NCBI RefSeq assembly: GCF_900108025.1
Contig: NZ_FNUS01000005.1
Span: forward strand, 124,001-188,000
DNA length: 64,000 nt
Reading direction: 5' to 3'
DNA from: Halpernia humi
Lineage (GTDB): Bacteria > Bacteroidota > Bacteroidia > Flavobacteriales > Weeksellaceae
Of this stretch, positions 1 through 64,000 are shown one piece after another. Numbering within the stretch: the stretch's first letter is position 1; the number at the start of each line of letters is the position of its first letter. The position numbers and the translations under genes were made by a program. The notes beneath the pieces are model-generated. The model made no database searches, was not told the DNA's origin, and worked only from the letters and a program-made list of their open reading frames with translations.

Positions 1-896
1 AGATAGAAAAATCTGTAAAAAACCTCGCAGATTTTGCGACAATTATTTTACCTGAAGCCGATATGAATAAAGTTTTGCGCGTTCAGGATTTTATAAAATC
101 GGGTGATGAAGTTAAAATAAGATTGGGTTATGACAGTGATTTAAGTTTAGAATTTGAGGGTTTCGTAAAAGAAATAATTACAGAAGATAGTTCTTTAAAA
201 ATTTCGTGTGAAGATGGCTTATTTCTCTTCCGGAAAGGAATTCCGAATAAAGAATTTAAGCCTGCCACGGTGAAGCAAATTGCGCAGTATGTTGTTCAAA
301 ATATTAATCCAGGCTATAAAGTAGTTACAGATTACGATTTAGTTTATGACAAATTCACAATTTACCAGGCTACTGGTTTTGATGTTTTGGCAAAACTGCA
401 GGAAGAAACAGGTGCAGATATTTATTTTGATATGAAAAATAAAGCATTGCACATCCATCCCGCTTATTTAAGAAAATCGGGTGAAGCTGATTACAGTTTT
501 CAGCATAACATAGAAACGAGTTCTTTGGAATATAAATCTGCTGAGTTCCGAAAAGTAGAGGTAACAGTTGAAAGTGTTGGATTAGACGGCAAAACAATCA
601 GTAAAACAGTTGGCCAGACCGGTGGTGAAAAAATCACTAAAAAAGTGGGACGGCTATCATCAAATGCAGTTAAAATAATTGCAGACACGGAATATAAAAA
701 TAGAATGGCGCCAGGATATGAAGGCACTTTTGATGCCTGGCTAATTCCATACGTCGAACCAAGTTTCACGATCGGGATATACGATGATGATTATCTGTAT
801 AAAGACGGAAGATATTACACTGAAAGTGTAGTTACTAATTTTAGTGAAAGTGGCGGAAAACGCACTGTAACACCGGCAATAAAACTGAGTAAATGA
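1..896 (+). CDS. Contractile-tail hub protein (late control gpD / Mu gp44-like), 5' end outside window
   Basis: The reading frame is open from the left edge of the window (first full codon at base 3) and runs through the internal ATG at 63, so the gene starts upstream and the ATG is not its start. About 297 residues are visible. The succession of beta-rich segments, including VKIRLGYDSDLSLEFEGFV, and a final part rich in Gly and charged residues fits the phage baseplate hub family (P2 gpD, Mu gp44), which forms the tube-end trimer under the spike. The position directly before a spike-like gene supports this. The family call is by pattern and gene order; sequence identity to characterised hubs is low. 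The stop overlaps the next start (ATGA). Confidence 0.6.
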   Translation, partial: IEKSVKNLADFATIILPEADMNKVLRVQDFIKSGDEVKIRLGYDSDLSLEFEGFVKEIITEDSSLKISCEDGLFLFRKGIPNKEFKPATVKQIAQYVVQNINPGYKVVTDYDLVYDKFTIYQATGFDVLAKLQEETGADIYFDMKNKALHIHPAYLRKSGEADYSFQHNIETSSLEYKSAEFRKVEVTVESVGLDGKTISKTVGQTGGEKITKKVGRLSSNAVKIIADTEYKNRMAPGYEGTFDAWLIPYVEPSFTIGIYDDDYLYKDGRYYTESVVTNFSESGGKRTVTPAIKLSK

Positions 897-1396
897 AAGA
901 TAAGATTGCACAACTGAAAGAAAATATCCGGGGAATTGTGGCGGCCAATCCAAATTTACCGATTGATGGAATAGTGACAAAAATTGAAGGTGATACCTGC
1001 AGCGTAAAATTAGCTGATGGTTTTGAAATTTCAGATATAAGATTGAAGGCAACAGCAGATGGCGAAAATAATTTTTTGATAATTCCAAAAATTAATTCGC
1101 GCGTTTTAATGCTTAGCGCGGACGGAACCATAGGGAATTTAACAATGATAAAATGTGATGTGGCGGAAAAGATCATTTTTAATGAAAATGGATTAAATGT
1201 AGAAATTGATAGTACTGAAGGGAAAATAAAAGTTGAAAACGATGAAACCAGTTTTACTGATTTATTTCAGCAATTGGTAGATCTTCTAAAAACATTAAAA
1301 GTCTTCACACCAGTTGGACCAAGTGGTATTCCTTTACCGGATTCCATTTTAAAGATAGAAAAATTTGAAACCGATTTTAAAACAATTTTAAAATGA
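893..1396 (+). CDS. Baseplate spike / assembly protein V-like (gp45/gpV type)
   Basis: This 167-residue protein starts with an amphipathic helix, followed by an OB-like beta region (about residues 25-90: GIVTKIEGDTCSVKLADGF) and a repetitive beta stretch (about 90-115, alternating charged and hydrophobic residues), then a helical tail. That layout is expected for the membrane-piercing spike of contractile tails, placed at the tip of the hub. It overlaps the hub gene by 4 bases and the next gene by 4 bases (ATGA at both ends), showing translational coupling. A PAAR-type cap is not visible. The assignment rests on domain pattern and on gene order hub-spike-gp25-J. Confidence 0.5.
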   Translation: MKDKIAQLKENIRGIVAANPNLPIDGIVTKIEGDTCSVKLADGFEISDIRLKATADGENNFLIIPKINSRVLMLSADGTIGNLTMIKCDVAEKIIFNENGLNVEIDSTEGKIKVENDETSFTDLFQQLVDLLKTLKVFTPVGPSGIPLPDSILKIEKFETDFKTILK

Positions 1397-1608
1397 GTTT
1401 AGCCACAAAAAAAGCAGCAGCAAAAACTGCGCTTGTGACAATTTTAGAAGAAATGATGACGCGTGAAGAAACTTCCATAGAAGAATTTTCAGAACGTATA
1501 ATTGATGTTTTGGAAGTTTGGTTAAAAGAAGCATCAATACAGTATATAAGTGGATTAATAGCACCAAATGGAGCTGTAACCGGAACTTTTGAAGGAAAAT
1601 TAGAATGA
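1393..1608 (+). CDS. Small phage protein of unknown function
   Basis: This 71-residue acidic, mostly helical protein (EEMMTREETSIEEFSERIID) has no family I recognise. It lies between the spike-like gene and the gp25-like gene, overlapping both by 4 bases in ATGA junctions, so it is surely expressed as part of the baseplate operon. A role as a baseplate adaptor or chaperone is possible but not shown. The tail (SGLIAPNGAVTGTFEGKLE) is glycine-rich and may be extended. Confidence 0.6.
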   Translation: MSLATKKAAAKTALVTILEEMMTREETSIEEFSERIIDVLEVWLKEASIQYISGLIAPNGAVTGTFEGKLE

Positions 1609-1946
1609 AAAGTAAAGCAACTGGCATACAGTATAAGGACAGTTTAGATGGTAAAAATTACGATCTGAAAATTAATATTGTCAAGGATCAGTATGGAAGA
1701 ATAATCAGCGGTTTGGTGATCGGCGAAACTTTAGAGCAAAATATGGCTTCTATCCTTATTGCAGAACCGGGCGATTTTAAGTCCAATCTTTTACTGGGTG
1801 TTGGATTGCGTTCATCACTATTAGATGAAGATCTTTTAAAGTACAGACATGCTATAAAACAACAATTTGCACTGGATGGCCTAAACGTTAATCATTTGGA
1901 ATTATATAACCTTCAAAATTTTTCTATCGATGCAGAATACGAATAA
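1605..1946 (+). CDS. gp25/gpW-like baseplate wedge protein
   Basis: This is a 113-residue protein with the short alpha/beta pattern of the gp25-like lysozyme-fold family. The central segment (QNMASILIAEPGDFKSNLLLGVGL) resembles the part where these proteins read as a string of tail-end residues followed by G(D/E)...G.G. In Mu-like order this position, before the J-like wedge gene, is taken by gp46/gp25 proteins, which tie the baseplate to the sheath. It overlaps the previous gene by 4 bases and the next by 17. The call depends mostly on order and length. Confidence 0.5.
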   Translation: MKSKATGIQYKDSLDGKNYDLKINIVKDQYGRIISGLVIGETLEQNMASILIAEPGDFKSNLLLGVGLRSSLLDEDLLKYRHAIKQQFALDGLNVNHLELYNLQNFSIDAEYE

Positions 1947-2223
1947 AGTACAGCAGGGACAAAGTTTCATCGATATGGTTTGCCAGTTGACCGGAAGTTT
2001 TGAAGATATTTTGGCAATGGCCATTTTAAATAACAAAAGTATTACAGAAGTGGTGGCAATTGGTGAAGAAATCGCCGGAACAGGAATCAGAGATATTGAC
2101 ACTGTAACCCAATTTAGCAAAAAGCAACCTGCAACAGCAGACTTGGAAAATATAGAAGATCCGGAAGAAAACCTTGAAGGTATTTCTTATTGGATCATTA
2201 ATAAAAATTTTATAGTTCAATAA
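1930..2223 (+). CDS. LysM-like tail protein (gpX type)
   Basis: This 97-residue protein has one motif, about residues 10-50, that reads like a LysM repeat (QGQSFIDMVCQLTGSFEDI followed by ILNN and an EIAGTGI turn). Tail proteins X/gp53 with one LysM domain join hub and tube in contractile tails and in eCIS particles. The C-terminal half is acidic (ENIEDPEENLEG). It overlaps the gp25-like gene by 17 bases and shares its last base with the next start. Signal peptide and catalytic residues are absent, so it is probably structural. Confidence 0.5.
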   Translation: MQNTNKVQQGQSFIDMVCQLTGSFEDILAMAILNNKSITEVVAIGEEIAGTGIRDIDTVTQFSKKQPATADLENIEDPEENLEGISYWIINKNFIVQ

Positions 2224-3107
2224 TGGCACGACAAATTTCAGAAATAAAAAAAAGCATCACTGACCTATTTATGATCAATGAAAATTTAGTGCAATGGTAC
2301 GGTTTAGATCAAGCCAGATCTTTTGACGAACAATTTTCCACAGTTTCCTTTGAAAACATTTTAATTGATTTTTTTGCCCGCGTTTTTTATGTTTTTGAAC
2401 TGCTTTTCGATAATCACAAAGCCGAAGTTTCAGACATTATCCTGCAGCAAAAACCTCATTCTTTAACTTGGTACCGAAATAAGGCGCTGGCTTTTCAGTA
2501 TGGCTTTGATTTGTACGATGACACTGATGTTTTCATTAATGAAGGTTATACTGACGAACAAATTGCGGCTTCAAAAATTATAAAATATTCTGCAGTAACC
2601 GAAGCGGTTAACGAAAGCAGATTGATCATAAAAATTGCAACAGAAGACAGCAATGGTGATCTCGCACCAATTTCAGAGGCCGAAAAAGAAAGTTTTGATG
2701 CTTATATTGATGAAGCGCGTGACGCTGGCGTAGTGGTTACAATCATCAATTATCTGCCAGATATTTTAAGATTAACGCTTAAAATTTATTACGATCCTTT
2801 GGTTTTAAGTTCTAGCGGTGTTGCGATAACCGGCGCAAATGGTGGTAAAAAACCGGTTGAAATTGCGCTTAAGGAATTTATGCGGGAACTTCCTTTTAAC
2901 GGTGAATTGATCCTTGCATCTTTAATCGATAAACTTCAAAAAACCGAAGGTGTAAAAATTCCACATTTGATAAATGCCGCGTCATCTTGGATTGATTCCG
3001 CTGGAATTACTTACGCCACTTTTGAAAACATTGCCGTAAAAAAAATACCGGTTTCCGGCTATTTCCAAATTGAGAATTTTAACAATATTGAATATATAGC
3101 AAATTAA
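2223..3107 (+). CDS. Baseplate J-like protein
   Basis: This 294-residue protein follows the J-family plan: an N-terminal helical part (about 1-85) that packs against the baseplate, a central region with IISEAEKESFDAYIDEARDAG-like helix (about 145-175), a beta part (VVVTIINYLPDILRLTLKIYY, about 175-200) and a C-terminal helical/beta part with LREL..L....LID (about 220-265). J-like proteins form the wedge of contractile baseplates. It starts on the last base of the LysM-like stop codon region. The family is usually 300-400 residues, so this is a short form. Confidence 0.65.
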   Translation: MARQISEIKKSITDLFMINENLVQWYGLDQARSFDEQFSTVSFENILIDFFARVFYVFELLFDNHKAEVSDIILQQKPHSLTWYRNKALAFQYGFDLYDDTDVFINEGYTDEQIAASKIIKYSAVTEAVNESRLIIKIATEDSNGDLAPISEAEKESFDAYIDEARDAGVVVTIINYLPDILRLTLKIYYDPLVLSSSGVAITGANGGKKPVEIALKEFMRELPFNGELILASLIDKLQKTEGVKIPHLINAASSWIDSAGITYATFENIAVKKIPVSGYFQIENFNNIEYIAN

Positions 3108-3109
3108 TT

Positions 3110-3571
3110 ATGTGGTTTAACGTCAACTGGAAACGGCTTTCAATTTTATTGCTTCCGACTTTTTTAAGATCGGATGTGATGAAAGCGTGGATTGAGCTTT
3201 TGGTTTCGCCGGTTGGTGACGTCCACTATTGGTGGTTGCAGTACCGGAAACAAAATATCTACAACCTGGCGCATAACTCGCAAAAATGCTATTTAAGAGG
3301 CGCTCTCAATGACCGGTTTGATAATGAATTAAGACGCATCCGGATTGACAATGGAAATTCTTTTAAAAGACAATATATCTACACCGATGCCGAACAAAAA
3401 ACAAAATTTTTAGGCACGATGTATTTGTACGATGACAGCGATTATGAAGACACAGGTGTCGATTTTATTGTTGTGGTGCCGGTTGGACTTCAATATAGCA
3501 TTTATGAAATGAAATCCTTGATAGATTTCTACAGATTAGCAAGCAAAAGATACAAAATAACAACAGAATAA
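3110..3571 (+). CDS. Phage baseplate/tail protein, possibly tail protein I-like
   Basis: This 153-residue protein is rich in Trp and Tyr near the N terminus (MWFNVNWKRL, VHYWWLQYRKQ). I do not recognise a named domain. It sits 2 bases after the J-like gene and shares its last base with the start of the collar protein gene, the place of tail protein I (Mu gp48, P2 gpI) in contractile phages. A structural baseplate role linking to fibres is therefore likely, but this is inference from position. Confidence 0.45.
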   Translation: MWFNVNWKRLSILLLPTFLRSDVMKAWIELLVSPVGDVHYWWLQYRKQNIYNLAHNSQKCYLRGALNDRFDNELRRIRIDNGNSFKRQYIYTDAEQKTKFLGTMYLYDDSDYEDTGVDFIVVVPVGLQYSIYEMKSLIDFYRLASKRYKITTE

Positions 3572-4371
3572 TGGATAAAATAGATTACAACCAGGCGGGC
3601 GGTTTTCCGCTATCTACGCAGATTTTAGACGCCGCACAGCAAGCCTATAAAAATTTTAATACATTCGGTAATCTTGCAGGCGAACTCGCAATTATTGATG
3701 GTTGTAACAATGCCAGCGGCGGAACGGTGACCAACGGTTTTGTTTCAATTTACGGCGAACTGCTTCCATTTTTAGGAACAACTATTACAGATAACGTAGT
3801 GATTGTAGAAGTTCCGGACGCGCGCGGTTTTGAAAGCGGTGATATTAAAGCCGTGATCTATACACGTTACGCCACATTTGGTGATGCAACGGTATCTTAT
3901 CCCTGGGAAGATTTCAGACGTCCGTTAACTTTATTTGCCTTGGAAGATCGTTTGATCCAGTTAGAAAAAGCAGTACCGATTGGTTTAGTTGCGGTTTGGG
4001 GAAAACCTGCAGAAGAAATTCCAGAAGGTTGGGAAATTCATATTCCATTCCAGGGAACCGTGCCAGTCGGTAGAAAAACCGGTGACACAAATTTTGGTGC
4101 TGCGTTGGGAACGCAAATCGGAACGGCGCAGGTGACTTTAACACAAAACCAATTACCGAAAACAGAAGGTACTTTTCAAACTATTGCCGGAAATTCTGAT
4201 ACACCAACCGGAATAACTACCTATACTGATAATTCTTCAGCAACGATTGCTGGCAGTACTTCTGCATTTGGGCATCGCCATGTGAAAATTTCCTTTGGGA
4301 ATGATCAATCTCACAGCAATATCCAACCATCAACAATAGTAGATTTCATCATTTTCGTAGGATTTGAATAA
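3571..4371 (+). CDS. Tail collar / microcystin-dependent-protein-like fibre protein
   Basis: The 266-residue protein has a C-terminal collar-type domain (about residues 130-266): IPEGWEIHIPFQGTVPVGR, then GTAQVTLTQNQLP, a Thr/Ser-rich linker, FGHRH and the closing SNIQPSTIVDFIIFVGFE. In the tail collar/MDP family the final H.N.QP......F/Y..I motif ends the knob. The N-terminal part (1-125) probably attaches to the baseplate. It begins the fibre module. Conserved histidines (GHRH, about 233-236) may bind metal, as in short fibre knobs of T4-like phages. Confidence 0.7.
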   Translation: MDKIDYNQAGGFPLSTQILDAAQQAYKNFNTFGNLAGELAIIDGCNNASGGTVTNGFVSIYGELLPFLGTTITDNVVIVEVPDARGFESGDIKAVIYTRYATFGDATVSYPWEDFRRPLTLFALEDRLIQLEKAVPIGLVAVWGKPAEEIPEGWEIHIPFQGTVPVGRKTGDTNFGAALGTQIGTAQVTLTQNQLPKTEGTFQTIAGNSDTPTGITTYTDNSSATIAGSTSAFGHRHVKISFGNDQSHSNIQPSTIVDFIIFVGFE

Positions 4372-4377
4372 TAAAAA

Positions 4378-5463
4378 ATGCCAATAGTAAATATAAACAC
4401 GATCAAGGAATGGTTCAGCAACAAAAAAAAACCACCACAGGAGCAATTTTGGGCGTGGCTGGATTCCTTTTATCATAAATGGGAGGGGATTGCTATTTCA
4501 GGTATTACAGGGCTTTTAGAAGCATTGCAAAAAAAGGCTGATCTCGTGAACGGCGTGGTCCCGGAAAACCAATTGCCTTTTTCAATTCAGACTTCTGAAA
4601 TTATTGCGATTGGCGATATTACAAGCACTACGGATTCCGTGAATTTGGCGGTACATATTTCCGGAAGTAATAAGGTAAGGGTTAAAGGGAAAATTTATGA
4701 ACGCGAATTTCCAAATGTGTTTAATTATACAGCCGTAGTTAATTATATCAAGATTTTAGTTTTGTACGCCTTGCCGGAACCGGCTTTGTTTTTTTTAGCG
4801 GAAGGAATTGAAGCGGAAGAGGCTGTAGAGCCGGAACTTCCAGAAGGTGCTGTACCTATCAGAAGAATCATTGTAAACGTAGGTTCTCAGCATATTGAAG
4901 ATTATTCCGATCTATTCAAATCTATAGATGATAGGCTTAATGATCTTAAGGTCAATTTAGACAACGAAGAAACTGAAAGGCTTGACCAAATGGCGCAGGA
5001 GATTGAGAATCGCGAAGCGTCGGAAAGTAATTTATTATATCAAATTAATACGGAGATAGTAAACCGTGCAATGCAGGACAGCGTTTTGTCTGCATTGAAA
5101 CTTGATAAACCCACCGCACCAAATAATACATCTGATTTCTTGGTTACAGGGAATAATTCCATAGTTGCTAAAAGTAACTTTCAAAGAAACAAACAATTCT
5201 TTGTACCACTTCCAGCGACTGTTTTAGAAGATTGGAAAGGTTGTATAGTGATTTTTACAAGTACTGGAATTTTGACTGTACCGACTGGATTAACTTCTGA
5301 CTTTACTTGCAACGGTAAGGTAGATGAAGGCGTAACTGTAACTCCAGCAATTACGAGTCCAATGGCGTGGTTTGGAAGTACTCCTACTGCATTTACTGGC
5401 AAGGCGATATTCTTATTATCAAGGCGTGATGGAAGTAATTATTTTGAAATTGATGGGTTATGA
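4378..5463 (+). CDS. Tail fibre protein with central coiled coil
   Basis: A 361-residue protein with a Lys/Trp-rich N-terminal helical part (about 1-50), beta-rich segments (about 65-165) and an evident coiled coil (about 178-240, DDRLNDLKVNLDNEETERL and EIENREASESNL) that is expected to trimerise. The C-terminal 110 residues are beta-rich and poor in charge (TGNNSIVAKSN, FTSTGILTVPTGLTSDF), like fibre shafts or tips. It lies 6 bases after the collar gene and overlaps the next gene by 4. Receptor recognition is inferred from position and layout. Confidence 0.6.
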   Translation: MPIVNINTIKEWFSNKKKPPQEQFWAWLDSFYHKWEGIAISGITGLLEALQKKADLVNGVVPENQLPFSIQTSEIIAIGDITSTTDSVNLAVHISGSNKVRVKGKIYEREFPNVFNYTAVVNYIKILVLYALPEPALFFLAEGIEAEEAVEPELPEGAVPIRRIIVNVGSQHIEDYSDLFKSIDDRLNDLKVNLDNEETERLDQMAQEIENREASESNLLYQINTEIVNRAMQDSVLSALKLDKPTAPNNTSDFLVTGNNSIVAKSNFQRNKQFFVPLPATVLEDWKGCIVIFTSTGILTVPTGLTSDFTCNGKVDEGVTVTPAITSPMAWFGSTPTAFTGKAIFLLSRRDGSNYFEIDGL

Positions 5464-6335
5464 TAAGAACTATATATGGAAGGATTAAAGAAAAAAAAAT
5501 TGCTTTAATTCCTATTACAAACACATCATCTATGAATATGCAGATTTCCACAAGAAATGGAGATTCTGTAATTGATAAAGGAGATGGTAGCACTCCTTTT
5601 GGATTTACAAACCCTAAGTATTTCGATTATACAATTACTAGTAGCGGCGCTATGAATTTTTCTTATTCTGGTGTTTTTACAGGAAATATCAGCATTAAAT
5701 TTTTAAAAGGTCTCAAAGATGTGTATTCTATTAGTTTTACCTACCCAAGAACCGCCGCCAATACCAATTTATTTAATATTGCTGACGTTTCTATCTTTTT
5801 AAAGCAGTTTCCTAATTTGTATTCTTTTCGTATAGAAAACTATTCGTATGGTGCCAACTTTCCTACAATTAATGGAAATGTATTAGATATGCCCGATTCT
5901 GTTGAAGTAATCTATGGATATGATTTTCAGATTGCAGGAACTGTCAATTTTAATATGAGCGGAATTTCGTCAACTTCAAAACTAAGAATATTAAACATAC
6001 AAGGTAATAACTCAGTCGGTGCAAAAAAACTACTTGGAAATTTAGCAAAAATGCCTACTTCTTTAACCTTTTTGAGTTTGAAATTTGCGACTTCTGGATC
6101 TGCAATTTCTTATAGCGGTGGGAAAACTTGGGCAAGCGCCTTTGACACTTTGCTTTTACCAATTGCTTTAACGAACGCTGAAAATAATACTTTATTAAAC
6201 GATATGGCAAACACTATAACATCTGCTATTGGCGGCAAATTAATTAATTTAAAAGGAAATAGAACATCCGCGTCAGATGCCGCTGTGACATACCTACAAA
6301 GTTTAGGTTTCACGATAACCATTAATAGAATTTAA
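5460..6335 (+). CDS. LRR-like phage fibre-tip or receptor-binding protein
   Basis: This 291-residue protein has repeating units of about 22-28 residues with Leu/Phe/Ile at regular intervals and Asn near turns (FPNLYSFRIEN, MPDSVEVIYGYDF, KLRILNIQGNNS, MPTSLTFLSLKF), which look like irregular leucine-rich repeats of the BspA/DUF285 sort. The N-terminal 40 residues may attach it to the fibre. It starts inside the fibre gene (ATGA overlap), so the two are made together. LRR folds are common in host surface adhesins, so a receptor-binding tip is plausible. No signal peptide is present, which argues against secretion by the host. Confidence 0.5.
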   Translation: MIRTIYGRIKEKKIALIPITNTSSMNMQISTRNGDSVIDKGDGSTPFGFTNPKYFDYTITSSGAMNFSYSGVFTGNISIKFLKGLKDVYSISFTYPRTAANTNLFNIADVSIFLKQFPNLYSFRIENYSYGANFPTINGNVLDMPDSVEVIYGYDFQIAGTVNFNMSGISSTSKLRILNIQGNNSVGAKKLLGNLAKMPTSLTFLSLKFATSGSAISYSGGKTWASAFDTLLLPIALTNAENNTLLNDMANTITSAIGGKLINLKGNRTSASDAAVTYLQSLGFTITINRI

Positions 6336-6339
6336 CATT

Positions 6340-6759
6340 ATGATACGAAGTACAAAAAAGGGCAAAATAGGCAAAGGCAGAAGTTCCTATTATGAGATTG
6401 TTCAAATAGAAATTGGCAGATTAATTTTTATTCCCAATAATAAAAGTTATGTGATTGAGGTGTCTGATTACGCAGTTACAACCAACACAGATGGCAGTAT
6501 AGTTAAAATCCCTATAGGTACTATGCGTGAAATCCCATACCCAAAAGAAAAAATAAATGCGTTGTTTAAATATCTAAACAACCCGATAGAAGTTACAGAG
6601 GAATTTTCAGATGATTTTTATGACCTTCTATGTGGTGCGCTACTCTACGTTACTCAGACTGAACTTGATGAAGTACAGGACGAAAACGGCGGGACGGGAG
6701 TATTTGTTACTAATTATGAACTGCAGCCCAACGAATGGTTTATAATACAAGAAAATTAA
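6340..6759 (+). CDS. Phage protein of unknown function after the fibre genes
   Basis: This 139-residue protein has a basic N terminus (MIRSTKKGKIGKGR), a beta-rich middle and an acidic C-terminal half (EVTEEFSDDFYDLL, ELDEVQDENGG). I do not recognise a family. The start resembles the MIR..KGKI beginning of the preceding LRR-like protein, which also opens with MIRTIYGRIKEKK. The gene is 4 bases downstream of that one and 1 base upstream of the next. A fibre chaperone is possible, as such genes often follow fibre genes, but there is no direct evidence. Confidence 0.5.
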   Translation: MIRSTKKGKIGKGRSSYYEIVQIEIGRLIFIPNNKSYVIEVSDYAVTTNTDGSIVKIPIGTMREIPYPKEKINALFKYLNNPIEVTEEFSDDFYDLLCGALLYVTQTELDEVQDENGGTGVFVTNYELQPNEWFIIQEN

Positions 6760-6760
6760 T

Positions 6761-7204
6761 ATGAATTTACTTTTATTTTTTGTGGCCTGGCTTTTAATAC
6801 CAATTCTCACATTGGTAAATTTTAGAACTGTAAAAAAACAAAATGGAACGTCAAATGGCTATTTTCTTTCCACAGCCAAAAGCATAGACATCTGGGCAAA
6901 AATGGAATTTAGAACATTATGGCGCACTTATATTTTTCAGCAAGACTGGGATTATTTAAAAAATTATGATTGGTATTGCCAGGAAACTTTATCATCTCTT
7001 TTGGGAAAATGTGAAGCCGATAAAAAACTTACAACCAAGGGAAAGGGTTTACTTTCAAGGTGGTTCTACGGTGAAAGTTTAGTAAGGCTTTTAAACAGAT
7101 TAGATAAAAACCATTGTGAAAATTCCATTAACCAGGAAGTGGGAAATTGGATTGATCCACGCACAAAAAGTAATGGAATATTGAAATATTTAAAACTAAA
7201 ATAA
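6761..7204 (+). CDS. Small membrane-anchored phage protein in the lysis cassette
   Basis: The 147-residue protein begins with one strong membrane segment (about residues 2-19, LLLFFVAWLLIPILTLVNF), followed by a soluble part rich in Trp and Lys (WAKMEFRTLWRTYIF). It lies 1 base before the spanin-like gene and two genes before the endolysin. A single-TM protein in this place could be a pinholin-like or accessory lysis protein, or could anchor another factor. No family was recognised, so function is open; the gene itself is well supported by spacing. Confidence 0.5.
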   Translation: MNLLLFFVAWLLIPILTLVNFRTVKKQNGTSNGYFLSTAKSIDIWAKMEFRTLWRTYIFQQDWDYLKNYDWYCQETLSSLLGKCEADKKLTTKGKGLLSRWFYGESLVRLLNRLDKNHCENSINQEVGNWIDPRTKSNGILKYLKLK

Positions 7205-7205
7205 C

Positions 7206-7816
7206 ATGAAAAAACTACTATTATTCATTATGCTCACGGCAATATTGTCCTGCAGTATTTTTAAAAATAAAACCAAAGAAAAAAAATTTCTTAAAACAGA
7301 TGATAAACTGAATTTGACGGTTAAATCTAACGAAAAGGATAAAGGTGTAGAAATTATCACAAAGTCAGATTCTGCAGCTTTAAAATCGCATTCAACAGCA
7401 AATAAATTTTTTTTACTAACTCACAGAATTTTAATCTGCAAAATAATGGCAAATGTGCAGATCCTGGAGCAACTCGATTTGTAAAACTGACGGACGCAAC
7501 CGGCAATACTACTGAGATTCCTGTTAATGACAATACGGAACTTAAATATGGCAATGAAACCAAACTTGAAAATGACATTTCAGATCTTAAAATAGAAATA
7601 ACAGATTTAAAAAAACAAAAAGATTCTATTGCTAAAAATTACGAAAAATCAAATAACGTAAACTTGAAGCTCACGAAAGAATTAGCAACTAAAAACACTC
7701 AATTAGATCTGAAGACGAAATCTTCACCGCTTTCAGCCTTCATTTGGTTTGGAATCATACTGATAGCGGTTTGGGAACTTGGGAAATATTTTATAAAACT
7801 AAAACTAAAACCATAA
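7206..7816 (+). pseudogene. Unimolecular-spanin-like lipoprotein, frameshifted in a T8 run
   Basis: The first frame ends at 7484 after 92 residues, but the matching frame continues to a TAA at 7814-7816. Adding one T to the run of eight T at 7407-7414 joins them into one 203-residue protein. That protein has a lipoprotein signal (MKKLLLFIMLTAILSC, Cys16), a polar middle, a coiled-coil-like stretch (about 121-170) and a C-terminal membrane segment (about 178-195, FIWFGIILIAVW). An outer-membrane lipid plus an inner-membrane anchor is the layout of unimolecular spanins, and the endolysin gene starts 1 base after the stop. The break may be a true mutation, a sequencing error in the homopolymer, or a programmed -1 shift. 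No sequence relation to known spanins was checked. Confidence 0.55.
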
Positions 7817-7817
7817 T

Positions 7818-8363
7818 ATGAGAATTTCTAACGATTACGCGTGGCTTGGAGATGTTCCGGACGCGCCTTTAATGATTAAAGAAGCGGTGAGAATAGGTAA
7901 ATTAAATACCTACGAAATCCCCGGTCCTAAATCAAACCCTGAAATAATGAAACTTGCAGAAATTGCGGGCGTTCGTGACATCTACAAAAACGATGATACA
8001 GCATGGTGCGCCGTTGCAATGTGTGCAATCTGCATCTTAACTTACAAAACGCTGCTATTTTCAGGATTTGACCGCCTGAGAGCGAAATCCTTCCTGCAGT
8101 TTGGGGTAAAGGCACCGGTTCCAATGTTTGGTGATATTTTGGTGTTTACCAGAACTGGTGGCGGACATGTAGGAATGTATGTTGGTGAAGATGCTGTGTG
8201 TTATCATGTGGTTGGAGGCAATCAAAGCAATCAGTATAACGTCACACGTGTAGCAAAAAACCGCTTAACGGAAGCCAGAAGACCAAAATATATCATTCAG
8301 CCAAAAAGTGTAAAAAGGGTGTTTTTAAACTCAAATGGTGTTGTCAGCACTAACGAATCTTAA
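7818..8363 (+). CDS. Endolysin, TIGR02594/NlpC-P60-like amidase
   Basis: The 181-residue protein has the papain-like peptidase layout of TIGR02594 proteins: a helical N-terminal part (IKEAVRIGKLN), EIPGPKSNPEI, the catalytic Cys in DTAWCAVAMC (Cys64), the His in GGGHVGMYVG (His117) and the GGNQSNQYNV stretch (Asn135) that closes the site. It is expected to cut peptidoglycan peptides at the end of infection. No signal peptide is present, so release needs a holin-type gene. The start directly follows the spanin-like stop, making a lysis cassette. Confidence 0.8.
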   Translation: MRISNDYAWLGDVPDAPLMIKEAVRIGKLNTYEIPGPKSNPEIMKLAEIAGVRDIYKNDDTAWCAVAMCAICILTYKTLLFSGFDRLRAKSFLQFGVKAPVPMFGDILVFTRTGGGHVGMYVGEDAVCYHVVGGNQSNQYNVTRVAKNRLTEARRPKYIIQPKSVKRVFLNSNGVVSTNES

Positions 8364-8374
8364 AATGAATCTAT

Positions 8375-8393
8375 GAGGACAAAAAATGTCCTC
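8375..8393 (+). promoter_or_regulatory. Small hairpin after the endolysin gene, complementary to a later element
   Basis: GAGGACA (8375-8381) pairs with TGTCCTC (8387-8393) around a five-base loop. The 3' arm plus one base on each side (8387-8395) is also a perfect 9-base complement of 8439-8447, inside the larger hairpin that follows. The two pairings exclude each other, so the region could switch. No T tract follows this hairpin, so it is not a plain terminator. Confidence 0.4.
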
Positions 8394-8405
8394 CGCTTTA
8401 AAAAA

Positions 8406-8492
8406 CTCTCACATCTTTTAAACATAAGCACGAAGCTACGGAGGACACAAGTCTTCTGTACTTCGTGCTTTTTTTATGTTAAGATGTGAGAG
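8406..8492 (+). terminator. Long hairpin with embedded intrinsic terminator
   Basis: An outer stem of 12 perfect pairs (8406-8417 with 8481-8492), a short CATAA/TTATG stem (8423-8427 with 8474-8478) and an inner stem (GCACGAAG 8428-8435 with CTTCGTGC 8461-8468, prolonged to 8446/8451 with two G-T pairs and a bulge) form one imperfect hairpin of about 37 pairs with an ACAA loop. A run of seven T follows the inner stem at 8469-8475, which fits an intrinsic terminator for the lysis cassette. The outer stem is unusual for a terminator and may protect the 3' end. Confidence 0.65.
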
Positions 8493-8521
8493 CCACAAAT
8501 ATAAAAACTAAAACCAATACA

Positions 8522-9160
8522 ATGAACAAATACCACAAAATTTTAAACAAAATCCTTGAAAAAGGCAAATTACAGGAAAATAAAAAGGGTAATATTAATT
8601 ATTTACTCAATGAACATTTATCGTTGAAACCCGCTGATCTATTGGAAATATTTGAAGGTCATGGAATAGCCCGGAATAAACTCAAAACAGAATTGGACTT
8701 GTTCCAGTCAGGTGAACGATTAACTGAGCGATATAGAGAAGCTGGCATACCTTGGTGGGATTACTGTGGACCAATCCTGGTTAATAGTTACCCAACCTAT
8801 TTTGAACAACTTCCGGATTTGATCAAAAAAATAAATAGAGAGAAGCGAAATAGTAAAAATTATGTGTTGTTTTTAGGTAAGAATGATACAGAGAGCAATC
8901 AGCAACCCTGTCTGTCATTAATACAGTTTCAAATCGATCAGGGAAAATTGGCTGTATCTGCGTATCAAAGAAGTTCGGACGCGAATTTAGGTTTGCCGGC
9001 GGATATTTACCATTTGTATCTTATCAGCAGGCAAATTGATGTACCTTTAAAAAGTATTTCTTTGTTTTTAGGGAATGTTCATGTGTACGAAAACAACAAA
9101 GAATCAACAGTTAAGTTATTAGCCGGTGAATCAGTTAAGTTTGCTTTAAACGTCAATTAA
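8522..9160 (+). CDS. Shortened thymidylate synthase-fold protein with dCMP-type Asp
   Basis: Starting at ATG 8522, the 212-residue product is collinear with thymidylate synthase: WDYCGPI near 79-85, QPCLSLIQFQ with the nucleophile Cys130, YQRSSDANLGLPADI with Arg150, Asp153 and Asp161, and GNVHVYE with His187/Tyr189. Distances equal those of E. coli ThyA (Cys146, Arg166, Asp169, Asn177). The Asn177 position is Asp, as in dCMP/CMP hydroxymethylases such as T4 gp42. The N-terminal phosphate Arg (Arg21) and the Arg-Arg pair before the active site are missing, and the last about 35 residues are absent. The upstream GTG at 8486 lies in the hairpin and is not the likely start. Function may be altered or lost. 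Confidence 0.7.
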   Translation: MNKYHKILNKILEKGKLQENKKGNINYLLNEHLSLKPADLLEIFEGHGIARNKLKTELDLFQSGERLTERYREAGIPWWDYCGPILVNSYPTYFEQLPDLIKKINREKRNSKNYVLFLGKNDTESNQQPCLSLIQFQIDQGKLAVSAYQRSSDANLGLPADIYHLYLISRQIDVPLKSISLFLGNVHVYENNKESTVKLLAGESVKFALNVN

Positions 9161-9172
9161 AACCAATTTAAA

Positions 9173-9194
9173 AGGGCTTTCATTTGAAAGCCCT
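9173..9194 (+). terminator. Intrinsic terminator after the TS-like gene
   Basis: AGGGCTTTC (9173-9181), loop ATTT, GAAAGCCCT (9186-9194) form a perfect 9-base stem 13 bases after the TS-like stop. The T-rich stretch behind it is short and interrupted (ATATTTGTTTTC), so termination may be moderate. It marks the last recognised phage gene. Confidence 0.7.
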
Positions 9195-9507
9195 ATATTT
9201 GTTTTCGCTAAACGATTTGTGTTTTTTCTTTACATTTTGTTTTGAAAATTTTTACTTTTCGATTTGGCGATTATAAATTCAATTTTATTATTAAATATTT
9301 TAAACAAAAAAAATAATAAAATTGCTCCAGGATAGAGCAAGAATGCAATATATATATTCATAATTTCTATTTCTTATTTTTTTCTGCATTCTCAACTGCA
9401 TTTTTAGCACTATTCATATTTATGGGGTCAGATAGCCATTTAACAATTATATTTACGTCTTTTTTATTGTTATTTATAGTTTTGTAAAACGCTCCTCTTA
9501 ATGCCGG

Positions 9508-9889
9508 CCCGATGGCGCGGATTTGCAATCCGTGACAATTTCTAAACATTCTACTTGACTTTAAAAATTATTGATTTCAATTGCCCGATGGCGCGGATTT
9601 GCAATCCGTGATAAGTTCTAAACATTCTACTTGGCTTTAAAAATTATTGATTTCAAGTTTCATATTTTTTAGATTGTATTCATTATTTAAAAATAAGAAA
9701 AAACATTCAAACACCCGATGGCGCGGATTTGCAATCCGTGATAAGTTCCAAACATTCTACTTGACTTTAAAAATTATTGATTTCAATTGTCATACTTTTT
9801 AGATTTGTATTCATTATTTAAAAATAAGAAAAAACATTCAAACTTCTTATAAGTTTTACCAGCACGGTTTGCAAATCCGCGCTATCGGG
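9508..9889. repeat. Border repeat array with GCGGATTTGCAATCC core, three direct and one inverted copy
   Basis: The stretch 9161-9942 has no convincing gene. It holds a 27-base motif at 9508, 9584 and 9714 (direct) and at 9863-9889 (inverted, two differences). Each copy contains a small palindrome (CGGATT TGC AATCCG). The flanking sequence is also repeated: 9536-9583, 9612-9659 and 9742-9785 are nearly the same, and copies 2 and 3 share a further block. Spacing is 76 and 130 bases. It looks like a REP-type element amplified in tandem. Being next to the phage end, it may be a hot spot for insertion. Confidence 0.8.
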
Positions 9890-9942
9890 CTAACTGATAT
9901 ACAGTGCTTTTTATTTCTTATTCTATCCGATGTTTTCGATAG

Positions 9943-11433
9943 TTATTTTCCGATACAGAACTTTGAAAAAATATTCCCCAAAACTTCATCATTGGTAAAT
10001 TCGCCAGAAATCTCTCCGAGGTTTTCTAAAGCATTGCGCAATTCGTAGGCGAGAAGTTCGGTGGAAATTTTTGCTGAAATCGCTTCTTTCACGGCATCTA
10101 TGGCGAGAAGAGAATTTTTTAGGGCTTCATAATGCCGCTGGTTGGTTACCACAACATTAGATTCTGATTCTCTTAAATCTTCAATATAACTTGCCAATTC
10201 GGTTTTGATGCTTTCCACACTTTCTGGGTCTTTTGCAGAAATTCCTAAAATCGTGTTTGTCACATCTGGAAATAATTCGGTTTTTATTTTGGTGTCAAAA
10301 TCATTCTCAAAATAACCGCCTTTAAGGTCGATTTTATTGTGTAGTAAAATGATTTTCAAATCTTTACGCTGAAATTCTTTTATAAAACTAATGACTTCCC
10401 GCGGCGTAGAATCAAATTCATCATAAAGATAAAGCAGAATTTTTGCGGAAGCAATTTTCTCCTTCGCTTTTTGCACGCCGATTTTTTCAATTTCGTCCGT
10501 CGTTTCTCGCAATCCTGCGGTATCAATGAATCTGAATGCGTTTCCTTTAATGTGCAACACTTCCTCTATCGTATCGCGCGTCGTTCCTGCAATAGAACTT
10601 ACAATGGCGCGTTCTTCTTTTAATAACGCATTCAAAAGTGTAGATTTCCCGGCGTTTGGCTTCCCGATAATCGCTACTTCTACTCCATTTTTGACAGCAT
10701 TTCCATATTTGAAACTTTCAATGAGTGAATTAAGTTTATTTTCTATTTTAATTAATAAATTACTCAAAGCCGTTCTATCAGCAAACTCCACGTCTTCTTC
10801 GGCAAAATCCAATTCCAATTCTACGAAAGACACAAAATTTAAAAGTTCAGTTCGCAATAAAGAAATTTCTTTAGTAATGCCGCCTTTTAATTGATTTAAA
10901 GCCAATTTTCGCGAAGCCTCATTTTCGGAAGCAATTAAATCTGCAATAGATTCGGCTTGGGATAAATCTATTCTGCCGTTCATAAAAGCGCGCATCGTAA
11001 ACTCACCTGCTTTCGCCAATCTTGCTCCATTTTTCACCAAAACTTCCAATATTTTTTTCGCAATATGTGGCGAACCGTGGAAGGAAATTTCCACCACATT
11101 TTCTGCCGTAAAAGTCTTCGGCGCCAGAAACACGGAAACCATTACTTCGTCGATCAGTTCTTGGTTGTCGGTTGTCGGTTGCTGGTTGCCGGATTCAGAA
11201 ACTTGCTTCTCGTTTCCCGTTTCAGGTCTAATATCTAATATCTCAGTTCTATTTTCCACCACAAATCCATAATGAACCGAGTGCGATTTCGCGGTTAATA
11301 AATTACTTCCCTTAAAACATTTCTGCGCAATTTCCACCGCATCTTTCCCGGAAAGCCGGATGATTCCGAGCGCGCCCATTCCGTTTGCCGTCGCCAAAGC
11401 ACAAATTGTATCCTGATTTAAATTGCCGTTCAT
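9943..11433 (-). CDS. mnmE: tRNA modification GTPase MnmE
   Basis: MnmE, with MnmG, modifies U34 of tRNAs read at NNA/NNG codons (cmnm5U/nm5U). The 496-residue protein has the N-terminal formyl-THF-binding domain (about 1-155, FHGSPHIAKKILE and KAGEFTMRAFMNG), the helical domain and the inserted GTPase: G1 GKPNAGKST (257-265), G2 TTRD (284-287), G3 DTAG (304-307), G4 NKID (366-369), ending with the conserved FCIGK whose Cys is typical. Usual length is 450-465; the excess is a 31-residue insertion at 61-91 that looks like an intergenic repeat. Start is ATG 11433. It is the first chromosomal gene beside the phage. Confidence 0.95.
   Translation of the reverse strand: MNGNLNQDTICALATANGMGALGIIRLSGKDAVEIAQKCFKGSNLLTAKSHSVHYGFVVENRTEILDIRPETGNEKQVSESGNQQPTTDNQELIDEVMVSVFLAPKTFTAENVVEISFHGSPHIAKKILEVLVKNGARLAKAGEFTMRAFMNGRIDLSQAESIADLIASENEASRKLALNQLKGGITKEISLLRTELLNFVSFVELELDFAEEDVEFADRTALSNLLIKIENKLNSLIESFKYGNAVKNGVEVAIIGKPNAGKSTLLNALLKEERAIVSSIAGTTRDTIEEVLHIKGNAFRFIDTAGLRETTDEIEKIGVQKAKEKIASAKILLYLYDEFDSTPREVISFIKEFQRKDLKIILLHNKIDLKGGYFENDFDTKIKTELFPDVTNTILGISAKDPESVESIKTELASYIEDLRESESNVVVTNQRHYEALKNSLLAIDAVKEAISAKISTELLAYELRNALENLGEISGEFTNDEVLGNIFSKFCIGK
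11161..11253 (-). repeat. In-frame low-complexity insertion within mnmE
   Basis: On the + strand this piece contains GGTTGTCGGTTGTCGGTTG-type short direct repeats followed by CTAATATCTAATATCT. It encodes residues 61-91 (NRTEILDIRPETGNEKQVSE...), a polar stretch absent from usual MnmE, where YGF(I/V) is soon followed by IDEV. Both micro-repeats look like intergenic filler seen in this group of bacteria (from memory), so insertion of an intergenic element with the frame kept is the likely origin. Its place is a surface loop of the N-terminal domain by family knowledge. Confidence 0.6.
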
Positions 11434-11466
11434 GCTGCAAAATTACGGAAATAATCCTGTTTTTTT

Positions 11467-11555
11467 TAGGAGCAAGACGGTTTCGCTTTTTCCAAAGATG
11501 AGTCCCGCTGTCCACTCTATCCCGCCGCGGCGGGGATGCCGTTTCCATCGGGGCT
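11467..11555. repeat. GC-rich dispersed repeat, copy 1
   Basis: The segment between mnmE and the AbiH gene contains the 14-base perfect palindrome CCCGCCGCGGCGGG (11520-11533), far above the local GC level. Most of the 89 bases recur at 39886-39974 in the same orientation, from AGGAGCAAG to ATCGGGGCTA, with few differences; a partial inverted copy is at 57061-57118. It is intergenic in all cases. It may be a REP-like element, and the palindrome may act as a transcription barrier. Confidence 0.75.
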
Positions 11556-11619
11556 AGGTTGACGGGGATTTTTTCTTTTGGAGGTTTTAAAATATTTTTA
11601 ATTTAAATTATTCATTTTG

Positions 11620-11627
11620 TATATTTG
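11620..11627 (+). promoter_or_regulatory. -7 box TATATTTG for the AbiH gene
   Basis: TATATTTG matches the Bacteroidota -7 consensus TAnnTTTG and lies 23 bases before the AbiH start. The -33 region has no clean TTG. It suggests the defence gene is transcribed on its own and not from the phage. Confidence 0.5.
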
Positions 11628-11649
11628 GTAATAACTTAAATAGAATATA

Positions 11650-12876
11650 ATGCCCAAAATACTCATTACCGGAAATGGATTTGACTTAAATTTCAATTTA
11701 CCAACATCATATTCTGATTTAATGGCAGTTTTAAGTTTCATCGAAAAAAATATCATTTTCAATTTCGAATCTATTTATTCTAACTCTGCGAATTTTAATA
11801 ACATAGAAAAATATTTTGACAATAAAATAAATTTTGATATCGATGGAATCAATTCTTTAAAAGATGATCTCAAACAAAATCTATGGTTTCAATTTTTTAA
11901 AAATGAATTATCTATCGAAACTTGGATTAACTTTGAAAATAAAATCAACTATGTTATAAATTCACTACTTTCTTCAATATCAATTATCAACGAAAAATTT
12001 TTCTCCCAAAAACCTGTAGGTTTAAATCTACAATTTTACAAACCAAGTACACTTAATAACAATATTGAAATTATAAATATTTTATCATTTTTTAAAATAA
12101 TTTTAAAAAGTGCTGATAATTATAATTGGACTTTTAATAAGGAATATCTTATAAAAAAATATAACTATTTCATCTCATTAGACACTCAAAAAATCGTAAA
12201 TTTTCTAAACCAACAATTAATTGAATTTAAAAACATTTTCAACAATTATTTTTCATTATTCATAATACCTCTGTATGATAATAATGAGATAAAATTTGAC
12301 AAAAAAATTCTAAGAGCTATTAATTATTATTTTACATTTAATTATACTCCAACATTTGAAAAATTTTTTCCTTCAAATATAAAATCAAATTATTTGCATG
12401 GACGAATTAATTCTGCGAAAAATTCCATTGTTTTAGGTATAAATGATGTTCCAAATAACATTGATAATAAAATTTATTTTCTTCCATTCACAAAATATTA
12501 TCAAAAATTAAATAATAGTACAGACTATTTTTTTTTAGACGAAATAAAAGATTTAAATAAAAATTCATCCACAACCAATTATGAATTTTATTTTTGGGGT
12601 CATTCTTTAGATCGCTCAGATGAAGACTACATCAATGAAATCTTTGATTTTACTAAAATCAATTCAAATATGAAAAAAATAATTGTAATTTACCACGATG
12701 ATGTTTCCAGATCAAAATTACTTTTAAATTTACTTGATATTAGAGGTAAAAGAGATATACTAAGCAAAATGCGGAAAAAAGAATTAATTTTTCATAAGGC
12801 AAATTCAATTGAATTAATCGATGCTTTAAACAAAGATATTCATGTAAAAATTTATTCAACTCCTACAATTCATTAA
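11650..12876 (+). CDS. AbiH-family abortive infection protein
   Basis: The 408-residue protein has the AbiH marks: GNGFDLNFNLPTSYSD at 8-23, WINFE at 92-96, TFNYTPTFE at 229-237, a His-Gly pair at 250-251 and FWGHSLDRSDEDY at 315-327. AbiH was described as a phage abortive-infection gene in Lactococcus; its reaction is not known. The gene has its own -7 box, its A+T content is clearly above its neighbours (long poly-A/T, Asn/Lys-rich protein), and it sits between a prophage-side gene and a broken oxidoreductase, all of which suggest recent transfer. The start at 11650 fits the motif spacing. Confidence 0.85.
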   Translation: MPKILITGNGFDLNFNLPTSYSDLMAVLSFIEKNIIFNFESIYSNSANFNNIEKYFDNKINFDIDGINSLKDDLKQNLWFQFFKNELSIETWINFENKINYVINSLLSSISIINEKFFSQKPVGLNLQFYKPSTLNNNIEIINILSFFKIILKSADNYNWTFNKEYLIKKYNYFISLDTQKIVNFLNQQLIEFKNIFNNYFSLFIIPLYDNNEIKFDKKILRAINYYFTFNYTPTFEKFFPSNIKSNYLHGRINSAKNSIVLGINDVPNNIDNKIYFLPFTKYYQKLNNSTDYFFLDEIKDLNKNSSTTNYEFYFWGHSLDRSDEDYINEIFDFTKINSNMKKIIVIYHDDVSRSKLLLNLLDIRGKRDILSKMRKKELIFHKANSIELIDALNKDIHVKIYSTPTIH

Positions 12877-12884
12877 TACAAAAA

Positions 12885-13859
12885 ATGCAAGCCATCCACA
12901 TCACAAAATCCGGCGGGCCGGAAGTTTTACAATTACAGGAAACCCCAAAACCAAAACCCGAAAAAAACCAGGTCTTAATTAAAGTAAAAGCCGCAGGTGT
13001 CAATCGCAGCGATGTGATCACGCGCCAAAACACCAATACTTACGGCAAAAATTCACCCGAAACTTTAATTCCCGGCTTAGAAGTTTCCGGCGAAATAACA
13101 GAACTCGGCGAGAATGTAACAGATTAAAAGTTCGGCGATAAAGTTTGTGCTTTAATTCCCGGCGGCGGTTACGCGGAATTTGTCGCGGTAGAAAGTTCGC
13201 ATTGTCTTCCCATTCCTGAAGGCATAAGTTTAGAAGACGCCGCCGCAATTCCCGAAACTGTTTTCACCGTTTGGTTTGATGTCTTTCATTTGGGGAAACT
13301 TCAAGCGGGAGAAAAATTATTAATTCACGGCGGCACAAGCGGCATCGGAACCATGGGTTTGCAGATGGCAAAAGCGTGGGGTTGCGAAACCTACTCCACG
13401 GCGGGAACAGATGAAAAGGTGGATTTCCTCAAAAATTTGGGCGTTGATCACGTCATCAATTACAAAAAAGAAAACTTCGAGGAGGTTTGGAAAGATGAGA
13501 AAATTGATGTGATTTTAGATATGGTCGGCGGAGATTACACCCAAAAAAATCTGGAAATCCTCAATAAAAAAGGCAGATTGGCGTACATTAATGGCATGAA
13601 AAGTTCTAACGTTAATATAAATTTGCGAACGATCATGGCAAAAAATTTACTTTTAACAGGTAGTTTTCTAAAGCCACAAACGGACGACATAAAAACACAA
13701 ATTGCAGAAGACATCGCCAAAAACATCTGGCCAATGTTTGAATCAAAGAAAATAAAACCAATTATTTACAAAACCTTTCCGCTCGCAGATGCCGCAGAAG
13801 CGCATAAATTAATGGAAAGCAGCGAACATATCGGTAAGATTTTATTGACAATGGATTGA
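12885..13859 (+). pseudogene. Medium-chain zinc-free quinone oxidoreductase, interrupted by a nonsense codon
   Basis: Two segments in the same frame (12885-13127 and 13128-13859) form one 324-codon NADPH:quinone reductase-like protein. The first gives the GroES-like part (GVNRSDVITRQ, GLEVSGEITELGENVTD), then a TAA at 13125-13127 where the family has a sense codon (before KFGDKVCALIPGGGYAE), then GYAEFV, the Rossmann fold (LLIHGGTSGIGTMGLQMAKA) and the C-terminal HIGKILL. No frame change is needed, so a single base change explains it. The second half lacks a good start close to the stop. It could also be an assembly error; if the codon is real, the gene is inactive. Confidence 0.85.
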
Positions 13860-14224
13860 TTTTATTTTTTACTGGTTAAGATTCCTCACTCTACTTTTTT
13901 GCACTTTGATTGACAAACTTTGGGAAAAAACCCATCATAAATTCAAGAAATTTTACAATTAAAATCTGATTTTTAGATGAGTTTCTAATCTTGATTTTCA
14001 AAATTTTTTATTAACGCTTCCGTCCCTTAAATGGAAACTCCACTATAAATAATTGCAAGTTCATAAAATGAAATATTCAAAATTTTATGCTAAAATAATT
14101 TAATATTATATTAAAAAGCAAAATTAAATAAAGAATAATCAATTTATGGCAATAAAATTGTAACCAATTAGCCGAATAAAAATTATTCGTAATTATATTT
14201 AATTTAATCATCAAGAAAATTATT
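13860..14224. other. Gene-free stretch with one small palindrome
   Basis: No open frame or RNA gene is visible in these 365 bases. The only structure noted is CGAATAA-AAA-TTATTCG (14173-14189), a perfect 7-base inverted repeat about 36 bases before the DUF4142 start, which could be an operator. The rest is plain AT-rich sequence. Confidence 0.4.
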
Positions 14225-14824
14225 ATGAAAAATTCAATTTTAACCTTGCTTGCAATAGCATCTCTAACGGCTTGCAAAAAAAAAGAAACCACTACGGTTG
14301 ACAATACAATGGACAGCACCAAAATGGCTTCACCAAAGGATTCTACAATGATGACAACAGATTCTACTGCGATGAAAGAAGCAACAACAATGTTAAGTGA
14401 ACAAGATAAAACCTTTGCAGATGCAGCCGCAAAAGGTGGCATGATGGAAGTGATACTCGGAAATATTGCTGCAACAAACGGTTCTAACCAAAAAGTTAAA
14501 GATTTTGGAATCATGATGGTTGACGACCACACTAAAGCAAATAATGAATTAAAAACCTGGGCAATGACTGCCAATTATAAATTACCAACCAATTTGGATG
14601 CGGATCAACAAAAAACTGTTGATAACCTAAAAATGAAAATGGGCGCTGATTTTGATAAGGCTTATATCAATTTAATGGTGCCAGATCATAAAGCTGTAAT
14701 TGAAGCCTTCAAAAAAGAATCTATGGCCGGAACGGGCGACCTAAAAGCATTTGCGACGAAAACAATACCAACTTTAGAAACACATTTAAAGAAAGCGGAA
14801 GATGCGATGAAAATGATAAAATAA
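14225..14824 (+). CDS. DUF4142 lipoprotein
   Basis: The 199-residue protein has a lipoprotein signal (LLAIASLTAC, Cys17), a Ser/Thr/Asp/Met-rich linker (about 20-60) and a DUF4142 domain, which is a ferritin-like four-helix bundle: FADAAAKGGMMEVILGNIA (about 68-86), VKDFGIMMVDDHTKANNEL (about 96-114) and VPDHKAVIEAFKKES (about 153-168). The His in VDDHT and PDHK are typical. DUF4142 proteins are widespread in Bacteroidota and often grow with stress, but no activity is established. It is a single gene with a terminator behind it. Confidence 0.85.
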   Translation: MKNSILTLLAIASLTACKKKETTTVDNTMDSTKMASPKDSTMMTTDSTAMKEATTMLSEQDKTFADAAAKGGMMEVILGNIAATNGSNQKVKDFGIMMVDDHTKANNELKTWAMTANYKLPTNLDADQQKTVDNLKMKMGADFDKAYINLMVPDHKAVIEAFKKESMAGTGDLKAFATKTIPTLETHLKKAEDAMKMIK

Positions 14825-14849
14825 ATTTTCATGGTTTTTAGCAATTACA

Positions 14850-14876
14850 AAATCCTGCCGAAAAGCGGGATTTTTT
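14850..14876 (+). terminator. Terminator after the DUF4142 gene
   Basis: AAATCCTGC (14850-14858) pairs with GCGGGATTT (14865-14873) with one G-T pair, followed by TTTATG and TTTTTTTT. It can also serve the opposite-strand radical SAM gene that ends at 14893. Confidence 0.75.
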
Positions 14877-14892
14877 ATGTTTTTTTTAAGAT

Positions 14893-17121
14893 TTACAAAC
14901 TCAAAATCACTCCATTCTCCTTTAATTTTTCCAAAGGTTTTGAAAACCAAAACAATTCAAAATTATCAAAATTTTCTTCAAACTTATTTTTTAATTGATT
15001 TAAAGTGATTGATTTTGAATTTTTGATGGAATGTTCTTCTAATATTTTCATTAACCAAATTGCCTTTTCAGTTTCTAGATCAATTTTTAAATGATTGGTT
15101 TTAAGATGAAAAGTAAGGCTTGTCATTTCCTGAGAATTTCCTTTTTTTGTTTTAATAAAATTTTCAAAAAAAGCGATTTCAATTAAAAAAATAAGTTTAG
15201 AATTTCCTTTAAATAAAAATTGCTCTTCCTCTAAAAGGCAATCGTGGATGTAGTTTGGATCAATTGTAGTTTTCGGAATTTTAAAATCAAACCAATTTTT
15301 TAGTGGCAAATCAAAATTGATTCCGTGCATATAATTGTAAAGCGATTTTTTTAAACCAAAGGCAAATTTGCTGTGATTGATGCCCGTTTCGTCTGTAAAA
15401 TCAATATCATTATTGGCAAATTTTATGTCTTGAAGAATCGGCGTTACACCAAATTTTTCAGGATTTTTACCAACTGGCGAATGCGCCGTCATCGCAAATT
15501 GATGCCAAAAACCACTTTGCAAAACGCCCATTTCAAATAATTGGCGCACCATTTCTAAAGAATCTACCGTTTCTTGAACGGTTTGCGTGGGATAACCGTA
15601 CATCAAATACGCATGAACCATTATTCCTGCTTCGGTGAAATTGCGCGTCACTTGTGCAACTTGCGACACTGAAACGCCTTTGTCTATTAATTTTAAAAGT
15701 CGATCACTCGCCACTTCTAAACCGCCAGAAACTGCGACGCAACCGGAAATTTTTAATAAAAAACACAAATCTCGACTAAAACTTTTTTCAAACCGAATAT
15801 TCGTCCACCAAGTAAAGACTAAATTTCGGCGAATAATTTCTAGCGCCACTTCTCGCATCAAAGCCGGTGGCGCGGCTTCATCTACAAAATGAAAACCAGA
15901 TTCGCCAGTTTGCGCCATTAATTCTTGCATCCTATCTACCAAAATTTTTGCAGAAATGGGTTCGTAAATTTTAATATAATCTAAAGAAATATCGCAAAAA
16001 GTACATTTTCCCCAATAGCAACCGTGCGCCATGGTGAGTTTATTCCAACGGCCATCGCTCCATAAACTGTGCATTGGATTTGCAATTTCTATGACGGAAA
16101 TATATTGGTTTAAAAGCAAATCTGAATAATCTGGGGTGCCGACAAATGCTTGTTTGTAATCTGGTTTTGAGGCATTGTTTTTATATGCAACTTTTCCGTT
16201 TTCTAATAGAAATGTTCTTTTGAATTCTACCACCACCCCGTCAAAATTCTTTGAATTTTGCCACCCCTCCAAAGGAGGGGAATTTAGCACGGCATTACAT
16301 ATTAATTCTAGTGGCAATTCGCCATCATCTAAAGTGATAAAATCAAAAAAGTCAAAAACGCGTGCATCTTTCAAATCCCGCAATTCTGTATTTGGAAAAC
16401 CGCCGCCCATCGCGGTTTTAATGAAAGGAGAATTTTCTTTAATAAATTTTGCTGCACGAAAAGCCGCATATAAATTCCCTGGAAATGGAACGGAAAAACA
16501 GACCAATTTTGGCTGAATGGTTTCAATTTTTTCTTTTAAAATATTTAAAGAAATTTCATCGACAAAAGATTTTTCAGTGTTTAATTTTAAATAAAGTTCA
16601 TCGAAGGAATTGGCGCTTTGTCCGATTTTTTCGGCATATCTGCTGAAACCGAAATCGGCATCAATATTTTCAATAATAAAATCTGAAATATCTTCTAAAT
16701 ATAAGGTGGCGAGATGTTTCGCTTTGTCTTGCAAACCCATCATTCCGAAGGCATATTCTACATCATCTAACTGATTAAAACGTGAGGCTTCTGGCAAAAA
16801 ATTCATGCTGCAAATCTGCCGTGCTAAAGTTGGATTTTGATTTTGCAGAAAAAGCACGACTTGATTGATGGTTTTGATATACTCTTCTTTTAAAGCAAAA
16901 ATCCGTTGAGAATTTTCGGAAGAATTTTTAATATTTTCAATTTCGGCGAAAATTTTCTTTAAACCATTTTCAGAAAATAATTCTAAAATCACTTCCAATC
17001 CCAAATCCATCTGGAAAGATGAAATATTTTTGGTGTTCAAAAAACCTTTGATGTAAGCCGTTGCAGGATACGGCGTGTTGAGTTGCGTGAAAGGCGGGGT
17101 GATGAGAAGTAGGTCTTGCAA
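14893..17121 (-). CDS. B12-binding-type radical SAM protein of unknown substrate
   Basis: The 742-residue protein has an N-terminal B12-binding-like half (about 1-275, with ITPPFTQLNTPYPATAYIKG and MGGGFPNTELRDL) and a radical SAM core beginning at HGCYWGKCTFC (367-376), whose cysteines are spaced CX4CX2C. Further core marks are SGGLEVASDRLLKLIDKG (about 460) and YLMYGYPTQTVQETVDS (about 500). A cobalamin-assisted methylation or rearrangement is possible; the substrate is not evident. Residues about 280-297 are an in-frame palindromic repeat insertion. It overlaps no neighbour; GLPGLI gene lies 18 bases upstream in the same direction. Confidence 0.8.
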   Translation of the reverse strand: MQDLLLITPPFTQLNTPYPATAYIKGFLNTKNISSFQMDLGLEVILELFSENGLKKIFAEIENIKNSSENSQRIFALKEEYIKTINQVVLFLQNQNPTLARQICSMNFLPEASRFNQLDDVEYAFGMMGLQDKAKHLATLYLEDISDFIIENIDADFGFSRYAEKIGQSANSFDELYLKLNTEKSFVDEISLNILKEKIETIQPKLVCFSVPFPGNLYAAFRAAKFIKENSPFIKTAMGGGFPNTELRDLKDARVFDFFDFITLDDGELPLELICNAVLNSPPLEGWQNSKNFDGVVVEFKRTFLLENGKVAYKNNASKPDYKQAFVGTPDYSDLLLNQYISVIEIANPMHSLWSDGRWNKLTMAHGCYWGKCTFCDISLDYIKIYEPISAKILVDRMQELMAQTGESGFHFVDEAAPPALMREVALEIIRRNLVFTWWTNIRFEKSFSRDLCFLLKISGCVAVSGGLEVASDRLLKLIDKGVSVSQVAQVTRNFTEAGIMVHAYLMYGYPTQTVQETVDSLEMVRQLFEMGVLQSGFWHQFAMTAHSPVGKNPEKFGVTPILQDIKFANNDIDFTDETGINHSKFAFGLKKSLYNYMHGINFDLPLKNWFDFKIPKTTIDPNYIHDCLLEEEQFLFKGNSKLIFLIEIAFFENFIKTKKGNSQEMTSLTFHLKTNHLKIDLETEKAIWLMKILEEHSIKNSKSITLNQLKNKFEENFDNFELFWFSKPLEKLKENGVILSL
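16242..16280 (-). repeat. Two palindromes of an in-frame repeat inside the radical SAM gene
   Basis: CAAAATTC-TTT-GAATTTTG (16242-16260) and CCCCTCC-AAA-GGAGGGG (16264-16280) are two perfect hairpins in a row. They encode about residues 281-295 (SPPLEGWQNSKNFDG). The DNA looks like an intergenic repeat of flavobacteria, and it separates the B12-binding half from the radical SAM core. GC-rich stems such as these are otherwise absent from the gene. Confidence 0.7.
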
Positions 17122-17139
17122 AAGAATTTTTTTTAAAGT

Positions 17140-17994
17140 TTATTTAATTAAATCTAATTCTAACAAATTATTATCTTTTTTAAAACCTTCTTTCATACTT
17201 TTTTCTTGATCAATCAGGGCTTTTTTTATATCTAAAACTTTTCCATTTTTGTCTGTCATTTCAACTTTTACACCGCTTTGATTCATCATTTGACGAATTC
17301 CAGCAACGGGATCTGCGCGATATCTTTGATAAATTTTTTTGAATATATCTTGTTTTATGAGAATAGATTTCAAATAACCTGTTTCTTCGCTATTACTTTT
17401 CCATTCTTCAGCATCAGAAAGATTTTTCACGGCTTTTAATTCAAATATATGGGTTTGGTTCTGGTCTGCGATTTTAACAATTAAACCAGGTAAGCCAGAA
17501 AATTTATAAGGTCCATCTTGAAATGGAAATGAATTGGCAAACCAAGCCGTCCATGTTCTGCCATACATTTTCGTAGTTGCTTTTTGAACTTCCCATTCAC
17601 CGATTTTTTCTTTATCGGGGGAGATTTTCCAGTTTATTTTTCGGTCATCTTCTATTTTGTATGTATCCGTTCCTAGGGTTTGAAACAAATAAGTAGTAAA
17701 ATCTGGGTACATTTTCTCCACCACATCCTTTACTTTTCCTAATTTAATTCCAGAAAAATCTGTTGGACGAGAATTCTGCGCACTTTTTGCACTAAAAATT
17801 GAATCAGCAATTTGCTGTGCACGACTGTAAAATTTGGAACCTTTTTTAGAAATATCCAAATTATTCATAATTTCAGTTTCTACCTTAGATAAATTTGTAG
17901 AATCTGGTATAAATTTATATTCATACATGAACCGCTGGTTTTGTGCGGATATTGTGATACTTATAAAAAAGCAAAACAAAAAAAAATTTTTCAT
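17140..17994 (-). CDS. GLPGLI family secreted protein
   Basis: The 284-residue protein has a signal peptide (MKNFFLFCFFISITISAQ) and the family hallmark FSGLPGLIVKIADQ (about residues 164-177), preceded by WTAWFANSFPFQDGPYKF. GLPGLI proteins are specific to Bacteroidota; function is not established, and they are often found with TonB-dependent receptors or single. The C-terminal 70 residues are basic and helical. It lies between the radical SAM gene and a symporter gene in the same direction, with short gaps (18 and 31 bases). Confidence 0.9.
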   Translation of the reverse strand: MKNFFLFCFFISITISAQNQRFMYEYKFIPDSTNLSKVETEIMNNLDISKKGSKFYSRAQQIADSIFSAKSAQNSRPTDFSGIKLGKVKDVVEKMYPDFTTYLFQTLGTDTYKIEDDRKINWKISPDKEKIGEWEVQKATTKMYGRTWTAWFANSFPFQDGPYKFSGLPGLIVKIADQNQTHIFELKAVKNLSDAEEWKSNSEETGYLKSILIKQDIFKKIYQRYRADPVAGIRQMMNQSGVKVEMTDKNGKVLDIKKALIDQEKSMKEGFKKDNNLLELDLIK

Positions 17995-18025
17995 AATTAA
18001 ATTTAAGTAAATTTAAAACAGAAAT

Positions 18026-19303
18026 CTACAAATCCCCGCCATGACTTTCCAATTGTCCTTCCCATTTAGAAACGGCAGAAGTTGCAAGTGCATTTCCTAA
18101 AACATTAGTCATACTTCTTCCCATATCGCAAAAATGATCGATTGGCAAAATTAAAGCGATGCCTTCTGGTGGAATACCAAACATGGTGCAAGTTGCGACG
18201 ATAATTACCAAACTTGCGCGCGGAACTCCCGCAATTCCTTTTGAAGTGAGCATCAAAACTAAAAGCATGGTAATTTGTTGACCAAGAGTCATATCAATTC
18301 CGTAAATCTGGGCAATAAAAATAGAAGCAAAAGTCATATACATCATACTTCCATCTAGATTAAAAGAATATCCGAGCGGTAAAATGAAACTTACAATTCT
18401 ATTATTACACCCAAAACGTTCCAATTCTTCCACCAATTTTGGGAAAACGGCTTCTGAACTTGTGGTGGAAAAGGCAATTAACAAAGGTTCTTTAATTCTG
18501 CGAAGTAAATCAAATAAACGATTTCCTAAAATCATATAACCAACTATACATAAAACCAACCATAAAATACCGAGTGCAAAGAAGAAATCTCGCAAATAAA
18601 TGGCATAAACTTTAAAAATTTCAAAACCATTTGTGGCAACAACCGCAGCGATAGCACCCAACACACCAAGCGGCGCAAACCACATAATGTAACCTACCAT
18701 TTTCAAAATCGCGTGTGCACAAATATCTAAGGCTTTAACTATTGGCTTAGCATATTCTTCGCCCATATTTGCTAAAGCAATCCCAAACATTACTGAGAAA
18801 ACAACAATTTGAAGGACTTCATTGGTGGCAAAAGCTTCAAACAAACTTTTAGGAATAATGTGATGTACAAAATCTTCCATGGAAAATCCTTTGCTGGATT
18901 TTACCAATTCTTGAGCGCCAGAAACGTCTTGCACCGCTAATTGGGTTACGTGTCCTGGTTCTAACCAATTCACTAAAATTAAACCAATAAAAAGTGATAC
19001 CAACGATGCGGAAATAAACCAAAGCATTGCTTTTGTGCCTACTCTTCCAATCATTTTCACGTCACTCATCTTTGCAATCCCAACTACCAAAGTTGTGAAA
19101 ACTAGAGGCGCAATAATCATCTGAACCAATCGGATAAAAATTGTTCCCAACAATTTGATATTTTTAGAAAAGCCTTCAGAACTTTCTGGATATTGCAAAT
19201 GAACGATTCCGCCCATTATTACACCAATAATTAACGCTATGATTATTGCAAAAAATAATTTGTTTTGACCCTTCATATTGATTTTTTTTAATACAGTTTT
19301 CAC
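18026..19303 (-). CDS. Dicarboxylate/amino acid:cation symporter (DAACS)
   Basis: The 425-residue protein has the eight membrane segments and two hairpins of the GltPh/DctA/GltP family. Signature parts are TTSSEAVFPKLVEEL (hairpin 1, near residue 283), LPLGYSFNLDGSMMYM (TM7, near 308) and SKGIAGVPRASLVI (hairpin 2, near 350), followed by ILPIDHFCDMGRS MTNV (TM8). It takes up glutamate, aspartate or C4-dicarboxylates with Na+ or H+; the exact substrate cannot be fixed from sequence alone. An alternative start is the Met at residue 10 (19276), which fits the family length better. Confidence 0.92.
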   Translation of the reverse strand: MKTVLKKINMKGQNKLFFAIIIALIIGVIMGGIVHLQYPESSEGFSKNIKLLGTIFIRLVQMIIAPLVFTTLVVGIAKMSDVKMIGRVGTKAMLWFISASLVSLFIGLILVNWLEPGHVTQLAVQDVSGAQELVKSSKGFSMEDFVHHIIPKSLFEAFATNEVLQIVVFSVMFGIALANMGEEYAKPIVKALDICAHAILKMVGYIMWFAPLGVLGAIAAVVATNGFEIFKVYAIYLRDFFFALGILWLVLCIVGYMILGNRLFDLLRRIKEPLLIAFSTTSSEAVFPKLVEELERFGCNNRIVSFILPLGYSFNLDGSMMYMTFASIFIAQIYGIDMTLGQQITMLLVLMLTSKGIAGVPRASLVIIVATCTMFGIPPEGIALILPIDHFCDMGRSMTNVLGNALATSAVSKWEGQLESHGGDL

Positions 19304-19419
19304 AAAGATATTTTTTTTAATTAAATAAAAGCATTATTTTAACTCTTAAAATGGACTGATTTTGCATTATTTTAAGAAAATTTTATAATAAATTAATTTT
19401 TTTACCAGTTTTTTTAAAT

Positions 19420-19427
19420 TAAATTTG
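19420..19427 (+). promoter_or_regulatory. -7 box TAAATTTG before the BON gene pair
   Basis: TAAATTTG matches TAnnTTTG and lies 26 bases before the start at 19453. A -33 TTG was not found at the right distance. Confidence 0.45.
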
Positions 19428-19452
19428 AGAATAATTTTAAATAAATTCAACT

Positions 19453-19923
19453 ATGAAAAAAATGATTGCTATGGCTGCTTTAGCCTTAACTGTTTCATTT
19501 GCAAGCACTTCTTGTAAGAAAAAAGTAAGTGATGCAGATTTACAAACACAAGCGACAACTGTGGTAACTTCTAACCCGAACGCCACTGTAGAGGTAAAAG
19601 ATGGAACTGCACATTTGAGCGGAACTTTCGCTGACCAAGCTGCAAAAGACCAAATGGTAGCCTCTCTAAAAGCAATTCCTGGTATAAAAGATGTGATGGA
19701 TATGTCCACAATTGCGCCCGCTGTAGAGGTTGCAACGGTAGATCCTGCCGTAATGCAAAAAGTAACAGATGCTTTAAAAGATTTCCCAAGTGTGAAAGCT
19801 GAAGTTGTAAACGGTGAATTAACACTTACAGGAAACGTTTCTTCGTCGCAAGCCATGAAAATTAAGCAATCTGTGGATGCTTTAAAGATTGGAAAATACA
19901 ACAATAACCTAACAGTTAAATAA
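19453..19923 (+). CDS. BON-domain lipoprotein
   Basis: The 156-residue protein has a lipoprotein signal ending at Cys21 (VSFASTSC) and two BON-type repeats: about 28-80 (ATVEVKDGTAHLSGTFADQA) and about 95-150 (VKAEVVNGELTLTGNVSSSQA), each with the conserved Gly in the beta turn. BON domains bind phospholipid or peptidoglycan-linked surfaces, as in OsmY. It is followed by a second BON protein 6 bases later, so they are one operon. Envelope stress function is probable but not shown. Confidence 0.85.
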   Translation: MKKMIAMAALALTVSFASTSCKKKVSDADLQTQATTVVTSNPNATVEVKDGTAHLSGTFADQAAKDQMVASLKAIPGIKDVMDMSTIAPAVEVATVDPAVMQKVTDALKDFPSVKAEVVNGELTLTGNVSSSQAMKIKQSVDALKIGKYNNNLTVK

Positions 19924-19929
19924 TTAAAA

Positions 19930-20349
19930 ATGAGCGAATTACAAGACAAATATGCAAGTGTAATTTCTGCGGCACAAACTGCAGGCGTTTCAGATTTGAA
20001 AGTGAATGAGCAAGACGGAATTCTTTACGTTTCTGGCACTACCACAAGCAGTTCTGCAAAAGATGCCGTTTGGTCTGCTTTGGGAGCGATAGATTCTACT
20101 TTTACGGCTTCAGACATAAATATTGACGTGCAAGTTGCTGGTTTGCAACCTGGTGCATCTCTAACTATTGCAACTGAAAGTTCTAATTTAAACATTAGAC
20201 AAGAAGCCTCTACGGAAGCCGCCATCGTTGGAAAAGCCGCAAAAGGCGAAACAGTAACTTTAGTAGAGCAAACCTCTGATGATTGGTGGAAAATAAAAAC
20301 TGCTGATGGCGAAGAGGGATACGCATACTCAAGATATCTAAAAGCCTAA
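19930..20349 (+). CDS. BON plus SH3b domain protein
   Basis: The 139-residue protein starts MSELQDKYAS without a signal peptide, has a BON-like repeat (about 20-75, VNEQDGILYVSGTTTSSSA) and a bacterial SH3 domain (about 80-139: NLNIRQEASTEAAIVGKA, GETVTLVEQTSDDWWKIK, YSRYLKA). SH3b domains bind cell wall peptides. It starts 6 bases after the BON lipoprotein, and BON parts of the two proteins resemble each other. The lack of an export signal is odd for such a domain set. Confidence 0.8.
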   Translation: MSELQDKYASVISAAQTAGVSDLKVNEQDGILYVSGTTTSSSAKDAVWSALGAIDSTFTASDINIDVQVAGLQPGASLTIATESSNLNIRQEASTEAAIVGKAAKGETVTLVEQTSDDWWKIKTADGEEGYAYSRYLKA

Positions 20350-20373
20350 TTATTTTAATACTATTAAATAATG

Positions 20374-20402
20374 AAACTCCTGAATTTTTTCAGGAGTTTT
20401 TA
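20374..20402 (+). terminator. Terminator of the BON operon
   Basis: AAACTCCTGAA pairs with TTCAGGAGTTT around a T-rich loop, followed by TTTAGTTTTT. It can also end the facing GAF-protein gene. Confidence 0.75.
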
Positions 20403-20425
20403 GTTTTTAAGATAAAATAAAAAAA

Positions 20426-20875
20426 TTACAAAATCTTCCCAAGTTCTTCGCAAAGCCAGTTTAGCATTTCTTTATCTTCATGAGTAAACGGATTAATGGT
20501 GTGAGAATCGATATCAATTTGGCCGATATTTTCACCATTTTTAAATATAGGAACTACAATTTCCGCTTTTGTATCGATGGAGCACGACAGATAATTATCT
20601 TGCTCGTGCACATCAGGAACTTCAAAAGTTTCATTTGAAACTGCGACTTGTCCGCAAATGCCTTTACCATAAGGAATGATAATATGGTCTGTAGCAGCGC
20701 CAACATAAGGCCCTAATTTCAGTTCGTTTTTATCACCATTTTTAAAATAAAATCCCGTCCAGTTAAAATGTGGTACTTCGCTATCTAATAACTGGCAAAT
20801 TTTCTGCAATTTTTCATCAGTGCTTTGTTTTGGGCTTTCTATAATAGAAGATAACCTTTTTTTTAAATCAGACAT
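20426..20875 (-). CDS. GAF-domain protein, free methionine-(R)-sulfoxide reductase-like
   Basis: The 149-residue protein matches the single-GAF fRMsr family: FNWTGFYF (about 37-44), LKLGPYVGA (52-60), YGKGICGQVAV (69-79) and CSIDTKAEIVVPI (98-110). fRMsr reduces free methionine R-sulfoxide through cysteines. Here Cys74 and Cys98 correspond to E. coli Cys94 and Cys118, but the third one (Cys84 in E. coli) is His64. Activity may be reduced or use another cysteine. It is the second gene of a unit with the upstream 476-residue protein, 10 bases away. Confidence 0.75.
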   Translation of the reverse strand: MSDLKKRLSSIIESPKQSTDEKLQKICQLLDSEVPHFNWTGFYFKNGDKNELKLGPYVGAATDHIIIPYGKGICGQVAVSNETFEVPDVHEQDNYLSCSIDTKAEIVVPIFKNGENIGQIDIDSHTINPFTHEDKEMLNWLCEELGKIL

Positions 20876-20885
20876 TTTATTTTTT

Positions 20886-22316
20886 TTACTTAAATTCTTC
20901 GTAAGTTACTTCTTCTTTGTAGCCGAACATACTTCGCTCTTTTATCATTTCTGCAACACCTTCTGGCAATTTATCTTCCCATCCAGATTCATTATTTGCA
21001 ATTTTCTTTAAAATTTCACGAGAATAAATTTCAGAATATGCAGGATTATAATTTTCAATATCTACAATTCTATTATTGATTTTAAAATATTTGTATAACT
21101 CTTTCAAGTTGGTATTGACTTTCAAATTGTTAGAATCTAATAATTCTCCCGTTGTTTGGTCTTTATATGGATAGAGATAAACACGCATATCTTTTCGGAA
21201 AAATTTACCAAAAGCCTCCAAAATTCCACCTGAAAGATTTTTATAATATTCCTCATCAAATACATCTAGAAGATTATTCACACCCATTGCAACGCCAATA
21301 AATTTATTGGTAAATGTGGCAAAATAATCTACCATTCTATAATATTCTGAGAAGTTTGAAATTAGAATATTGTAGCCCAATTTCGCTAAAATATCAACTC
21401 TATCTAAGAAATCACGTTCATCAATATCACCAAAAGCGCGGAGATTGGCAATCGTAATTTCGAATAAAACTTCGGTTTCTTCTTTAGCGCAGTTGGCATC
21501 TTTGGTAAATAATTCCAAACCGTTTTCAAACATATCAATATTCACCAGCGTTACTGGGCGAAAACTTCCACGAACGGCAAAAATATTTTTCTTGTAAAGT
21601 ACATTTGCAGGCAACATATTATTACCTTCAGAATTAAAAATCACCGCTTCGGTCATCCCTAACTTCACCAATTGCAAACTCATCAAACGGTTTTCTACAT
21701 AGCGAAATGTAGGGCCGCTGAAATCTATCATATCTATTTCTAATTTATCCAAAGCGATATCATCATACAAAGACTCTATCAATTTCCTAGGATTATCGGC
21801 ATAGTGATAGGCGCCGTAGATAAGGTTTACGCCCAAATAGCCTAAAGTTTCTTGCTGCAATGTGGCATCATTTTCAACAAATTTCACGTGAAGCACAATT
21901 TCGTTGTATTCTTCTTTTTGGTGGCTCTGAAAACGAATCCCAACCCAACCGTGTCCTTTAGAAGTTTTATCAAAATTAATGGTCGTTACTGTATTGGCAT
22001 AAGAAAAAAAGCGTTTGCCAGGATTGGTTTCTCTTTCTAAACGTTCTTCTATTAAAGATACTTCATAGCGCAACATTTTGCGCAAACGTGTTTGTGTAAC
22101 GTATCTATTTTTAACCTCTTTGCCGTAGATAGCATCGCTAAAATCTTTATCGTACGCAGACATCGCTTTTGCGATTGTTTGTGAGGCTCCACCAGCACGA
22201 AAAAAATGACGTACTGTTTCTTGCCCAGCACCAATTTCTGCAAACGTACCGTAAATAGAGGAGTCTAAATTGATTACTAAAGCCTTCTGTTTCGGTGTTA
22301 ATTTTTGCGTCATCAC
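20886..22316 (-). CDS. Conserved protein of unknown function, 476 residues
   Basis: The protein begins MMTQKLTPKQKALVINLDSSIYGTFAEIGAGQ and has no signal peptide or membrane segment. It contains FFRAGGASQTIAKAMSAYDK (about 39-58) and a long alpha/beta body. I recognise it as a widely conserved bacterial protein sometimes labelled TonB-dependent receptor in public records, which the sequence does not support (no signal, no barrel). It is transcribed with the GAF protein and divergently from the MBL hydrolase, with 51 bases between starts. Function open. Confidence 0.7.
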   Translation of the reverse strand: MMTQKLTPKQKALVINLDSSIYGTFAEIGAGQETVRHFFRAGGASQTIAKAMSAYDKDFSDAIYGKEVKNRYVTQTRLRKMLRYEVSLIEERLERETNPGKRFFSYANTVTTINFDKTSKGHGWVGIRFQSHQKEEYNEIVLHVKFVENDATLQQETLGYLGVNLIYGAYHYADNPRKLIESLYDDIALDKLEIDMIDFSGPTFRYVENRLMSLQLVKLGMTEAVIFNSEGNNMLPANVLYKKNIFAVRGSFRPVTLVNIDMFENGLELFTKDANCAKEETEVLFEITIANLRAFGDIDERDFLDRVDILAKLGYNILISNFSEYYRMVDYFATFTNKFIGVAMGVNNLLDVFDEEYYKNLSGGILEAFGKFFRKDMRVYLYPYKDQTTGELLDSNNLKVNTNLKELYKYFKINNRIVDIENYNPAYSEIYSREILKKIANNESGWEDKLPEGVAEMIKERSMFGYKEEVTYEEFK

Positions 22317-22367
22317 TTACGTTTAAATTTTTGTAAATTTACCAAAATAAAACCAACCTCAAAAACA

Positions 22368-23135
22368 ATGAAGTTGAAATTTTTAGGAACAGGAACTTCG
22401 CAAGGCGTTCCTGTAATAGGCTGTAAATGCAAAGTTTGCACTTCCACAAATTTTAAAGACAAACGGTTTCGAACTTCTGCTTTAGTCACTTCAGATTTTG
22501 GCAAGAAAATCTTGATTGATTGCGGCCCAGATTTTCGCCAACAAATGCTTGATAATGATGAAGCGCATGTTGATGTTGTTCTAATTACCCATGAACACAC
22601 CGATCATGTTATTGGTTTAGATGATTTGCGCCCGATTATTTTTCGAAATAAAAAAGACATGCCGATTTACACATTACCAAGAGTCGCAAAGCAAATAAAA
22701 GATAAATTTCATTACGCTTTCGCTGAAATAAAATATCCCGGCGCGCCTTCATTTGAAATGCATGAAATAAATATTGAAAAATTCAAAGTAGAAAATATAG
22801 AAGTAACGCCCATACACTTTCTGCATTATAAACTTCCTGTTTTGGGTTTTAAAATTAAAAATTTGTGCTATATCACAGATGCCAGTTTTTTCCCCGAAGA
22901 AACATTAGAAATGCTAAAAAACTTGGATGTTTTAATTATCAATTGTTTACGAAAATTACCATCGCATATTTCCCATTTTGTATTGCCAGAAATTTTAGAA
23001 TTAAATAAAATTTTAAACCCCAAAAAAATGTATTTACTTCACATCAGTCACGAATTTGGTTTGCATGATGAAGTTCAAAAAGAATTACCAAAAAATATGT
23101 TTTTGGCTTACGATAGTTTAGAAATAGAGTTTTAA
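22368..23135 (+). CDS. MBL-fold metal-dependent hydrolase, PhnP-like
   Basis: From ATG 22368 the product has 255 residues: MKLKFLGTGTSQGVPVIGCKC, a Cys cluster (Cys19, 21, 24), the metal motif HEHTDH (75-80), LGFKIKNLCYITDAS, and CLRKLPSHISHF with further His ligands. It is a PhnP/ElaC-type phosphodiesterase by fold; in PhnP the cysteines bind a zinc. The upstream ATG at 22305 would overlap the divergent gene start and gives an unrelated N terminus, so 22368 is preferred. No phn genes lie near, so the substrate may differ. Confidence 0.85.
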   Translation: MKLKFLGTGTSQGVPVIGCKCKVCTSTNFKDKRFRTSALVTSDFGKKILIDCGPDFRQQMLDNDEAHVDVVLITHEHTDHVIGLDDLRPIIFRNKKDMPIYTLPRVAKQIKDKFHYAFAEIKYPGAPSFEMHEINIEKFKVENIEVTPIHFLHYKLPVLGFKIKNLCYITDASFFPEETLEMLKNLDVLIINCLRKLPSHISHFVLPEILELNKILNPKKMYLLHISHEFGLHDEVQKELPKNMFLAYDSLEIEF

Positions 23136-23306
23136 CCTAAGATTCGCAAATAATTATTTGTAAAAAATTGGGAAATAAACAACTTTTAAGTACCAAATAA
23201 AAGAAATGGAAAACCTTGGTCTTCACGCAATTATTTATGCAAAATAAAACAGTAAAATATTTTCAAAAATATTATTTTAAAATCTTTAAAAAATAAATAA
23301 TATTGC

Positions 23307-23314
23307 TATATTTG
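23307..23314 (+). promoter_or_regulatory. -7 box TATATTTG before tRNA-Leu
   Basis: TATATTTG, a perfect TAnnTTTG, lies 15 bases before the tRNA. The region 23136-23306 holds nothing else that I can identify. Confidence 0.6.
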
Positions 23315-23329
23315 CAAACCAATTTTGAT

Positions 23330-23411
23330 GCCCAGTTGGCGGAATTGGTAGACGCGCTAGACTCAAACTCTAGTATCGAAAGATGTGCCGGTTCGATTCC
23401 GGCACTGGGTA
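23330..23411 (+). tRNA. tRNA-Leu (anticodon CAA)
   Basis: An 82-base tRNA with acceptor stem GCCCAGT/ACTGGGT (first pair G-T), discriminator A and no encoded CCA. The D-arm has GGAATTGGTAGAC, the anticodon stem-loop is CTAGA-CTCAAAC-TCTAG with CAA, a short variable arm (TATCGAAAGATG) follows, and the T-loop is GGTTCGATTCC. The long variable arm and D-loop match class II leucine tRNA. Confidence 0.95.
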
Positions 23412-23412
23412 C

Positions 23413-23450
23413 AAAAAACCTCTACAATCTTAGATTAGTAGAGGTTTTTT
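23413..23450 (+). terminator. Terminator of tRNA-Leu
   Basis: AAAAAACCTCTAC (23413-23425) and GTAGAGGTTTTTT (23438-23450) form a perfect stem, with AATC/GATT extending the pairing inward. Eight T end the structure. Confidence 0.85.
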
Positions 23451-23478
23451 TTATCTTTGAGCAACATTTAATTTAAGC

Positions 23479-24420
23479 CTATTTTTCAAAATAAGTGAAA
23501 CTAAATGAATTTTCTTTTCCCTGTGATTTTACAAAAGCGTAAGAAAATACTTTTTTTCCTGAAACTGTAGAATGCGCCATCAATTCAGAAAAATCTGCAA
23601 TTTTAAAATTAATTCTCTTTGGAATTCCTTCTAATACCATAAAATTTTCTTTCATCATTAATGGCGATAAATTTATTTCTCTAGCAATAAAATCGAGGTA
23701 TAATTTGAAGTTTGGAAGCAATCTATTTTCTGAATCTAATATTTCAAAGAAACCGCCATCGGGTTTTTTGCAGTAGAAGGGTTTTGCTAATAAAAGTGTT
23801 TCTACTTCTTTTTTAAGTTCAAATGCGTTGATATCAGAATAAACATAATCAATAAACTTATTAGTAATTTTCCCTTCGCACGAATAATTTTTTAGCCATT
23901 CCCACCAATCTTTTGCATTTTCCTTATATTTCTCGACTGAAGTGATAAGTGCATCGTCTGCACGAAGAAAAAAATCTATAGGATTTAAAGTATTTTCAGC
24001 GCTAAACAATTTTATTTTCTCTAAATCTAGCCCATTTTTTTCTAGTTCCGCAATGATGAAATGCACGGTTCCAAACGGATATTTTTTAATATAAGAAGAT
24101 GTAGATGAGAAAAAACGACCTCTAATTAAATTTGGATTTATCTTGTTGCCATGCGATTTTAGCAAAAAACTATGCTGCTCATCATAAGAAATAATATGTT
24201 GATCAATGCAGGTTATATCTTTATTTACCACAAACATATCTATAAAAGTAAATTGTTTGTAATGGCTTTTTTCTTCTTCAATGAGCCACAATTTATTGTC
24301 GCTATTGCAAAAACCCACAATTTCGCAACCCAAAAATTCTTGTAAAATTAAACCAGACAAAACACCATCAAGATCAGTATTGATGATTAATTTCTTATTT
24401 AATTTTAATGCTTCAATCAT
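23479..24420 (-). CDS. DHH-like phosphoesterase-fold protein of unknown function
   Basis: The 313-residue protein has an N-terminal part with spaced acidic residues like a DHH domain: NTDLDGVLSG (Asp16, Asp18), FTFIDMFV (Asp61) and CIDQHII (Asp73-Gln-His75) in place of the usual DHH. The rest has no domain I recognise. DHH enzymes cut nucleotide or RNA phosphodiesters, but the Gln substitution makes activity uncertain. It faces the tRNA terminator and lies 43 bases from the DUF2459 gene in the same direction. No clear defence neighbours. Confidence 0.55.
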   Translation of the reverse strand: MIEALKLNKKLIINTDLDGVLSGLILQEFLGCEIVGFCNSDNKLWLIEEEKSHYKQFTFIDMFVVNKDITCIDQHIISYDEQHSFLLKSHGNKINPNLIRGRFFSSTSSYIKKYPFGTVHFIIAELEKNGLDLEKIKLFSAENTLNPIDFFLRADDALITSVEKYKENAKDWWEWLKNYSCEGKITNKFIDYVYSDINAFELKKEVETLLLAKPFYCKKPDGGFFEILDSENRLLPNFKLYLDFIAREINLSPLMMKENFMVLEGIPKRINFKIADFSELMAHSTVSGKKVFSYAFVKSQGKENSFSFTYFEK

Positions 24421-24463
24421 TTAAACAAAAATTAAAATTTGCCTTTTCAAAGAAGAACTGCCA

Positions 24464-25144
24464 CTATTTATAATGCTGAAAAATACCAAAATCTGTAGGT
24501 GTCCAAAAAGCGGCTTTTTGCCCGGCAACTTTTAAACCGTCATTCGTCCAAGTGTTGCAAGTGTTTATAAAACTATAGCTTCCTTGCGCTTCATAAAAGG
24601 CATCGTTCTCGCCATAGACGGCGTTTGTGGGAATTAAAATATTATTTCCAGTCGAATTTTTATCAAATTTTGAATCTATAAATTTTATTAAATCTGTATA
24701 TTGATTTTCGGTAAGCATTATTTTTTTAGCATCTTTTCCCTCTTTAATTTCATGATAATAAGTGCAATGCATTGCAGATTCGCCAAGCCAAAACGCTGCG
24801 TAAAATGCCGTAGAAAATTTTAGTTGAGACCAAGTTGGTGTATCGAGATAAAAGCCTTTGTCGCCCCAACCAATTCCCAGATATTTAAAATTTTCTTGCT
24901 TTGACTTTGTATTTTGATAAGGAATTTTTTGGCTCCAATCGATTTGCGCCGTTTTTACTGGAACAACTAAATCTGTATGAACGCCATTTGTGTAAATATA
25001 AATTGGGATATTTGCCTTTTCAGTTGTTGCCTTTTTTGGGATTTCAATGTAAGGTAAAGTCAAAGCCAAAATCACGTAAAGCACGATTAACCCTAAAATT
25101 ACACCAAAAATTTTTAGTGTTAGAATGACCATTTTTTTTATCAT
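24464..25144 (-). CDS. TIGR02117/DUF2459 family protein
   Basis: The 226-residue protein starts with a hydrophobic helix (about 5-30, VILTLKIFGVILGLIVLYVIL), then IYIYTNGVHTDLVVPV (about 48-63), LGIGWGDKGFYLDTPTWSQ (about 90-108) and HCTYY, which are the conserved parts of TIGR02117. Several His/Asp/Gly in these parts point to an enzyme in the periplasm, but none is characterised here. It is 10 bases before the queG gene end, in the same direction, so a shared transcript is likely. Confidence 0.85.
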   Translation of the reverse strand: MIKKMVILTLKIFGVILGLIVLYVILALTLPYIEIPKKATTEKANIPIYIYTNGVHTDLVVPVKTAQIDWSQKIPYQNTKSKQENFKYLGIGWGDKGFYLDTPTWSQLKFSTAFYAAFWLGESAMHCTYYHEIKEGKDAKKIMLTENQYTDLIKFIDSKFDKNSTGNNILIPTNAVYGENDAFYEAQGSYSFINTCNTWTNDGLKVAGQKAAFWTPTDFGIFQHYK

Positions 25145-25154
25145 TTAAAAATTT

Positions 25155-26084
25155 TTATTGACTTAAAAACCTAATATTTCGTTGCAAACCTGCAAACTTT
25201 GTTCTTTTCACCGGCGATTTTCGGAATATTTCAGAAAACAAATCCTGACTTAACTCTTGCCAATCTTGCTTTCTATAATTTTTTAAAAAAGAATTTGGCT
25301 GAAATTTTTCTTGATGACTGGGACGTGCAAAACGGTTCCATGGGCAAACGTCTTGGCAAATATCGCAACCAAACATCCAATCTTCCATTTTATCTTTAAA
25401 ATGCGTGGGAATTTCATTTTTTAACTCAATCGTTGCGTAAGAAATACATTTGCTTCCATCAATAATTTTATCTGAAATAATGGCATCTGTGGGGCAAGCG
25501 TCGATACATTTTCTACAAGTTCCGCAATGATCGGTGGTTTCGTGGTCTGCAATTAATTCTAAATCGCAAATAATCTCTGCTAAAAAATAGAAAGATCCTT
25601 TTTCTTTTGTGATTAAATTAGCGTTTTTCCCCACCCAACCAATGCCTGATTTTCTGGCCCAAGCGCGCTCTAAAACTGGCGCAGAATCTACAAAAATTCT
25701 AAAATGAAAATCGCCAATTTCGTGCTTTAATTCATTAACTAAATCTTTTAAAATACCTTTAATAATATCGTGATAATCTTCTGCATAAGCGTATTTTGAA
25801 ATTTTAAAATTATCTAAAGTTTCAATTTTTTCGCTTGGAAAATAGTTGTAGGAAAGCGAAATAACAGATTTTGAACCTTCGACTAACAAAGTTGGATTTA
25901 GCCTTTTATCAAAATAATTTTCCATGTAAGCCATTTCACCTTGAAAATTATTTTTCAACCAATTTTCTAAATTTGGCGCATCTTCTTCCAAAAATTCGGC
26001 TTTAGAAATACCACAAGATTCAAAGCCATATTTTCGGGCTTTTTCTTTAATTAAATCTGAATATTTTTGCTGATTTTGTGGCAT
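25155..26084 (-). CDS. queG: Epoxyqueuosine reductase QueG
   Basis: QueG performs the last step of queuosine formation, reducing epoxyqueuosine in tRNA with cobalamin and two Fe-S clusters. The 309-residue protein has the expected N-terminal helical part (KEKARKYGFESCGISKAEF), SVISLSYNYFPSEK, VDSAPVLERAWARKSGIGWVGKN, and two ferredoxin-like cluster motifs CGTCRKCIDACP and CDICQDVCPWNRF. The C-terminal HEAT-like part is missing, as in many Bacteroidota. The start at 26084 gives the usual length of about 310. Confidence 0.95.
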   Translation of the reverse strand: MPQNQQKYSDLIKEKARKYGFESCGISKAEFLEEDAPNLENWLKNNFQGEMAYMENYFDKRLNPTLLVEGSKSVISLSYNYFPSEKIETLDNFKISKYAYAEDYHDIIKGILKDLVNELKHEIGDFHFRIFVDSAPVLERAWARKSGIGWVGKNANLITKEKGSFYFLAEIICDLELIADHETTDHCGTCRKCIDACPTDAIISDKIIDGSKCISYATIELKNEIPTHFKDKMEDWMFGCDICQDVCPWNRFARPSHQEKFQPNSFLKNYRKQDWQELSQDLFSEIFRKSPVKRTKFAGLQRNIRFLSQ

Positions 26085-26162
26085 TTATTTTCTTTGCAAA
26101 TGAAGTTGATTTTAACTAATTTTGTTTTAAATAATTACAAAAATACATTTTAAATAAATATA

Positions 26163-26444
26163 ATGACTTTAGAAGAAATTTTAGAAAACGGAAATTACCA
26201 TTTAATAGACGTTCGCGAAGAAATGGAACTTGAAATGGATGGGCAAATTGAAAAAGCGCAAAATATCCCTTTAGGAGAAATTGAAGAAAGAAAACAAGAA
26301 ATAATCAATCTTGAAGGTCCGAAAATTTTCTTTTGCAGAAGTGGCGCAAGAAGCGGAAGAGCGACGCAGTTTTTTGAAAACCAAGGCTTGACGGACGTTT
26401 ACAACGGTGGCGGTTTTGAAGATGTGAAAGCGATGCTTGCTTAA
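26163..26444 (+). CDS. Rhodanese-like single-domain protein
   Basis: This 93-residue protein is one rhodanese fold: LIDVREEMELEMDGQIEKAQNIPLGE (about 14-38), the active Cys58 in FFCRSGARSGRA and the C-terminal GFEDVKAMLA. The loop CRSGARSG is of the sulfurtransferase type. It is on the opposite strand from both neighbours and starts 78 bases from queG. A role in sulfur or selenium transfer for tRNA thiolation is possible but not shown. Confidence 0.85.
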   Translation: MTLEEILENGNYHLIDVREEMELEMDGQIEKAQNIPLGEIEERKQEIINLEGPKIFFCRSGARSGRATQFFENQGLTDVYNGGGFEDVKAMLA

Positions 26445-26447
26445 AAT

Positions 26448-27395
26448 CTAAAATTTAGAGAAATCTGCAGCATTAAATTCTGCTAAAAGATTTTCAAAAA
26501 CTTTTTCTACGGGTAAGATTTCCTTTATTAGAGAGGAAACTTGCCCTATTTCTAATTCGCCTTCTTCTAAATCACCTTCAAACATGCCGCGTTTTGCGCG
26601 CGCTCTTCCAAGTTTTTCTTTTAAAGCATCTTTGTCTCTTCCTGATTCATAAAGGTTTTCTAAATCGTTGTAAAATTTATTTTTCACCATACGAACTGGT
26701 GCTAATTCTTTTAAAGTCAAATTTGTATCGCCTTCGTTTAATTCTGTAATTTTCTTTTTCCAAATTTCATGCGAACTTGCTTCTTCTGTGGCGGCAAAAC
26801 GCGAGCCGATTTGCACGCCATCTGCGCCCAAAATCATAGCTGCTTTCATTTGCGAGCCAAGCGCAATTCCACCCGCTGCAATCAAGGGTTTTGAAATATT
26901 TTCTCGCACATTTGGTATCAAACAAAAAGTGGTGGTTTCATCTCTTCCGTTGTGTCCGCCGGCTTCGAAACCTTCGGCTACAACTGCATCTACGTTGGCT
27001 TCTTCACATTTTATGGCAAATTTTGTAGATGAAACAACGTGCGCTACTTTTATACCTTCTTTTTGCAAAAATTCGGTGTAAGTTTTCGGATTTCCGGCGG
27101 ATGTAAAAACTATTTTAATATTTTCTTCTAAAATAATTTTAAATATTTCTTCCAAATTTGGGTACAACATTGGGACATTTACGCCAAACGGTTTGTTGGT
27201 TGCTTTTTTGCATTTCTGAATATTTTCTCGTAAAATATCGGGATACATACTTCCGGCTCCAATTAAGCCTAAACCACCGCAATTAGACACGGCAGAAGCC
27301 AATCTCCAACCAGAATGCCAAATCATTCCACCTTGAATGATGGGATATTTTATCTGAAATAAATTGGTGATTTTATTTTTTTGCAGTTCGTTCAT
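26448..27395 (-). CDS. Nitronate monooxygenase / 2-nitropropane dioxygenase family
   Basis: The 315-residue protein is a TIM-barrel flavoprotein of the NMO family: KYPIIQGGMIWHSGWRLASA (near 15-34), GGLGLIGAG (40-48), FTSAGNPKTYTEFLQ, GFEAGGHNGRDETTTF (about 141-156) and GADGVQIGSRFAATEEAS (about 188-205). The HNGRDE His is the usual catalytic one. NMO detoxifies nitronates, while close relatives are FabK enoyl reductases; the motif mix favours NMO. It ends 4 bases from the rhodanese stop, facing it. Confidence 0.85.
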   Translation of the reverse strand: MNELQKNKITNLFQIKYPIIQGGMIWHSGWRLASAVSNCGGLGLIGAGSMYPDILRENIQKCKKATNKPFGVNVPMLYPNLEEIFKIILEENIKIVFTSAGNPKTYTEFLQKEGIKVAHVVSSTKFAIKCEEANVDAVVAEGFEAGGHNGRDETTTFCLIPNVRENISKPLIAAGGIALGSQMKAAMILGADGVQIGSRFAATEEASSHEIWKKKITELNEGDTNLTLKELAPVRMVKNKFYNDLENLYESGRDKDALKEKLGRARAKRGMFEGDLEEGELEIGQVSSLIKEILPVEKVFENLLAEFNAADFSKF

Positions 27396-27553
27396 CTTTT
27401 TGGCTTTGGTTGCGGGTTGTAAAGTTTAATTAAATTCAAAAATAGGAAATTGATAGAAACTTTGACTATTTTTCTTTAATTCTTTTCTAACTAGGAATTG
27501 ACTAAAAAAAGCTAAACAATGGAAATAAGATGAAGCGGAAATTTTTTTTATGA

Positions 27554-27589
27554 CAAAAAAAATCTCTGAAAATATTTTCAGAGATTTTG
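27554..27589 (-). terminator. Terminator of the surA/ppiC/pfkB unit
   Basis: CAAAAAAAATCTCTGAAAA pairs with TTTTCAGAGATTTTG across an AT loop; on the minus strand it lies just after the SurA stop at 27592 and ends in T8. The stretch 27426-27553 between it and the NMO gene shows nothing else. Confidence 0.8.
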
Positions 27590-27591
27590 TA

Positions 27592-28953
27592 TTAATTTTC
27601 GCTTGTTTTCTTCTTAAAATTATTCTTAAAATTACAATCGTCATAGCGTTTATTTATAGAAATAAATGTTTTGGGGATTTCTTCATCAATCCATTTTTCA
27701 ACCATTTCATTTTTCTTTTTATTCAAGGCCAAATCTTTTATACGGTCGTAATCTGTGGCAAGATCCAACTGGTGCGCTCCAATTACATCTTCTACTTTTA
27801 ATAATGACACAACTTTTCTACCATTTAGTTCATCTTCGAAAACATCAGAAAGATCTCCTTTATTGATACCTGCGATCTGAAAGGCTAAATTTGCGGGCAA
27901 ACTGGCTTTTTCTATTTTATCTGTCCCGTCTTGGGAAGTTACGATTCCGCCGCTAAATTTTGTATTTTTATTATCAGAGAATTTAAAGGCCGCATCTTTA
28001 AAACTAATTTTTCCTTCAGTAATTAAAGTTTTAATACTGTCTAATATCTTTTTAGCGCTAGCAATTTCTTGGGCATTTGGCTCTGCTTTTAGCAAAATGT
28101 GGCGCGCATCATATTGTTTTCCATTTTTTTTCACCAACTGAATAATATGATAGCCAAATTCCGTTTCTACAGGATCAGAAATTTCACCTTCTTGCAAATT
28201 TAAAGCGGTTGCTTCAAAAGCTTTCACCATTTTACCACGAGAAATATTTGTGTAAAGGCCGCCTTTCTGCGCAGAGCCGGGATCTTCAGAATAAATTCTA
28301 GCCTCGTTTGCAAAAGACTCGCCGTTTAGAATATCTTGCTTTATTTTTTTTAATTTATCTATTAAAACTTGCTTATGCGCATCCGTTAAGCGCGGATATA
28401 AACTGATTTCGGCTATAGTAACCTCATCTTTTACTTCAGGTAATTGTTCTTTGTATAAGTTATAAAAATCTGTTACTTCATTTGGCGTTACGTCTGCTTT
28501 ATCGGTAATTCTGGCAAATTTTTGTTGACCGTAATATTGATCGGTATCAATTTTTTCTATCGCTTTTTTCATTTCGTATGCCGTCCGAAATTTATAGGCG
28601 GCAAGCATTGTTTTCTCATCTGGAAATTGCGACAAAATTTGAGAATATTTTGTATCTGTATTCTCTTTTATACGTGATGCTGGATTTTCAATTAAAGTAT
28701 CTTTTTTAGCATGATAAATTAAAAGTTTATTCCCAATAATTTTCTCTAAAAATTTACACTTATCAGAAACATCAGTTCCTTGCTGTTGTGCGTAAGTCGC
28801 TTGTTCTTGGATGTCGGATTCTAAAACAATTTCATCACCTACAACCGCAGAAATACCATCAACAAGTTGGCCAGGTTTTAATTGCGCTTTGGTTTGCGAC
28901 AATCCAATAATTAGAAATAATAAGAAAAATATATGCTTTATAGACTTTGTCAT
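27592..28953 (-). CDS. surA: Periplasmic peptidyl-prolyl isomerase, SurA-like
   Basis: The 453-residue protein has a signal peptide (MTKSIKHIFFLLFLIIGLSQTKAQ), a SurA N-terminal domain (about 30-165, VDGISAVVGDEIVLESDIQEQ) and two parvulin domains: about 180-272 (DPGSAQKGGLYTNISRG..., EFGYHIIQLVKK) and about 280-385 (DARHILLKAEP). SurA chaperones outer membrane proteins. It is in the same direction as another PpiC protein 66 bases upstream. The C-terminal helix (LALNKKKNEMVEKWIDEEI) returns to the N domain in the family. Confidence 0.9.
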   Translation of the reverse strand: MTKSIKHIFFLLFLIIGLSQTKAQLKPGQLVDGISAVVGDEIVLESDIQEQATYAQQQGTDVSDKCKFLEKIIGNKLLIYHAKKDTLIENPASRIKENTDTKYSQILSQFPDEKTMLAAYKFRTAYEMKKAIEKIDTDQYYGQQKFARITDKADVTPNEVTDFYNLYKEQLPEVKDEVTIAEISLYPRLTDAHKQVLIDKLKKIKQDILNGESFANEARIYSEDPGSAQKGGLYTNISRGKMVKAFEATALNLQEGEISDPVETEFGYHIIQLVKKNGKQYDARHILLKAEPNAQEIASAKKILDSIKTLITEGKISFKDAAFKFSDNKNTKFSGGIVTSQDGTDKIEKASLPANLAFQIAGINKGDLSDVFEDELNGRKVVSLLKVEDVIGAHQLDLATDYDRIKDLALNKKKNEMVEKWIDEEIPKTFISINKRYDDCNFKNNFKKKTSEN

Positions 28954-29019
28954 TCTCTGGTTTTAAATAAGTTGCAAATTTAGGATTCTAAATGAATTAT
29001 GCTTTATAAATTATTATAA

Positions 29020-30849
29020 TTATTTCTTAAAATTTTTCTCCAAATCTTTTAGAAATTCAGGTTGCACCACAATTTTTGTTTTAGCGCGCTGATCTGCAAG
29101 AATTTTGGATAACTGCTCTTCAGTTACGGCATCTTTAAGATATTCTTCGGCTTCTTTTTCCGTCATTTGCGAAGGAGGCAAAATCCCATCAATTGCAATA
29201 ACTAAAGTTTTTGTACCCATTTTGGTGGTAAAAACACCTTTTTTGAAAGGCACTTTGTATTTCGTGAAAACCTCCGCAGTTTCAGACATATCGCCACTTT
29301 GGAAATTTACAACATCTTGTTTTTTGGCATCTTTTTTAGCTTCATATTTTTTCTGTAGTGCATCCCAATTTTTCGAATCTGCAATTTCGGCCATAATTTT
29401 TGGCGCTAAAGTTTCATCATCAAAAATCGCAACTCTCCCTTCTGCTCTGCTTTCCCACATATATTTATCTTTGTGTGCGTTGTAGTAAGCAGTAAGTTTT
29501 TCTGGATGATTTTTCACATCGTTTTTCAGCCAATTAGAAAAAATAAATTCTGAATACAAATTCCTTTTTTCAGCATCTAATTCTGGTTTTACATCTTTTC
29601 TTGAGTAGAAATCTTGTGCGTACGAATTATAAACAAATTGAGAATTGATGATGTTTAATAAATTCTTCCATTCTTCGGGAGTTAATTTTTCTACATCTTT
29701 CACCTTATCAGCAATTAATTTTTTTAAATCATCAACGCTCATTTTATGATTATTGTAAGAAAACAAACTTTCTAAACCTTTTTTATCTGCTAAAAGTGTC
29801 GCATAAGATTTTTGAATATTTTTAAATTCAGGGGTTTCTTTATAATTGGGCTGCTTTTTTAAATAATCTATTAATTCTTTTTGTACCAACTCTCCGTATT
29901 GAGATTTCATCATTTCAGATTTAAAGAACTCTTTATTTTTAGCATCCAACTCATAGGGTGTGAGCGCATAAATATTAAAAACAAAAAATTGATCGCCCAC
30001 TAAAATGGGGTCAGAATATTCACCTTCTTTTTTGTTTTTCAAAGCATCATAAACTGCATCTGGCAATGTGGGAGAGCCTACTACCAGACCACTATTATTT
30101 TTTTCAGCATCAGACGAGCCATAAAGTTTTGCAACTTCCGCGAATTTTTTTCCACTTTTTAAAGCATCATAAATTTCGGCCTTCTTTTTTGAAGCATTTG
30201 CATCATTTGGGTAAGAAATAGTTCCGAAAATTATATAGCCCAAACTTGGTCTATTGTCTAAGAGTTGGGCAAAAGCCACAATTTGTGGTGTTTTATATAA
30301 TTTAGTAAAACCATTTTTGGGTAAAGTTTTAATTTCAGCATACATGTCATTATCCATGCTTCCCGGTTTAACGTAGAATGCTTTGCCAGTTTTATCCATG
30401 TATTTTTTCATGGCATCTTCCATCGTCATTTTGCCACTTTTCACCGAATCATAAACCATTTTGTAATCGGTTTTATCGTCGGGTTTTAACTCTTTTAAAA
30501 AAATCAAAACTTTTCTTTCGGTTCTATTATCTGCAACGTATTGGCTTAAAATAGGATCTGTAACTGCTGTTGGCAAAAATAGTTTGCTTCGCAATTCCCC
30601 TTCTTTATTTTGCATTGCACTTTTAAAGGCGGCCGTTGTATCTGCTTTTTTCTCTTGGGCAAATTGCTGCAACAAGTAGAAATCTTGCGTTGCTTTCAAA
30701 GTTTTTTCAACGCCAATATTTTGTAAACCGTAAAGGTTGTCTTTTTTAAAGTTTGCCAAGGAAATACTGTCTTTCCCCACAATCATAAATTGTGCGAAGC
30801 AATAGGTATTTACAAAAATCAACAGTAAAAAAACACTTAATTTTTTCAT
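29020..30849 (-). CDS. Periplasmic PpiC-type foldase, 609 residues
   Basis: The protein has a signal peptide (MKKLSVFLLLIFVNTYCFAQ) and parvulin-type parts around residues 130-300 (DYKMVYDSVKSGKMTMEDAMKKY, LGYIIFGTISYPNDAN, KLYGSSDAEKNNSGLVVGS), with a long helical C-terminal half with degenerate repeats of the same sort (about 450-600). It appears to be a two- or three-domain parvulin specific to Bacteroidota. It lies between SurA and the PfkB kinase in one direction. The substrates are probably envelope proteins. Confidence 0.8.
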   Translation of the reverse strand: MKKLSVFLLLIFVNTYCFAQFMIVGKDSISLANFKKDNLYGLQNIGVEKTLKATQDFYLLQQFAQEKKADTTAAFKSAMQNKEGELRSKLFLPTAVTDPILSQYVADNRTERKVLIFLKELKPDDKTDYKMVYDSVKSGKMTMEDAMKKYMDKTGKAFYVKPGSMDNDMYAEIKTLPKNGFTKLYKTPQIVAFAQLLDNRPSLGYIIFGTISYPNDANASKKKAEIYDALKSGKKFAEVAKLYGSSDAEKNNSGLVVGSPTLPDAVYDALKNKKEGEYSDPILVGDQFFVFNIYALTPYELDAKNKEFFKSEMMKSQYGELVQKELIDYLKKQPNYKETPEFKNIQKSYATLLADKKGLESLFSYNNHKMSVDDLKKLIADKVKDVEKLTPEEWKNLLNIINSQFVYNSYAQDFYSRKDVKPELDAEKRNLYSEFIFSNWLKNDVKNHPEKLTAYYNAHKDKYMWESRAEGRVAIFDDETLAPKIMAEIADSKNWDALQKKYEAKKDAKKQDVVNFQSGDMSETAEVFTKYKVPFKKGVFTTKMGTKTLVIAIDGILPPSQMTEKEAEEYLKDAVTEEQLSKILADQRAKTKIVVQPEFLKDLEKNFKK

Positions 30850-30862
30850 TAAATTTAATTAT

Positions 30863-31783
30863 TTATAAGGTAACTTCAAATGAAGTTAGATTTTTAAATT
30901 CTTCGATTCTATTTTTCAAATCTTGGTTTGTAACTTCTTTCAAACGTTCTGTTCCAAATTTTTCCACCGTAAATGAAGCGAGCGCAGAACCTACAATGAT
31001 TGCAGATTTCATGTTTTCGAAACTAAAATTTTCTGTTTTTGCAAGATGTGCTCCAAAACCACCTGCAAAAGTATCACCTGCGCCAGTTGGATCAAAAACC
31101 ACTTCTAGAGGCAATGCAGGAATTGAAAAGATTTTGCCATCGTGAAACAATAATGCGCCGTGCTCTCCTTTTTTTATAATCACAAATTTTGGTCCTAATT
31201 CGTGGATTTTTTGGGCGGCTTTTACTAAAGAATATTCACCAGAAAGTTGGCGCGCTTCTTCGTCATTTATGGAAATCACATCGGTTTTAGCAATCATTTC
31301 CATCAAAATATCCCAAGCAGTATCCATCCAAAAATTCATGGTATCTAAAATTACCAATTTTGGCTTGTTTTTCATTTTTTCTAAAACAGAAAGTTGCACG
31401 CCAGGATGCAAATTCCCTAGCAATAACACTTCTGCATCTTGCATAGAATCTGGAATTTTTGGATCGAAATGTTCCAAAACATTTACTTCTGTTACCAAAG
31501 TATCTCTAGAATTCAAATCATTGTGGTATTTGCCGCTCCAGAAAAAAGTTTTTCCGTCTTTTACTATTTCTATGCCTTCTATATTAATGTTTCTGCCAGT
31601 AAGCATATCCAAATCTGCTTGTGGGAAATCGCCTCCAACAACGGAGACAATACCAGAATCTACACCCAAAACAGAGGATGCCAAAGTAATATAGGTTGCC
31701 GCACCGCCTAAAATTTTATCGGTTTTCCCAAAAGGCGTTTCAATTGCGTCGAACGCTACACTTCCTACTACTAATAATTTCAT
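30863..31783 (-). CDS. PfkB-family carbohydrate/nucleoside kinase
   Basis: The 306-residue protein has the ribokinase fold: VGSVAFDAIETPFGKTDKILGGAATYITLA (6-35) and the catalytic DPTGAGDTFAGGFGAHLA (about 231-248) with the Asp base and anion hole. PfkB members phosphorylate adenosine, ribose, fructose or similar; the substrate cannot be set here, although the GG-AATYI start recalls adenosine-kinase-like members of Bacteroidota. It precedes the two foldase genes by 13 bases, so they may share a transcript. Confidence 0.9.
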   Translation of the reverse strand: MKLLVVGSVAFDAIETPFGKTDKILGGAATYITLASSVLGVDSGIVSVVGGDFPQADLDMLTGRNINIEGIEIVKDGKTFFWSGKYHNDLNSRDTLVTEVNVLEHFDPKIPDSMQDAEVLLLGNLHPGVQLSVLEKMKNKPKLVILDTMNFWMDTAWDILMEMIAKTDVISINDEEARQLSGEYSLVKAAQKIHELGPKFVIIKKGEHGALLFHDGKIFSIPALPLEVVFDPTGAGDTFAGGFGAHLAKTENFSFENMKSAIIVGSALASFTVEKFGTERLKEVTNQDLKNRIEEFKNLTSFEVTL

Positions 31784-31873
31784 ATTATATTTTATCTAAA
31801 TTTATTTTAATTTTTAACTAACTATTTTAGTTAAAATTTCACTTTCTTACTTTAACTTTTATGCTTTTTACTG

Positions 31874-32431
31874 TTACTGCTTCCATTTAAAAGTATCAAT
31901 AATATGCAACATATCTTTTTTAATGTAATCTACTGCAGGTGCGAGCGAATCGGGTTTTGGTCTCGTGTTAAAATATAAATTCGCCGTTACAAAATGTTTG
32001 GTAGAATCTGTAACATAAAACTGAATATTTGAGGCTGTCTCACCTTGCAATTGATAAAAATTTCCATAAACTTTTTTAGCAGGATAACTGAAAGATTGCG
32101 TATCTATCGAGCTTGCTTTTATAGTATGCTCATAAACCAATTTCTCCGCTTCTTTTGTATGTGCGTTGAAATCATTTTGAATTGGGAAATAAGTGATGAA
32201 AATTTTGGCTTTCATTTTTGGATAATTAATGTAGTACCAACATTTTTTTTTGCCGTCCTGAATTTCTGAAAAATTAGAATAATCAAAAGTAAAAGGGCAA
32301 TCTGAAGTGAAATTTTGATATTTCGGCGCTGGATATTCCAAGCGTAATTCGCCGCTCGGTTTTGGCAATGGTTTTTTGCCACATGAGGCCAAAATTAAAA
32401 ATAAACACGCAAAAAAGATGTTTTTAAGCAT
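31874..32431 (-). CDS. gldD: Gliding motility lipoprotein GldD
   Basis: From the ATG at 32431 the protein has 185 residues: a lipoprotein signal MLKNIFFACLFLILASC, GELRLEYPAPKYQNF, CPFTFDYSNFSEI, KCWYYINYPKMKAKIFITYFPI and a C-terminal helical part, all matching GldD. GldD is an outer-membrane lipoprotein needed for gliding and T9SS function in Flavobacterium johnsoniae. The longer frame from 32482 adds 17 unrelated residues before the signal, so it is rejected. MutY lies upstream in the same direction, as often in this class. Confidence 0.9.
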   Translation of the reverse strand: MLKNIFFACLFLILASCGKKPLPKPSGELRLEYPAPKYQNFTSDCPFTFDYSNFSEIQDGKKKCWYYINYPKMKAKIFITYFPIQNDFNAHTKEAEKLVYEHTIKASSIDTQSFSYPAKKVYGNFYQLQGETASNIQFYVTDSTKHFVTANLYFNTRPKPDSLAPAVDYIKKDMLHIIDTFKWKQ

Positions 32432-32598
32432 TCCGCAAAAATAGTGATTTTTTTTGTTTTTAAATAAGGAGACATTTAGCATTAGGAATTTTTAACAAAG
32501 AGACCCATATTTTTTCTCAAAACAACTTCTAGTTGATTGTTTTTCATTAAATTATTTCAAGTTCAACTGTTTCAATTTTCTTGGTTTTTTACTAAAAA

Positions 32599-33663
32599 TT
32601 AGTTAAATAATTCACCTTGAAAATCTTCTTTTTTTTCAATTTTTGCTAAATAATTTTGCAATGGCTTTGGGAAAGATTTTAGCCTAGATCTTTTAAAATC
32701 AACCATTTCAAAATCATTTTCGAGTGCAAATTTTTGAAATAACGCAAAATCAAGAATTTGAACATTGTTGATACTAATTTTTAAATTTTTGTGTGTTAGT
32801 TTATGTGAAATTACATTGTGCCCGATTATATATTTTTCAAACTCTGGTGGAATTTCAATCGCAAATTCGTACAATTTTTTCCAGATAAAATCTTCTTTTC
32901 TGCGCTTCACTAAAAACTGATCTTCAAAATTTATAAAAAAATAAGTCAAATCTAAATCTGTAACCTTTGTTTTTTTACTTTTAACGGGAAAATTTGAAAT
33001 TTTTCCAGAATTAAATGCAAGGCAATCTATATTAAATGGACAATGCTCACAGGCTGGGTTTTTAGGTTTACAAATTTCTGCGCCTAGATCCATCATTGCT
33101 TCATTGAAATCACCAAAATGATCATCAGGCATCAGCAAAAGGGCTAATTCTGAAAAATATTGAAAGGCAGATGGTTTAGACACATCAAAATCATCAGCAA
33201 AAAGACGCGATAAAACACGGTAAAAATTACCATCAATGGCGGGATATTTTAAATTAAAAGCAATACTTGCAATGGCTGCTGCGGTATATTTTCCTACGCC
33301 TTTTAAACTTAAAATATCTGCATAATTTTCGGGAAATTTCCCTTTAAAATCATTGCAAATTTGTTTTGAGGCTTTATGCAAATTTAAAGCGCGGGAATAG
33401 TAGCCAAGTCCTTTCCAATATAATAAAACTTCGTCTTCATCGGCCGCTGCAAGACTTTCAACATTCGGAAATCTTTCTACAAATTTTAAATAATGGTTCA
33501 ATCCTTGTTTCACTTGGGTTTGTTGAAGCAGAATTTCACAGATCCAAATTTTATACGGATCATTTGTTTTCCGCCAAGGTAGATTTCGGGCGTTTGTCTC
33601 AAACCAATGTAATAATTTTATACCAAGGTGTAGAAAATCAGGCTTTTGTTTTTTAGATTTCAA
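32599..33663 (-). CDS. mutY: A/G-specific adenine glycosylase MutY
   Basis: MutY removes adenine paired with 8-oxoG. The 354-residue protein has WICEILLQQTQV with the catalytic Glu (residue 43), the helix-hairpin-helix LKGVGKYTAAAIAS (about 119-132), the Asp in YPAIDGNFYRVLSR (about 140-153) and the Fe-S cluster Cys motif CKPKNPACEHCPFNIDC. The C-terminal NUDIX-like domain (about 230-345) reads 8-oxoG. The start 33663 is only 10 bases from the HU -7 box on the other strand, so the two promoters overlap. Confidence 0.95.
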   Translation of the reverse strand: MKSKKQKPDFLHLGIKLLHWFETNARNLPWRKTNDPYKIWICEILLQQTQVKQGLNHYLKFVERFPNVESLAAADEDEVLLYWKGLGYYSRALNLHKASKQICNDFKGKFPENYADILSLKGVGKYTAAAIASIAFNLKYPAIDGNFYRVLSRLFADDFDVSKPSAFQYFSELALLLMPDDHFGDFNEAMMDLGAEICKPKNPACEHCPFNIDCLAFNSGKISNFPVKSKKTKVTDLDLTYFFINFEDQFLVKRRKEDFIWKKLYEFAIEIPPEFEKYIIGHNVISHKLTHKNLKISINNVQILDFALFQKFALENDFEMVDFKRSRLKSFPKPLQNYLAKIEKKEDFQGELFN

Positions 33664-33672
33664 AATAAGTTT

Positions 33673-33680
33673 TATATTTG
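33673..33680 (+). promoter_or_regulatory. -7 box TATATTTG for the HU gene
   Basis: TATATTTG lies 28 bases before the HU ATG; a TTG is 24 bases upstream, slightly long for the -33 element. It is embedded between the divergent mutY and HU starts. Confidence 0.6.
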
Positions 33681-33708
33681 CACACCAAAAATATAAACAA
33701 AAAAGGAA

Positions 33709-33999
33709 ATGACAAAGGCAGAATTGGTAAACACCATCTCAAATAAATTAGGCGTAGAGAAGAACGACACGCAGAAAGTAATAGAGGCTTTCATGCAAGA
33801 AATTAGAACTTCTATGTATAATGGTGATAATGTGTACCTTAGAGGTTTCGGATCTTTTATCATCAAAACAAGAGCAGCAAAAACAGGACGAAATATTTCT
33901 AAAAATACTGCCATAGAAATCCCTGCACACAACATCCCTGCTTTTAAACCTTCTAAAACTTTTGTAGAGAAGATTAAAGTAAAAGTACCAGTAAAATAA
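33709..33999 (+). CDS. HU family DNA-binding protein
   Basis: A 96-residue HU/IHF protein: helical N-terminal part (TKAELVNTISNKLGVEKNDTQKVIEAF), GDNVYLRGFGSFIIKTRAAKTGRN (about 39-62) with the beta arm, and IPAHNIPAFKPSKTFVEKI at the end with the intercalating proline. It bends DNA as a dimer. The C-terminal tail (KVKVPVK) is basic. It is followed by ribosomal THX and RNase G, a fixed order in this group. Confidence 0.95.
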   Translation: MTKAELVNTISNKLGVEKNDTQKVIEAFMQEIRTSMYNGDNVYLRGFGSFIIKTRAAKTGRNISKNTAIEIPAHNIPAFKPSKTFVEKIKVKVPVK

Positions 34000-34025
34000 A
34001 TTTAAACTTATAAATAACAGAAAAT

Positions 34026-34115
34026 ATGCCAAGCGGAAAAAAAAGAAAAAGACATAAAGTAGCGACTCACAAAAGAAAAAAAAGAAGAAGAGCGAACAGA
34101 CACAAGAAAAAATAG
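34026..34115 (+). CDS. Small ribosomal subunit protein THX, 29 residues
   Basis: A short frame starting at ATG 34026 encodes MPSGKKRKRHKVATHKRKKR and nine more residues (RRANRHKKK), with stop TAG at 34113. This matches the THX peptide of the 30S subunit from Bacteroidota (TIGR04560): it starts PSGKKRKRHK and ends RHKKK, nearly all basic. THX sits in the head of the small subunit in Thermus. It is below usual gene-length cut-offs. It is 26 bases after the HU stop and 118 before RNase G. Base content is A/G rich, as the peptide needs. Confidence 0.9.
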   Translation: MPSGKKRKRHKVATHKRKKRRRANRHKKK

Positions 34116-34233
34116 ACTTTTCTTAAACCATATATCAATATAGTTAATGTAAATTTTCTAAAAATTTCATTGGCTATATTTTTGTTTTATCACGAAAACA
34201 ACCTATCAAAAAAATTTACATCGTATTTTCTAA

Positions 34234-35793
34234 ATGAAGAAAGAACTGATCATATCACATGAAGGAGACCACACTAAAATTGCACTTTTAGAGGAGGGCA
34301 GATTGTTGGAACTTCATGAAGAAGAGCAGAAAAGCGAATTCGTTGTTGGCGATCTTTTTTTAGGTAAAGTAAAAAAATTGGCACCCAATCTAAATGCGGC
34401 ATTTGTAAACATTGGTTATGAAAAAGATGCTTTTCTTCATTACCAAGATCTTGGCCCAGAATATCTCACCTATTCTAGTTTTTTAAAAAATGTAATTAGC
34501 AAGAAACAAGATAATCCTAGTTTAAAGAATTTCCCTATTGAAAAAGAAATTTCTAAAAATGGATTAATCGACAAAGTATTGGCTAAAGATGATACTGTTT
34601 TACTACAAATTACCAAAGAACCAATTTCTACAAAAGGCCCAAGAATTTCTACTCAAATTTCTCTTACAGGTCGATTTTTAGTTTTGATTCCTTTTGATAA
34701 TAAAGTTTCGATTTCGAAAAAAATAGAAGATTCTGTAGAGAAGACAAGGCTGAAAACGCTTATTGAAAGTATAAAACCAGAAGGTTTCGGCGTGATTATA
34801 AGAACTGTGGCGGAGGGTAAAAAAGTGGCAGAACTTCATAATGACATGAATATGTTGGTGCAAAAGTGGGAAACTACTTTTAAAAACATCCAAAAAGCAA
34901 AAATTCCCTTTAAAATTTTAAGTGAGGACGACAAAGCGTCGTCAATTTTACGGGATAACTTCAACGCTGATTTTGTAAGTATTATTTGTGATGATGAGCA
35001 AATGGTTTCTGACATGAAAAATTACCTAGAAGTAATTGCGCCCGAACGAAAAAATATCGTTCAATTCTATGATTCTCACATTCCTTTAATGGAATATTAT
35101 AATGTAGAAAAACAACTAAAGCAAAGTTTTGGCAAGCATGTAAATATCCCAAGTTCTAAAGGCGCCTATCTTGTGATAGAGCATACTGAAGCGCTTCACG
35201 TGATAGATGTAAATTCTGGAAACAACATTAATTCTGGTAAATCTGGCAATAAAGAACACGCACTTTATGTCAATAAAATGGCAGCTACAGAAATTGCGCG
35301 CCAATTGCGACTTCGTGATATGGGCGGCATAATTGTAGTTGATTTTATAGATATGATTGATGCAGGCCATCGCCGGGAATTATTCGACCATTTGCGTGAT
35401 GAAATGGAAAAAGACAAAGCGCGCCATAAAATTTTGCCTCCAAGTAAATTTGGCCTAATTCAGATTACAAGACAGAGAACTAGGCCAGAAAAAGTGATAA
35501 AAACCAAAGAAGACAATCCTAACGCAGACGGAGAAATCCTAGCACCAATAGTGATTATAGAGCGTATGGAAGAAACCATCCGCAATATTATGCAATCTCA
35601 AAAAGGCAAACTTTTTCTACACGTACATCCTTTTGTAGAAGCCTATTTAACCAAAGGTATAATGAGTATTCAAACAAAATGGTACTTAAAATATAAAAAA
35701 TGGGTTACAATAATCCCAAGAGATTCTTTCAAATATTTAGAATATAAATTACTCAATAGCGACAAAAAAGAATTGGTCAGCTATTCGAACTAA
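34234..35793 (+). CDS. rng: Ribonuclease E/G family protein
   Basis: The 519-residue protein has the RNase G layout: S1 domain (about 36-125, VGDLFLGKVKKLAPNLNAAFVNIG), RNase H-like/5'-sensor part with RISTQISLTGRFLVLIP, the catalytic Asp residues in LHVIDVNSG (about 322-330) and IVVDFIDMID (about 370-379), and the small C-terminal domain. RNase G cuts single-stranded RNA and matures rRNA. There is no long scaffold tail as in E. coli RNase E, so it is a G-type. The zinc-link Cys pair of E. coli is not seen. Confidence 0.92.
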   Translation: MKKELIISHEGDHTKIALLEEGRLLELHEEEQKSEFVVGDLFLGKVKKLAPNLNAAFVNIGYEKDAFLHYQDLGPEYLTYSSFLKNVISKKQDNPSLKNFPIEKEISKNGLIDKVLAKDDTVLLQITKEPISTKGPRISTQISLTGRFLVLIPFDNKVSISKKIEDSVEKTRLKTLIESIKPEGFGVIIRTVAEGKKVAELHNDMNMLVQKWETTFKNIQKAKIPFKILSEDDKASSILRDNFNADFVSIICDDEQMVSDMKNYLEVIAPERKNIVQFYDSHIPLMEYYNVEKQLKQSFGKHVNIPSSKGAYLVIEHTEALHVIDVNSGNNINSGKSGNKEHALYVNKMAATEIARQLRLRDMGGIIVVDFIDMIDAGHRRELFDHLRDEMEKDKARHKILPPSKFGLIQITRQRTRPEKVIKTKEDNPNADGEILAPIVIIERMEETIRNIMQSQKGKLFLHVHPFVEAYLTKGIMSIQTKWYLKYKKWVTIIPRDSFKYLEYKLLNSDKKELVSYSN

Positions 35794-35800
35794 ATCTACT

Positions 35801-35830
35801 GAAACTCCTAAAATTTGGGAGTTTCTTTTA
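35801..35830 (+). terminator. Terminator after RNase G
   Basis: GAAACTCC (35801-35808) pairs with GGAGTTTC (35818-35825), followed by TTTTATTTTG. It lies 7 bases after the stop. Confidence 0.75.
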
Positions 35831-35984
35831 TTTTGTGCTTTATTATGGATTCTTTTGTGATAAGACAATTTGTGTTCTAATGAGATTTCTCTACTTTGGA
35901 GCAAAGCAATTTTTAAAATTTTATTAAATGGAATTAAATCGTTAAATTTATATTTCTAAAATGTTTTAATTTAACTCAAAAAAG

Positions 35985-36425
35985 ATGCTCACAAAAACTT
36001 TACAAAGCCTTTTCAACAGAGATTTGCTCAAATTGAAAGCGGAAATAGAACTCTATAAAAACGAAGCCGATCTTTGGAAAATTTCGGGTGGAGTAAGTAA
36101 TTCTGCGGGAAATCTTTGTCTGCATTTAACGGGAAATTTGCAGCATTTCATCGGTAAAGAATTGGGCGGAACAGATTTTATGAGAAATCGTGAATTTGAG
36201 TTTTCGGCTAAAAATGTATGCCGTGAATCGCTTGTTTCGCATATTGAAAACACCAGAGAAATAGTAAATAAAACACTAGAAAATTTAGACGAAAATAGTT
36301 TAGAAAAAGATTTTCCAGTTCTGATTTTTAAAGAAAAAATGAGCACAGAATTCTTCTTAATTCATCTCGCAACCCATCTTGCATATCATTTGGGACAAAT
36401 AAATTATCACCGCAGAATGATCTAA
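35985..36425 (+). CDS. DinB superfamily protein
   Basis: The 146-residue protein is a four-helix DinB/DUF1572-type protein: SNSAGNLCLHLTGNLQHFIGKELGG (about 38-62) with a His pair, and a C-terminal LIHLATHLAYHLGQINYHRR (about 124-143) rich in His. The family uses three His to bind a metal, and several members are thiol transferases. The exact substrate is not known. The gene is alone between RNase G and ClC, with terminator and convergence on both sides. Confidence 0.85.
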   Translation: MLTKTLQSLFNRDLLKLKAEIELYKNEADLWKISGGVSNSAGNLCLHLTGNLQHFIGKELGGTDFMRNREFEFSAKNVCRESLVSHIENTREIVNKTLENLDENSLEKDFPVLIFKEKMSTEFFLIHLATHLAYHLGQINYHRRMI

Positions 36426-36473
36426 AATACAGATTATTGATGGATAATTAAATTTAGATTTTTAATTAAAATT

Positions 36474-37883
36474 CTAAATTTCTACATCAAACATTTTAGT
36501 CTCACTTTCAAGTTTTTCTTTGGCAGTTTTCTCTTCTTTTTCGGTCTTTTTCTGTTGAATTACACGTTCTAATAATTCCGTATAAATTGGTCGGTTGCCG
36601 AGTAAAGTCGTAAGCACAGAAGCTACTAAAGCAGTTAAAATTAAAGGTAAAATAAGGGCGAAATTGGAGGTCAACTCTATTGCTAAAACTACGCCTGTAA
36701 TGGGTGCGCGAACGGTAGCGGCAAAAATCCCAGCCATACCCGCAACGGCAAATATCGCGGGATCATCTATAGAAGTAGGGAATAAATCTTTCGCCAAAAC
36801 GCCAAATATCATCCCACAAATAACGCCTAAACTTAATAGCGGGGCAAAAATACCACCCGGAACACCAGATCCATAACTTATCAAGGTTAAAAGAAAACGC
36901 ATTAAGAGTAAAAAAAGCATCATTTTTAAAGTAAAAGAATGATTTAATATTTTGTAAATGGTTTCATATCCTGCACCAACGAAATCCATAGAATAAAAAC
37001 TGAATGCCGTAATTATGGCGCCTAAAAAAAGAGCAATCCAAATAAAATGAAACCGAAAACTATTAAATAAATCTAATACTTTAATCACAAAATGATTAAA
37101 AAAGTAACCAACTAAACTCAACAAAATACCTAAAACAGCAAAAAGCCAAATCCAATTTAGATTTTCAAAACTAAAAACATGCATGATGATTGTGCGTTGA
37201 TTTCCAAGCAATAATCGCACAATGCTATCTGCCGTTCCTGCGCCAATCATAATGGCTGCCACAGAAAAAAAGTTGAATTTAAAATGCTCGTTCATTTCTT
37301 CCATCACGAAGATAACGCCCGAAAGTGGCGCATTAAAGGCACTTGCTAATCCAGCGGATGCGCCTGTAGAGATCAGTGCATTATTTTTTTCTTCAGATTC
37401 TTCAAACCAATCTTTCACCATTTGCCCCACATGTGCGCCCATCTGCACGGTTGGCCCTTCACGACCTAATAATAAGCCACTGCCTAAAGAAAAAATAGAA
37501 CTTATGAATTTTAAAGGAATCACAGCCTTCCAACGAAGTTTCCAAATGCGATCTAGTGCGCCTTCTACTTCTTGTATTCCGCTACCAGAGATTTCGGGAG
37601 CCCACCTTTTGCTTAAAAAAATAGCCAAATAAATTGCAATAAAAGTGATGAGAAATAACCAAAGCCAAGGCAATGTATCGCCTTTTATATTCAGTACATA
37701 ACTTACCCTTATTTTTTCTATTTCTATTAAAAGCAATCGGAAAAAAGTACTTACCAATCCTGCCACTGCTCCAACAATTAGTGCGAGCCAAAGGAGTTTG
37801 ATGCTTTTTTTATCGATACTTTTATAACCGCGTCTAAAGCGAACGCGACTTCTGCTAATTGCTCTTAATTGATTGACTTTCAA
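36474..37883 (-). CDS. ClC-type chloride/proton antiporter
   Basis: The 469-residue membrane protein has the three ClC signature segments: ISGSGIQEVEGAL (about 95-107), LLGREGPTVQMGAHVG (about 138-153) and SGVPGGIFAPLLSLG (about 335-349). The gating Glu in GREGP is present, and VMEEMNEHF carries the inner Glu (about residue 191) of proton-coupled antiporters, so exchange rather than channel is likely. No CBS domains follow. A basic C-terminal tail (VIQQKKTEKEEKTAKEK) is cytoplasmic. Confidence 0.92.
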   Translation of the reverse strand: MKVNQLRAISRSRVRFRRGYKSIDKKSIKLLWLALIVGAVAGLVSTFFRLLLIEIEKIRVSYVLNIKGDTLPWLWLFLITFIAIYLAIFLSKRWAPEISGSGIQEVEGALDRIWKLRWKAVIPLKFISSIFSLGSGLLLGREGPTVQMGAHVGQMVKDWFEESEEKNNALISTGASAGLASAFNAPLSGVIFVMEEMNEHFKFNFFSVAAIMIGAGTADSIVRLLLGNQRTIIMHVFSFENLNWIWLFAVLGILLSLVGYFFNHFVIKVLDLFNSFRFHFIWIALFLGAIITAFSFYSMDFVGAGYETIYKILNHSFTLKMMLFLLLMRFLLTLISYGSGVPGGIFAPLLSLGVICGMIFGVLAKDLFPTSIDDPAIFAVAGMAGIFAATVRAPITGVVLAIELTSNFALILPLILTALVASVLTTLLGNRPIYTELLERVIQQKKTEKEEKTAKEKLESETKMFDVEI

Positions 37884-38065
37884 GCCGTTTTTTTAATTAA
37901 AATTATTCCAATATTTTTACTTTACAACTTTTGTTTTCTTTTAGGAATTTTAAAAGAACATATTTAAAATTATCTTTAGAAAACCTGATGAATTCACTAT
38001 TTCTTATAGAATGATTTCCTTTTTTAAAATTAGATTCGTCGAAACTTATAACCGGAAAAGAGCAC

Positions 38066-39838
38066 CTATAGTGGTTTCACTTGTTCTAAAAACCACGTTT
38101 TCACTTCACCTTCCAAATCGTTTTCTAATTTTTCTTTGCACCAATTGTGGTAATTATTGAGCCAATCTTTTTCAGGGTCGGTCAATAGATTTACATTTAA
38201 AACATTTCTATCAAATGGGCATATCGTTAAAGTTTCAAAATCATAAAAAGTACCAAAATCTGTTGTTTCTAATTCGCGAACTGCAATTAAATTTTCGTGG
38301 CGAATTCCGTAGTGATAGTCGTAATAAAAACCAGGTTCATTAGACAAAACCATTCCGGGAATTAATTGCTGCATATTCATATCTTTTCTAATGTTTTGCG
38401 GGCCTTCATGCACATTCATAAAACTTCCCACGCCATGTCCCGTTCCATGGTTGTAATCTTTTCCCTCTTTCCAAAGCGCCATTCTTGCAAAAGCATCGAG
38501 TTGCACGCCGCGCGTCCCTTTCGGAAATTTTACCATAGAAAGTTGAATCATGCCTTTTAGAGCCAAAGTGCAATCGGTTTTAAATTCTTCCGAAGCCGTT
38601 CCAAGCGCAATAGTTCGCGTAATATCAGTTGTTCCTTCTAAATATTGGCCGCCAGAATCTACTAAAATCGTGGCTTCATTCGTCACTTCTTTGCTGCCTT
38701 CACTTTTTGCAGAATAATGCATAATTGCTGCATTTTCTTTATAACCAACAATACTTCCGAAACTTTCGCCCACGAAATTTTTTCCTTCTGCTCGAAAAGC
38801 GCGCAATTTTTCGCCGATAGAAAACTCTGTCATCGCTTCTTTGCCTGCATTTTTTGTGAGCCAAAAAATAAATTTCACCATTGCAACACCATCTCTTTGC
38901 ATCACTGTGCGAAAGCCTTCAAGTTCTGTTTCGTTTTTAATGGCTTTCATTAAATTGCCAGGAACAGGGGCTTTTATAAAGGAATTCTGTTCTTTTAAAG
39001 CTTCGAAAATCATTTGATTACTATTCGGCGAAACGAGAATTTTTTCATTTTTAATGCTTTTTAATTCGGTATAAAAATCTTCGTAAGGCAACATTTTCAC
39101 GCAAGAATCATCCATTTGTTTTCTCGCATTAACGTCCAATTTTTCTAAATCCACGAAGAGTTTCGCCTCATTTTTAGTTAAAAGAATATAAGCTAAAAAT
39201 ACAGGATTAGATTGCACATCACTTCCCCGTAAATTCAGTGTCCACGCCACATCATCTAAACTAGAAATTACATGAACAGACGCGTTCATTTCTTCCATTT
39301 TATTCCGAATATCAAACAATTTTTCATTCACAGATTTACCCGCTCTTTCGATAGGATGTACAAAAACCGGGTTTTTTACTGCATTTTCATTTCTATTCGT
39401 CCAGATTTCTTTTAAAAGAGGTAAATCTACCAATTTTCTATTTTTGGCCAATAATTTTTCTGATAATAACTCCCAGTTGGCGTTCGAGGTGGCTATGGCA
39501 TTCACGGCAACCGTTCCGTCTGAAGGAATTTCAGAAATAATCCAATCAATATAATTCGGAGTTCCCTCCATCCCATCTTTAAATAAATCAATTCCAGAAC
39601 CTTCCAATTCTTTAGGTGCTTGCACAAAGTAGCGCCCATCTGTCCACAAGCCTGCTTTATCTTTGGTAATCACCACAAAACCTGCAGAACCAGTAAAACC
39701 AGAAAGCCACGACCTTTCTTGCCATTCTTTTGGCAAATATTCGCTCATGTGCGGATCTGCGGAATAAACAATAAAGGCATCAATATTATTTTCTGCCATT
39801 TTTTCGCGCAAGAGCGCTACTTTTTCTTGGGAAGTCAT
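38066..39838 (-). CDS. Aminopeptidase P family (M24B) peptidase
   Basis: The 590-residue protein is a full-length three-domain aminopeptidase P: two creatinase-like N-terminal domains (about 1-305) and the pita-bread catalytic domain with the five metal ligands in ILVDSGGQYLEGTTDITRT (about 390-408), GTGHGVGSFMNVHEGP (about 475-490), LSNEPGFY (about 512) and RHENLIAVR (about 528). It releases an N-terminal residue before Pro. The first domain is the extra one typical of large eukaryote-like forms. It is a single gene next to the GC-rich repeat. Confidence 0.93.
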   Translation of the reverse strand: MTSQEKVALLREKMAENNIDAFIVYSADPHMSEYLPKEWQERSWLSGFTGSAGFVVITKDKAGLWTDGRYFVQAPKELEGSGIDLFKDGMEGTPNYIDWIISEIPSDGTVAVNAIATSNANWELLSEKLLAKNRKLVDLPLLKEIWTNRNENAVKNPVFVHPIERAGKSVNEKLFDIRNKMEEMNASVHVISSLDDVAWTLNLRGSDVQSNPVFLAYILLTKNEAKLFVDLEKLDVNARKQMDDSCVKMLPYEDFYTELKSIKNEKILVSPNSNQMIFEALKEQNSFIKAPVPGNLMKAIKNETELEGFRTVMQRDGVAMVKFIFWLTKNAGKEAMTEFSIGEKLRAFRAEGKNFVGESFGSIVGYKENAAIMHYSAKSEGSKEVTNEATILVDSGGQYLEGTTDITRTIALGTASEEFKTDCTLALKGMIQLSMVKFPKGTRGVQLDAFARMALWKEGKDYNHGTGHGVGSFMNVHEGPQNIRKDMNMQQLIPGMVLSNEPGFYYDYHYGIRHENLIAVRELETTDFGTFYDFETLTICPFDRNVLNVNLLTDPEKDWLNNYHNWCKEKLENDLEGEVKTWFLEQVKPL

Positions 39839-39885
39839 ACTATTTTTTTTTGGTAGGTAAATTTACAAAAAGCTTTTTGAAAATA

Positions 39886-39974
39886 AGGAGCAAGTCGGTT
39901 TTATCTTCTTTCACCTTTTGTCCCGCTTTCCGCTATATCCCGCCGCGGCGGGGATGCCGCTTCAATCGGGGCTA
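39886..39974. repeat. GC-rich dispersed repeat, copy 2
   Basis: This is the second copy of the element at 11467-11555, with the palindrome CCCGCCGCGGCGGG at 39939-39952, again upstream of a minus-strand gene start (aminopeptidase P, 39838). The flanks are not alike. The rest of 39839-40067 has no gene. Confidence 0.75.
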
Positions 39975-40067
39975 AAAAGAAGTCTATTTCACCTTTCGAT
40001 GTGAAGAAAATAGCAATTAATCCTAAAAGAGTTTTAAACCCTTTTGGCGTTTTTATAAAAACAAATT

Positions 40068-40562
40068 CTACTTTTTCAAATTTTCTAAAAGCGTTTCTAA
40101 ATAATTCAAAGTCATAGTAAAACCACCTTGAAAACCCATTTCAATCATTTTTTCAAAACGTTCTTTAGATTCATTTTTAATTACAATATTCACTGTTGTT
40201 ACTCCATTTTCTTCCGAAAAAGTAAAATCCCAATCAGAACCTGGCAATTGCGGATTTTCATCTTTGTCCGCAAAAGCATTTACCATTTTAAAATTTGTTT
40301 TCGGATTAATTGAAGTGTATTTTTGAAGCGACCAACTTTCCATTCCTTCTGGGCTTACCATGGCATAAAATCTACGGCCACCAACTTCAAAATTCATAAC
40401 TTTTGTTTTAGATTCCCAAGGTTTTGGCGCCCACCACTGGTCTAAAATTTCTTGTTTTGTAAAGGCGTCCCAAACCAAAGAAAGTTCGGCGGCAAATTCT
40501 CTGGTAATTATAACCGTTTTTGCGGCTTTGTCAACATTAAAGCCAAATTGCAAATGATTCAT
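40068..40562 (-). CDS. SRPBCC domain (AHSA1-like) protein
   Basis: A 164-residue helix-grip protein: [37 protein letters not shown] (about 12-48) and a C-terminal helix with [20 protein letters not shown] (about 143-162). These are parts of the AHSA1/SRPBCC START-like family that binds small hydrophobic ligands. It lies 3 bases after the ArsR regulator, the usual pair in which the regulator controls the SRPBCC gene. No catalytic residues are evident. Confidence 0.85.
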
Positions 40563-40565
40563 TTT

Positions 40566-40877
40566 TTATTTTTTTAAGGTTAATAATAAGTCATCAAGTT
40601 GATTAAATCGGGTTTCCCAAATGTCACGAAACTCTTTCAGCCAATCATCTATTTCTTTCATTTTATTAATTTCTAAACCATAATAAATCTCCCTTCCCTG
40701 CTGATTTTGACTAAGCATTTCGCATTCTGATAATACTTTAAGATGTTTAGAAACAGCCTGTCTGCTGATTTTGAAATTTTCTGCTATGGCATTTGGCGTC
40801 ATCGCTTGCAATGCAATTAATGAGATAATCGCTCTTCTAGTTGGATCTGCAATGGCTTGAAATATATCTCTTCTCAC
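40566..40877 (-). CDS. ArsR-family transcriptional regulator
   Basis: The winged-helix domain starts [18 protein letters not shown] and has the recognition helix [14 protein letters not shown], with REIYYGL as wing. The frame opens at ATG 40937, but that would put the promoter and a perfect operator inside the gene. GTG at 40875-40877 ([11 protein letters not shown], 103 residues) fits the family length and places the operator upstream, so it is preferred. No metal-binding Cys pair is present, so it senses something other than the usual metals. Confidence 0.75.
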
Positions 40878-40890
40878 TTTTATAATTTTA

Positions 40891-40937
40891 TGCAACCAAT
40901 TGGTTGCAAATATATGCGCAATTTTTCGGTTGCGCAA
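40891..40937 (-). promoter_or_regulatory. Promoter and operator of the ArsR-SRPBCC operon
   Basis: On the minus strand: TTG at 40935-40937, a 20-base spacer, TATATTTG at 40907-40914 (TAnnTTTG) and, touching it, the perfect 18-base palindrome TGCAACCAATTGGTTGCA at 40891-40908. The palindrome overlaps the transcription start region and is 14 bases before the GTG start. This is the classical place for an autorepressor site, so the ArsR protein probably controls its own operon. Confidence 0.7.
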
Positions 40938-40997
40938 TTATTTTTTAATATTTTTTTATCTAGAAAAGATTTATGTTTATTTTCAACTCCTTAAAAC

Positions 40998-41039
40998 AAA
41001 AAAACCTAGCAAAGATTTTTAAAATCATCACAAGGTTTT
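40998..41039 (-). terminator. Terminator of the hibernation factor gene
   Basis: AAAACCT (41001-41007) pairs with AGGTTTT (41033-41039); GATTTT/AAAATC inside adds pairs. On the minus strand a run of T follows. It is 43 bases downstream of the stop at 41082. Confidence 0.55.
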
Positions 41040-41081
41040 GAAGATTTCAAACTATAAATATCTGAAAGAATTTATATGTTT

Positions 41082-41396
41082 TTAATAACTCTTTAAGCGT
41101 CCCATTTTAGATTCAAGGGAAGTCTTCATTTTATTGGTAGCAGCGACAAACGCTTTCTCAACTGTTTCGCCATGGCTTGTAACTGCAATTGGTGGCATGC
41201 CTTTTATTCTGGCTTCCAAAATGCATCTTTTGTCGTTTACTCCACTTTTATCAGAATTTTCATCGCTAATTTTCACTTCAATTCTTGTAAGATAGTCGCT
41301 GAACCTTTCAAAATAATGTGCTACCTCATCTTTATAGTAAGCAATCATTTTTTCTTTACCATCAATATTATGGTCGGTGTTAATTAAAATTTCCAT
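41082..41396 (-). CDS. hpf: Ribosome hibernation factor, HPF/RaiA type (short form)
   Basis: A 104-residue protein of the HPF/RaiA family: MEILINTDHNIDGKEKMIAYYKDEV (1-25), LTRIEVKISDENSDKSG (about 36-52), CILEARIKGMPPIAV (about 58-72) and helix 2 VEKAFVAATNKMKTSLES. It binds the 30S decoding site to stop translation in stationary phase. It lacks the long C-terminal dimer domain, so it is the short HPF form. Genes around are not functionally linked. Confidence 0.85.
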   Translation of the reverse strand: MEILINTDHNIDGKEKMIAYYKDEVAHYFERFSDYLTRIEVKISDENSDKSGVNDKRCILEARIKGMPPIAVTSHGETVEKAFVAATNKMKTSLESKMGRLKSY

Positions 41397-41636
41397 ATTT
41401 TTTTATTTAATTAAAATGTTTCATTCTGTATTAAAGATAGGCGTTCTATCTAAAAAAAGGCGCTTTTTTTTTAAATTTAACAGCAGATTAACATAAAACA
41501 AAATACTATAAAGACTAAAGATACTAAGTGATAAAAATCAAATAAAGTTTACAGAAAATGCTGAATAATTCTGTAACCAAAATCTTAAATTAATCTTAAA
41601 AGAAATACTTAGTTCGGTGTTTCAAAATGAAAGCCT

Positions 41637-41644
41637 TAACTTTG
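41637..41644 (+). promoter_or_regulatory. -7 box TAACTTTG for pruA
   Basis: TAACTTTG fits TAnnTTTG and lies 32 bases before the pruA ATG. The stretch 41397-41636 contains nothing else that I recognise. Confidence 0.55.
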
Positions 41645-41676
41645 TAATAATCAAGTAAAATTATAAAAATAAAGAT

Positions 41677-43302
41677 ATGACGAAAGCAATTTCTGACGTT
41701 CCAGTTGTGCTAAACGAACCCGTAAGAACCTATGAACCAGGTTCTTCTGAAGTAAATAATTTGATTTCTACTTATAAAAAAATGTGGAATGAAAAAGTTG
41801 AAATTCCAATGATTATCAATGGAAAGCAAGTAAAAACAGATACTAAAGTTCAACTTCAATCTCCACAAGATCACGCACACGATTTTGGTTTTTACTACAA
41901 AGGCGATATGAGCCATGTAGACGAAGCCATCAATACAGCTTTGGCAGCGCGCCAAAAATGGGCAGATTTAGCCTGGGAACAAAGGGTTTCAATTTTTCTA
42001 AAAGCAGCAGATTTATTTGCAGGACCTTATCGTGACAAAATAAACGCCGCAACTATGATTGGGCAATCTAAAAATGTGCACCAAACAGAAATAGATGCAG
42101 CGTGTGAATTTATAGACTTCTTAAGATTCAATGTAGAATTTGTGCGCGAGATGTACGCCGAACAACCTATTTCTGATGAAGGCATGTGGAACCGAGTAGA
42201 ATATAGACCTTTAGAAGGTTTTACTTTTGCAGTAACGCCTTTCAATTTCACGGCAATTTCAGGAAATTTGCCTTCTTGTATGGCAATGCTTGGGAATGTA
42301 GTTTTGTGGAAACCTTCAGACAAACAAATTTTTTCTGCCAACATTATTATGGAAGTTTTCCGAGAAGCAGGCCTTCCAGATGGCGTAATTAATATGGTTT
42401 TTACAGACGGAAAAGAAACGGCGGAAAAAGTGTTGCAACATCCAGATTTTGCTGGTTTGCATTTCACAGGTTCTACGAAAGTCTTCCAAAGTATGTGGAA
42501 ACAAATTGGCGACAATATCCATAAATATAAAACTTACCCAAGAATTGTGGGTGAAACAGGCGGAAAAGATTTCGTGATTGCGCATCCATCTGCTCATCCA
42601 GAAGCAGTTGCAACAGGTTTGGTTCGAGGTGCTTTTGAATATCAAGGTCAGAAATGTTCGGCGGCTTCAAGAGCTTACATTCCAAAATCTCTTTGGAATG
42701 CTGTGAAATCTTCAATGGAAGCGCAATTAAAAACAATTAAAATAGGTTCACCAGAAGATCCATCAAATTTTGTGAATGCTGTAATCGATAAAAATTCTTT
42801 TGAAAAATGCAAAGGTTACATCGAGCGTGCCAAGTCTTCTAAAGATGCAGAAGTTATTTTTGGCGGGAACTGCGACGACAGCAAAGGTTGGTTTGTAGAA
42901 CCGACGGTTATATTGGCTTCAGATGCACATTATGAAAGTATTTGTGAAGAAATTTTTGGTCCAATATTAAGTATTTACGTTTATGAAGATGAAGATTGGA
43001 GCAAAACTTTAAAATTAGTAGATGAAACTTCGCCTTATGCTTTAACTGGCGCGGTTTTCAGCCAAGATCGATATGCGATTGAAGAAGCCTACAAAGCATT
43101 AGAAAATGCCGCAGGAAATTTTTATATTAATGATAAACCAACCGGCGCGGTAGTTGGGCAGCAACCATTCGGCGGTGCAAGAGCGTCGGGCACGAATGAC
43201 AAAGCAGGTTCTAAAATGAACTTAATGCGCTGGGTTTCTGTGCGGACGATTAAGGAAACTTTTAATCCACCAAAAAATTACAAATACCCATATTTAGGAT
43301 AA
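41677..43302 (+). CDS. pruA: L-glutamate gamma-semialdehyde dehydrogenase (1-pyrroline-5-carboxylate dehydrogenase)
   Basis: The 541-residue ALDH fold protein has the GETGGKDFV Glu (about 289), the catalytic Cys in YQGQKCSAASR (about residue 327) and the P5CDH-specific FRYNVEF-like LRFNVEFVREMYAEQP and SGTNDKAG (about 506). It oxidises glutamate semialdehyde from proline breakdown to glutamate. No proline dehydrogenase domain is fused or next to it. It has its own promoter and terminator, so it is a single transcription unit. Confidence 0.95.
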   Translation: MTKAISDVPVVLNEPVRTYEPGSSEVNNLISTYKKMWNEKVEIPMIINGKQVKTDTKVQLQSPQDHAHDFGFYYKGDMSHVDEAINTALAARQKWADLAWEQRVSIFLKAADLFAGPYRDKINAATMIGQSKNVHQTEIDAACEFIDFLRFNVEFVREMYAEQPISDEGMWNRVEYRPLEGFTFAVTPFNFTAISGNLPSCMAMLGNVVLWKPSDKQIFSANIIMEVFREAGLPDGVINMVFTDGKETAEKVLQHPDFAGLHFTGSTKVFQSMWKQIGDNIHKYKTYPRIVGETGGKDFVIAHPSAHPEAVATGLVRGAFEYQGQKCSAASRAYIPKSLWNAVKSSMEAQLKTIKIGSPEDPSNFVNAVIDKNSFEKCKGYIERAKSSKDAEVIFGGNCDDSKGWFVEPTVILASDAHYESICEEIFGPILSIYVYEDEDWSKTLKLVDETSPYALTGAVFSQDRYAIEEAYKALENAAGNFYINDKPTGAVVGQQPFGGARASGTNDKAGSKMNLMRWVSVRTIKETFNPPKNYKYPYLG

Positions 43303-43307
43303 AATTT

Positions 43308-43338
43308 AATCCGGAAGTTTTGCTTCCGGATTTTTTTT
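43308..43338 (+). terminator. Terminator of pruA
   Basis: AATCCGGAAG (43308-43317) and CTTCCGGATT (43323-43332) are a perfect 10-base stem with TTTTG loop, followed by eight T. Confidence 0.9.
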
Positions 43339-43485
43339 GATTTTATTTATTATGAAATACTAATTTCAAAACTAAAAATTTTTAAAATTCGAATACGATA
43401 CTATACTTTTTTAATAATAAAAAAATTGGTTACAAGTACATGAAAATCTATAATTTATGCTTAAATTAACATTAAATAAAAATAT

Positions 43486-43502
43486 TTGGCACGAATTTTA
43501 CA
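43486..43502 (+). promoter_or_regulatory. Possible sigma-54 promoter
   Basis: TTGGCACGAATTTTAC has the -24 element TTGGCACG exactly and, 10 bases after GG, AC in place of the -12 GC. It is 49 bases before the YtxH-like start, and no TAnnTTTG box is found there. Whether rpoN exists in this genome cannot be seen. Confidence 0.4.
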
Positions 43503-43550
43503 CTATTAAAAAAGTTATTAAAAACATCATTAACCAAAAAAATAAACATT

Positions 43551-43793
43551 ATGGGAACTAAAGGAAAAGGCCTTTTGGCATTATTAGGATTAGGTGCATT
43601 GGCATTTTGGAAGTATAAAAATTCTTCACCTGAAGAACAACAAGCGGTGAAAGATAAAATAAACAACGCAAAAGACAACCTCAACAAATGGGGAAATGAC
43701 CTGAAATCTAAAGCAAACGAAGTAGTAGATCAAGTAAAAGACAAAGCAGAGCAAGTAAAAACTGATGTTGAAAATTCTGCTTCTAACAATTAA
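43551..43793 (+). CDS. YtxH-like small membrane protein
   Basis: An 80-residue protein with a glycine-rich membrane helix (about 7-19, LLALLGLGALAF) and a long charged amphipathic helix (about 28-75) with heptads KDKINNAKDNLNKW and VKDKAEQVKTDVENS. This is the pattern of YtxH/CsbD-like stress proteins. It is probably expressed strongly in stationary phase or envelope stress, by family. The sigma-54-like promoter would be unusual for it. A strong terminator follows. Confidence 0.75.
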   Translation: MGTKGKGLLALLGLGALAFWKYKNSSPEEQQAVKDKINNAKDNLNKWGNDLKSKANEVVDQVKDKAEQVKTDVENSASNN

Positions 43794-43812
43794 TCAAAAT
43801 TAAATATTTCAC

Positions 43813-43844
43813 AAAAACTCTTTTCTATTTAGAAAGGAGTTTTT
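43813..43844 (+). terminator. Terminator of the YtxH-like gene
   Basis: AAAAACTCTTTTCT and AGAAAGGAGTTTTT form a 14-base stem with one G-T pair and ATTT loop, followed by TTTT. Confidence 0.85.
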
Positions 43845-43873
43845 TTGCTTTAATTACAACATTGATTATTATT

Positions 43874-44101
43874 AACCTGAGTTCGATTGTTATTTAAAAT
43901 ATAATTTACTAACATTCAATTTATTATATGTTTATCAATTGCGTCGGGCTTTAGCCCGATGGGAAAATTAGTGAAATAAAAGGCTTTAGCCGAAACTTAA
44001 AAGATGTTTTGGCTAAAGCCAATTCTACTTTAATTTTAAAAAATGGGCTAAAGCCCATTCCTATTGATATTATCAAATTGTTTAATAATCGAACTCAGGT
44101 T
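43874..44101. mobile_element. MITE-like element with 15-base terminal inverted repeats
   Basis: AACCTGAGTTCGATT at 43874-43888 is matched by its inverse at 44087-44101. Inside are palindromes CGGGCTTTAGCCCG, TTGGCTAAAGCCAA and GGGCTAAAGCCC. There is no coding frame. It is bounded by two minus- and plus-strand transcript ends and has no clear target duplication. It looks like a non-autonomous element or folded repeat; a transposase to mobilise it was not found. Confidence 0.55.
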
Positions 44102-44189
44102 ATTAAGTTTTTTTTTGAAGTTAAATAGGTTAAATTCAATTATGGTAAAAAAATGATAAAATTTAAACAGCCTCTTAAAAAATGATTTT

Positions 44190-44606
44190 CTATTTAAAAA
44201 TCAAAAGAATTGTACCGATTATTATGAGAAGCGCGCCGAAGCCGGCTTTCCAAGAAACGGTTTCGCCCAAGAAAACGATTGAAAAAATAATGGTTAATGC
44301 TAAACTTAATTTATCAACGCCTGCTACTTTAGAAACTTCACCTATTTGCAAGGCTTTAAAATAAAAAATCCAAGATAAACCTGTGCATACGCCAGAAATT
44401 GTAAGAAAAAACCAAGTTTTTGAAGTGATTTCGCCAATATTTTTATACTCATTTCTGAAATATACGATGGCAGAAATCATAATTAAAACCACAATAGTAC
44501 GAATTGCAGTTGCTAAATTTGAGTTTACATTTTCTACACCAATTTTGGCGAATATTGCCGTTAATGCCGCGAAAAAGGCCGCAAGTAAAGCATAAATCCA
44601 CCACAT
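44190..44606 (-). CDS. Half-size EamA/DMT-type transporter
   Basis: A 138-residue membrane protein with about four to five segments forming one EamA domain (MWWIYALLAAFFAALTAIFAKIG, LTISGVCTGLSWIFYFKALQIG, LSLALTIIFSIVFLGE). Typical DMT transporters have two such domains; a single one works as a dimer, like SMR proteins. The conserved Gly/Pro turns are present. Substrate unknown. It ends 5 bases before the hisS stop, in the same direction. Confidence 0.85.
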   Translation of the reverse strand: MWWIYALLAAFFAALTAIFAKIGVENVNSNLATAIRTIVVLIMISAIVYFRNEYKNIGEITSKTWFFLTISGVCTGLSWIFYFKALQIGEVSKVAGVDKLSLALTIIFSIVFLGETVSWKAGFGALLIIIGTILLIFK

Positions 44607-44611
44607 AATTT

Positions 44612-45970
44612 TTAATTAATTTGGTTAAAAAATTCTTCTAGCTTCAAAGTTTTTTGATTGGAAGTTTTCAAATTTTTCACGGTAATTGTTCCGGCCTTTA
44701 ATTCTTCATCTCCCAAGAAAACCATATTTTCAATTCCTTTCTTTTCGGCATAAGCGAATTGTTTTTTGAGTTTGGTATTTTCAGGATAAAGTTCGGCAGA
44801 AATACTATTTTGATGCAGTTTTGAAATAATTTGCATTGCTTGAATACTTTCTTCTACGCCATAATTCACGAAAAGATAATCCGTATTTTCCACAGAACTT
44901 TCAGGAAATAATTTTAGTTCTTCCATCACCAAATAAATCCTATCCAAACCGAAAGAAATCCCAATTCCAGGAATATTTTTCACGCCAAAAACTTCCGTGA
45001 GATTATTATATCTTCCGCCGCCACCCACGGAACCCATTTCTACGCCTTCTGCTTTTATTTCGAAAATTGCGCCGGTGTAATAATCTAAACCTCTAGCAAG
45101 CGTAATATTAAAAACTAAATTTTCATGAGAAATTCCCAAATTTATACAGTTGGTTAAAACAAATTCCAGTTCATTTACGCCTTCCAAACCAATAGGTATA
45201 GTCTTAAATTTTTCCTTTAAATCTTGCAAAAGTTGTAATTGATCGGCTTGCGTTTTAAATAAAAAATCCAGTTTCTCGATAGAATCTGAACTGATGTTTT
45301 TCGATTCTAATTCTTTCACAACGCCGTCTCTGCCGATTTTATCTAATTTATCTAATGCAACAGTAAAATCAATCAATTGATTTGCAATTCCCGCATATTC
45401 TGCTAAGCCGCTCAAAATTTTACGGTTGTTTAAATGCAATTTTACCGGAATTTTTAAATCTAAAAAAGATTTTAAATACAACTGAACCAATTCTACTTCT
45501 TGAAGCAAACTTTCGCTCCCTACAACATCGGCATCGCATTGGTAAAATTCTCTGAAACGACCTTTCTGTGGACGATCTGCGCGCCAAACTGGCTGAACTT
45601 GGTAGCGTTTAAAAGGAAAAGTCAACTGTCCGTGATTCATTGCAACGTAACGCGCAAAAGGAACGGTAAGATCATAACGGAGTGCCTTTTCGGAAATTTG
45701 AGACGTTAATTTTAAAGAATTTTTTGCCGACCAATCTTCAGCATTTACTTTTGAAGCGTAATCTCCGGAATTTAAAATTTTAAAAATCAAACGATCACCT
45801 TCTTCACCGTATTTTCCTGTTAAAGTTGAGAGATTTTCAAAACTTGGGGTTTCTAACGGCTGAAAACCGAAAAGGCGGAAATTTTTTTCTAAAATAGAAA
45901 TAATATATTTTCTGCGGTAAACTTCTTCTGCGGCAAAATCTCGGGTTCCTTTAGCTAAACTAGGCTTCAT
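44612..45970 (-). CDS. hisS: Histidyl-tRNA synthetase
   Basis: The 452-residue class II synthetase has motif 1 ([16 protein letters not shown]), motif 2 ([32 protein letters not shown], about 115-146), the His-specific [10 protein letters not shown]-like [26 protein letters not shown] and motif 3 [13 protein letters not shown] (near 348). The C-terminal anticodon domain follows. It charges tRNA-His. Confidence 0.96.
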
Positions 45971-46081
45971 TATTTTTGGTTGTCTGTTGAAAGTTGTTGG
46001 TTTTCAGTTTTGACATCTTTTACATCAAAATTGATCTCACAAAAATAAGGATTTTAAAACATACGGTTTTAAATAAATTTC

Positions 46082-46564
46082 TTACAAATCTTTCAGCATC
46101 CAAAGATTGCAACCGCTGTGCCCAGAATTTCCCAATGGTTTTTCTAAATAATTGAAACCTTGCTTTTCATAAATGGAAACGGCGGTAGAAAATTCTGGCA
46201 AACTTTCAATGTAAATGCTTTTATAACCCGTTTCTTTTGCAAAATTGATACTCGCTTCCATTAGTTGCCGCCCAATTCCTTTGCCGCGCGCACTTTTATT
46301 TAAATAAAATTTTACCAATTCTGCATAGTTTTCCGGTAAACCTTCTGTGGGGAAAATACCGCAGCAACCAAGTAAAATTCCGTTTTCTTCTGCTACAAAA
46401 AGTGCTGATTTTTCAGTTTTAAATAATTCAAATAAATGGTCTGTGGTTGGATCTTCATAAACAGTTCCAGCAGTGCTGACATTAAAATCGTGAAAGCAAC
46501 TTCTAATAATTGCTGCCAATTCGTAATTATCAGATTTCTGAATTTTTCTAATTTTGATTTTCAT
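46082..46564 (-). CDS. GNAT-family N-acetyltransferase
   Basis: A 160-residue GNAT: RKIQKSDNYELAAIIRSCF, ALFVAEENGILLGCCGIF and the acetyl-CoA loop SARGKGIGRQLMEASINFAKETG (about 92-114), then YEKQGFNYLEKPLG. The acceptor is not known. It is 112 bases from hisS and alone; its terminator region is weak. Confidence 0.85.
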   Translation of the reverse strand: MKIKIRKIQKSDNYELAAIIRSCFHDFNVSTAGTVYEDPTTDHLFELFKTEKSALFVAEENGILLGCCGIFPTEGLPENYAELVKFYLNKSARGKGIGRQLMEASINFAKETGYKSIYIESLPEFSTAVSIYEKQGFNYLEKPLGNSGHSGCNLWMLKDL

Positions 46565-46621
46565 GTTTTAAAAATACAGAAAAAATTATGTTTTAAATAC
46601 TAATATTAAAGAATTAAAAAA

Positions 46622-46652
46622 ATAAAAAGAGCCGTAAATAAATTTGCGGCTC
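46622..46652 (-). terminator. Terminator of the HRDC gene
   Basis: GAGCCG (46629-46634) pairs with CGGCTC (46647-46652), extended by TAAAT/ATTTG; on the minus strand it is followed by TTTTTATT. Confidence 0.65.
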
Positions 46653-46677
46653 CACCTCTTCATCAAATTGTGTATGA

Positions 46678-47166
46678 TTATATCTCTTCTAAAAGTACGA
46701 TAATTTCCTCGCCATAGTTTTCTAATTTATGCTTTCCAAAACATTTTATTTCTAATAATTCTTCTTTTTTAATAGGTTTGAATTTTGCAATTGAACATAA
46801 TTCTTTGTTTGTCGCAATAAAATACGCAGGCAAATTTTGCTCTTTTGCTTTTTCACTGCGCCACAGTTTTAATGAATCTAAAATTTTAATTTCGTCAGCA
46901 TTTAATTCTTCATTTTCTGCGGAATATTTACTTTGCTTTTGCTCGTTCAAATAGTTGCCATTAATTTTTGCGGCATCTTGTTTCGCATAATTTCCATTAG
47001 ATATTTGATCTTCATAGTAAATAAAAACCGACCAGTAGTTTTCTTCCGCTACAAATGCGGAAGCCGCTTTGCAAATTTCATTATTTGCTAAAAAATCATC
47101 AACCAACTTTTGGTCTTCATAAAGATGATTTTCATCTACACGAACTTTCAATACTTTTACTTTCAT
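46678..47166 (-). CDS. HRDC-domain protein
   Basis: The 162-residue protein has an N-terminal part with a beta-alpha layout (about 1-60) and an HRDC domain (about 88-160): LDSLKLWRSEKAKEQNLPAYFIATNKELCSIAKFKP and LLEIKCFGKHKLENYGEEII. HRDC domains bind single-stranded DNA in RecQ-type helicases. No helicase is fused to it. It lies 109 bases downstream of ssb in the same direction, which fits a DNA-repair helper. Confidence 0.85.
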   Translation of the reverse strand: MKVKVLKVRVDENHLYEDQKLVDDFLANNEICKAASAFVAEENYWSVFIYYEDQISNGNYAKQDAAKINGNYLNEQKQSKYSAENEELNADEIKILDSLKLWRSEKAKEQNLPAYFIATNKELCSIAKFKPIKKEELLEIKCFGKHKLENYGEEIIVLLEEI

Positions 47167-47230
47167 GATAATAAAGTTTTGTTGTGAGAAGTGAGATTTT
47201 AGGTTTTTTGATATTCATTTAAAACAAACC

Positions 47231-47256
47231 TTGCCAAAGATTTTCGGCCTTGGCAA
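47231..47256 (-). terminator. Terminator of ssb
   Basis: TTGCCAA (47231-47237) pairs with TTGGCAA (47250-47256) across a 12-base loop; on the minus strand GGTTTGTTTT follows. It is 19 bases after the ssb stop. Confidence 0.5.
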
Positions 47257-47274
47257 AGTGCTTATTTCATTAAA

Positions 47275-47604
47275 TTACTTTGCGCCTAAAAGCACTAATT
47301 CATCTACGCGAATTTCTGTAGAATAGCGTTTAATACCTTCTTTATCTTCATAAGTTCGGTATTGAATTTTTCCTTCTACGGCAATCTCTTTTCCTTTCGT
47401 AACGTATTTTTCCATAATATCTGCGAGTTTACCATTCACAACTAAATTGTGCCATTGCGTTTCTTCAACTTTCTCACCTAAAGCGTTGGTGTAAAAGTCG
47501 CTAGTTGCCAAACTTACTTTAGCTAATTTTCCTTTTTCGAAGTTGATGATTTCTACTTCTTTTCCCGTTCTTCCAATTAAGGAAACTTTGTTTCTTAGTG
47601 ACAT
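47275..47604 (-). CDS. ssb: Single-stranded DNA-binding protein (short form)
   Basis: The 109-residue protein is one OB fold: MSLRNKVSLIGRTGKEVEI, GKLAKVSLATSDFYTNALGEKVEETQWHNLVV (about 26-57) and the end IQYRTYEDKEGIKRYSTEIRVDELVLLGAK. It lacks the acidic tip that recruits repair proteins, so it is probably a second SSB in this genome rather than the main one. Start is ATG 47604. Confidence 0.9.
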   Translation of the reverse strand: MSLRNKVSLIGRTGKEVEIINFEKGKLAKVSLATSDFYTNALGEKVEETQWHNLVVNGKLADIMEKYVTKGKEIAVEGKIQYRTYEDKEGIKRYSTEIRVDELVLLGAK

Positions 47605-47770
47605 AACATTTAAGTTTTAAAAAATTAATATTAGAAATGAGTCGTTATCTGTCTGTCTCAAATCTCTGGTGCAAAGATTCAACAGCGGGGAAAGTTTATT
47701 CGGTATTTATCTATTTATTTTCGTTTGTAGTCATTTGTAAACGAATAATTTGTAATTTAGATTAATGAAA

Positions 47771-47897
47771 TTTTCACGCAATGTCGCAATGAAATGCACG
47801 CAATGAACGCAAAGTTTTTTTCTTTGTGGTATAAATTGAAATGAGATCGAAAGTTTTCACGCAATGGCGCAATGAAATGCACGCAATGAACGCAAAG
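47771..47897. repeat. GCAATG-type dispersed repeat, two direct copies
   Basis: A 44-base unit starting TTTTCACGCAATG and ending AACGCAAAG occurs at 47771-47814 and 47854-47897 with one difference. Related copies are at 53727-53770 (inverted) and 56918-56961. The stretch 47605-47929 has no gene; the repeats occupy it. Confidence 0.85.
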
Positions 47898-47929
47898 ATT
47901 AATACTTAGAAATAATTTAAAAATAAAAT

Positions 47930-48112
47930 ATGTTTGAGCATTTTTATACCTGTCCATATTGCTGGGAAATGATTTCAGCCCTACTCGATCCTTCTGTGCG
48001 AGAGCAAACGTATATTGAAGATTGCGAAGTCTGCTGCAACCCGATTGAACTGCATGTTGTTTTTGAGGAAGAAGAATTAATGGGTTTTGAAGCGTTAAAT
48101 ATTGAGCAATAA
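47930..48112 (+). CDS. CPXCG-type cysteine-rich small protein
   Basis: A 60-residue protein with CPYCWEMISAL (about 8-18) and CEVCCNPIEL (about 32-41), two Cys pairs for a zinc ribbon, and an acidic C terminus (EEEELMGFEALNIEQ). It fits the CPXCG family (PF14255), in which CPXCG appears here as CPYCW. Function is not known. Preceded by the repeats and followed by another zinc-ribbon gene on the same strand. Confidence 0.7.
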   Translation: MFEHFYTCPYCWEMISALLDPSVREQTYIEDCEVCCNPIELHVVFEEEELMGFEALNIEQ

Positions 48113-48207
48113 AATAAAGCACGAAGGATGTAGGATGAATTTAAAAATTTGAATTGTGGATTTAAAAAAGACTAAAAACTAAAAACCGTCAACTAAAAAC
48201 TAAAGAA

Positions 48208-48549
48208 ATGGAATGTCTAGAATGTGGTGAAAAAATAGTCGGCAGAGCAGACAAAAAATTCTGTGATGATGCTTGTAGAAATAGTTTTAACAATAAACAA
48301 AACAGCGATTCTACCAATTTGATGCGCAACATTAATAACAAACTGCGGAAAAATTTTAGGATTTTAAGATCCATTAACAAAGACGGCAAAATCAAAACCA
48401 CAAAAACAAAACTCACTTCCAAAGGTTTTGATTTTGATTATCTTACGCAGGTTGTGGTTTACAAAAATGGCGCTGAATACAAGTTTGTTTACAACCAAGG
48501 CTATAAATTTCTAGAAGATGACTGGATTTTGCTTGTACGGAAAGAATAG
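48208..48549 (+). CDS. Zinc-ribbon protein of unknown function
   Basis: The 113-residue protein begins with MECLECGEKIVGRADKKFCDDACRN, where CxxC and CDDAC make a likely zinc ribbon (Cys3, Cys6, Cys19, Cys23). The remainder is basic with a beta-strand-rich end (LTQVVVYKNGAEYKFVYNQ). Related frames occur near DNA or RNA enzymes in this phylum but no function is established. The region between it and the CPXCG gene, 48113-48207, holds no gene. Confidence 0.7.
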   Translation: MECLECGEKIVGRADKKFCDDACRNSFNNKQNSDSTNLMRNINNKLRKNFRILRSINKDGKIKTTKTKLTSKGFDFDYLTQVVVYKNGAEYKFVYNQGYKFLEDDWILLVRKE

Positions 48550-48611
48550 AATTCAAAACATTTTTTAACTACCAAGAAACAAAGATTTTTTCTACAGAAA
48601 ATTTAGAAAAT

Positions 48612-48658
48612 ATTGTTCGTAAAAGAACACTTGGTTTTTTTTGACTTCTTCAAAAATT
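48612..48658. repeat. Dispersed repeat ATTGTTCGTAAAAG, copy 1
   Basis: ATTGTTCGTAAAAG followed by GAACA and TTTTTTTGACTTC.TCAAAA recurs at 53627-53672. Both lie a little after a stop codon on the + strand. Function unknown; the TTTTTGAC core with downstream TCAAAA gives a short hairpin (TTTTTGA/TCAAAAA). Confidence 0.6.
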
Positions 48659-48727
48659 ACTTTTAATTGATTTTACAGGTTCGGGACGAATAATATTTAC
48701 TTAATTTCGCAAAACAATTAGCATAAA

Positions 48728-49564
48728 ATGTCACAATATACACTTAGAATTGCCTGTTCTGACGAAAAAGGACTGGTGTACAAAGTCACCAAAATTTTGT
48801 ATCAAAACCAATTAAATATAGAAAAAAATGATGAATTTGTAGATGCAGAAAACAATCATTTTTTTATGAGAACCGTCTTTTCTGGAGATGTTATTTTGCA
48901 GAATATTAAAGAAGAACTGCTGAAAATTTTACCCGAAAATTCTCATTTAGAATTAAAAGAACATCACCAAAAAAACGTGGTAATTCTGGCAACCAAAGAG
49001 CACCATTGCCTTTCAGATTTATTGGTGCGAAATGAATATAATGACTTAGATTTCAACATTTTGGCGGTAATTGGCAACCATGATTTCTTACGACCTTTGG
49101 TAGAAAAATTTGGTATTCCTTTTCACTATATTTCCGCCGAAAATATGAGCCGAGAATCGCATGAAGATTTGGTGAACGAATGTTTGCAACAATACAATTT
49201 AGATTATCTTATTCTGGCGAAATATATGAGAATTTTGACGCCAGAATTTATACAAGATTACAACCAAAAAATCATCAACATTCACCACTCATTTTTGCCT
49301 GCATTTATTGGCGCAAATCCTTACAAACAAGCCTATAACAGAGGTGTAAAAATTATTGGCGCAACGGCTCATTTTGTTACCAATGATCTGGATGAAGGCC
49401 CAATTATTTACCAAGACGTGATACAAGTTTCTCATTCTAAAAACGCCAAAGAAATGGCTTATGCAGGCAAAGATGTAGAAAAAATTGTGCTCGCAAAAGC
49501 GCTGAAATTAGTTTTTGAAGAACGCGTTTTCATCTTTAGAAATAAGACGATTATTTTTGAATAA
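48728..49564 (+). CDS. purU: Formyltetrahydrofolate deformylase PurU
   Basis: The 278-residue protein has an ACT domain (about 1-80, LRIACSDEKGLVYKVTKILYQN) and a formyltransferase fold (about 85-278) with VVILATKEHHCLSDLL, NIHHSFLPAFIGANPYKQAYNRGVKIIGATAHFV (about 189-222) and the Asp in TNDLDEGPII. It hydrolyses 10-formyl-THF to THF and formate. The His and Asp of the active site are present. It has its own upstream sequence with a weak TAATTTCG box. Confidence 0.95.
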   Translation: MSQYTLRIACSDEKGLVYKVTKILYQNQLNIEKNDEFVDAENNHFFMRTVFSGDVILQNIKEELLKILPENSHLELKEHHQKNVVILATKEHHCLSDLLVRNEYNDLDFNILAVIGNHDFLRPLVEKFGIPFHYISAENMSRESHEDLVNECLQQYNLDYLILAKYMRILTPEFIQDYNQKIINIHHSFLPAFIGANPYKQAYNRGVKIIGATAHFVTNDLDEGPIIYQDVIQVSHSKNAKEMAYAGKDVEKIVLAKALKLVFEERVFIFRNKTIIFE

Positions 49565-49720
49565 GTGTTTTTTTTTAAGATAAATGATTGTTTTGCAAAG
49601 GTTTTAAAAGAAGAAAATTTCCTTCTAGCGAATCTTTCCAAAATTTATCATTGGATTAATTAATAAAATCTGTTGTTCATTTAGTTTTAAATCAATTAAA
49701 TTTACGGTTTAAATATTTTA

Positions 49721-52700
49721 ATGAAAAAATTCTACGTTCTTTTTCTTTTCTTATACTTTGGTTTTTATTTTAGTCAAAATAAAATTAAAAAAGATTTGCC
49801 TTATAATTTCTATGAAAATAAGGGGCAAATTATTGATCAAAATGGAAAGGAAAATTCTGCAGTAAAATATCTGTTCAATTCTGGCGGTCTAAATGTTCAA
49901 ATTAAAAAAGACGGTTTTTCTTATGATGTTTATGAAGTAAAAAAAACAAAGAATAAGCAATTTGAGAAAAATAAAAATTTGCTTTTACCTAAAGATAAAT
50001 TTGCGTCAGATTATAATTTTAAATACCAATATCACCGCGTTGACATCGATTTTGTAGGTGCCAATAAAAATCCGGAAATAATTGCTATTGGAAAATCTAA
50101 TGATTATGACAACTATTACAACGTTCCAAATAAGCCAAAAGGTGTAGAAAAAGTTTACCGTTATCAAAAAATAATTTACAAAAACCTCTATCCGAACGTA
50201 GATTTGGCTTTCTTTAAACCAGATGATACTTTAAAGCCGATTGAATATAATTTTATCATTAATCCGGGTGGAAAAATTTCTGATATCAAATTGAAATTTA
50301 AAGGGGCAAAAACCAAATTAAAAAACAGAAAACTTTCAATGAATCTACGTTTTGGCGAGATGCAGGAAAATATTCCAAATTCTTGGATAGAAGATTTAAA
50401 TTCAAAAAAAGATATTAAAATTAATTTTAAAGAAACCGGAAATCAGACTTTTGGTTTTGAAAGTTCACAAGATACTTTTGACAAAACGGTGGTGATTGAT
50501 CCTGTTCCGACGAGGGTTTGGGGAACATTGTATGGCGGAAGTGGATATGATACTATTGAAAAATTAGAAATAGATGAATTTAACAATCTATATCTTGGTG
50601 GAATGACGATGAGTAATGATAATTATATGGCAACTTCTGGTGCTTATATCACTACTTTCACGGGCAATTTGGATGGATTTATTGCAAAATTTGATGAAAA
50701 TGGAAATCGAATATGGGGAAGTTATCTGGATAACACAATAAGTTATGGGTCTTTGGATGCTTTAGATTTTGATAGAGATAACCTTTTTATTCTTTTAAAA
50801 GCAGATGATCAGCAAGTCTTAAAACTTAAAAAAGATGGAACCTACCTTTGGACTCATCATATCAGTTCAGATAAAACTATTTTTGACATCCTCGTTAAAA
50901 ACGGTTTTTTTTATATCGGAGGTTCAATTAGCCAAAGTAATATTTCCAAACCTTATGTTGAAAAGTTTAATTTAAAAGGAGTTTTACAAAAAAAATACAT
51001 CATTCAAAATTCAGGCTCCGGAAAATTTTCTTGCATTACCAATTTCTCGGATGACAGTTCTCTTGATATTTTTGCTATCGGACAAACAGAATCTAACGGA
51101 ATTTTTACGCAAAACCCTTTGCAAAATTCTCTTGGTGGGGACCGGGACTTATTGCTTTTTCATTTTGATTCCGATTTAAATCCAAAACAAGTTTCTTATT
51201 ATGGTGATGCAAGAGCGGATTTACCAATCGCCTGTAAATTCGAAAATGGAATTTTTAAAGTATTCTATAAAATATGGCCGATTGTTAATAATATTTATGT
51301 CGGAAGCGTCCTCAAATATAATGTAAATACAGATGCCATAATTTCAAATAACCAGTTTCTTTTGCCTTATAATCAAGATTTAACTGGCTATTTCGATCCG
51401 ATAGGAAATCTATTTATAGGCGGAAGTTCTTACCCAAACCAGCCCAATATTGCCACTCCCAATGCTTACCAAACATCAACAGGAATTAACAACAAATCTA
51501 TAATGATGTTGTATGACAATAACGAAAACAAAGTTTGGGGTACATTTTATGGAGGGAACGGGTCTACTGGAACTGCATTTATTAGGAGAGATTCTAAAAA
51601 CTACATTTATATGATTGGAAGTGCCATTTATAATACTTCCGGAATGGCAACTCCGGGAGCATTTCAATCGAACAACAATTCTACGGATGGATATATTGCT
51701 AAATTTTTTGATTGCACTTCTATTATTACATTATTGTCATCCAACTCCCCAGTCTGCCCAAATTCAGATATAAAACTCCAAGCATCCGGCGGCTCAACTT
51801 ATTCTTGGAGCGGCCCAAATAATTTCACTTCCACTGACCAAAACCCCACAATTCCTAACGCAACTGCAATAAATTCCGGGACATATTCCTGCGTTATTTC
51901 TGGAGCGGGCGATTGTGATGGGACTTTCACTGTTGATGTAAAAGTGGAGGATAAAACCGCGCCAGTTCCAAATATTGCAAATCTTCAAGATATTTCGGGA
52001 GATTGTAAAACGATAGTTTCCGTAATTCCAACGGCGACAGATGCGTGCGCAGGAAATATTTTGGCAACTACAAAAAGTCCTTTACAATATTCAATTCCAG
52101 GAACTTATGTAATCGTTTGGGATTATGATGACGGCAATGGAAATATTTCTCATCAAAATCAAAATATAACCATTTCTTCGCCCGCATTGCCAACGGCAAA
52201 TGCAACGCAACAATTTTGTAGCACAGAAAACAGAACAGTTGCAGATTTGCAAATAACGGGGCAAAATGTAAAATGGTATGACGAAACTGGAAGTATTTTA
52301 GACCAAAATTTTAAATTAATTGATGGTAATTATTACGCCTCACAAATCATTAATGGCTGCGAAAGCGATAAAATAAAAGTTTCAGTAAAAATAAATGTAA
52401 CGCCGCTTCCAACAGCAGATGCAAATCAAGATTTTTGTTCTTCGCAAAATGCAAAAATTTCAGATTTAAAAGTGACTGGAACTAATTTAAAATTTTACGA
52501 TTCCGCAGGAAATTCTTTAGCAAATTCTACACTTTTGCAAGATAATTCGTCCTATTTTGTTACCCAAACTGTTAATTCCTGTGAGTCTGATAAGTTTGAA
52601 ATTAAAGTGGTGATTTCTCAAAATGCGTTGCCAGCAAATGATTTTAGTTTTTCCATTTGTAACGACACCACTTCAAACACAAAAACAGAAGATTTAACCA

Positions 52701-53563
52701 AATACCAAGACAATTTAATTGCGAATTCTTCAACTTATATTTTTGAATATTTTGATCATAACCAAAATGCAATTTCTGATTTTAAAAACAGAATACTTTC
52801 ACTTGGCCAAAATATTTTTAATGTAAAAGTTTCTACAAATCTTGGTTGTTTTAAAATCGTTCAACTCACACTTCAACTAAACGAAAAACCAAAAATTAAT
52901 TTACCTGAAACTGCTGAATTTTGTGCGGGAAAATCTGTAGAATTGGATGCTGGATTTAATCCAACTTATAGTTATGAATGGAGTTCAGGAGAAAAAACGA
53001 ATAAAATTAGCATCAACCAAGAAGGAACTTATACCGTAAAAGTAACCAGCAATTTTGGTTGTGAAAATACGGCTTCAACGGTTGTGAAAAAATCTTTAAT
53101 TGCAGAAATTTTAAAAGTAGAAATTACCAATAACAATGCAAAAGTAATTCTTTCTGCATCTGGCGATTTTGAATATTCTTTGGATAACAAAATTTGGCAA
53201 GATTCTAATGAATTTAAAAATTTAGCCAACGGAAATTACACCGTTTATGTCCGCACAAAATTAGGTTGTATTATCGGTGAAAAAGATTTTTCAATTTTTA
53301 ACATTAGCAACACTTTCACACCAAATGGCGACGGAAAAAATGATACTTGGAAAATTGACGGCTTGGAAAATTATCCCAATTCTGAAGTTTCTGTTTATGA
53401 CGCGACGGGAAAAAGAGTTTTATTTAAAATTACTTCCGGTGCTTTTGAATGGGACGGAAAACTCAACAGCCGAAATCTACCAACTGCGACTTACTGGTAT
53501 AACATTAAAGTATCTGATGGTAGAATTTTGAATGGGTATTTGCTTTTGAAAAACCGGAATTAA
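49721..53563 (+). CDS. Large T9SS type B cargo protein with DUF7948 and SBBP-like propeller
   Basis: The 1280-residue protein has a signal peptide (MKKFYVLFLFLYFGFYFSQ), an N-terminal DUF7948-type domain (about 22-275), a beta-propeller-like part with repeated WGTxxGGxG and DGFIAKFD motifs (about 275-680), Ig/HYR-type domains (about 690-920, GCNISHQN, TDACAGNI) and a C-terminal type B sorting domain from FTPNGDGKNDTWKIDGL to NGYLLLKNRN (about 1195-1280). It is exported by T9SS and attached or released at the surface, where it could be an adhesin or part of a matrix. Gaps between neighbours are wide, so it is a single unit. Confidence 0.9.
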   Translation: MKKFYVLFLFLYFGFYFSQNKIKKDLPYNFYENKGQIIDQNGKENSAVKYLFNSGGLNVQIKKDGFSYDVYEVKKTKNKQFEKNKNLLLPKDKFASDYNFKYQYHRVDIDFVGANKNPEIIAIGKSNDYDNYYNVPNKPKGVEKVYRYQKIIYKNLYPNVDLAFFKPDDTLKPIEYNFIINPGGKISDIKLKFKGAKTKLKNRKLSMNLRFGEMQENIPNSWIEDLNSKKDIKINFKETGNQTFGFESSQDTFDKTVVIDPVPTRVWGTLYGGSGYDTIEKLEIDEFNNLYLGGMTMSNDNYMATSGAYITTFTGNLDGFIAKFDENGNRIWGSYLDNTISYGSLDALDFDRDNLFILLKADDQQVLKLKKDGTYLWTHHISSDKTIFDILVKNGFFYIGGSISQSNISKPYVEKFNLKGVLQKKYIIQNSGSGKFSCITNFSDDSSLDIFAIGQTESNGIFTQNPLQNSLGGDRDLLLFHFDSDLNPKQVSYYGDARADLPIACKFENGIFKVFYKIWPIVNNIYVGSVLKYNVNTDAIISNNQFLLPYNQDLTGYFDPIGNLFIGGSSYPNQPNIATPNAYQTSTGINNKSIMMLYDNNENKVWGTFYGGNGSTGTAFIRRDSKNYIYMIGSAIYNTSGMATPGAFQSNNNSTDGYIAKFFDCTSIITLLSSNSPVCPNSDIKLQASGGSTYSWSGPNNFTSTDQNPTIPNATAINSGTYSCVISGAGDCDGTFTVDVKVEDKTAPVPNIANLQDISGDCKTIVSVIPTATDACAGNILATTKSPLQYSIPGTYVIVWDYDDGNGNISHQNQNITISSPALPTANATQQFCSTENRTVADLQITGQNVKWYDETGSILDQNFKLIDGNYYASQIINGCESDKIKVSVKINVTPLPTADANQDFCSSQNAKISDLKVTGTNLKFYDSAGNSLANSTLLQDNSSYFVTQTVNSCESDKFEIKVVISQNALPANDFSFSICNDTTSNTKTEDLTKYQDNLIANSSTYIFEYFDHNQNAISDFKNRILSLGQNIFNVKVSTNLGCFKIVQLTLQLNEKPKINLPETAEFCAGKSVELDAGFNPTYSYEWSSGEKTNKISINQEGTYTVKVTSNFGCENTASTVVKKSLIAEILKVEITNNNAKVILSASGDFEYSLDNKIWQDSNEFKNLANGNYTVYVRTKLGCIIGEKDFSIFNISNTFTPNGDGKNDTWKIDGLENYPNSEVSVYDATGKRVLFKITSGAFEWDGKLNSRNLPTATYWYNIKVSDGRILNGYLLLKNRN

Positions 53564-53626
53564 TTTTTTTACCACAAAAGTCACAAAAGTTTTTCTATAA
53601 GATTGTCAACAATTGAGATTTTAAAG

Positions 53627-53770
53627 ATTGTTCGTAAAAGAGAACATAAACTTTTTTGACTTCGTCAAAATGCTAGATGAAATAAAACATTTTTACTGAT
53701 GATTGGTAGAGCGATTTGGTTATTTATTTGCGTCCATTGCGTGCATTCACATTGCGACTTAGCGTGAAAG
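53627..53770. repeat. Repeats in the gap after the T9SS gene
   Basis: This gap (53564-53829) holds copy 2 of the ATTGTTCGTAAAAG repeat at 53627-53672 and an inverted copy of the GCAATG repeat at 53727-53770. No gene is present. The element order differs from that at 47771-48658, so the two families have moved independently. Confidence 0.75.
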
Positions 53771-53829
53771 CATCTGGAATTGATTGAAATTGCAATATTA
53801 GTCGAGAAATTATCTAATATCTTAAAAAA

Positions 53830-54666
53830 TTATTCCCCTTCTTCATACAATTTAATTCTATCGTCTAAAATCTCAATTTTATTCCATTTGTAAAGTCCGC
53901 CAATGGCTTTTTTGAAATTTTTCTTGCTCATTTGAAGTTCCTGTTTGATGTCTTCCGGTGAAGATTTATCCGATAAATAAAGCATTCCATGGTTTCTTTC
54001 TAAAGCGTCAAGAATTATTTTTTGAAATTCATCATTGTTTTCATAACCTTCTGGCTGAAGCGACACATCAATTTTTCCATCTTCGCGGATGCTTTTTATA
54101 TACCCGATTTCTTCCGACAAAGGATAGAGTTTTTTGTAAACATCTGAAGCGTAAATTAAACCAATAAATTCTTTGTTTATTACCACATTCCAACCCAATT
54201 CAGATTCATTCATTAAAATCAAATTCACTTTGTCGCCTTTTTGGAAAGGCAGATTTTCGTATTGTGGATTTCTTTTAAATTTGGTTGTGCCAGTAATTAA
54301 ATTAGTAAATTCATCTACATAAATTTGGACTAAATATCTTTTGCCTTCAAGGATTTTAGATTTTTGTTGTTTGTAGGGAATAAATAAATCTTTGATAATT
54401 CCCCAATCCATAAAAGCGCCGCTCGGCATTGATTCTACGCAAGTTAAAACTGCAAATTCACCAACTTCGGCGATGGGTTTTTCTGTTGTTGCTTTTAATT
54501 TATCATCATCTTGGAAAACGAAAACTTCCATTTCATCGCCAATTACGGGATTTTCTGGTGCAAAAACTTTAGATAAAAAGGCACGTTCACCATTTTCATC
54601 TTCCAAGAATAATCCTGAATAATTTTGTTCTGAAATTTTTAAAAATTGGGTTTTACCGAGTTGCAT
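53830..54666 (-). CDS. CvfB-like S1 RNA-binding protein
   Basis: The 278-residue protein has several S1-like OB segments: SGLFLEDENGERAFLSK (near 20), EVGEFAVLTCVESMPSGAFMDWGIIKDLFIPYKQQ (about 66-100) and LGWNVVINKEFIGLIYASDV (about 155-175), then a winged-helix C terminus (about 205-275, MLYLSDKSSPEDIKQELQMSKKNFKKAIGGLYK). This is the plan of CvfB (conserved virulence factor B), an RNA-binding regulator in Staphylococcus. Ligand RNA is not known here. Confidence 0.85.
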   Translation of the reverse strand: MQLGKTQFLKISEQNYSGLFLEDENGERAFLSKVFAPENPVIGDEMEVFVFQDDDKLKATTEKPIAEVGEFAVLTCVESMPSGAFMDWGIIKDLFIPYKQQKSKILEGKRYLVQIYVDEFTNLITGTTKFKRNPQYENLPFQKGDKVNLILMNESELGWNVVINKEFIGLIYASDVYKKLYPLSEEIGYIKSIREDGKIDVSLQPEGYENNDEFQKIILDALERNHGMLYLSDKSSPEDIKQELQMSKKNFKKAIGGLYKWNKIEILDDRIKLYEEGE

Positions 54667-54884
54667 AATTGATGAAAGATTAATGATAATTGATAACTGA
54701 TTGAAATTCTTTGCAAATTTAGTTTAAATAAAATTGCAGAAAAATTTCGAGCACAACTTGTCCCAAATTTTCATAAAAAGTAGCAAAAGTTTTATTTGAT
54801 ACAGTTGAAACTAAAGGCTTCTTTTTAAAAAAAATCTGTAGAAATCTGTGCGCTGATTTTTGCACACAGATTTCACAGCAAAAA

Positions 54885-54909
54885 AAATCCGAATTATTAA
54901 TTCGGATTT
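54885..54909 (-). terminator. Terminator of htpG
   Basis: AAATCCGAATT (54885-54895) pairs with AATTCGGATTT (54899-54909); on the minus strand TTTTTTT follows. It lies 27 bases after the htpG stop. Confidence 0.85.
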
Positions 54910-54935
54910 AAAATCTTGGTTCTTGAATCTTGGTC

Positions 54936-56831
54936 CTAACTTAAATTCGCATAAGAATTTTCTATAAAAGTCGTTAACTCCTTTCCTTTCAATAAATTTT
55001 GCGACAATTTCGCCAAATTTACGGCTTGATTAATCAGTGATTTTTTAGAATCTTCATCTTCAGTTTTCAGGATTTTCTCTGCGAGATTGCTATTAGAATT
55101 TACAACTAAATTGTACATTTCTGGCATATTTCCCATTCCGAACATTCCGCCGCCACCGCTGGTTGCTTGCATATCTTTCATACGACGCATAAATTCTGGT
55201 TGGGTAATCAGAAATGGCGCATCAGAACTATCCAAATCTTCCACTTGAACGGTATAAGAGTTATTATTCAAATTTTCTTCCACTGTTTTTTTCAAAGCTT
55301 CTTTTTCCTCATCTTTTAATTTTGAGATGATGGGCTCGTCTTTTTCAATTAATTTATTCAAATGATCGGCATCTACGCGTGCAAAAGAAATATTGTCTTT
55401 AGAAGTTTCTAATTTTTGAATTAAATGTGGCGCAATTGGTGAATCTAAAAGCAAAACTTCATAGCCTTTTTCTTTCGCTTTTTGTATGTAAGAATCTTGG
55501 GCATCTGCGTTTGTGGCGTAAAGTAAAACCGTTTTTCCGTTTTTATCGGTTTGGTTTTCTTTAATTTTTTCCATTAATTCATCCCAAAGAAAATAGTTGC
55601 CATCCACAGTTGGATAAAGCGCAAATTTATCAGATTTTTCAAAGAATTTTTCTTCCGAAATCATTCCATATTCGATCACGATTTTAATATCGTTCCATTT
55701 TTCTTCGTAAGATTTTCGGTCTTCATTTATTAAAGAAGACATTTTATCTGCTACTTTTTTGGTGATATAACTGGAGATTTTTTTCACCGCGCCATCAGCC
55801 TGCAAATACGAACGGGAAACATTCAACGGAATATCTGGGGAATCTATCACACCGCGCAAAAGCATCAAAAAATCGGGTACAATTCCTTTCACCTCATCGG
55901 TTACAAAAACCTGATTTTGATAGAGTTGAATTTTATCTTTTTCTATATTTAAATTGTTTGCCAATTTCGGAAAATATAAAATTCCCGTTAAATTAAAAGG
56001 ATAATCTACATTCAAATGAATATTAAACAAAGGCTCCTCAAACTGCATTGGATAGAGTTCGTGGTAGAATTCTTTGTAATCGTTTTCGTTTAATTCTGAA
56101 GGATTTTTGGTCCACGCCGGATTTGGATTATTAATGATATTATCCACTTCTACCGTTTCTGGTTTTGCATCTTCTGCTGCATCTTCTGGCAAAGGAAGTG
56201 TTTCGGTTTTTGTTCCAAATTTAATTGGAACCGGCATAAATTTGTTGTATTTCGTCAATAATTCTCGGATTCTATATTCTTCCAAAAATTCTGTGGAATC
56301 TTCTGCAATGTGCAGAATAATTTCTGTTCCGCGTGTTGTTTTTTCGGGATAATCTTCTAAAGTAAATTCTGGCGAACCATCACAAACCCAACGCACAGCA
56401 ACGGAATCTTCTTTGTAAGATTTTGTTAAAATTTCTACTTCTTTTGCTACCATAAATGCAGAATAGAAACCTAAACCAAAATGACCAATTATACCAGAAT
56501 CTTTCGCAGAATCTTTGTATTTCTCTAAAAATTCTTCTGCGCCAGAGAATGCCACTTGGTTGATGTATTTTTCAACTTCTTCGGCTGTCATCCCAACGCC
56601 GCGATCGATGATGTGAAGTTTTTTATTTTCTTTATCTATTTTTACTTCAATTTCTATGCTGCCGAGTTCGGTTTTTGCTTCGCCGATATTGCTTAAATGG
56701 TTTAGTTTTGAAGTTGCATCTGTGGCGTTAGAAATTAATTCTCGCAAGAAAATTTCGTGGTCGCTGTACAGAAATTTTTTAATTAAAGGAAAAATATTTT
56801 CCACCGAAACGTTAATATTGCCTTTAGTCAT
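54936..56831 (-). CDS. htpG: Molecular chaperone HtpG (Hsp90)
   Basis: The 631-residue protein has the Hsp90 N domain: FLRELISNATDATSKL (about 23-38), LHIIDRGVGMTAEEV (about 70-84), GHFGLGFYSAFMVA (about 115-128); the middle domain with LYQNQVFVTDE and IPLNVSRSYLQAD, and a C domain rich in Lys/Glu. It refolds client proteins with ATP. The start 56831 is correct by length and motif position. No stress promoter was recognised. Confidence 0.97.
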   Translation of the reverse strand: MTKGNINVSVENIFPLIKKFLYSDHEIFLRELISNATDATSKLNHLSNIGEAKTELGSIEIEVKIDKENKKLHIIDRGVGMTAEEVEKYINQVAFSGAEEFLEKYKDSAKDSGIIGHFGLGFYSAFMVAKEVEILTKSYKEDSVAVRWVCDGSPEFTLEDYPEKTTRGTEIILHIAEDSTEFLEEYRIRELLTKYNKFMPVPIKFGTKTETLPLPEDAAEDAKPETVEVDNIINNPNPAWTKNPSELNENDYKEFYHELYPMQFEEPLFNIHLNVDYPFNLTGILYFPKLANNLNIEKDKIQLYQNQVFVTDEVKGIVPDFLMLLRGVIDSPDIPLNVSRSYLQADGAVKKISSYITKKVADKMSSLINEDRKSYEEKWNDIKIVIEYGMISEEKFFEKSDKFALYPTVDGNYFLWDELMEKIKENQTDKNGKTVLLYATNADAQDSYIQKAKEKGYEVLLLDSPIAPHLIQKLETSKDNISFARVDADHLNKLIEKDEPIISKLKDEEKEALKKTVEENLNNNSYTVQVEDLDSSDAPFLITQPEFMRRMKDMQATSGGGGMFGMGNMPEMYNLVVNSNSNLAEKILKTEDEDSKKSLINQAVNLAKLSQNLLKGKELTTFIENSYANLS

Positions 56832-56917
56832 AACTTTGTTTGTTTTAAATTTTAATTGATGATTTTACGGTCACAAAAAAAATACCATTGAAAAAGAAGT
56901 GACAAATTGGCAAACAC

Positions 56918-57118
56918 TTTCACGTAATTATGCAAAGTAAAAACACGCAATGAGCGCAAAGATAAATATTGAAAAAGAACTTCTTTTTATGAAAAAATTG
57001 CAGCCCGACTTGATGATGAATTTTAATTTTTTTAAATTGAATCATCAAACCACTGCGCTAGGTTTGAGTGGAAATCCCCGCCGCGGCAGGATTGGGAACG
57101 GAAGGTGGAAATGCTGCC
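56918..57118. repeat. Copies of the GCAATG and GC-rich repeats in the gap after htpG
   Basis: The gap 56832-57208 has no true gene. At 56918-56961 is a diverged GCAATG repeat (TTTCACG...GAGCGCAAAG) and at 57061-57118 a partial, inverted copy of the GC-rich element with core ATCCCCGCCGCGGC. A 97-residue frame across them is not believable as protein. Confidence 0.7.
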
Positions 57119-57179
57119 ATAAAAAAATTATAAATAAGTATTCGACGCAGTCAAATGTCTGCCCAAAAAAGCAAAAAAA

Positions 57180-57199
57180 AGAGAAGCCGAAACTTCTCT
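57180..57199 (-). terminator. AGAGAAG-type terminator, copy 1
   Basis: AGAGAAGCCGAAACTTCTCT forms a 7-base stem with a 6-base loop. On the minus strand T8 follows, so it ends the gene at 57209. The same 20 bases recur at 58367 and, with one change, at 59520. Confidence 0.85.
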
Positions 57200-57208
57200 G
57201 TAAATATT

Positions 57209-57688
57209 TTAATTATTTTTCAAATCTTTTTTCAATAGTTTAGATTGATAAATAAAATTTGTGTTAATTTCTGAGTTAGGATTAATGTCTTTAATAATTT
57301 TTCCTCCCTGAAAGTAAGTTTTTCTTTTCGAAAATAATTTGGGCTTTTTTAAATAGCCATTTTCATCTATTATAATAAATCTTTTCTCCAAAACAAAAAT
57401 TAAATTGCCCTTATTGAAATAGTACTGTGTTACAATTTTTTTATTGGACAAACCTATTTCATGGACGATCTTTTTGAGTTTATCATTTTTGTAAAAACCC
57501 ATTAATTCTTGTCCATTATCAGTTACTTCATTTTTCTTATCTACAAAATAATCATTATCTAAAACTTTGATTTGGTAATTTTTTTCTGAATTTATACTTG
57601 ATACAGTTTTTCTAATTTGATTGATATTTTGTCCAAATACATTAATTGTGAAACAGAAAAACAGAAAAATAAATTTAATATTCATCAA
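57209..57688 (-). CDS. Secreted hypothetical protein
   Basis: The 159-residue protein has a signal peptide (FIFLFFCFTINVFGQ) and a beta-strand-rich body with pairs of Lys-rich hairpins (KNDKLKKIVHEIGLSNKKIVTQYYFNKGN). I recognise no family. It has its own terminator. Base composition is a little more AT-rich than that of the neighbours. Confidence 0.7.
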   Translation of the reverse strand: MMNIKFIFLFFCFTINVFGQNINQIRKTVSSINSEKNYQIKVLDNDYFVDKKNEVTDNGQELMGFYKNDKLKKIVHEIGLSNKKIVTQYYFNKGNLIFVLEKRFIIIDENGYLKKPKLFSKRKTYFQGGKIIKDINPNSEINTNFIYQSKLLKKDLKNN

Positions 57689-57777
57689 TTTTACTCTTAA
57701 GAATACGCATGAAATTGTAATAATATAAACACTTTAAAAAAAATGCCATAGATTTTGAACTTTTTTAAAGTGGTAAT

Positions 57778-58035
57778 TTAATGAACCATTCTACTTTTAT
57801 TTTTCAAAGAATATAAAAATTCCGGCGAAAAATCTGCTCCATTTTCCCACTCAATTGTCCAAGAATTTATTTTAAAATTTTTAAAATATTCTTTGTTTCT
57901 TAACTCTAAAAAAATTCCTTTGTCCAAATACTCTTCCAAATCTATGACCTTGCTTTCATCTGAATTGAAAAAAACTTCAATTTTATAATTCTCAATATAT
58001 TTCGCTTTTGTAATCCATATTAAACTCATATCCAT
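57778..58035 (-). CDS. DUF2442 protein
   Basis: The 85-residue protein has the DUF2442 plan: IWITKAKYIENYKIEVFFNSDESKVIDLEEYLDKG, FKNFKINSWTIEWENGADFSPEFLY. Its start follows the DUF4160 stop directly (58036/58035), and DUF4160-DUF2442 pairs are common in mobile islands. The function is unknown; a toxin-antitoxin-like role has been guessed for the pair. Its partner is broken here. Confidence 0.8.
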   Translation of the reverse strand: MDMSLIWITKAKYIENYKIEVFFNSDESKVIDLEEYLDKGIFLELRNKEYFKNFKINSWTIEWENGADFSPEFLYSLKNKSRMVH

Positions 58036-58291
58036 TTATTTTAGAGGTTCAATTTTAAAAGGTAATTCTCCAATTTGTGCTAATTCCCAATTTTTCAACA
58101 ATTCATCTTTATGAATTTCCATCCACTCAAAAACTAACTTTATGCTCTTGATGGCATGTTTCCGTTTACAATTCCATCGTTTATTGAAACTACTGCTTTA
58201 TATTCTCCGTAAGTGACATGAAAGTGAGGTGGATTATGGTCTTTGAAAAACATTAAGATAATTATTCCATAAAACTTGTTATTTCTGGCAT
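58036..58291 (-). pseudogene. DUF4160 gene with two frameshifts
   Basis: Reading from an ATG at 58291, the product is MPEITSFYGIIILMFFKDHN-PPHFHVTYGEYKAVVS and so on through MPSRA, KLVFEWMEIHKDELL and ELPFKIEPLK, if one base is added near 58270 (a run of A on the + strand) and one near 58143. That gives an 85-residue DUF4160 protein ending right at the DUF2442 start. Both breaks are -1 deletions. They may be real decay or sequence errors. Confidence 0.75.
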
Positions 58292-58366
58292 AACTTTTAT
58301 TTAAGCGAAATTAATAAATTTAATTCTATATTTAAAAACTTCAGAATATATATTGTTCAGAAAAAA

Positions 58367-58386
58367 AGAGAAGCCGAAACTTCTCT
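58367..58386 (-). terminator. AGAGAAG-type terminator, copy 2
   Basis: Identical to the element at 57180. On the minus strand it follows the T9SS cargo gene (stop 58410) and ends in T7. Confidence 0.85.
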
Positions 58387-58409
58387 TTGGTGGCAAAATA
58401 ATTAAAAAA

Positions 58410-59399
58410 TTATTTTTTAATAATATTAATGCTTTGTGCTTTTTTATCTTTACCAGATAATTGTAGAATATAATTACCGGCTGGAAGAGCGCTAATATTA
58501 ATTTTCTCTGCTTCGATATTTTGAGATTTCACTAATCTTCCTTCCATGTTAAAAATTTTAACTTGTGTATAGCCGGCTAAATCTCCACCAAAAAATAATT
58601 GATTTTGCACTGGATTCGGGTAAACTTGAATTTTCTTTTTTAGAGCATCATTTCGAGTTCCTAAAAAAACAGTAGATTGCGCAACGGCCAAATTAGAGGT
58701 TTGGTTGATAGCTGCAAGTGGAATTACACCTGTTGCAGTAGTTGTTGTGAATAGAGGATATCGGTTAGAATTGTCATAATAACTATAAATAGTACTTGTA
58801 AGTGTTCCTATGTTCCCTAAACCTGTGAGAGAAAGTATATAATTTTGTTCCGTTTTCAGGCGGATAATATTAGCAAAAGATTTAGAATCTAATAAAAGTG
58901 TTCCCGATGCATCTGCAGTAGTCGTAATAGTCCCACTAAAATTGACTGTTATTCCAGTATAAGTAGCAGTTCCTGATGCTGTATCTGTATAAGATTCAGA
59001 AAAAGCAGTTGGGAATTTTATAAATAATGCATTATCAGTGTTAAAATTTAAAACTGCACCGCCCACGGTTGCGCCGGTAATTTGCAAATCTGTGGGAGAA
59101 GATTTATAAAAAATATCATTACCATTTCCATCAGAAAACTTAACGGTTGTGCCGGGATAAGTAGTTGTTTCTGCGCTACTTGGCGTAGAAACGGTTCCTG
59201 TAATTGCAGTTCCTGCCGTTAGGCTGTTATTATTAAAAGTTACACCGCTTCCTGTTGAAGAATTATCAGGCGTTCCAGTTAGATTATTTTCATTTACAGT
59301 ATCGCCAGATAAATAATCATTGGCAGATTTTGTAATTGTAGTTTGTGCAAAGGCGATCGAGCAAAACAAGACCGTTGCGAGAGAGTAAATTGTTTTCAT
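58410..59399 (-). CDS. T9SS type A sorting domain protein
   Basis: The 329-residue protein has a signal peptide (MKTIYSLATVLFCSIAFAQ), a Thr/Gly/Asn-rich repetitive body (about 20-250) and the C-terminal type A sorting domain IQVYPNPVQNQLFFGGDLAGY ending INISALPAGNYILQLSGKDKKAQSINIIKK. It is secreted through T9SS and probably attached to the surface. The body composition recalls Ig-like adhesins. Nothing more specific can be said. Confidence 0.85.
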   Translation of the reverse strand: MKTIYSLATVLFCSIAFAQTTITKSANDYLSGDTVNENNLTGTPDNSSTGSGVTFNNNSLTAGTAITGTVSTPSSAETTTYPGTTVKFSDGNGNDIFYKSSPTDLQITGATVGGAVLNFNTDNALFIKFPTAFSESYTDTASGTATYTGITVNFSGTITTTADASGTLLLDSKSFANIIRLKTEQNYILSLTGLGNIGTLTSTIYSYYDNSNRYPLFTTTTATGVIPLAAINQTSNLAVAQSTVFLGTRNDALKKKIQVYPNPVQNQLFFGGDLAGYTQVKIFNMEGRLVKSQNIEAEKINISALPAGNYILQLSGKDKKAQSINIIKK

Positions 59400-59519
59400 A
59401 AAATTGTAATTTGCTGAAAGTTACGAACTTATTAACAATTATTACAAATAATTATTCTTTATTTAAAAAAAACACCTAGAAACAGAACATTTTATCAAAT
59501 TAATAATTTGATAAAAAAA

Positions 59520-59539
59520 AGAGAAGTCGAAACTTCTCT
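59520..59539 (-). terminator. AGAGAAG-type terminator, copy 3
   Basis: AGAGAAGTCGAAACTTCTCT differs from the other two copies by one base in the loop and ends the lpdA transcript on the minus strand with T8. Confidence 0.85.
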
Positions 59540-59601
59540 AATTTTTGGAAATACCTTTTCGCATTCCACTTTTTAGTTTAAACTTTTTACTTATACCTTA
59601 C

Positions 59602-61005
59602 TTAAGAATGAATCGATCTTTTTCCAGTTGCGTCTAATGCGGCTTCTTTCACGGCTTCTGCGTATGTTGGATGCGCGTGAGACATTCTTGCGATATCTTC
59701 CGCACTCGCACGGAATTCCATGGCTGTAACGGCTTCTGCAATTAAATCCGCTGCTCTTGCGCCAATCATGTGAACGCCCAAAACTTCATCTGTTTTTTCG
59801 TCGGCAATAATTTTTATTAAACCGTCCGTATCACCTGAAGCTCGACTTCTACCCAAAGCACGCATCGGGAAACTTCCTACTTTTATGGCTCTTCCTTCCG
59901 CTTTTAATTCTTCTTCAGTTTTACCAACGCCTGCAACTTCTGGCCAAGTATAAACAACACCCGGAATTAAATTGTAATCAATGTGCGGTTTTTGTCCTGC
60001 CAAAATTTCGGCAACAAAAGTGCCTTCTTCTTCCGCTTTGTGCGCCAACATTGCGCCGGCAACAACATCACCAATTGCGTAAATATTTGAAACATTTGTT
60101 TGCAAATGTCCGTTGGTTTTCACTCTTCCTCTTTCATCTAATTCTACGCCGGCTTTTTCTAATCCTAAACCTTCCGTGTAAGGTTTTCTTCCCACAGAAA
60201 CCAAGCAATAATCGCCTTCAACAGTTACTTCTTCTCCCTTTTTATCTTTTGCAGTTACTTTTACAGAATCGCCGTTTCTTTCAACGCCAGAAACAGCTGT
60301 AGAAAGCATAAATTTAATGCCTTGTTTTTTTAATACTTTTTGTAATTCTTTCGATAAAGCACCGTCCATTCCGGCAATAATTTTATCTAAAAACTCTATT
60401 ACTGTTACTTCTGAGCCCAATCTTTTGTAAACAGAACCTAATTCTAAACCAATGACACCGCCGCCAATCACAACCAAATGTTTAGGGATTTCCTTTAAAT
60501 TTAATGCTTCTGTGGAAGTAATAATGCGTTCTTTATCTAATTTAATGAAAGGCAAACTAGAAGGTTTTGAACCTGTTGCAATAATGGCGTATTTCGTTTC
60601 GATGCTTTCAGAAGTGCCGTCAGATTTTGCTACATTTATTTTAGTAGCAGATTCAAAACTTCCCGTTCCGGTGAAAACTTCTATTTTATTTTTATTCATC
60701 AAAAAGTCGATGCCTTTTGTAGTCACATCTACGACTTCATTTTTGCGCGCGATCATTCTCGCAAGATCTGCTTTTGGTTCATCAATGATAATTCCGTGGT
60801 CTGCGAAAGAATGTTTGGCGTTGTAGAAATGCTCAGAACTGTCGAGCAAGGCTTTTGAAGGAATACAACCGACATTAAGACAAGTTCCGCCGAGTGTAGA
60901 ATATTTTTCAATAAGGGCCGTTTTAAATCCCAATTGCGCGCAACGAATGGCTGCAACATATCCTCCAGGTCCAGAACCGATTATGGTAACATCAAATTGA
61001 CTCAT
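59602..61005 (-). CDS. lpdA: Dihydrolipoyl dehydrogenase
   Basis: The 467-residue flavoprotein has the FAD Rossmann motif GSGPGGYVAAIRCAQLG (11-27), the redox disulfide GGTCLNVGCIPSK (about 39-51), the NAD motif VVIGGGVIGLELGSVYKRLG (about 180-199), GDVVAGAMLAHKA (about 313) and the C-terminal His-Glu HAHPTYAEAVKEAA (about 443). It is the E3 part of pyruvate and 2-oxoglutarate dehydrogenases and glycine cleavage. No other complex part is next to it. Confidence 0.97.
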   Translation of the reverse strand: MSQFDVTIIGSGPGGYVAAIRCAQLGFKTALIEKYSTLGGTCLNVGCIPSKALLDSSEHFYNAKHSFADHGIIIDEPKADLARMIARKNEVVDVTTKGIDFLMNKNKIEVFTGTGSFESATKINVAKSDGTSESIETKYAIIATGSKPSSLPFIKLDKERIITSTEALNLKEIPKHLVVIGGGVIGLELGSVYKRLGSEVTVIEFLDKIIAGMDGALSKELQKVLKKQGIKFMLSTAVSGVERNGDSVKVTAKDKKGEEVTVEGDYCLVSVGRKPYTEGLGLEKAGVELDERGRVKTNGHLQTNVSNIYAIGDVVAGAMLAHKAEEEGTFVAEILAGQKPHIDYNLIPGVVYTWPEVAGVGKTEEELKAEGRAIKVGSFPMRALGRSRASGDTDGLIKIIADEKTDEVLGVHMIGARAADLIAEAVTAMEFRASAEDIARMSHAHPTYAEAVKEAALDATGKRSIHS

Positions 61006-61037
61006 ATTATTTTTTTTAGTTTTAATTAAGTGTAGTG

Positions 61038-61045
61038 CAAATTTA
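61038..61045 (-). promoter_or_regulatory. -7 box TAAATTTG before lpdA
   Basis: On the minus strand TAAATTTG fits TAnnTTTG and lies 32 bases before the lpdA ATG. The -33 element is not clear. Confidence 0.5.
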
Positions 61046-61099
61046 CGAAATATTTTCAGCGGTTAAGAGTTGAATTAATTTAAATTATTTTTGCCACGC

Positions 61100-61726
61100 T
61101 TATGGAAAGCAATCATTTGCAAATTTATCAATTCGATTTTTCATTTTTTCATCACAATTTTTGCAATTCAAACTCATTGTTTGAATTAAATCGGTTTGAA
61201 TTTGTTTTGAATCTTTAAAGTCTTCTTTATCATAAAAACCACTATATAAGATCGCGTTTGTCCAGTCTAAATATTTTTCTCCAGATTTATCAAAATCCAT
61301 ATATTCAAAAAATTCTTTAGGATATTTTTCCGCATATCGTCTTGCAGAAACTCCTGTATATTCTCCTAAAGCACCGTCTTGAATTAAAATAGTCTTATTT
61401 AAAATCCATCTGTAAAAAGGTCGCAAACTATCATTATTTGTTGGGGTTAAATTTAATAATCTTTGTGTTTCTGGTTCATCAGTTGGTCGATATTTTCCAA
61501 AATAAAATTTTATAGCAGTTGAATCACAATTTTTATTATTCAAATAAAATTCTACAGGTTTTCCCCAAATTGAATCATTTTTTGGATTGTGAGACAGATT
61601 AAATCCTTCTTGCCAATCTGTAATTTTTGCGATATTTTCTTTCTTAACAATCCTTTTTTCTTCAACATGTTCTTTTTGATTACAAGAAAGAACAATAATT
61701 AGAATTAGAACAAAATATTTCTTCAT
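61100..61726 (-). CDS. Hypothetical lipoprotein
   Basis: The 208-residue protein has a lipobox (LILIIVLSC, Cys15), then a charged helical body with NPKNDSIWGKPVEFYLNN, a Pro-rich part and several Cys near the end (SLNCKNCDEKMKNRI). No family was recognised. The start overlaps the glycosyltransferase gene end by 4 bases on the same strand. Confidence 0.7.
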   Translation of the reverse strand: MKKYFVLILIIVLSCNQKEHVEEKRIVKKENIAKITDWQEGFNLSHNPKNDSIWGKPVEFYLNNKNCDSTAIKFYFGKYRPTDEPETQRLLNLTPTNNDSLRPFYRWILNKTILIQDGALGEYTGVSARRYAEKYPKEFFEYMDFDKSGEKYLDWTNAILYSGFYDKEDFKDSKQIQTDLIQTMSLNCKNCDEKMKNRIDKFANDCFP

Positions 61727-62817
61727 AAAATTAAAATTTTCTCCAAAACCTCTTCATATTCCTCCAAAATAATCTCCTTCGAAAACCTCGATTTAATAGA
61801 ATTTTTTATCGCTTCAGAATCGTGATTTTCTTTTAAAATAGATTTTATCTTTTCAGCAAAATTTTTGTGATTTTCTATATCTGAAATCTCGCCGTTTATT
61901 TTTGGCTGAATAATTTCCGTAATTCCGCCTTTGCAATTATTGGCTAAAGCGTAAGTTCCGCAAGCGCCGGCTTCCAGCAAAACATTTGGGAAACCTTCGT
62001 AGCGGGAAGAAAGGATGAACAAATCAGCAAATTTTAAAAATTGATATGGATTTTTTTGTTGTCCGTGGAAGATGACGTTTTCTAATTTTAAATCTATTTT
62101 TAACTGGTTTAAAATTTCTTTATCTCTTCCATCGCCTAAAATATGTAGTTTTATTTTTTCACTTTTTAGAAAACTAAAAACCGTCAAGAGACGGTCAAAA
62201 CCCTTTCTAGCAGACAGATTTCCGATGGCAACCACATTTTTAAAATCATCAGAAAATAATTCTGGTTTTGTAGCATTTTCTAATTTTTCATTAATAAAAT
62301 CAAAATCAACTGGATTGTTAATTTTAATTATTTTTTCTTTTTTAATTTTAAAATTATCGACCAAATCCTGTTGCATATCATCACTTTGACAAATAATCTT
62401 GTGGTAATTATTATAAAATTTGTAGAAAAATTTAATTTCCTTTCTCGTCACGTGTTGGGAAACTACGTTGGTTTCTCGCGCGATGAATTTAGTTTTCGGG
62501 AAAAGTTTAATAAATAAAGCCAAATAAGCATTCACTTCCCCAAAACCGCTGAAAATAATATCGGGTTTTCTTTTGCGAATTTCCTTTAAAATAGGCTTTA
62601 AGGAATTGCGAATTCTGGGCGTTTTTAGGTCAATAATGTCAACGTCATCTTTTAAAAATTCTAAATAACCGCCTTCTTTGCGCAAAAGCATAATTTTGGG
62701 TTGGAACTTTTCACGATCGAGATGATTGGCAATTGTGGTGACAATACGTTCTGCGCCGCCCATTTCAAGATCTGGAAGAATGAAGATGATAGAGATTTTT
62801 TTCATATTTTTTTTCAA
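61723..62817 (-). CDS. Glycosyltransferase family 4 (GT-B) enzyme
   Basis: The 364-residue protein begins KKISIIFILPDLEMGGAERIVTTIANHL, has IGNLSARKGFDRLLTVF (about 196-212), LHILGDGRDKEIL (about 222-234) and SSRYEGFPNVLLEAGACGTYALA (about 268-290), the nucleotide-sugar site with the EGFPNVLLEA motif. Acceptor and donor are not known; it may act in surface polysaccharide. An ATG at 62805 is also possible as start. It overlaps the lipoprotein gene by 4 bases. Confidence 0.88.
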   Translation of the reverse strand: MKKNMKKISIIFILPDLEMGGAERIVTTIANHLDREKFQPKIMLLRKEGGYLEFLKDDVDIIDLKTPRIRNSLKPILKEIRKRKPDIIFSGFGEVNAYLALFIKLFPKTKFIARETNVVSQHVTRKEIKFFYKFYNNYHKIICQSDDMQQDLVDNFKIKKEKIIKINNPVDFDFINEKLENATKPELFSDDFKNVVAIGNLSARKGFDRLLTVFSFLKSEKIKLHILGDGRDKEILNQLKIDLKLENVIFHGQQKNPYQFLKFADLFILSSRYEGFPNVLLEAGACGTYALANNCKGGITEIIQPKINGEISDIENHKNFAEKIKSILKENHDSEAIKNSIKSRFSKEIILEEYEEVLEKILIL

Positions 62818-62864
62818 AACTTTGTCAAAGTTACTATTGCTGCTCGAACAACTTTGACAAAGTT
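62818..62864. repeat. AACTTTG(T/A)CAAAGTT inverted pair
   Basis: AACTTTGTCAAAGTT (62818-62832) and AACTTTGACAAAGTT (62850-62864) are each near-palindromes and are the reverse complement of each other, so they can form one long hairpin with a 17-base loop or two short ones. They lie just after the toxin gene stop and before the glycosyltransferase start on the minus strand, so they may be a terminator for the toxin/antitoxin pair. Confidence 0.7.
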
Positions 62865-62873
62865 ATCCGAAAT

Positions 62874-63197
62874 TTACATTAATTCTGGAAAATCTTGGGA
62901 ATGGTTGTTTATTATTAAATTAACGAGAAATTTGTTGTCTTTTTTGTCGAAGAAAATGTACCAGAAAGTTTGATGATTGGCTTTATATTTTATAAATTTT
63001 TTGCCATATTTTTGAAACTCTTTTTGTGAATTTTTGGAAATTGGTTTATCAATATTTGAATCAATAAAATCATAAATTTTTTCGATGTATGAATCTACAT
63101 CTTCAATAAAACTAAAATATTTTTTGAAATACAAGATTTTGGCGAGATCATCTAACTGAGAAATAAAATTATGCGAATAGATTATTTCCCCCACCAT
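62874..63197 (-). CDS. ParE/RelE-like toxin
   Basis: The 107-residue protein reads IIYSHNFISQLDDLAKILYFKKYFSFIEDVDSYIEKIYDFI, then KFIKYKANHQTFWYIFFDKKDNKFLVNLIINNHSQDFPEL, which fits the ParE/RelE fold: two N-terminal helices and a four-strand sheet with Tyr/Lys and a final His. It overlaps the antitoxin gene by 16 bases. The target (gyrase or ribosome) cannot be told from sequence. Typical length is 90-105, so it is complete. Confidence 0.65.
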   Translation of the reverse strand: MVGEIIYSHNFISQLDDLAKILYFKKYFSFIEDVDSYIEKIYDFIDSNIDKPISKNSQKEFQKYGKKFIKYKANHQTFWYIFFDKKDNKFLVNLIINNHSQDFPELM

Positions 63198-63427
63198 TCC
63201 CGCACTCTTTTCTTTGATTCTGCAAGAGATTCTTCCATTGTATAACCTTTTGCAAATCTTTCATCAAAATCATCTTTTATGGCATATTCCACTTCTGGTT
63301 CAGAAACTTGAGCAGTTGTATTTTCTGCGTTTTTTAAATCTAACAATTCTTGAATAGTTTCAAGTTCATCAAGATTTTTTACCCATTCGATAATTTCCTT
63401 TTTTGCTTCTAATATTGGGTTTTGCAT
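63182..63427 (-). CDS. Antitoxin of the ParE/RelE-like pair
   Basis: The 81-residue protein is helical and acidic (IIEWVKNLDELETIQELLDLK), then EPEVEYAIKDDFDERFAKGYTMEESLAESKKRVREWWGK. The RFAKGYTMEESLAESKKRV tail resembles the toxin-binding arm of RelB/Phd-like antitoxins. It precedes the toxin with a 16-base overlap, the normal order. Gene start is ATG 63427, 11 bases after the recQ stop. Confidence 0.6.
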   Translation of the reverse strand: MQNPILEAKKEIIEWVKNLDELETIQELLDLKNAENTTAQVSEPEVEYAIKDDFDERFAKGYTMEESLAESKKRVREWWGK

Positions 63428-63438
63428 GCTTTTAATTT

Positions 63439-64000
63439 TTAATTCGCGACATCAGAAATAAACTTTATTCGAAGCATTCTCACTTCTTCATCACTTAGAT
63501 CATCACCAAATTCTGCTAAAAGAACTTTCATAGAATCGCTTTCGGATTCTTTCATAAAATCCATAAACTCATCAACTAAATCTTCATCAAAATTTTCATC
63601 TATATAATAATCAATATTTAGTTTAGTTCCTTGGTAAACAATGCTTTCCATCTCTTTCAACAATTCATCCATAGAGAGATTTTTAGCTTTTGCAATGTCT
63701 TCTAAATCTATTTTTTTATCACAACTTTGAATGATAAAAACTTTGTGGCTGCTTTTGTTTGCCACTTGTTTCAAAACCATATCTTGCGTGCGCTCGATTT
63801 CGTTTTCTTCCACATATTTTTTTATAAAATCTGCAAAATCTTTCCCAAATTTCTTCGCTTTTCCTTCACCTACGCCATAAACTTTGCTGATTTCTTCAAT
63901 GTTTATGGGGTATTGCACCGTCATATCTTCCAAACTCGGATCCATAAAAACTGTGTACGGCGGAATGCCATGTTTATGTGCTACTTTTTTTCGTAAATCT
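63439..64000 (-). CDS. recQ: ATP-dependent DNA helicase RecQ, C-terminal part
   Basis: The frame stays open to the right edge (18 more codons upstream of the Met at 63945: DLRKKVAHKHGIPPYTVF), so the gene continues outside. It shows the HRDC domain of RecQ (RKKVAHKHGIPPYTVFMDPS, SKVYGVGEGKAKKFGKDFADFI) and a C-terminal acidic region with a final MLRIKFISDVAN. RecQ unwinds DNA in recombination repair. The helicase core is outside the window. The end at 63439 is next to the antitoxin gene. Confidence 0.9.
   Translation of the reverse strand, partial: DLRKKVAHKHGIPPYTVFMDPSLEDMTVQYPINIEEISKVYGVGEGKAKKFGKDFADFIKKYVEENEIERTQDMVLKQVANKSSHKVFIIQSCDKKIDLEDIAKAKNLSMDELLKEMESIVYQGTKLNIDYYIDENFDEDLVDEFMDFMKESESDSMKVLLAEFGDDLSDEEVRMLRIKFISDVAN

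Follow-up and report, generated by a model that had tools for sequence, protein, structure and literature searches.

A palindromic repeat in frame in a radical SAM gene of Halpernia humi and its dispersed relatives beside DUF559 genes

Results

A palindromic unit within a radical SAM gene

The window, that is, the whole stretch of 64,000 nucleotides of Halpernia humi DNA analysed here, carries on its minus strand a radical SAM gene of 742 codons (14893-17121), identified by Pfam. Codons 279-297 of this gene are taken up by a repeat unit of 54 bp (16232-16285), whose minus strand is read in frame as NSPPLEGWQNSKNFDGV and whose extent was fixed from ends shared with other copies. Four of the six frames are open across the unit. 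The original prediction had described two perfect hairpins in a row at the joint between a B12-binding half and the radical SAM core. Both hairpins proved exact when the pairing was checked. As for the joint, Radical_SAM is the only Pfam domain found in the protein and the B12-binding half is no more than plausible: NCBIfam gave 13 matches, several of them to B12-binding radical SAM families and all below the cut-offs.

Read along the plus strand, the unit begins with ACCACCCCGTC, continues with a first hairpin (16242-16260) and with GCCACCCCTCC-AAA-GGAGGGG, which makes up a second hairpin (16264-16280), and ends in AATTT (16281-16285). The first hairpin, which is the variable one, pairs CAAAATTC (16242-16249) with GAATTTTG (16253-16260) in an 8-bp stem with a loop of 3. 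The constant second hairpin pairs CCCCTCC (16264-16270) with GGAGGGG (16274-16280), again with a loop of 3. The unit reaches beyond the two hairpins, to CCACCCCGTC at one end and AATT at the other; both are common to other copies, AATT to most of them. The plus strand reads CGTC at 16239-16242, as in the CGTC-tagged REPs of PMC3733652, and the last C of this tetranucleotide also pairs in the hairpin. As single-stranded DNA, 16226-16294 folds at -12.8 kcal/mol (z -3.47). Of 200 dinucleotide shuffles, which average -5.76 kcal/mol (sd 2.03), one folds as well. The 39-nt core had no match in 100 shuffles of the window, and a search of 15900-16600 against Rfam was empty at E<=1.

On the minus strand, CCCCTCC-TTT-GGAGGGG precedes the variable hairpin, after which comes GGGGTGG (CCACCCC on the plus strand, 16233-16239), which mirrors the purine arm. 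Judged by its letters, the repeat has the plan of a purine-motif intrastrand triplex: the constant hairpin would supply the pyrimidine and purine strands, GGGGTGG would be the third strand, and the variable hairpin would join strands two and three. A repeat of this plan may form a triplex. A scan for pyrimidine-purine-purine motifs, with arms of 7 bases and up to one mismatch allowed in each of two steps, found a single one in the window, the repeat itself; 60 windows simulated with a first-order Markov model contained 0.017 on average.

The linker that runs from DGE(L/V/A)Pxxx to KRTF is 27 residues long here. In 12 of 13 orthologues it has 12-16 residues, at least 11 fewer, and in the remaining one (G030) it has 20. 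A check fixed beforehand concerned conservation across the radical SAM family, and the insert residues are not conserved in the alignment of the 13 orthologues. The longer linker and the dispersed copies described below bear out the prediction that an intergenic-type repeat sits in frame in this gene, and show that the palindrome was inserted in frame into a linker that tolerates changes of length. The linker DNA of G030, AAATTCTCCAACTTTGGAGAG, looks like a decayed copy of the repeat. As to a single origin of the coding copies in G000 and G030, the gene tree does not group them (2% of 200 bootstrap trees), in a poorly resolved part of the tree. The AlphaFold model of the protein has a mean pLDDT of 61.9, and residues 283-296 of the insert fall below 50, as do many others elsewhere.

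The same linker holds another dispersed palindrome in G020 (L049; ATTCTGAACAAAGTGAAGAAT), where 21 bases are identical to a second G020 copy and there is no net change of length. A worn form of this ATTCTGAACAAAGTGAAGAAT palindrome seems to be present in the linker of G001 (L044).

Dispersed copies with a variable hairpin

The genome search that had been proposed for the same DNA returned six matches, the copy at 16232-16285 among them, in the own genome, which comprises 3.12 Mb in 12 contigs. A strict pattern of the repeat is present in 8 of the 59 relatives searched and, in the wider search of 120 genomes of the family, in 31; the reversed pattern gave 0 in the latter. The copies lie almost always outside convincing genes. 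Among 63 distinct strict copies in the Bacteroidota loci examined, two sit at least 30 codons inside a frame of at least 120 codons; one of these frames (L041, 120 codons) is probably spurious, and the copy at 16232-16285 is the sole one of the 63 deep in a convincing gene.

The outer parts of the repeat are constant and the hairpin between them varies, with 49 different hairpins among 62 copies. A stem score of at least 6 is reached by 32 of the 49 hairpins; with the halves swapped it is reached by 110 of 980, and after shuffling by 11 of 980. Pairing is thus maintained in many hairpins whose sequence has changed. The other 17, the forms of G024 included, score under 6. In several genomes of the element-rich genus g20 the dispersed copies mostly have a hairpin different from that of the copies flanking DUF559. 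One locus of G024 (L064, G024:C28:1-17000) has ten strict copies in one orientation within about 15 kb, adjoining a DUF559 gene, out of 23 in that genome.

Inverted copies at DUF559 genes of the family

In the own genome, a DUF559 (PF04480) gene of 143 codons stands between two oppositely oriented copies. DUF559 was found in 54 of the 120 family genomes (65 rows: 37 standalone genes, 13 long fused frames and 15 weak matches of at most 38 bits). The triplex motif lies within 350 bp of 28 of the 37 standalone genes, on both sides in 24 and inverted in all 24; its density is 1.63 per kb near these genes and 0.144 per kb elsewhere in the same loci. It also accompanies 9 of the 13 long fused frames. 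The scan found none near nine standalone and four fused rows, nor at any of the four weak matches tested out of the 15. Starting from the repeats gave the same association: among the matches listed, all nine opposite-strand pairs found by eye in bracketing order and less than 1 kb apart enclose a DUF559 gene. As a control, GIY-YIG genes had the triplex motif at 1 of 30 loci taken from a longer table.

Seven of the nine standalone rows that lack the motif (L077-L080, L082, L085, L088) belong by Pfam score to a second DUF559 subfamily. In 6 of these 7 loci the gene is flanked on either side by a different, short palindrome (CCCTTTAGGG type; 5.76 vs 0.48 per kb). In the DUF559 tree, the six placed rows of this subfamily form one branch and the 23 rows of the first subfamily form another. 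Across the 120 genomes, the element and the first-subfamily gene occur together in 22, the element alone in 9, the gene alone in 5 and neither in 84 (Fisher p 1.6e-12, with kinship ignored). The DUF559 locus lies next to the same gene in G000, G005, G008 and G020 (L069, L071, L067 and L003; four genera), a neighbour that we take to be urocanase-like.

GIY-YIG was also considered as the partner of a second palindrome (ATTCTGA...AGAAT), an idea that came from one neighbour at L074. This repeat lies within 350 bp of 0 of 30 GIY-YIG loci, and none of eight ATTCTGA...AGAAT loci has a frame that fits a rough GIY-YIG pattern, and the idea was dropped.

A predicted Vsr-like fold of DUF559

The predicted model of DUF559 has a pLDDT of 90.4. 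Its closest structural match is 3hrl, NGO0050 of N. gonorrhoeae (Z 13.5), followed by 3r3p, the catalytic domain of the homing endonuclease I-Bth0305I (Z 11.6), and by Vsr (1cw0; Z 9.7), which Foldseek matches to the model at E 0.36. Sequence profiles match 3hrl at E 1.3e-25 and 3r3p at E 1.4e-4. YcjD is put in the PD-(D/E)XK superfamily, near Vsr, in the available part of PMC1189080. By its modelled fold, the DUF559 partner is classed as a Vsr-like PD-(D/E)XK nuclease, and a protein of this fold might cut DNA.

Whole cassettes in frame inside genes

In G028 and G086 the DUF559 domain lies with its flanking motifs in frame inside hsdR. Such a cassette is likewise in frame inside a gene with type I specificity domains in G060 and inside a gene with a type ISP specificity domain in G062. 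Repeat-flanked DUF559 is thus found in three kinds of restriction-modification gene (L092, L093, L094 and L095). Uninterrupted hsdR alleles occur in G089, G017, G141 and G061, with protein identity of 98-99% downstream of the site and 89-95% upstream. At the right junction, the element end GGGGAATTT abuts GGGAATTTATTA, a sequence of the empty allele, and 86 of 90 bases there agree with G089. At the left junction, the empty allele seems to have about ten bases that are lost here, in a flank too divergent to fix the point. No target duplication was seen at the hsdR cassette junctions. Like the solo element in the radical SAM gene, whole cassettes thus become established in frame within coding sequences, in hsdR and elsewhere. 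What speaks for repeats of this kind as a source of linker peptides is the single one of 63 copies deep in a coding sequence, the copy in G030, and the nuclease cassettes in frame in genes of three other kinds.

DUF559 and palindromes in other bacteria

Among 340 relatives of three sphingomonad proteins, the best 80 were taken as a mostly alphaproteobacterial set; by title nearly all are Sphingomonadales or Caulobacterales, and one is titled Arthrobacter. The motif lies within 350 bp in 77 of these 80 loci, on both sides in 47 and on opposite strands in 43, with a density of 2.34 near the gene vs 0.074 per kb. A test independent of the motif, in which one flank is compared with the reverse complement of the other, gave a score of at least 18 in 60 of 75 loci (five of the 80 lacked enough flank) vs 1 of 284 shifted intervals from the same loci. 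A common form here is CCTCCCC..GGGGAGGTGGC-[variable hairpin]-ACGGAGGGG. Strict copies of it number 53 in Sphingomonas sp. AOB5 and two in each of the three other genomes searched; in G144 the two are the pair at its DUF559 locus.

A plasmid collection gave 21 matching records (several of them chromosomes, and three plasmids of one strain), of which 14 were fetched and 13 tested, a long fused frame from Pseudanabaena being left out. All 13 loci, one of them cyanobacterial, have the motif within 350 bp (3.33 near the gene vs 0.87 per kb in the rest), in loci that are motif-rich throughout. At a DUF559 locus of Neisseria gonorrhoeae (L126), palindromic repeats recur every 281 bp downstream of the gene.

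The DUF559 gene of Escherichia coli is ycjD, located between sapF and fabI, in a region of which 3330 of 5426 genomes have at least 80%. A repeat lying downstream of ycjD was matched 27 times in one chromosome and 16 times in another, and is letter-identical to entry 9 in the triplex table of Holder 2015 (PMC4666352). By eye, ycjD has no repeat upstream and three downstream, of which two are worn and point the opposite way. PMC4666352, in its available part, names this repeat BoxC/PIT/TM_ECO, dates the discovery of BoxC in E. coli to the 1990s, counts 23 copies in K-12, all intergenic, and reports no mobility genes near them and in vivo footprints that did not support stable triplexes. The words 'endonuclease' and 'ycjD' are absent from its main text.

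Empty sites of solo BoxC copies were sought in E. coli. For yhfS-frlR, none of the best 30 of 5385 matches has both flanks without the repeat. At yjgR-lptG, W3110 and KMi029 have a different palindromic stretch. At least 80% of the recA-recX query is present in 1623 of 5426 genomes; in the short allele of MG1655, strain 114 and EC958, 16-17 nt replace about 190 and the junction is unreadable. The gap between recA and recX exists as a long allele with a BoxC copy and as the short allele of MG1655 (L285 vs L286). Neither a target duplication nor a clean empty site of the solo element was found at the E. coli BoxC sites or the hsdR cassette junction.

Discussion

A nuclease gene is bracketed by palindromes of the same design in many bacteria, and DUF559 is therefore the best candidate for spreading them. 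We believe, with a probability of roughly 0.65, that the palindrome in the radical SAM linker is a solo element and that repeat-DUF559-repeat is the autonomous unit of which such solos are non-autonomous offspring. The nuclease would mobilise the repeats, including movement in trans. In the mechanism that we propose, the DUF559 nuclease would recognise the folded or tagged repeat and nick or cut at the repeat or at the target, and repair would then copy the repeat or the whole cassette into the break, with joining at short homologies such as GGGAATTT. Solo repeats would derive in this way from DUF559 cassettes and would no longer be autonomous themselves. Several observations count against this account: element-bearing family genomes that have no first-subfamily gene, DUF559 rows near which the scan found no motif, repeats on one side alone at ycjD, the differing hairpins of dispersed and flanking copies in g20, the two strict copies of G144 that both belong to its DUF559 locus, the search for target duplications and empty sites that found none, and the footprints reported in PMC4666352.

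A wider proposal is that repeat-DUF559-repeat represents a separate class of mobile DNA, in which a Vsr/homing-type nuclease replaces the transposase. The class would extend over Bacteroidota, Pseudomonadota and probably Cyanobacteriota (one locus). BoxC/PIT, the CGTC REPs and the window element would be its non-autonomous descendants, in which the triplex frame is maintained and the hairpin can vary freely, and both solos and cassettes could settle in frame in protein linkers. We put this at even odds and go no higher, because the strict copies number just two in three of the four alphaproteobacterial genomes searched and Cyanobacteriota are represented by a single locus.

It is also conceivable, if rather unlikely, that DUF559 does not mobilise the repeats at all, and either acts on such folded DNA for some other purpose, by trimming or policing it, or is cargo that became trapped between two repeats and was passed on with them. 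A nuclease fold suits repair as well as mobility, 9 of the 31 element-bearing family genomes have no first-subfamily DUF559, and the locus beside the same presumably urocanase-like gene in G000, G005, G008 and G020 can be old and inherited. Against such bystander roles, the association recurs with different repeat sequences in Bacteroidota, in Pseudomonadota and at one cyanobacterial locus, the second subfamily has a palindrome of its own on both sides, and the hsdR genes that hold a cassette in frame have near-identical counterparts free of any interruption.

We think it improbable that the repeat is an ordinary REP mobilised by a transposase of the Y1 family (RAYT/IS200-type). The own genome does have six Y1_Tnp matches, five of them above the Pfam cut-off, and PMC3733652, in its available part, links GTAG-tagged REPs to RAYTs; yet none of the six Y1_Tnp loci examined has the triplex motif or the strings CCACCCC, CCCCTCC or CCCCGTC. 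The view that nothing was inserted and the linker drifted into a palindrome, to which its varying sequence and length (12-16 residues) among 12 orthologues would lend itself, is effectively refuted because dispersed copies exist, with the same constant parts recurring elsewhere in the own genome, and in view of the absence of chance matches to the core and the excess length of the linker we grant it next to nothing.

In open-licence PMC we found no paper that ties DUF559 to these palindromic repeats. A search there for GIY-YIG with 'repetitive extragenic palindromic' found none, and homing endonuclease with 'extragenic palindromic' gave papers off topic. In RepRanger 2025 (PMC12306157), a word search for nuclease, DUF, transposase and BoxC gave 0 occurrences. 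BoxC has been known since the 1990s and CGTC REPs since 2013, and the papers on them report no mobility enzyme for either. A nuclease repeatedly bracketed by repeats of the same plan makes the question of their mobility testable, with ycjD in E. coli K-12, and a mobile repeat, even a whole nuclease cassette, can join a protein-coding frame without breaking it.

The nearest known kin in design are BoxC/PIT of E. coli and the CGTC-tagged REPs. Like the window element, BoxC/PIT/TM_ECO has pyrimidine, purine and mirror-purine blocks on one strand and is dispersed and intergenic. The window element differs in a variable hairpin of about 25 nt between blocks two and three, whereas loops of 1-6 nt were searched by Holder (PMC4666352), and in a copy inside a gene, whereas the available part of that paper reports TM_ECO as always intergenic and makes no link to a nuclease. 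We regard the window element as similar in plan to BoxC/PIT/TM and, on account of its loop length, as a non-member.

CGTC-tagged REPs, as the available part of Di Nocera 2013 (PMC3733652) defines them, have an unpaired CGTC (or TGTC, CCTC) at one end, a stem of 8-9 bp that starts with A/T pairs, a loop of 4-5 (other lengths in some species) and a CCA tail; they apparently lack a dedicated transposase and include RPE-4 and RPE-6 of R. conorii. The window element resembles them in its CGTC, the A/T pairs first in the stem, the CCA tail, some copies in genes and Bacteroidetes among the phyla. Its stem is 7-8 and its loop 3, against a loop of 4 or 5 there, and the last C of its CGTC (16239-16242) pairs with G16260 in the 8-bp stem. 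The frame of CCACCCC and CCCCTCC..GGAGGGG goes unmentioned in the available part of PMC3733652. Here too we speak of similarity and not of membership.

The likeness to Rickettsia palindromic elements that had been proposed holds for behaviour, namely in-frame presence in protein genes, and it extends to one deep coding copy of 63. With RAYT-associated REPs and REPINs the present system shares a small resident enzyme gene bracketed by repeats and dispersed solo copies, but the enzyme is a predicted Vsr-like nuclease and not a tyrosine (HuH) transposase. I-Bth0305I and Vsr are the closest solved folds to DUF559 after NGO0050, and what sets DUF559 apart from them is that its gene is bracketed by palindromes.
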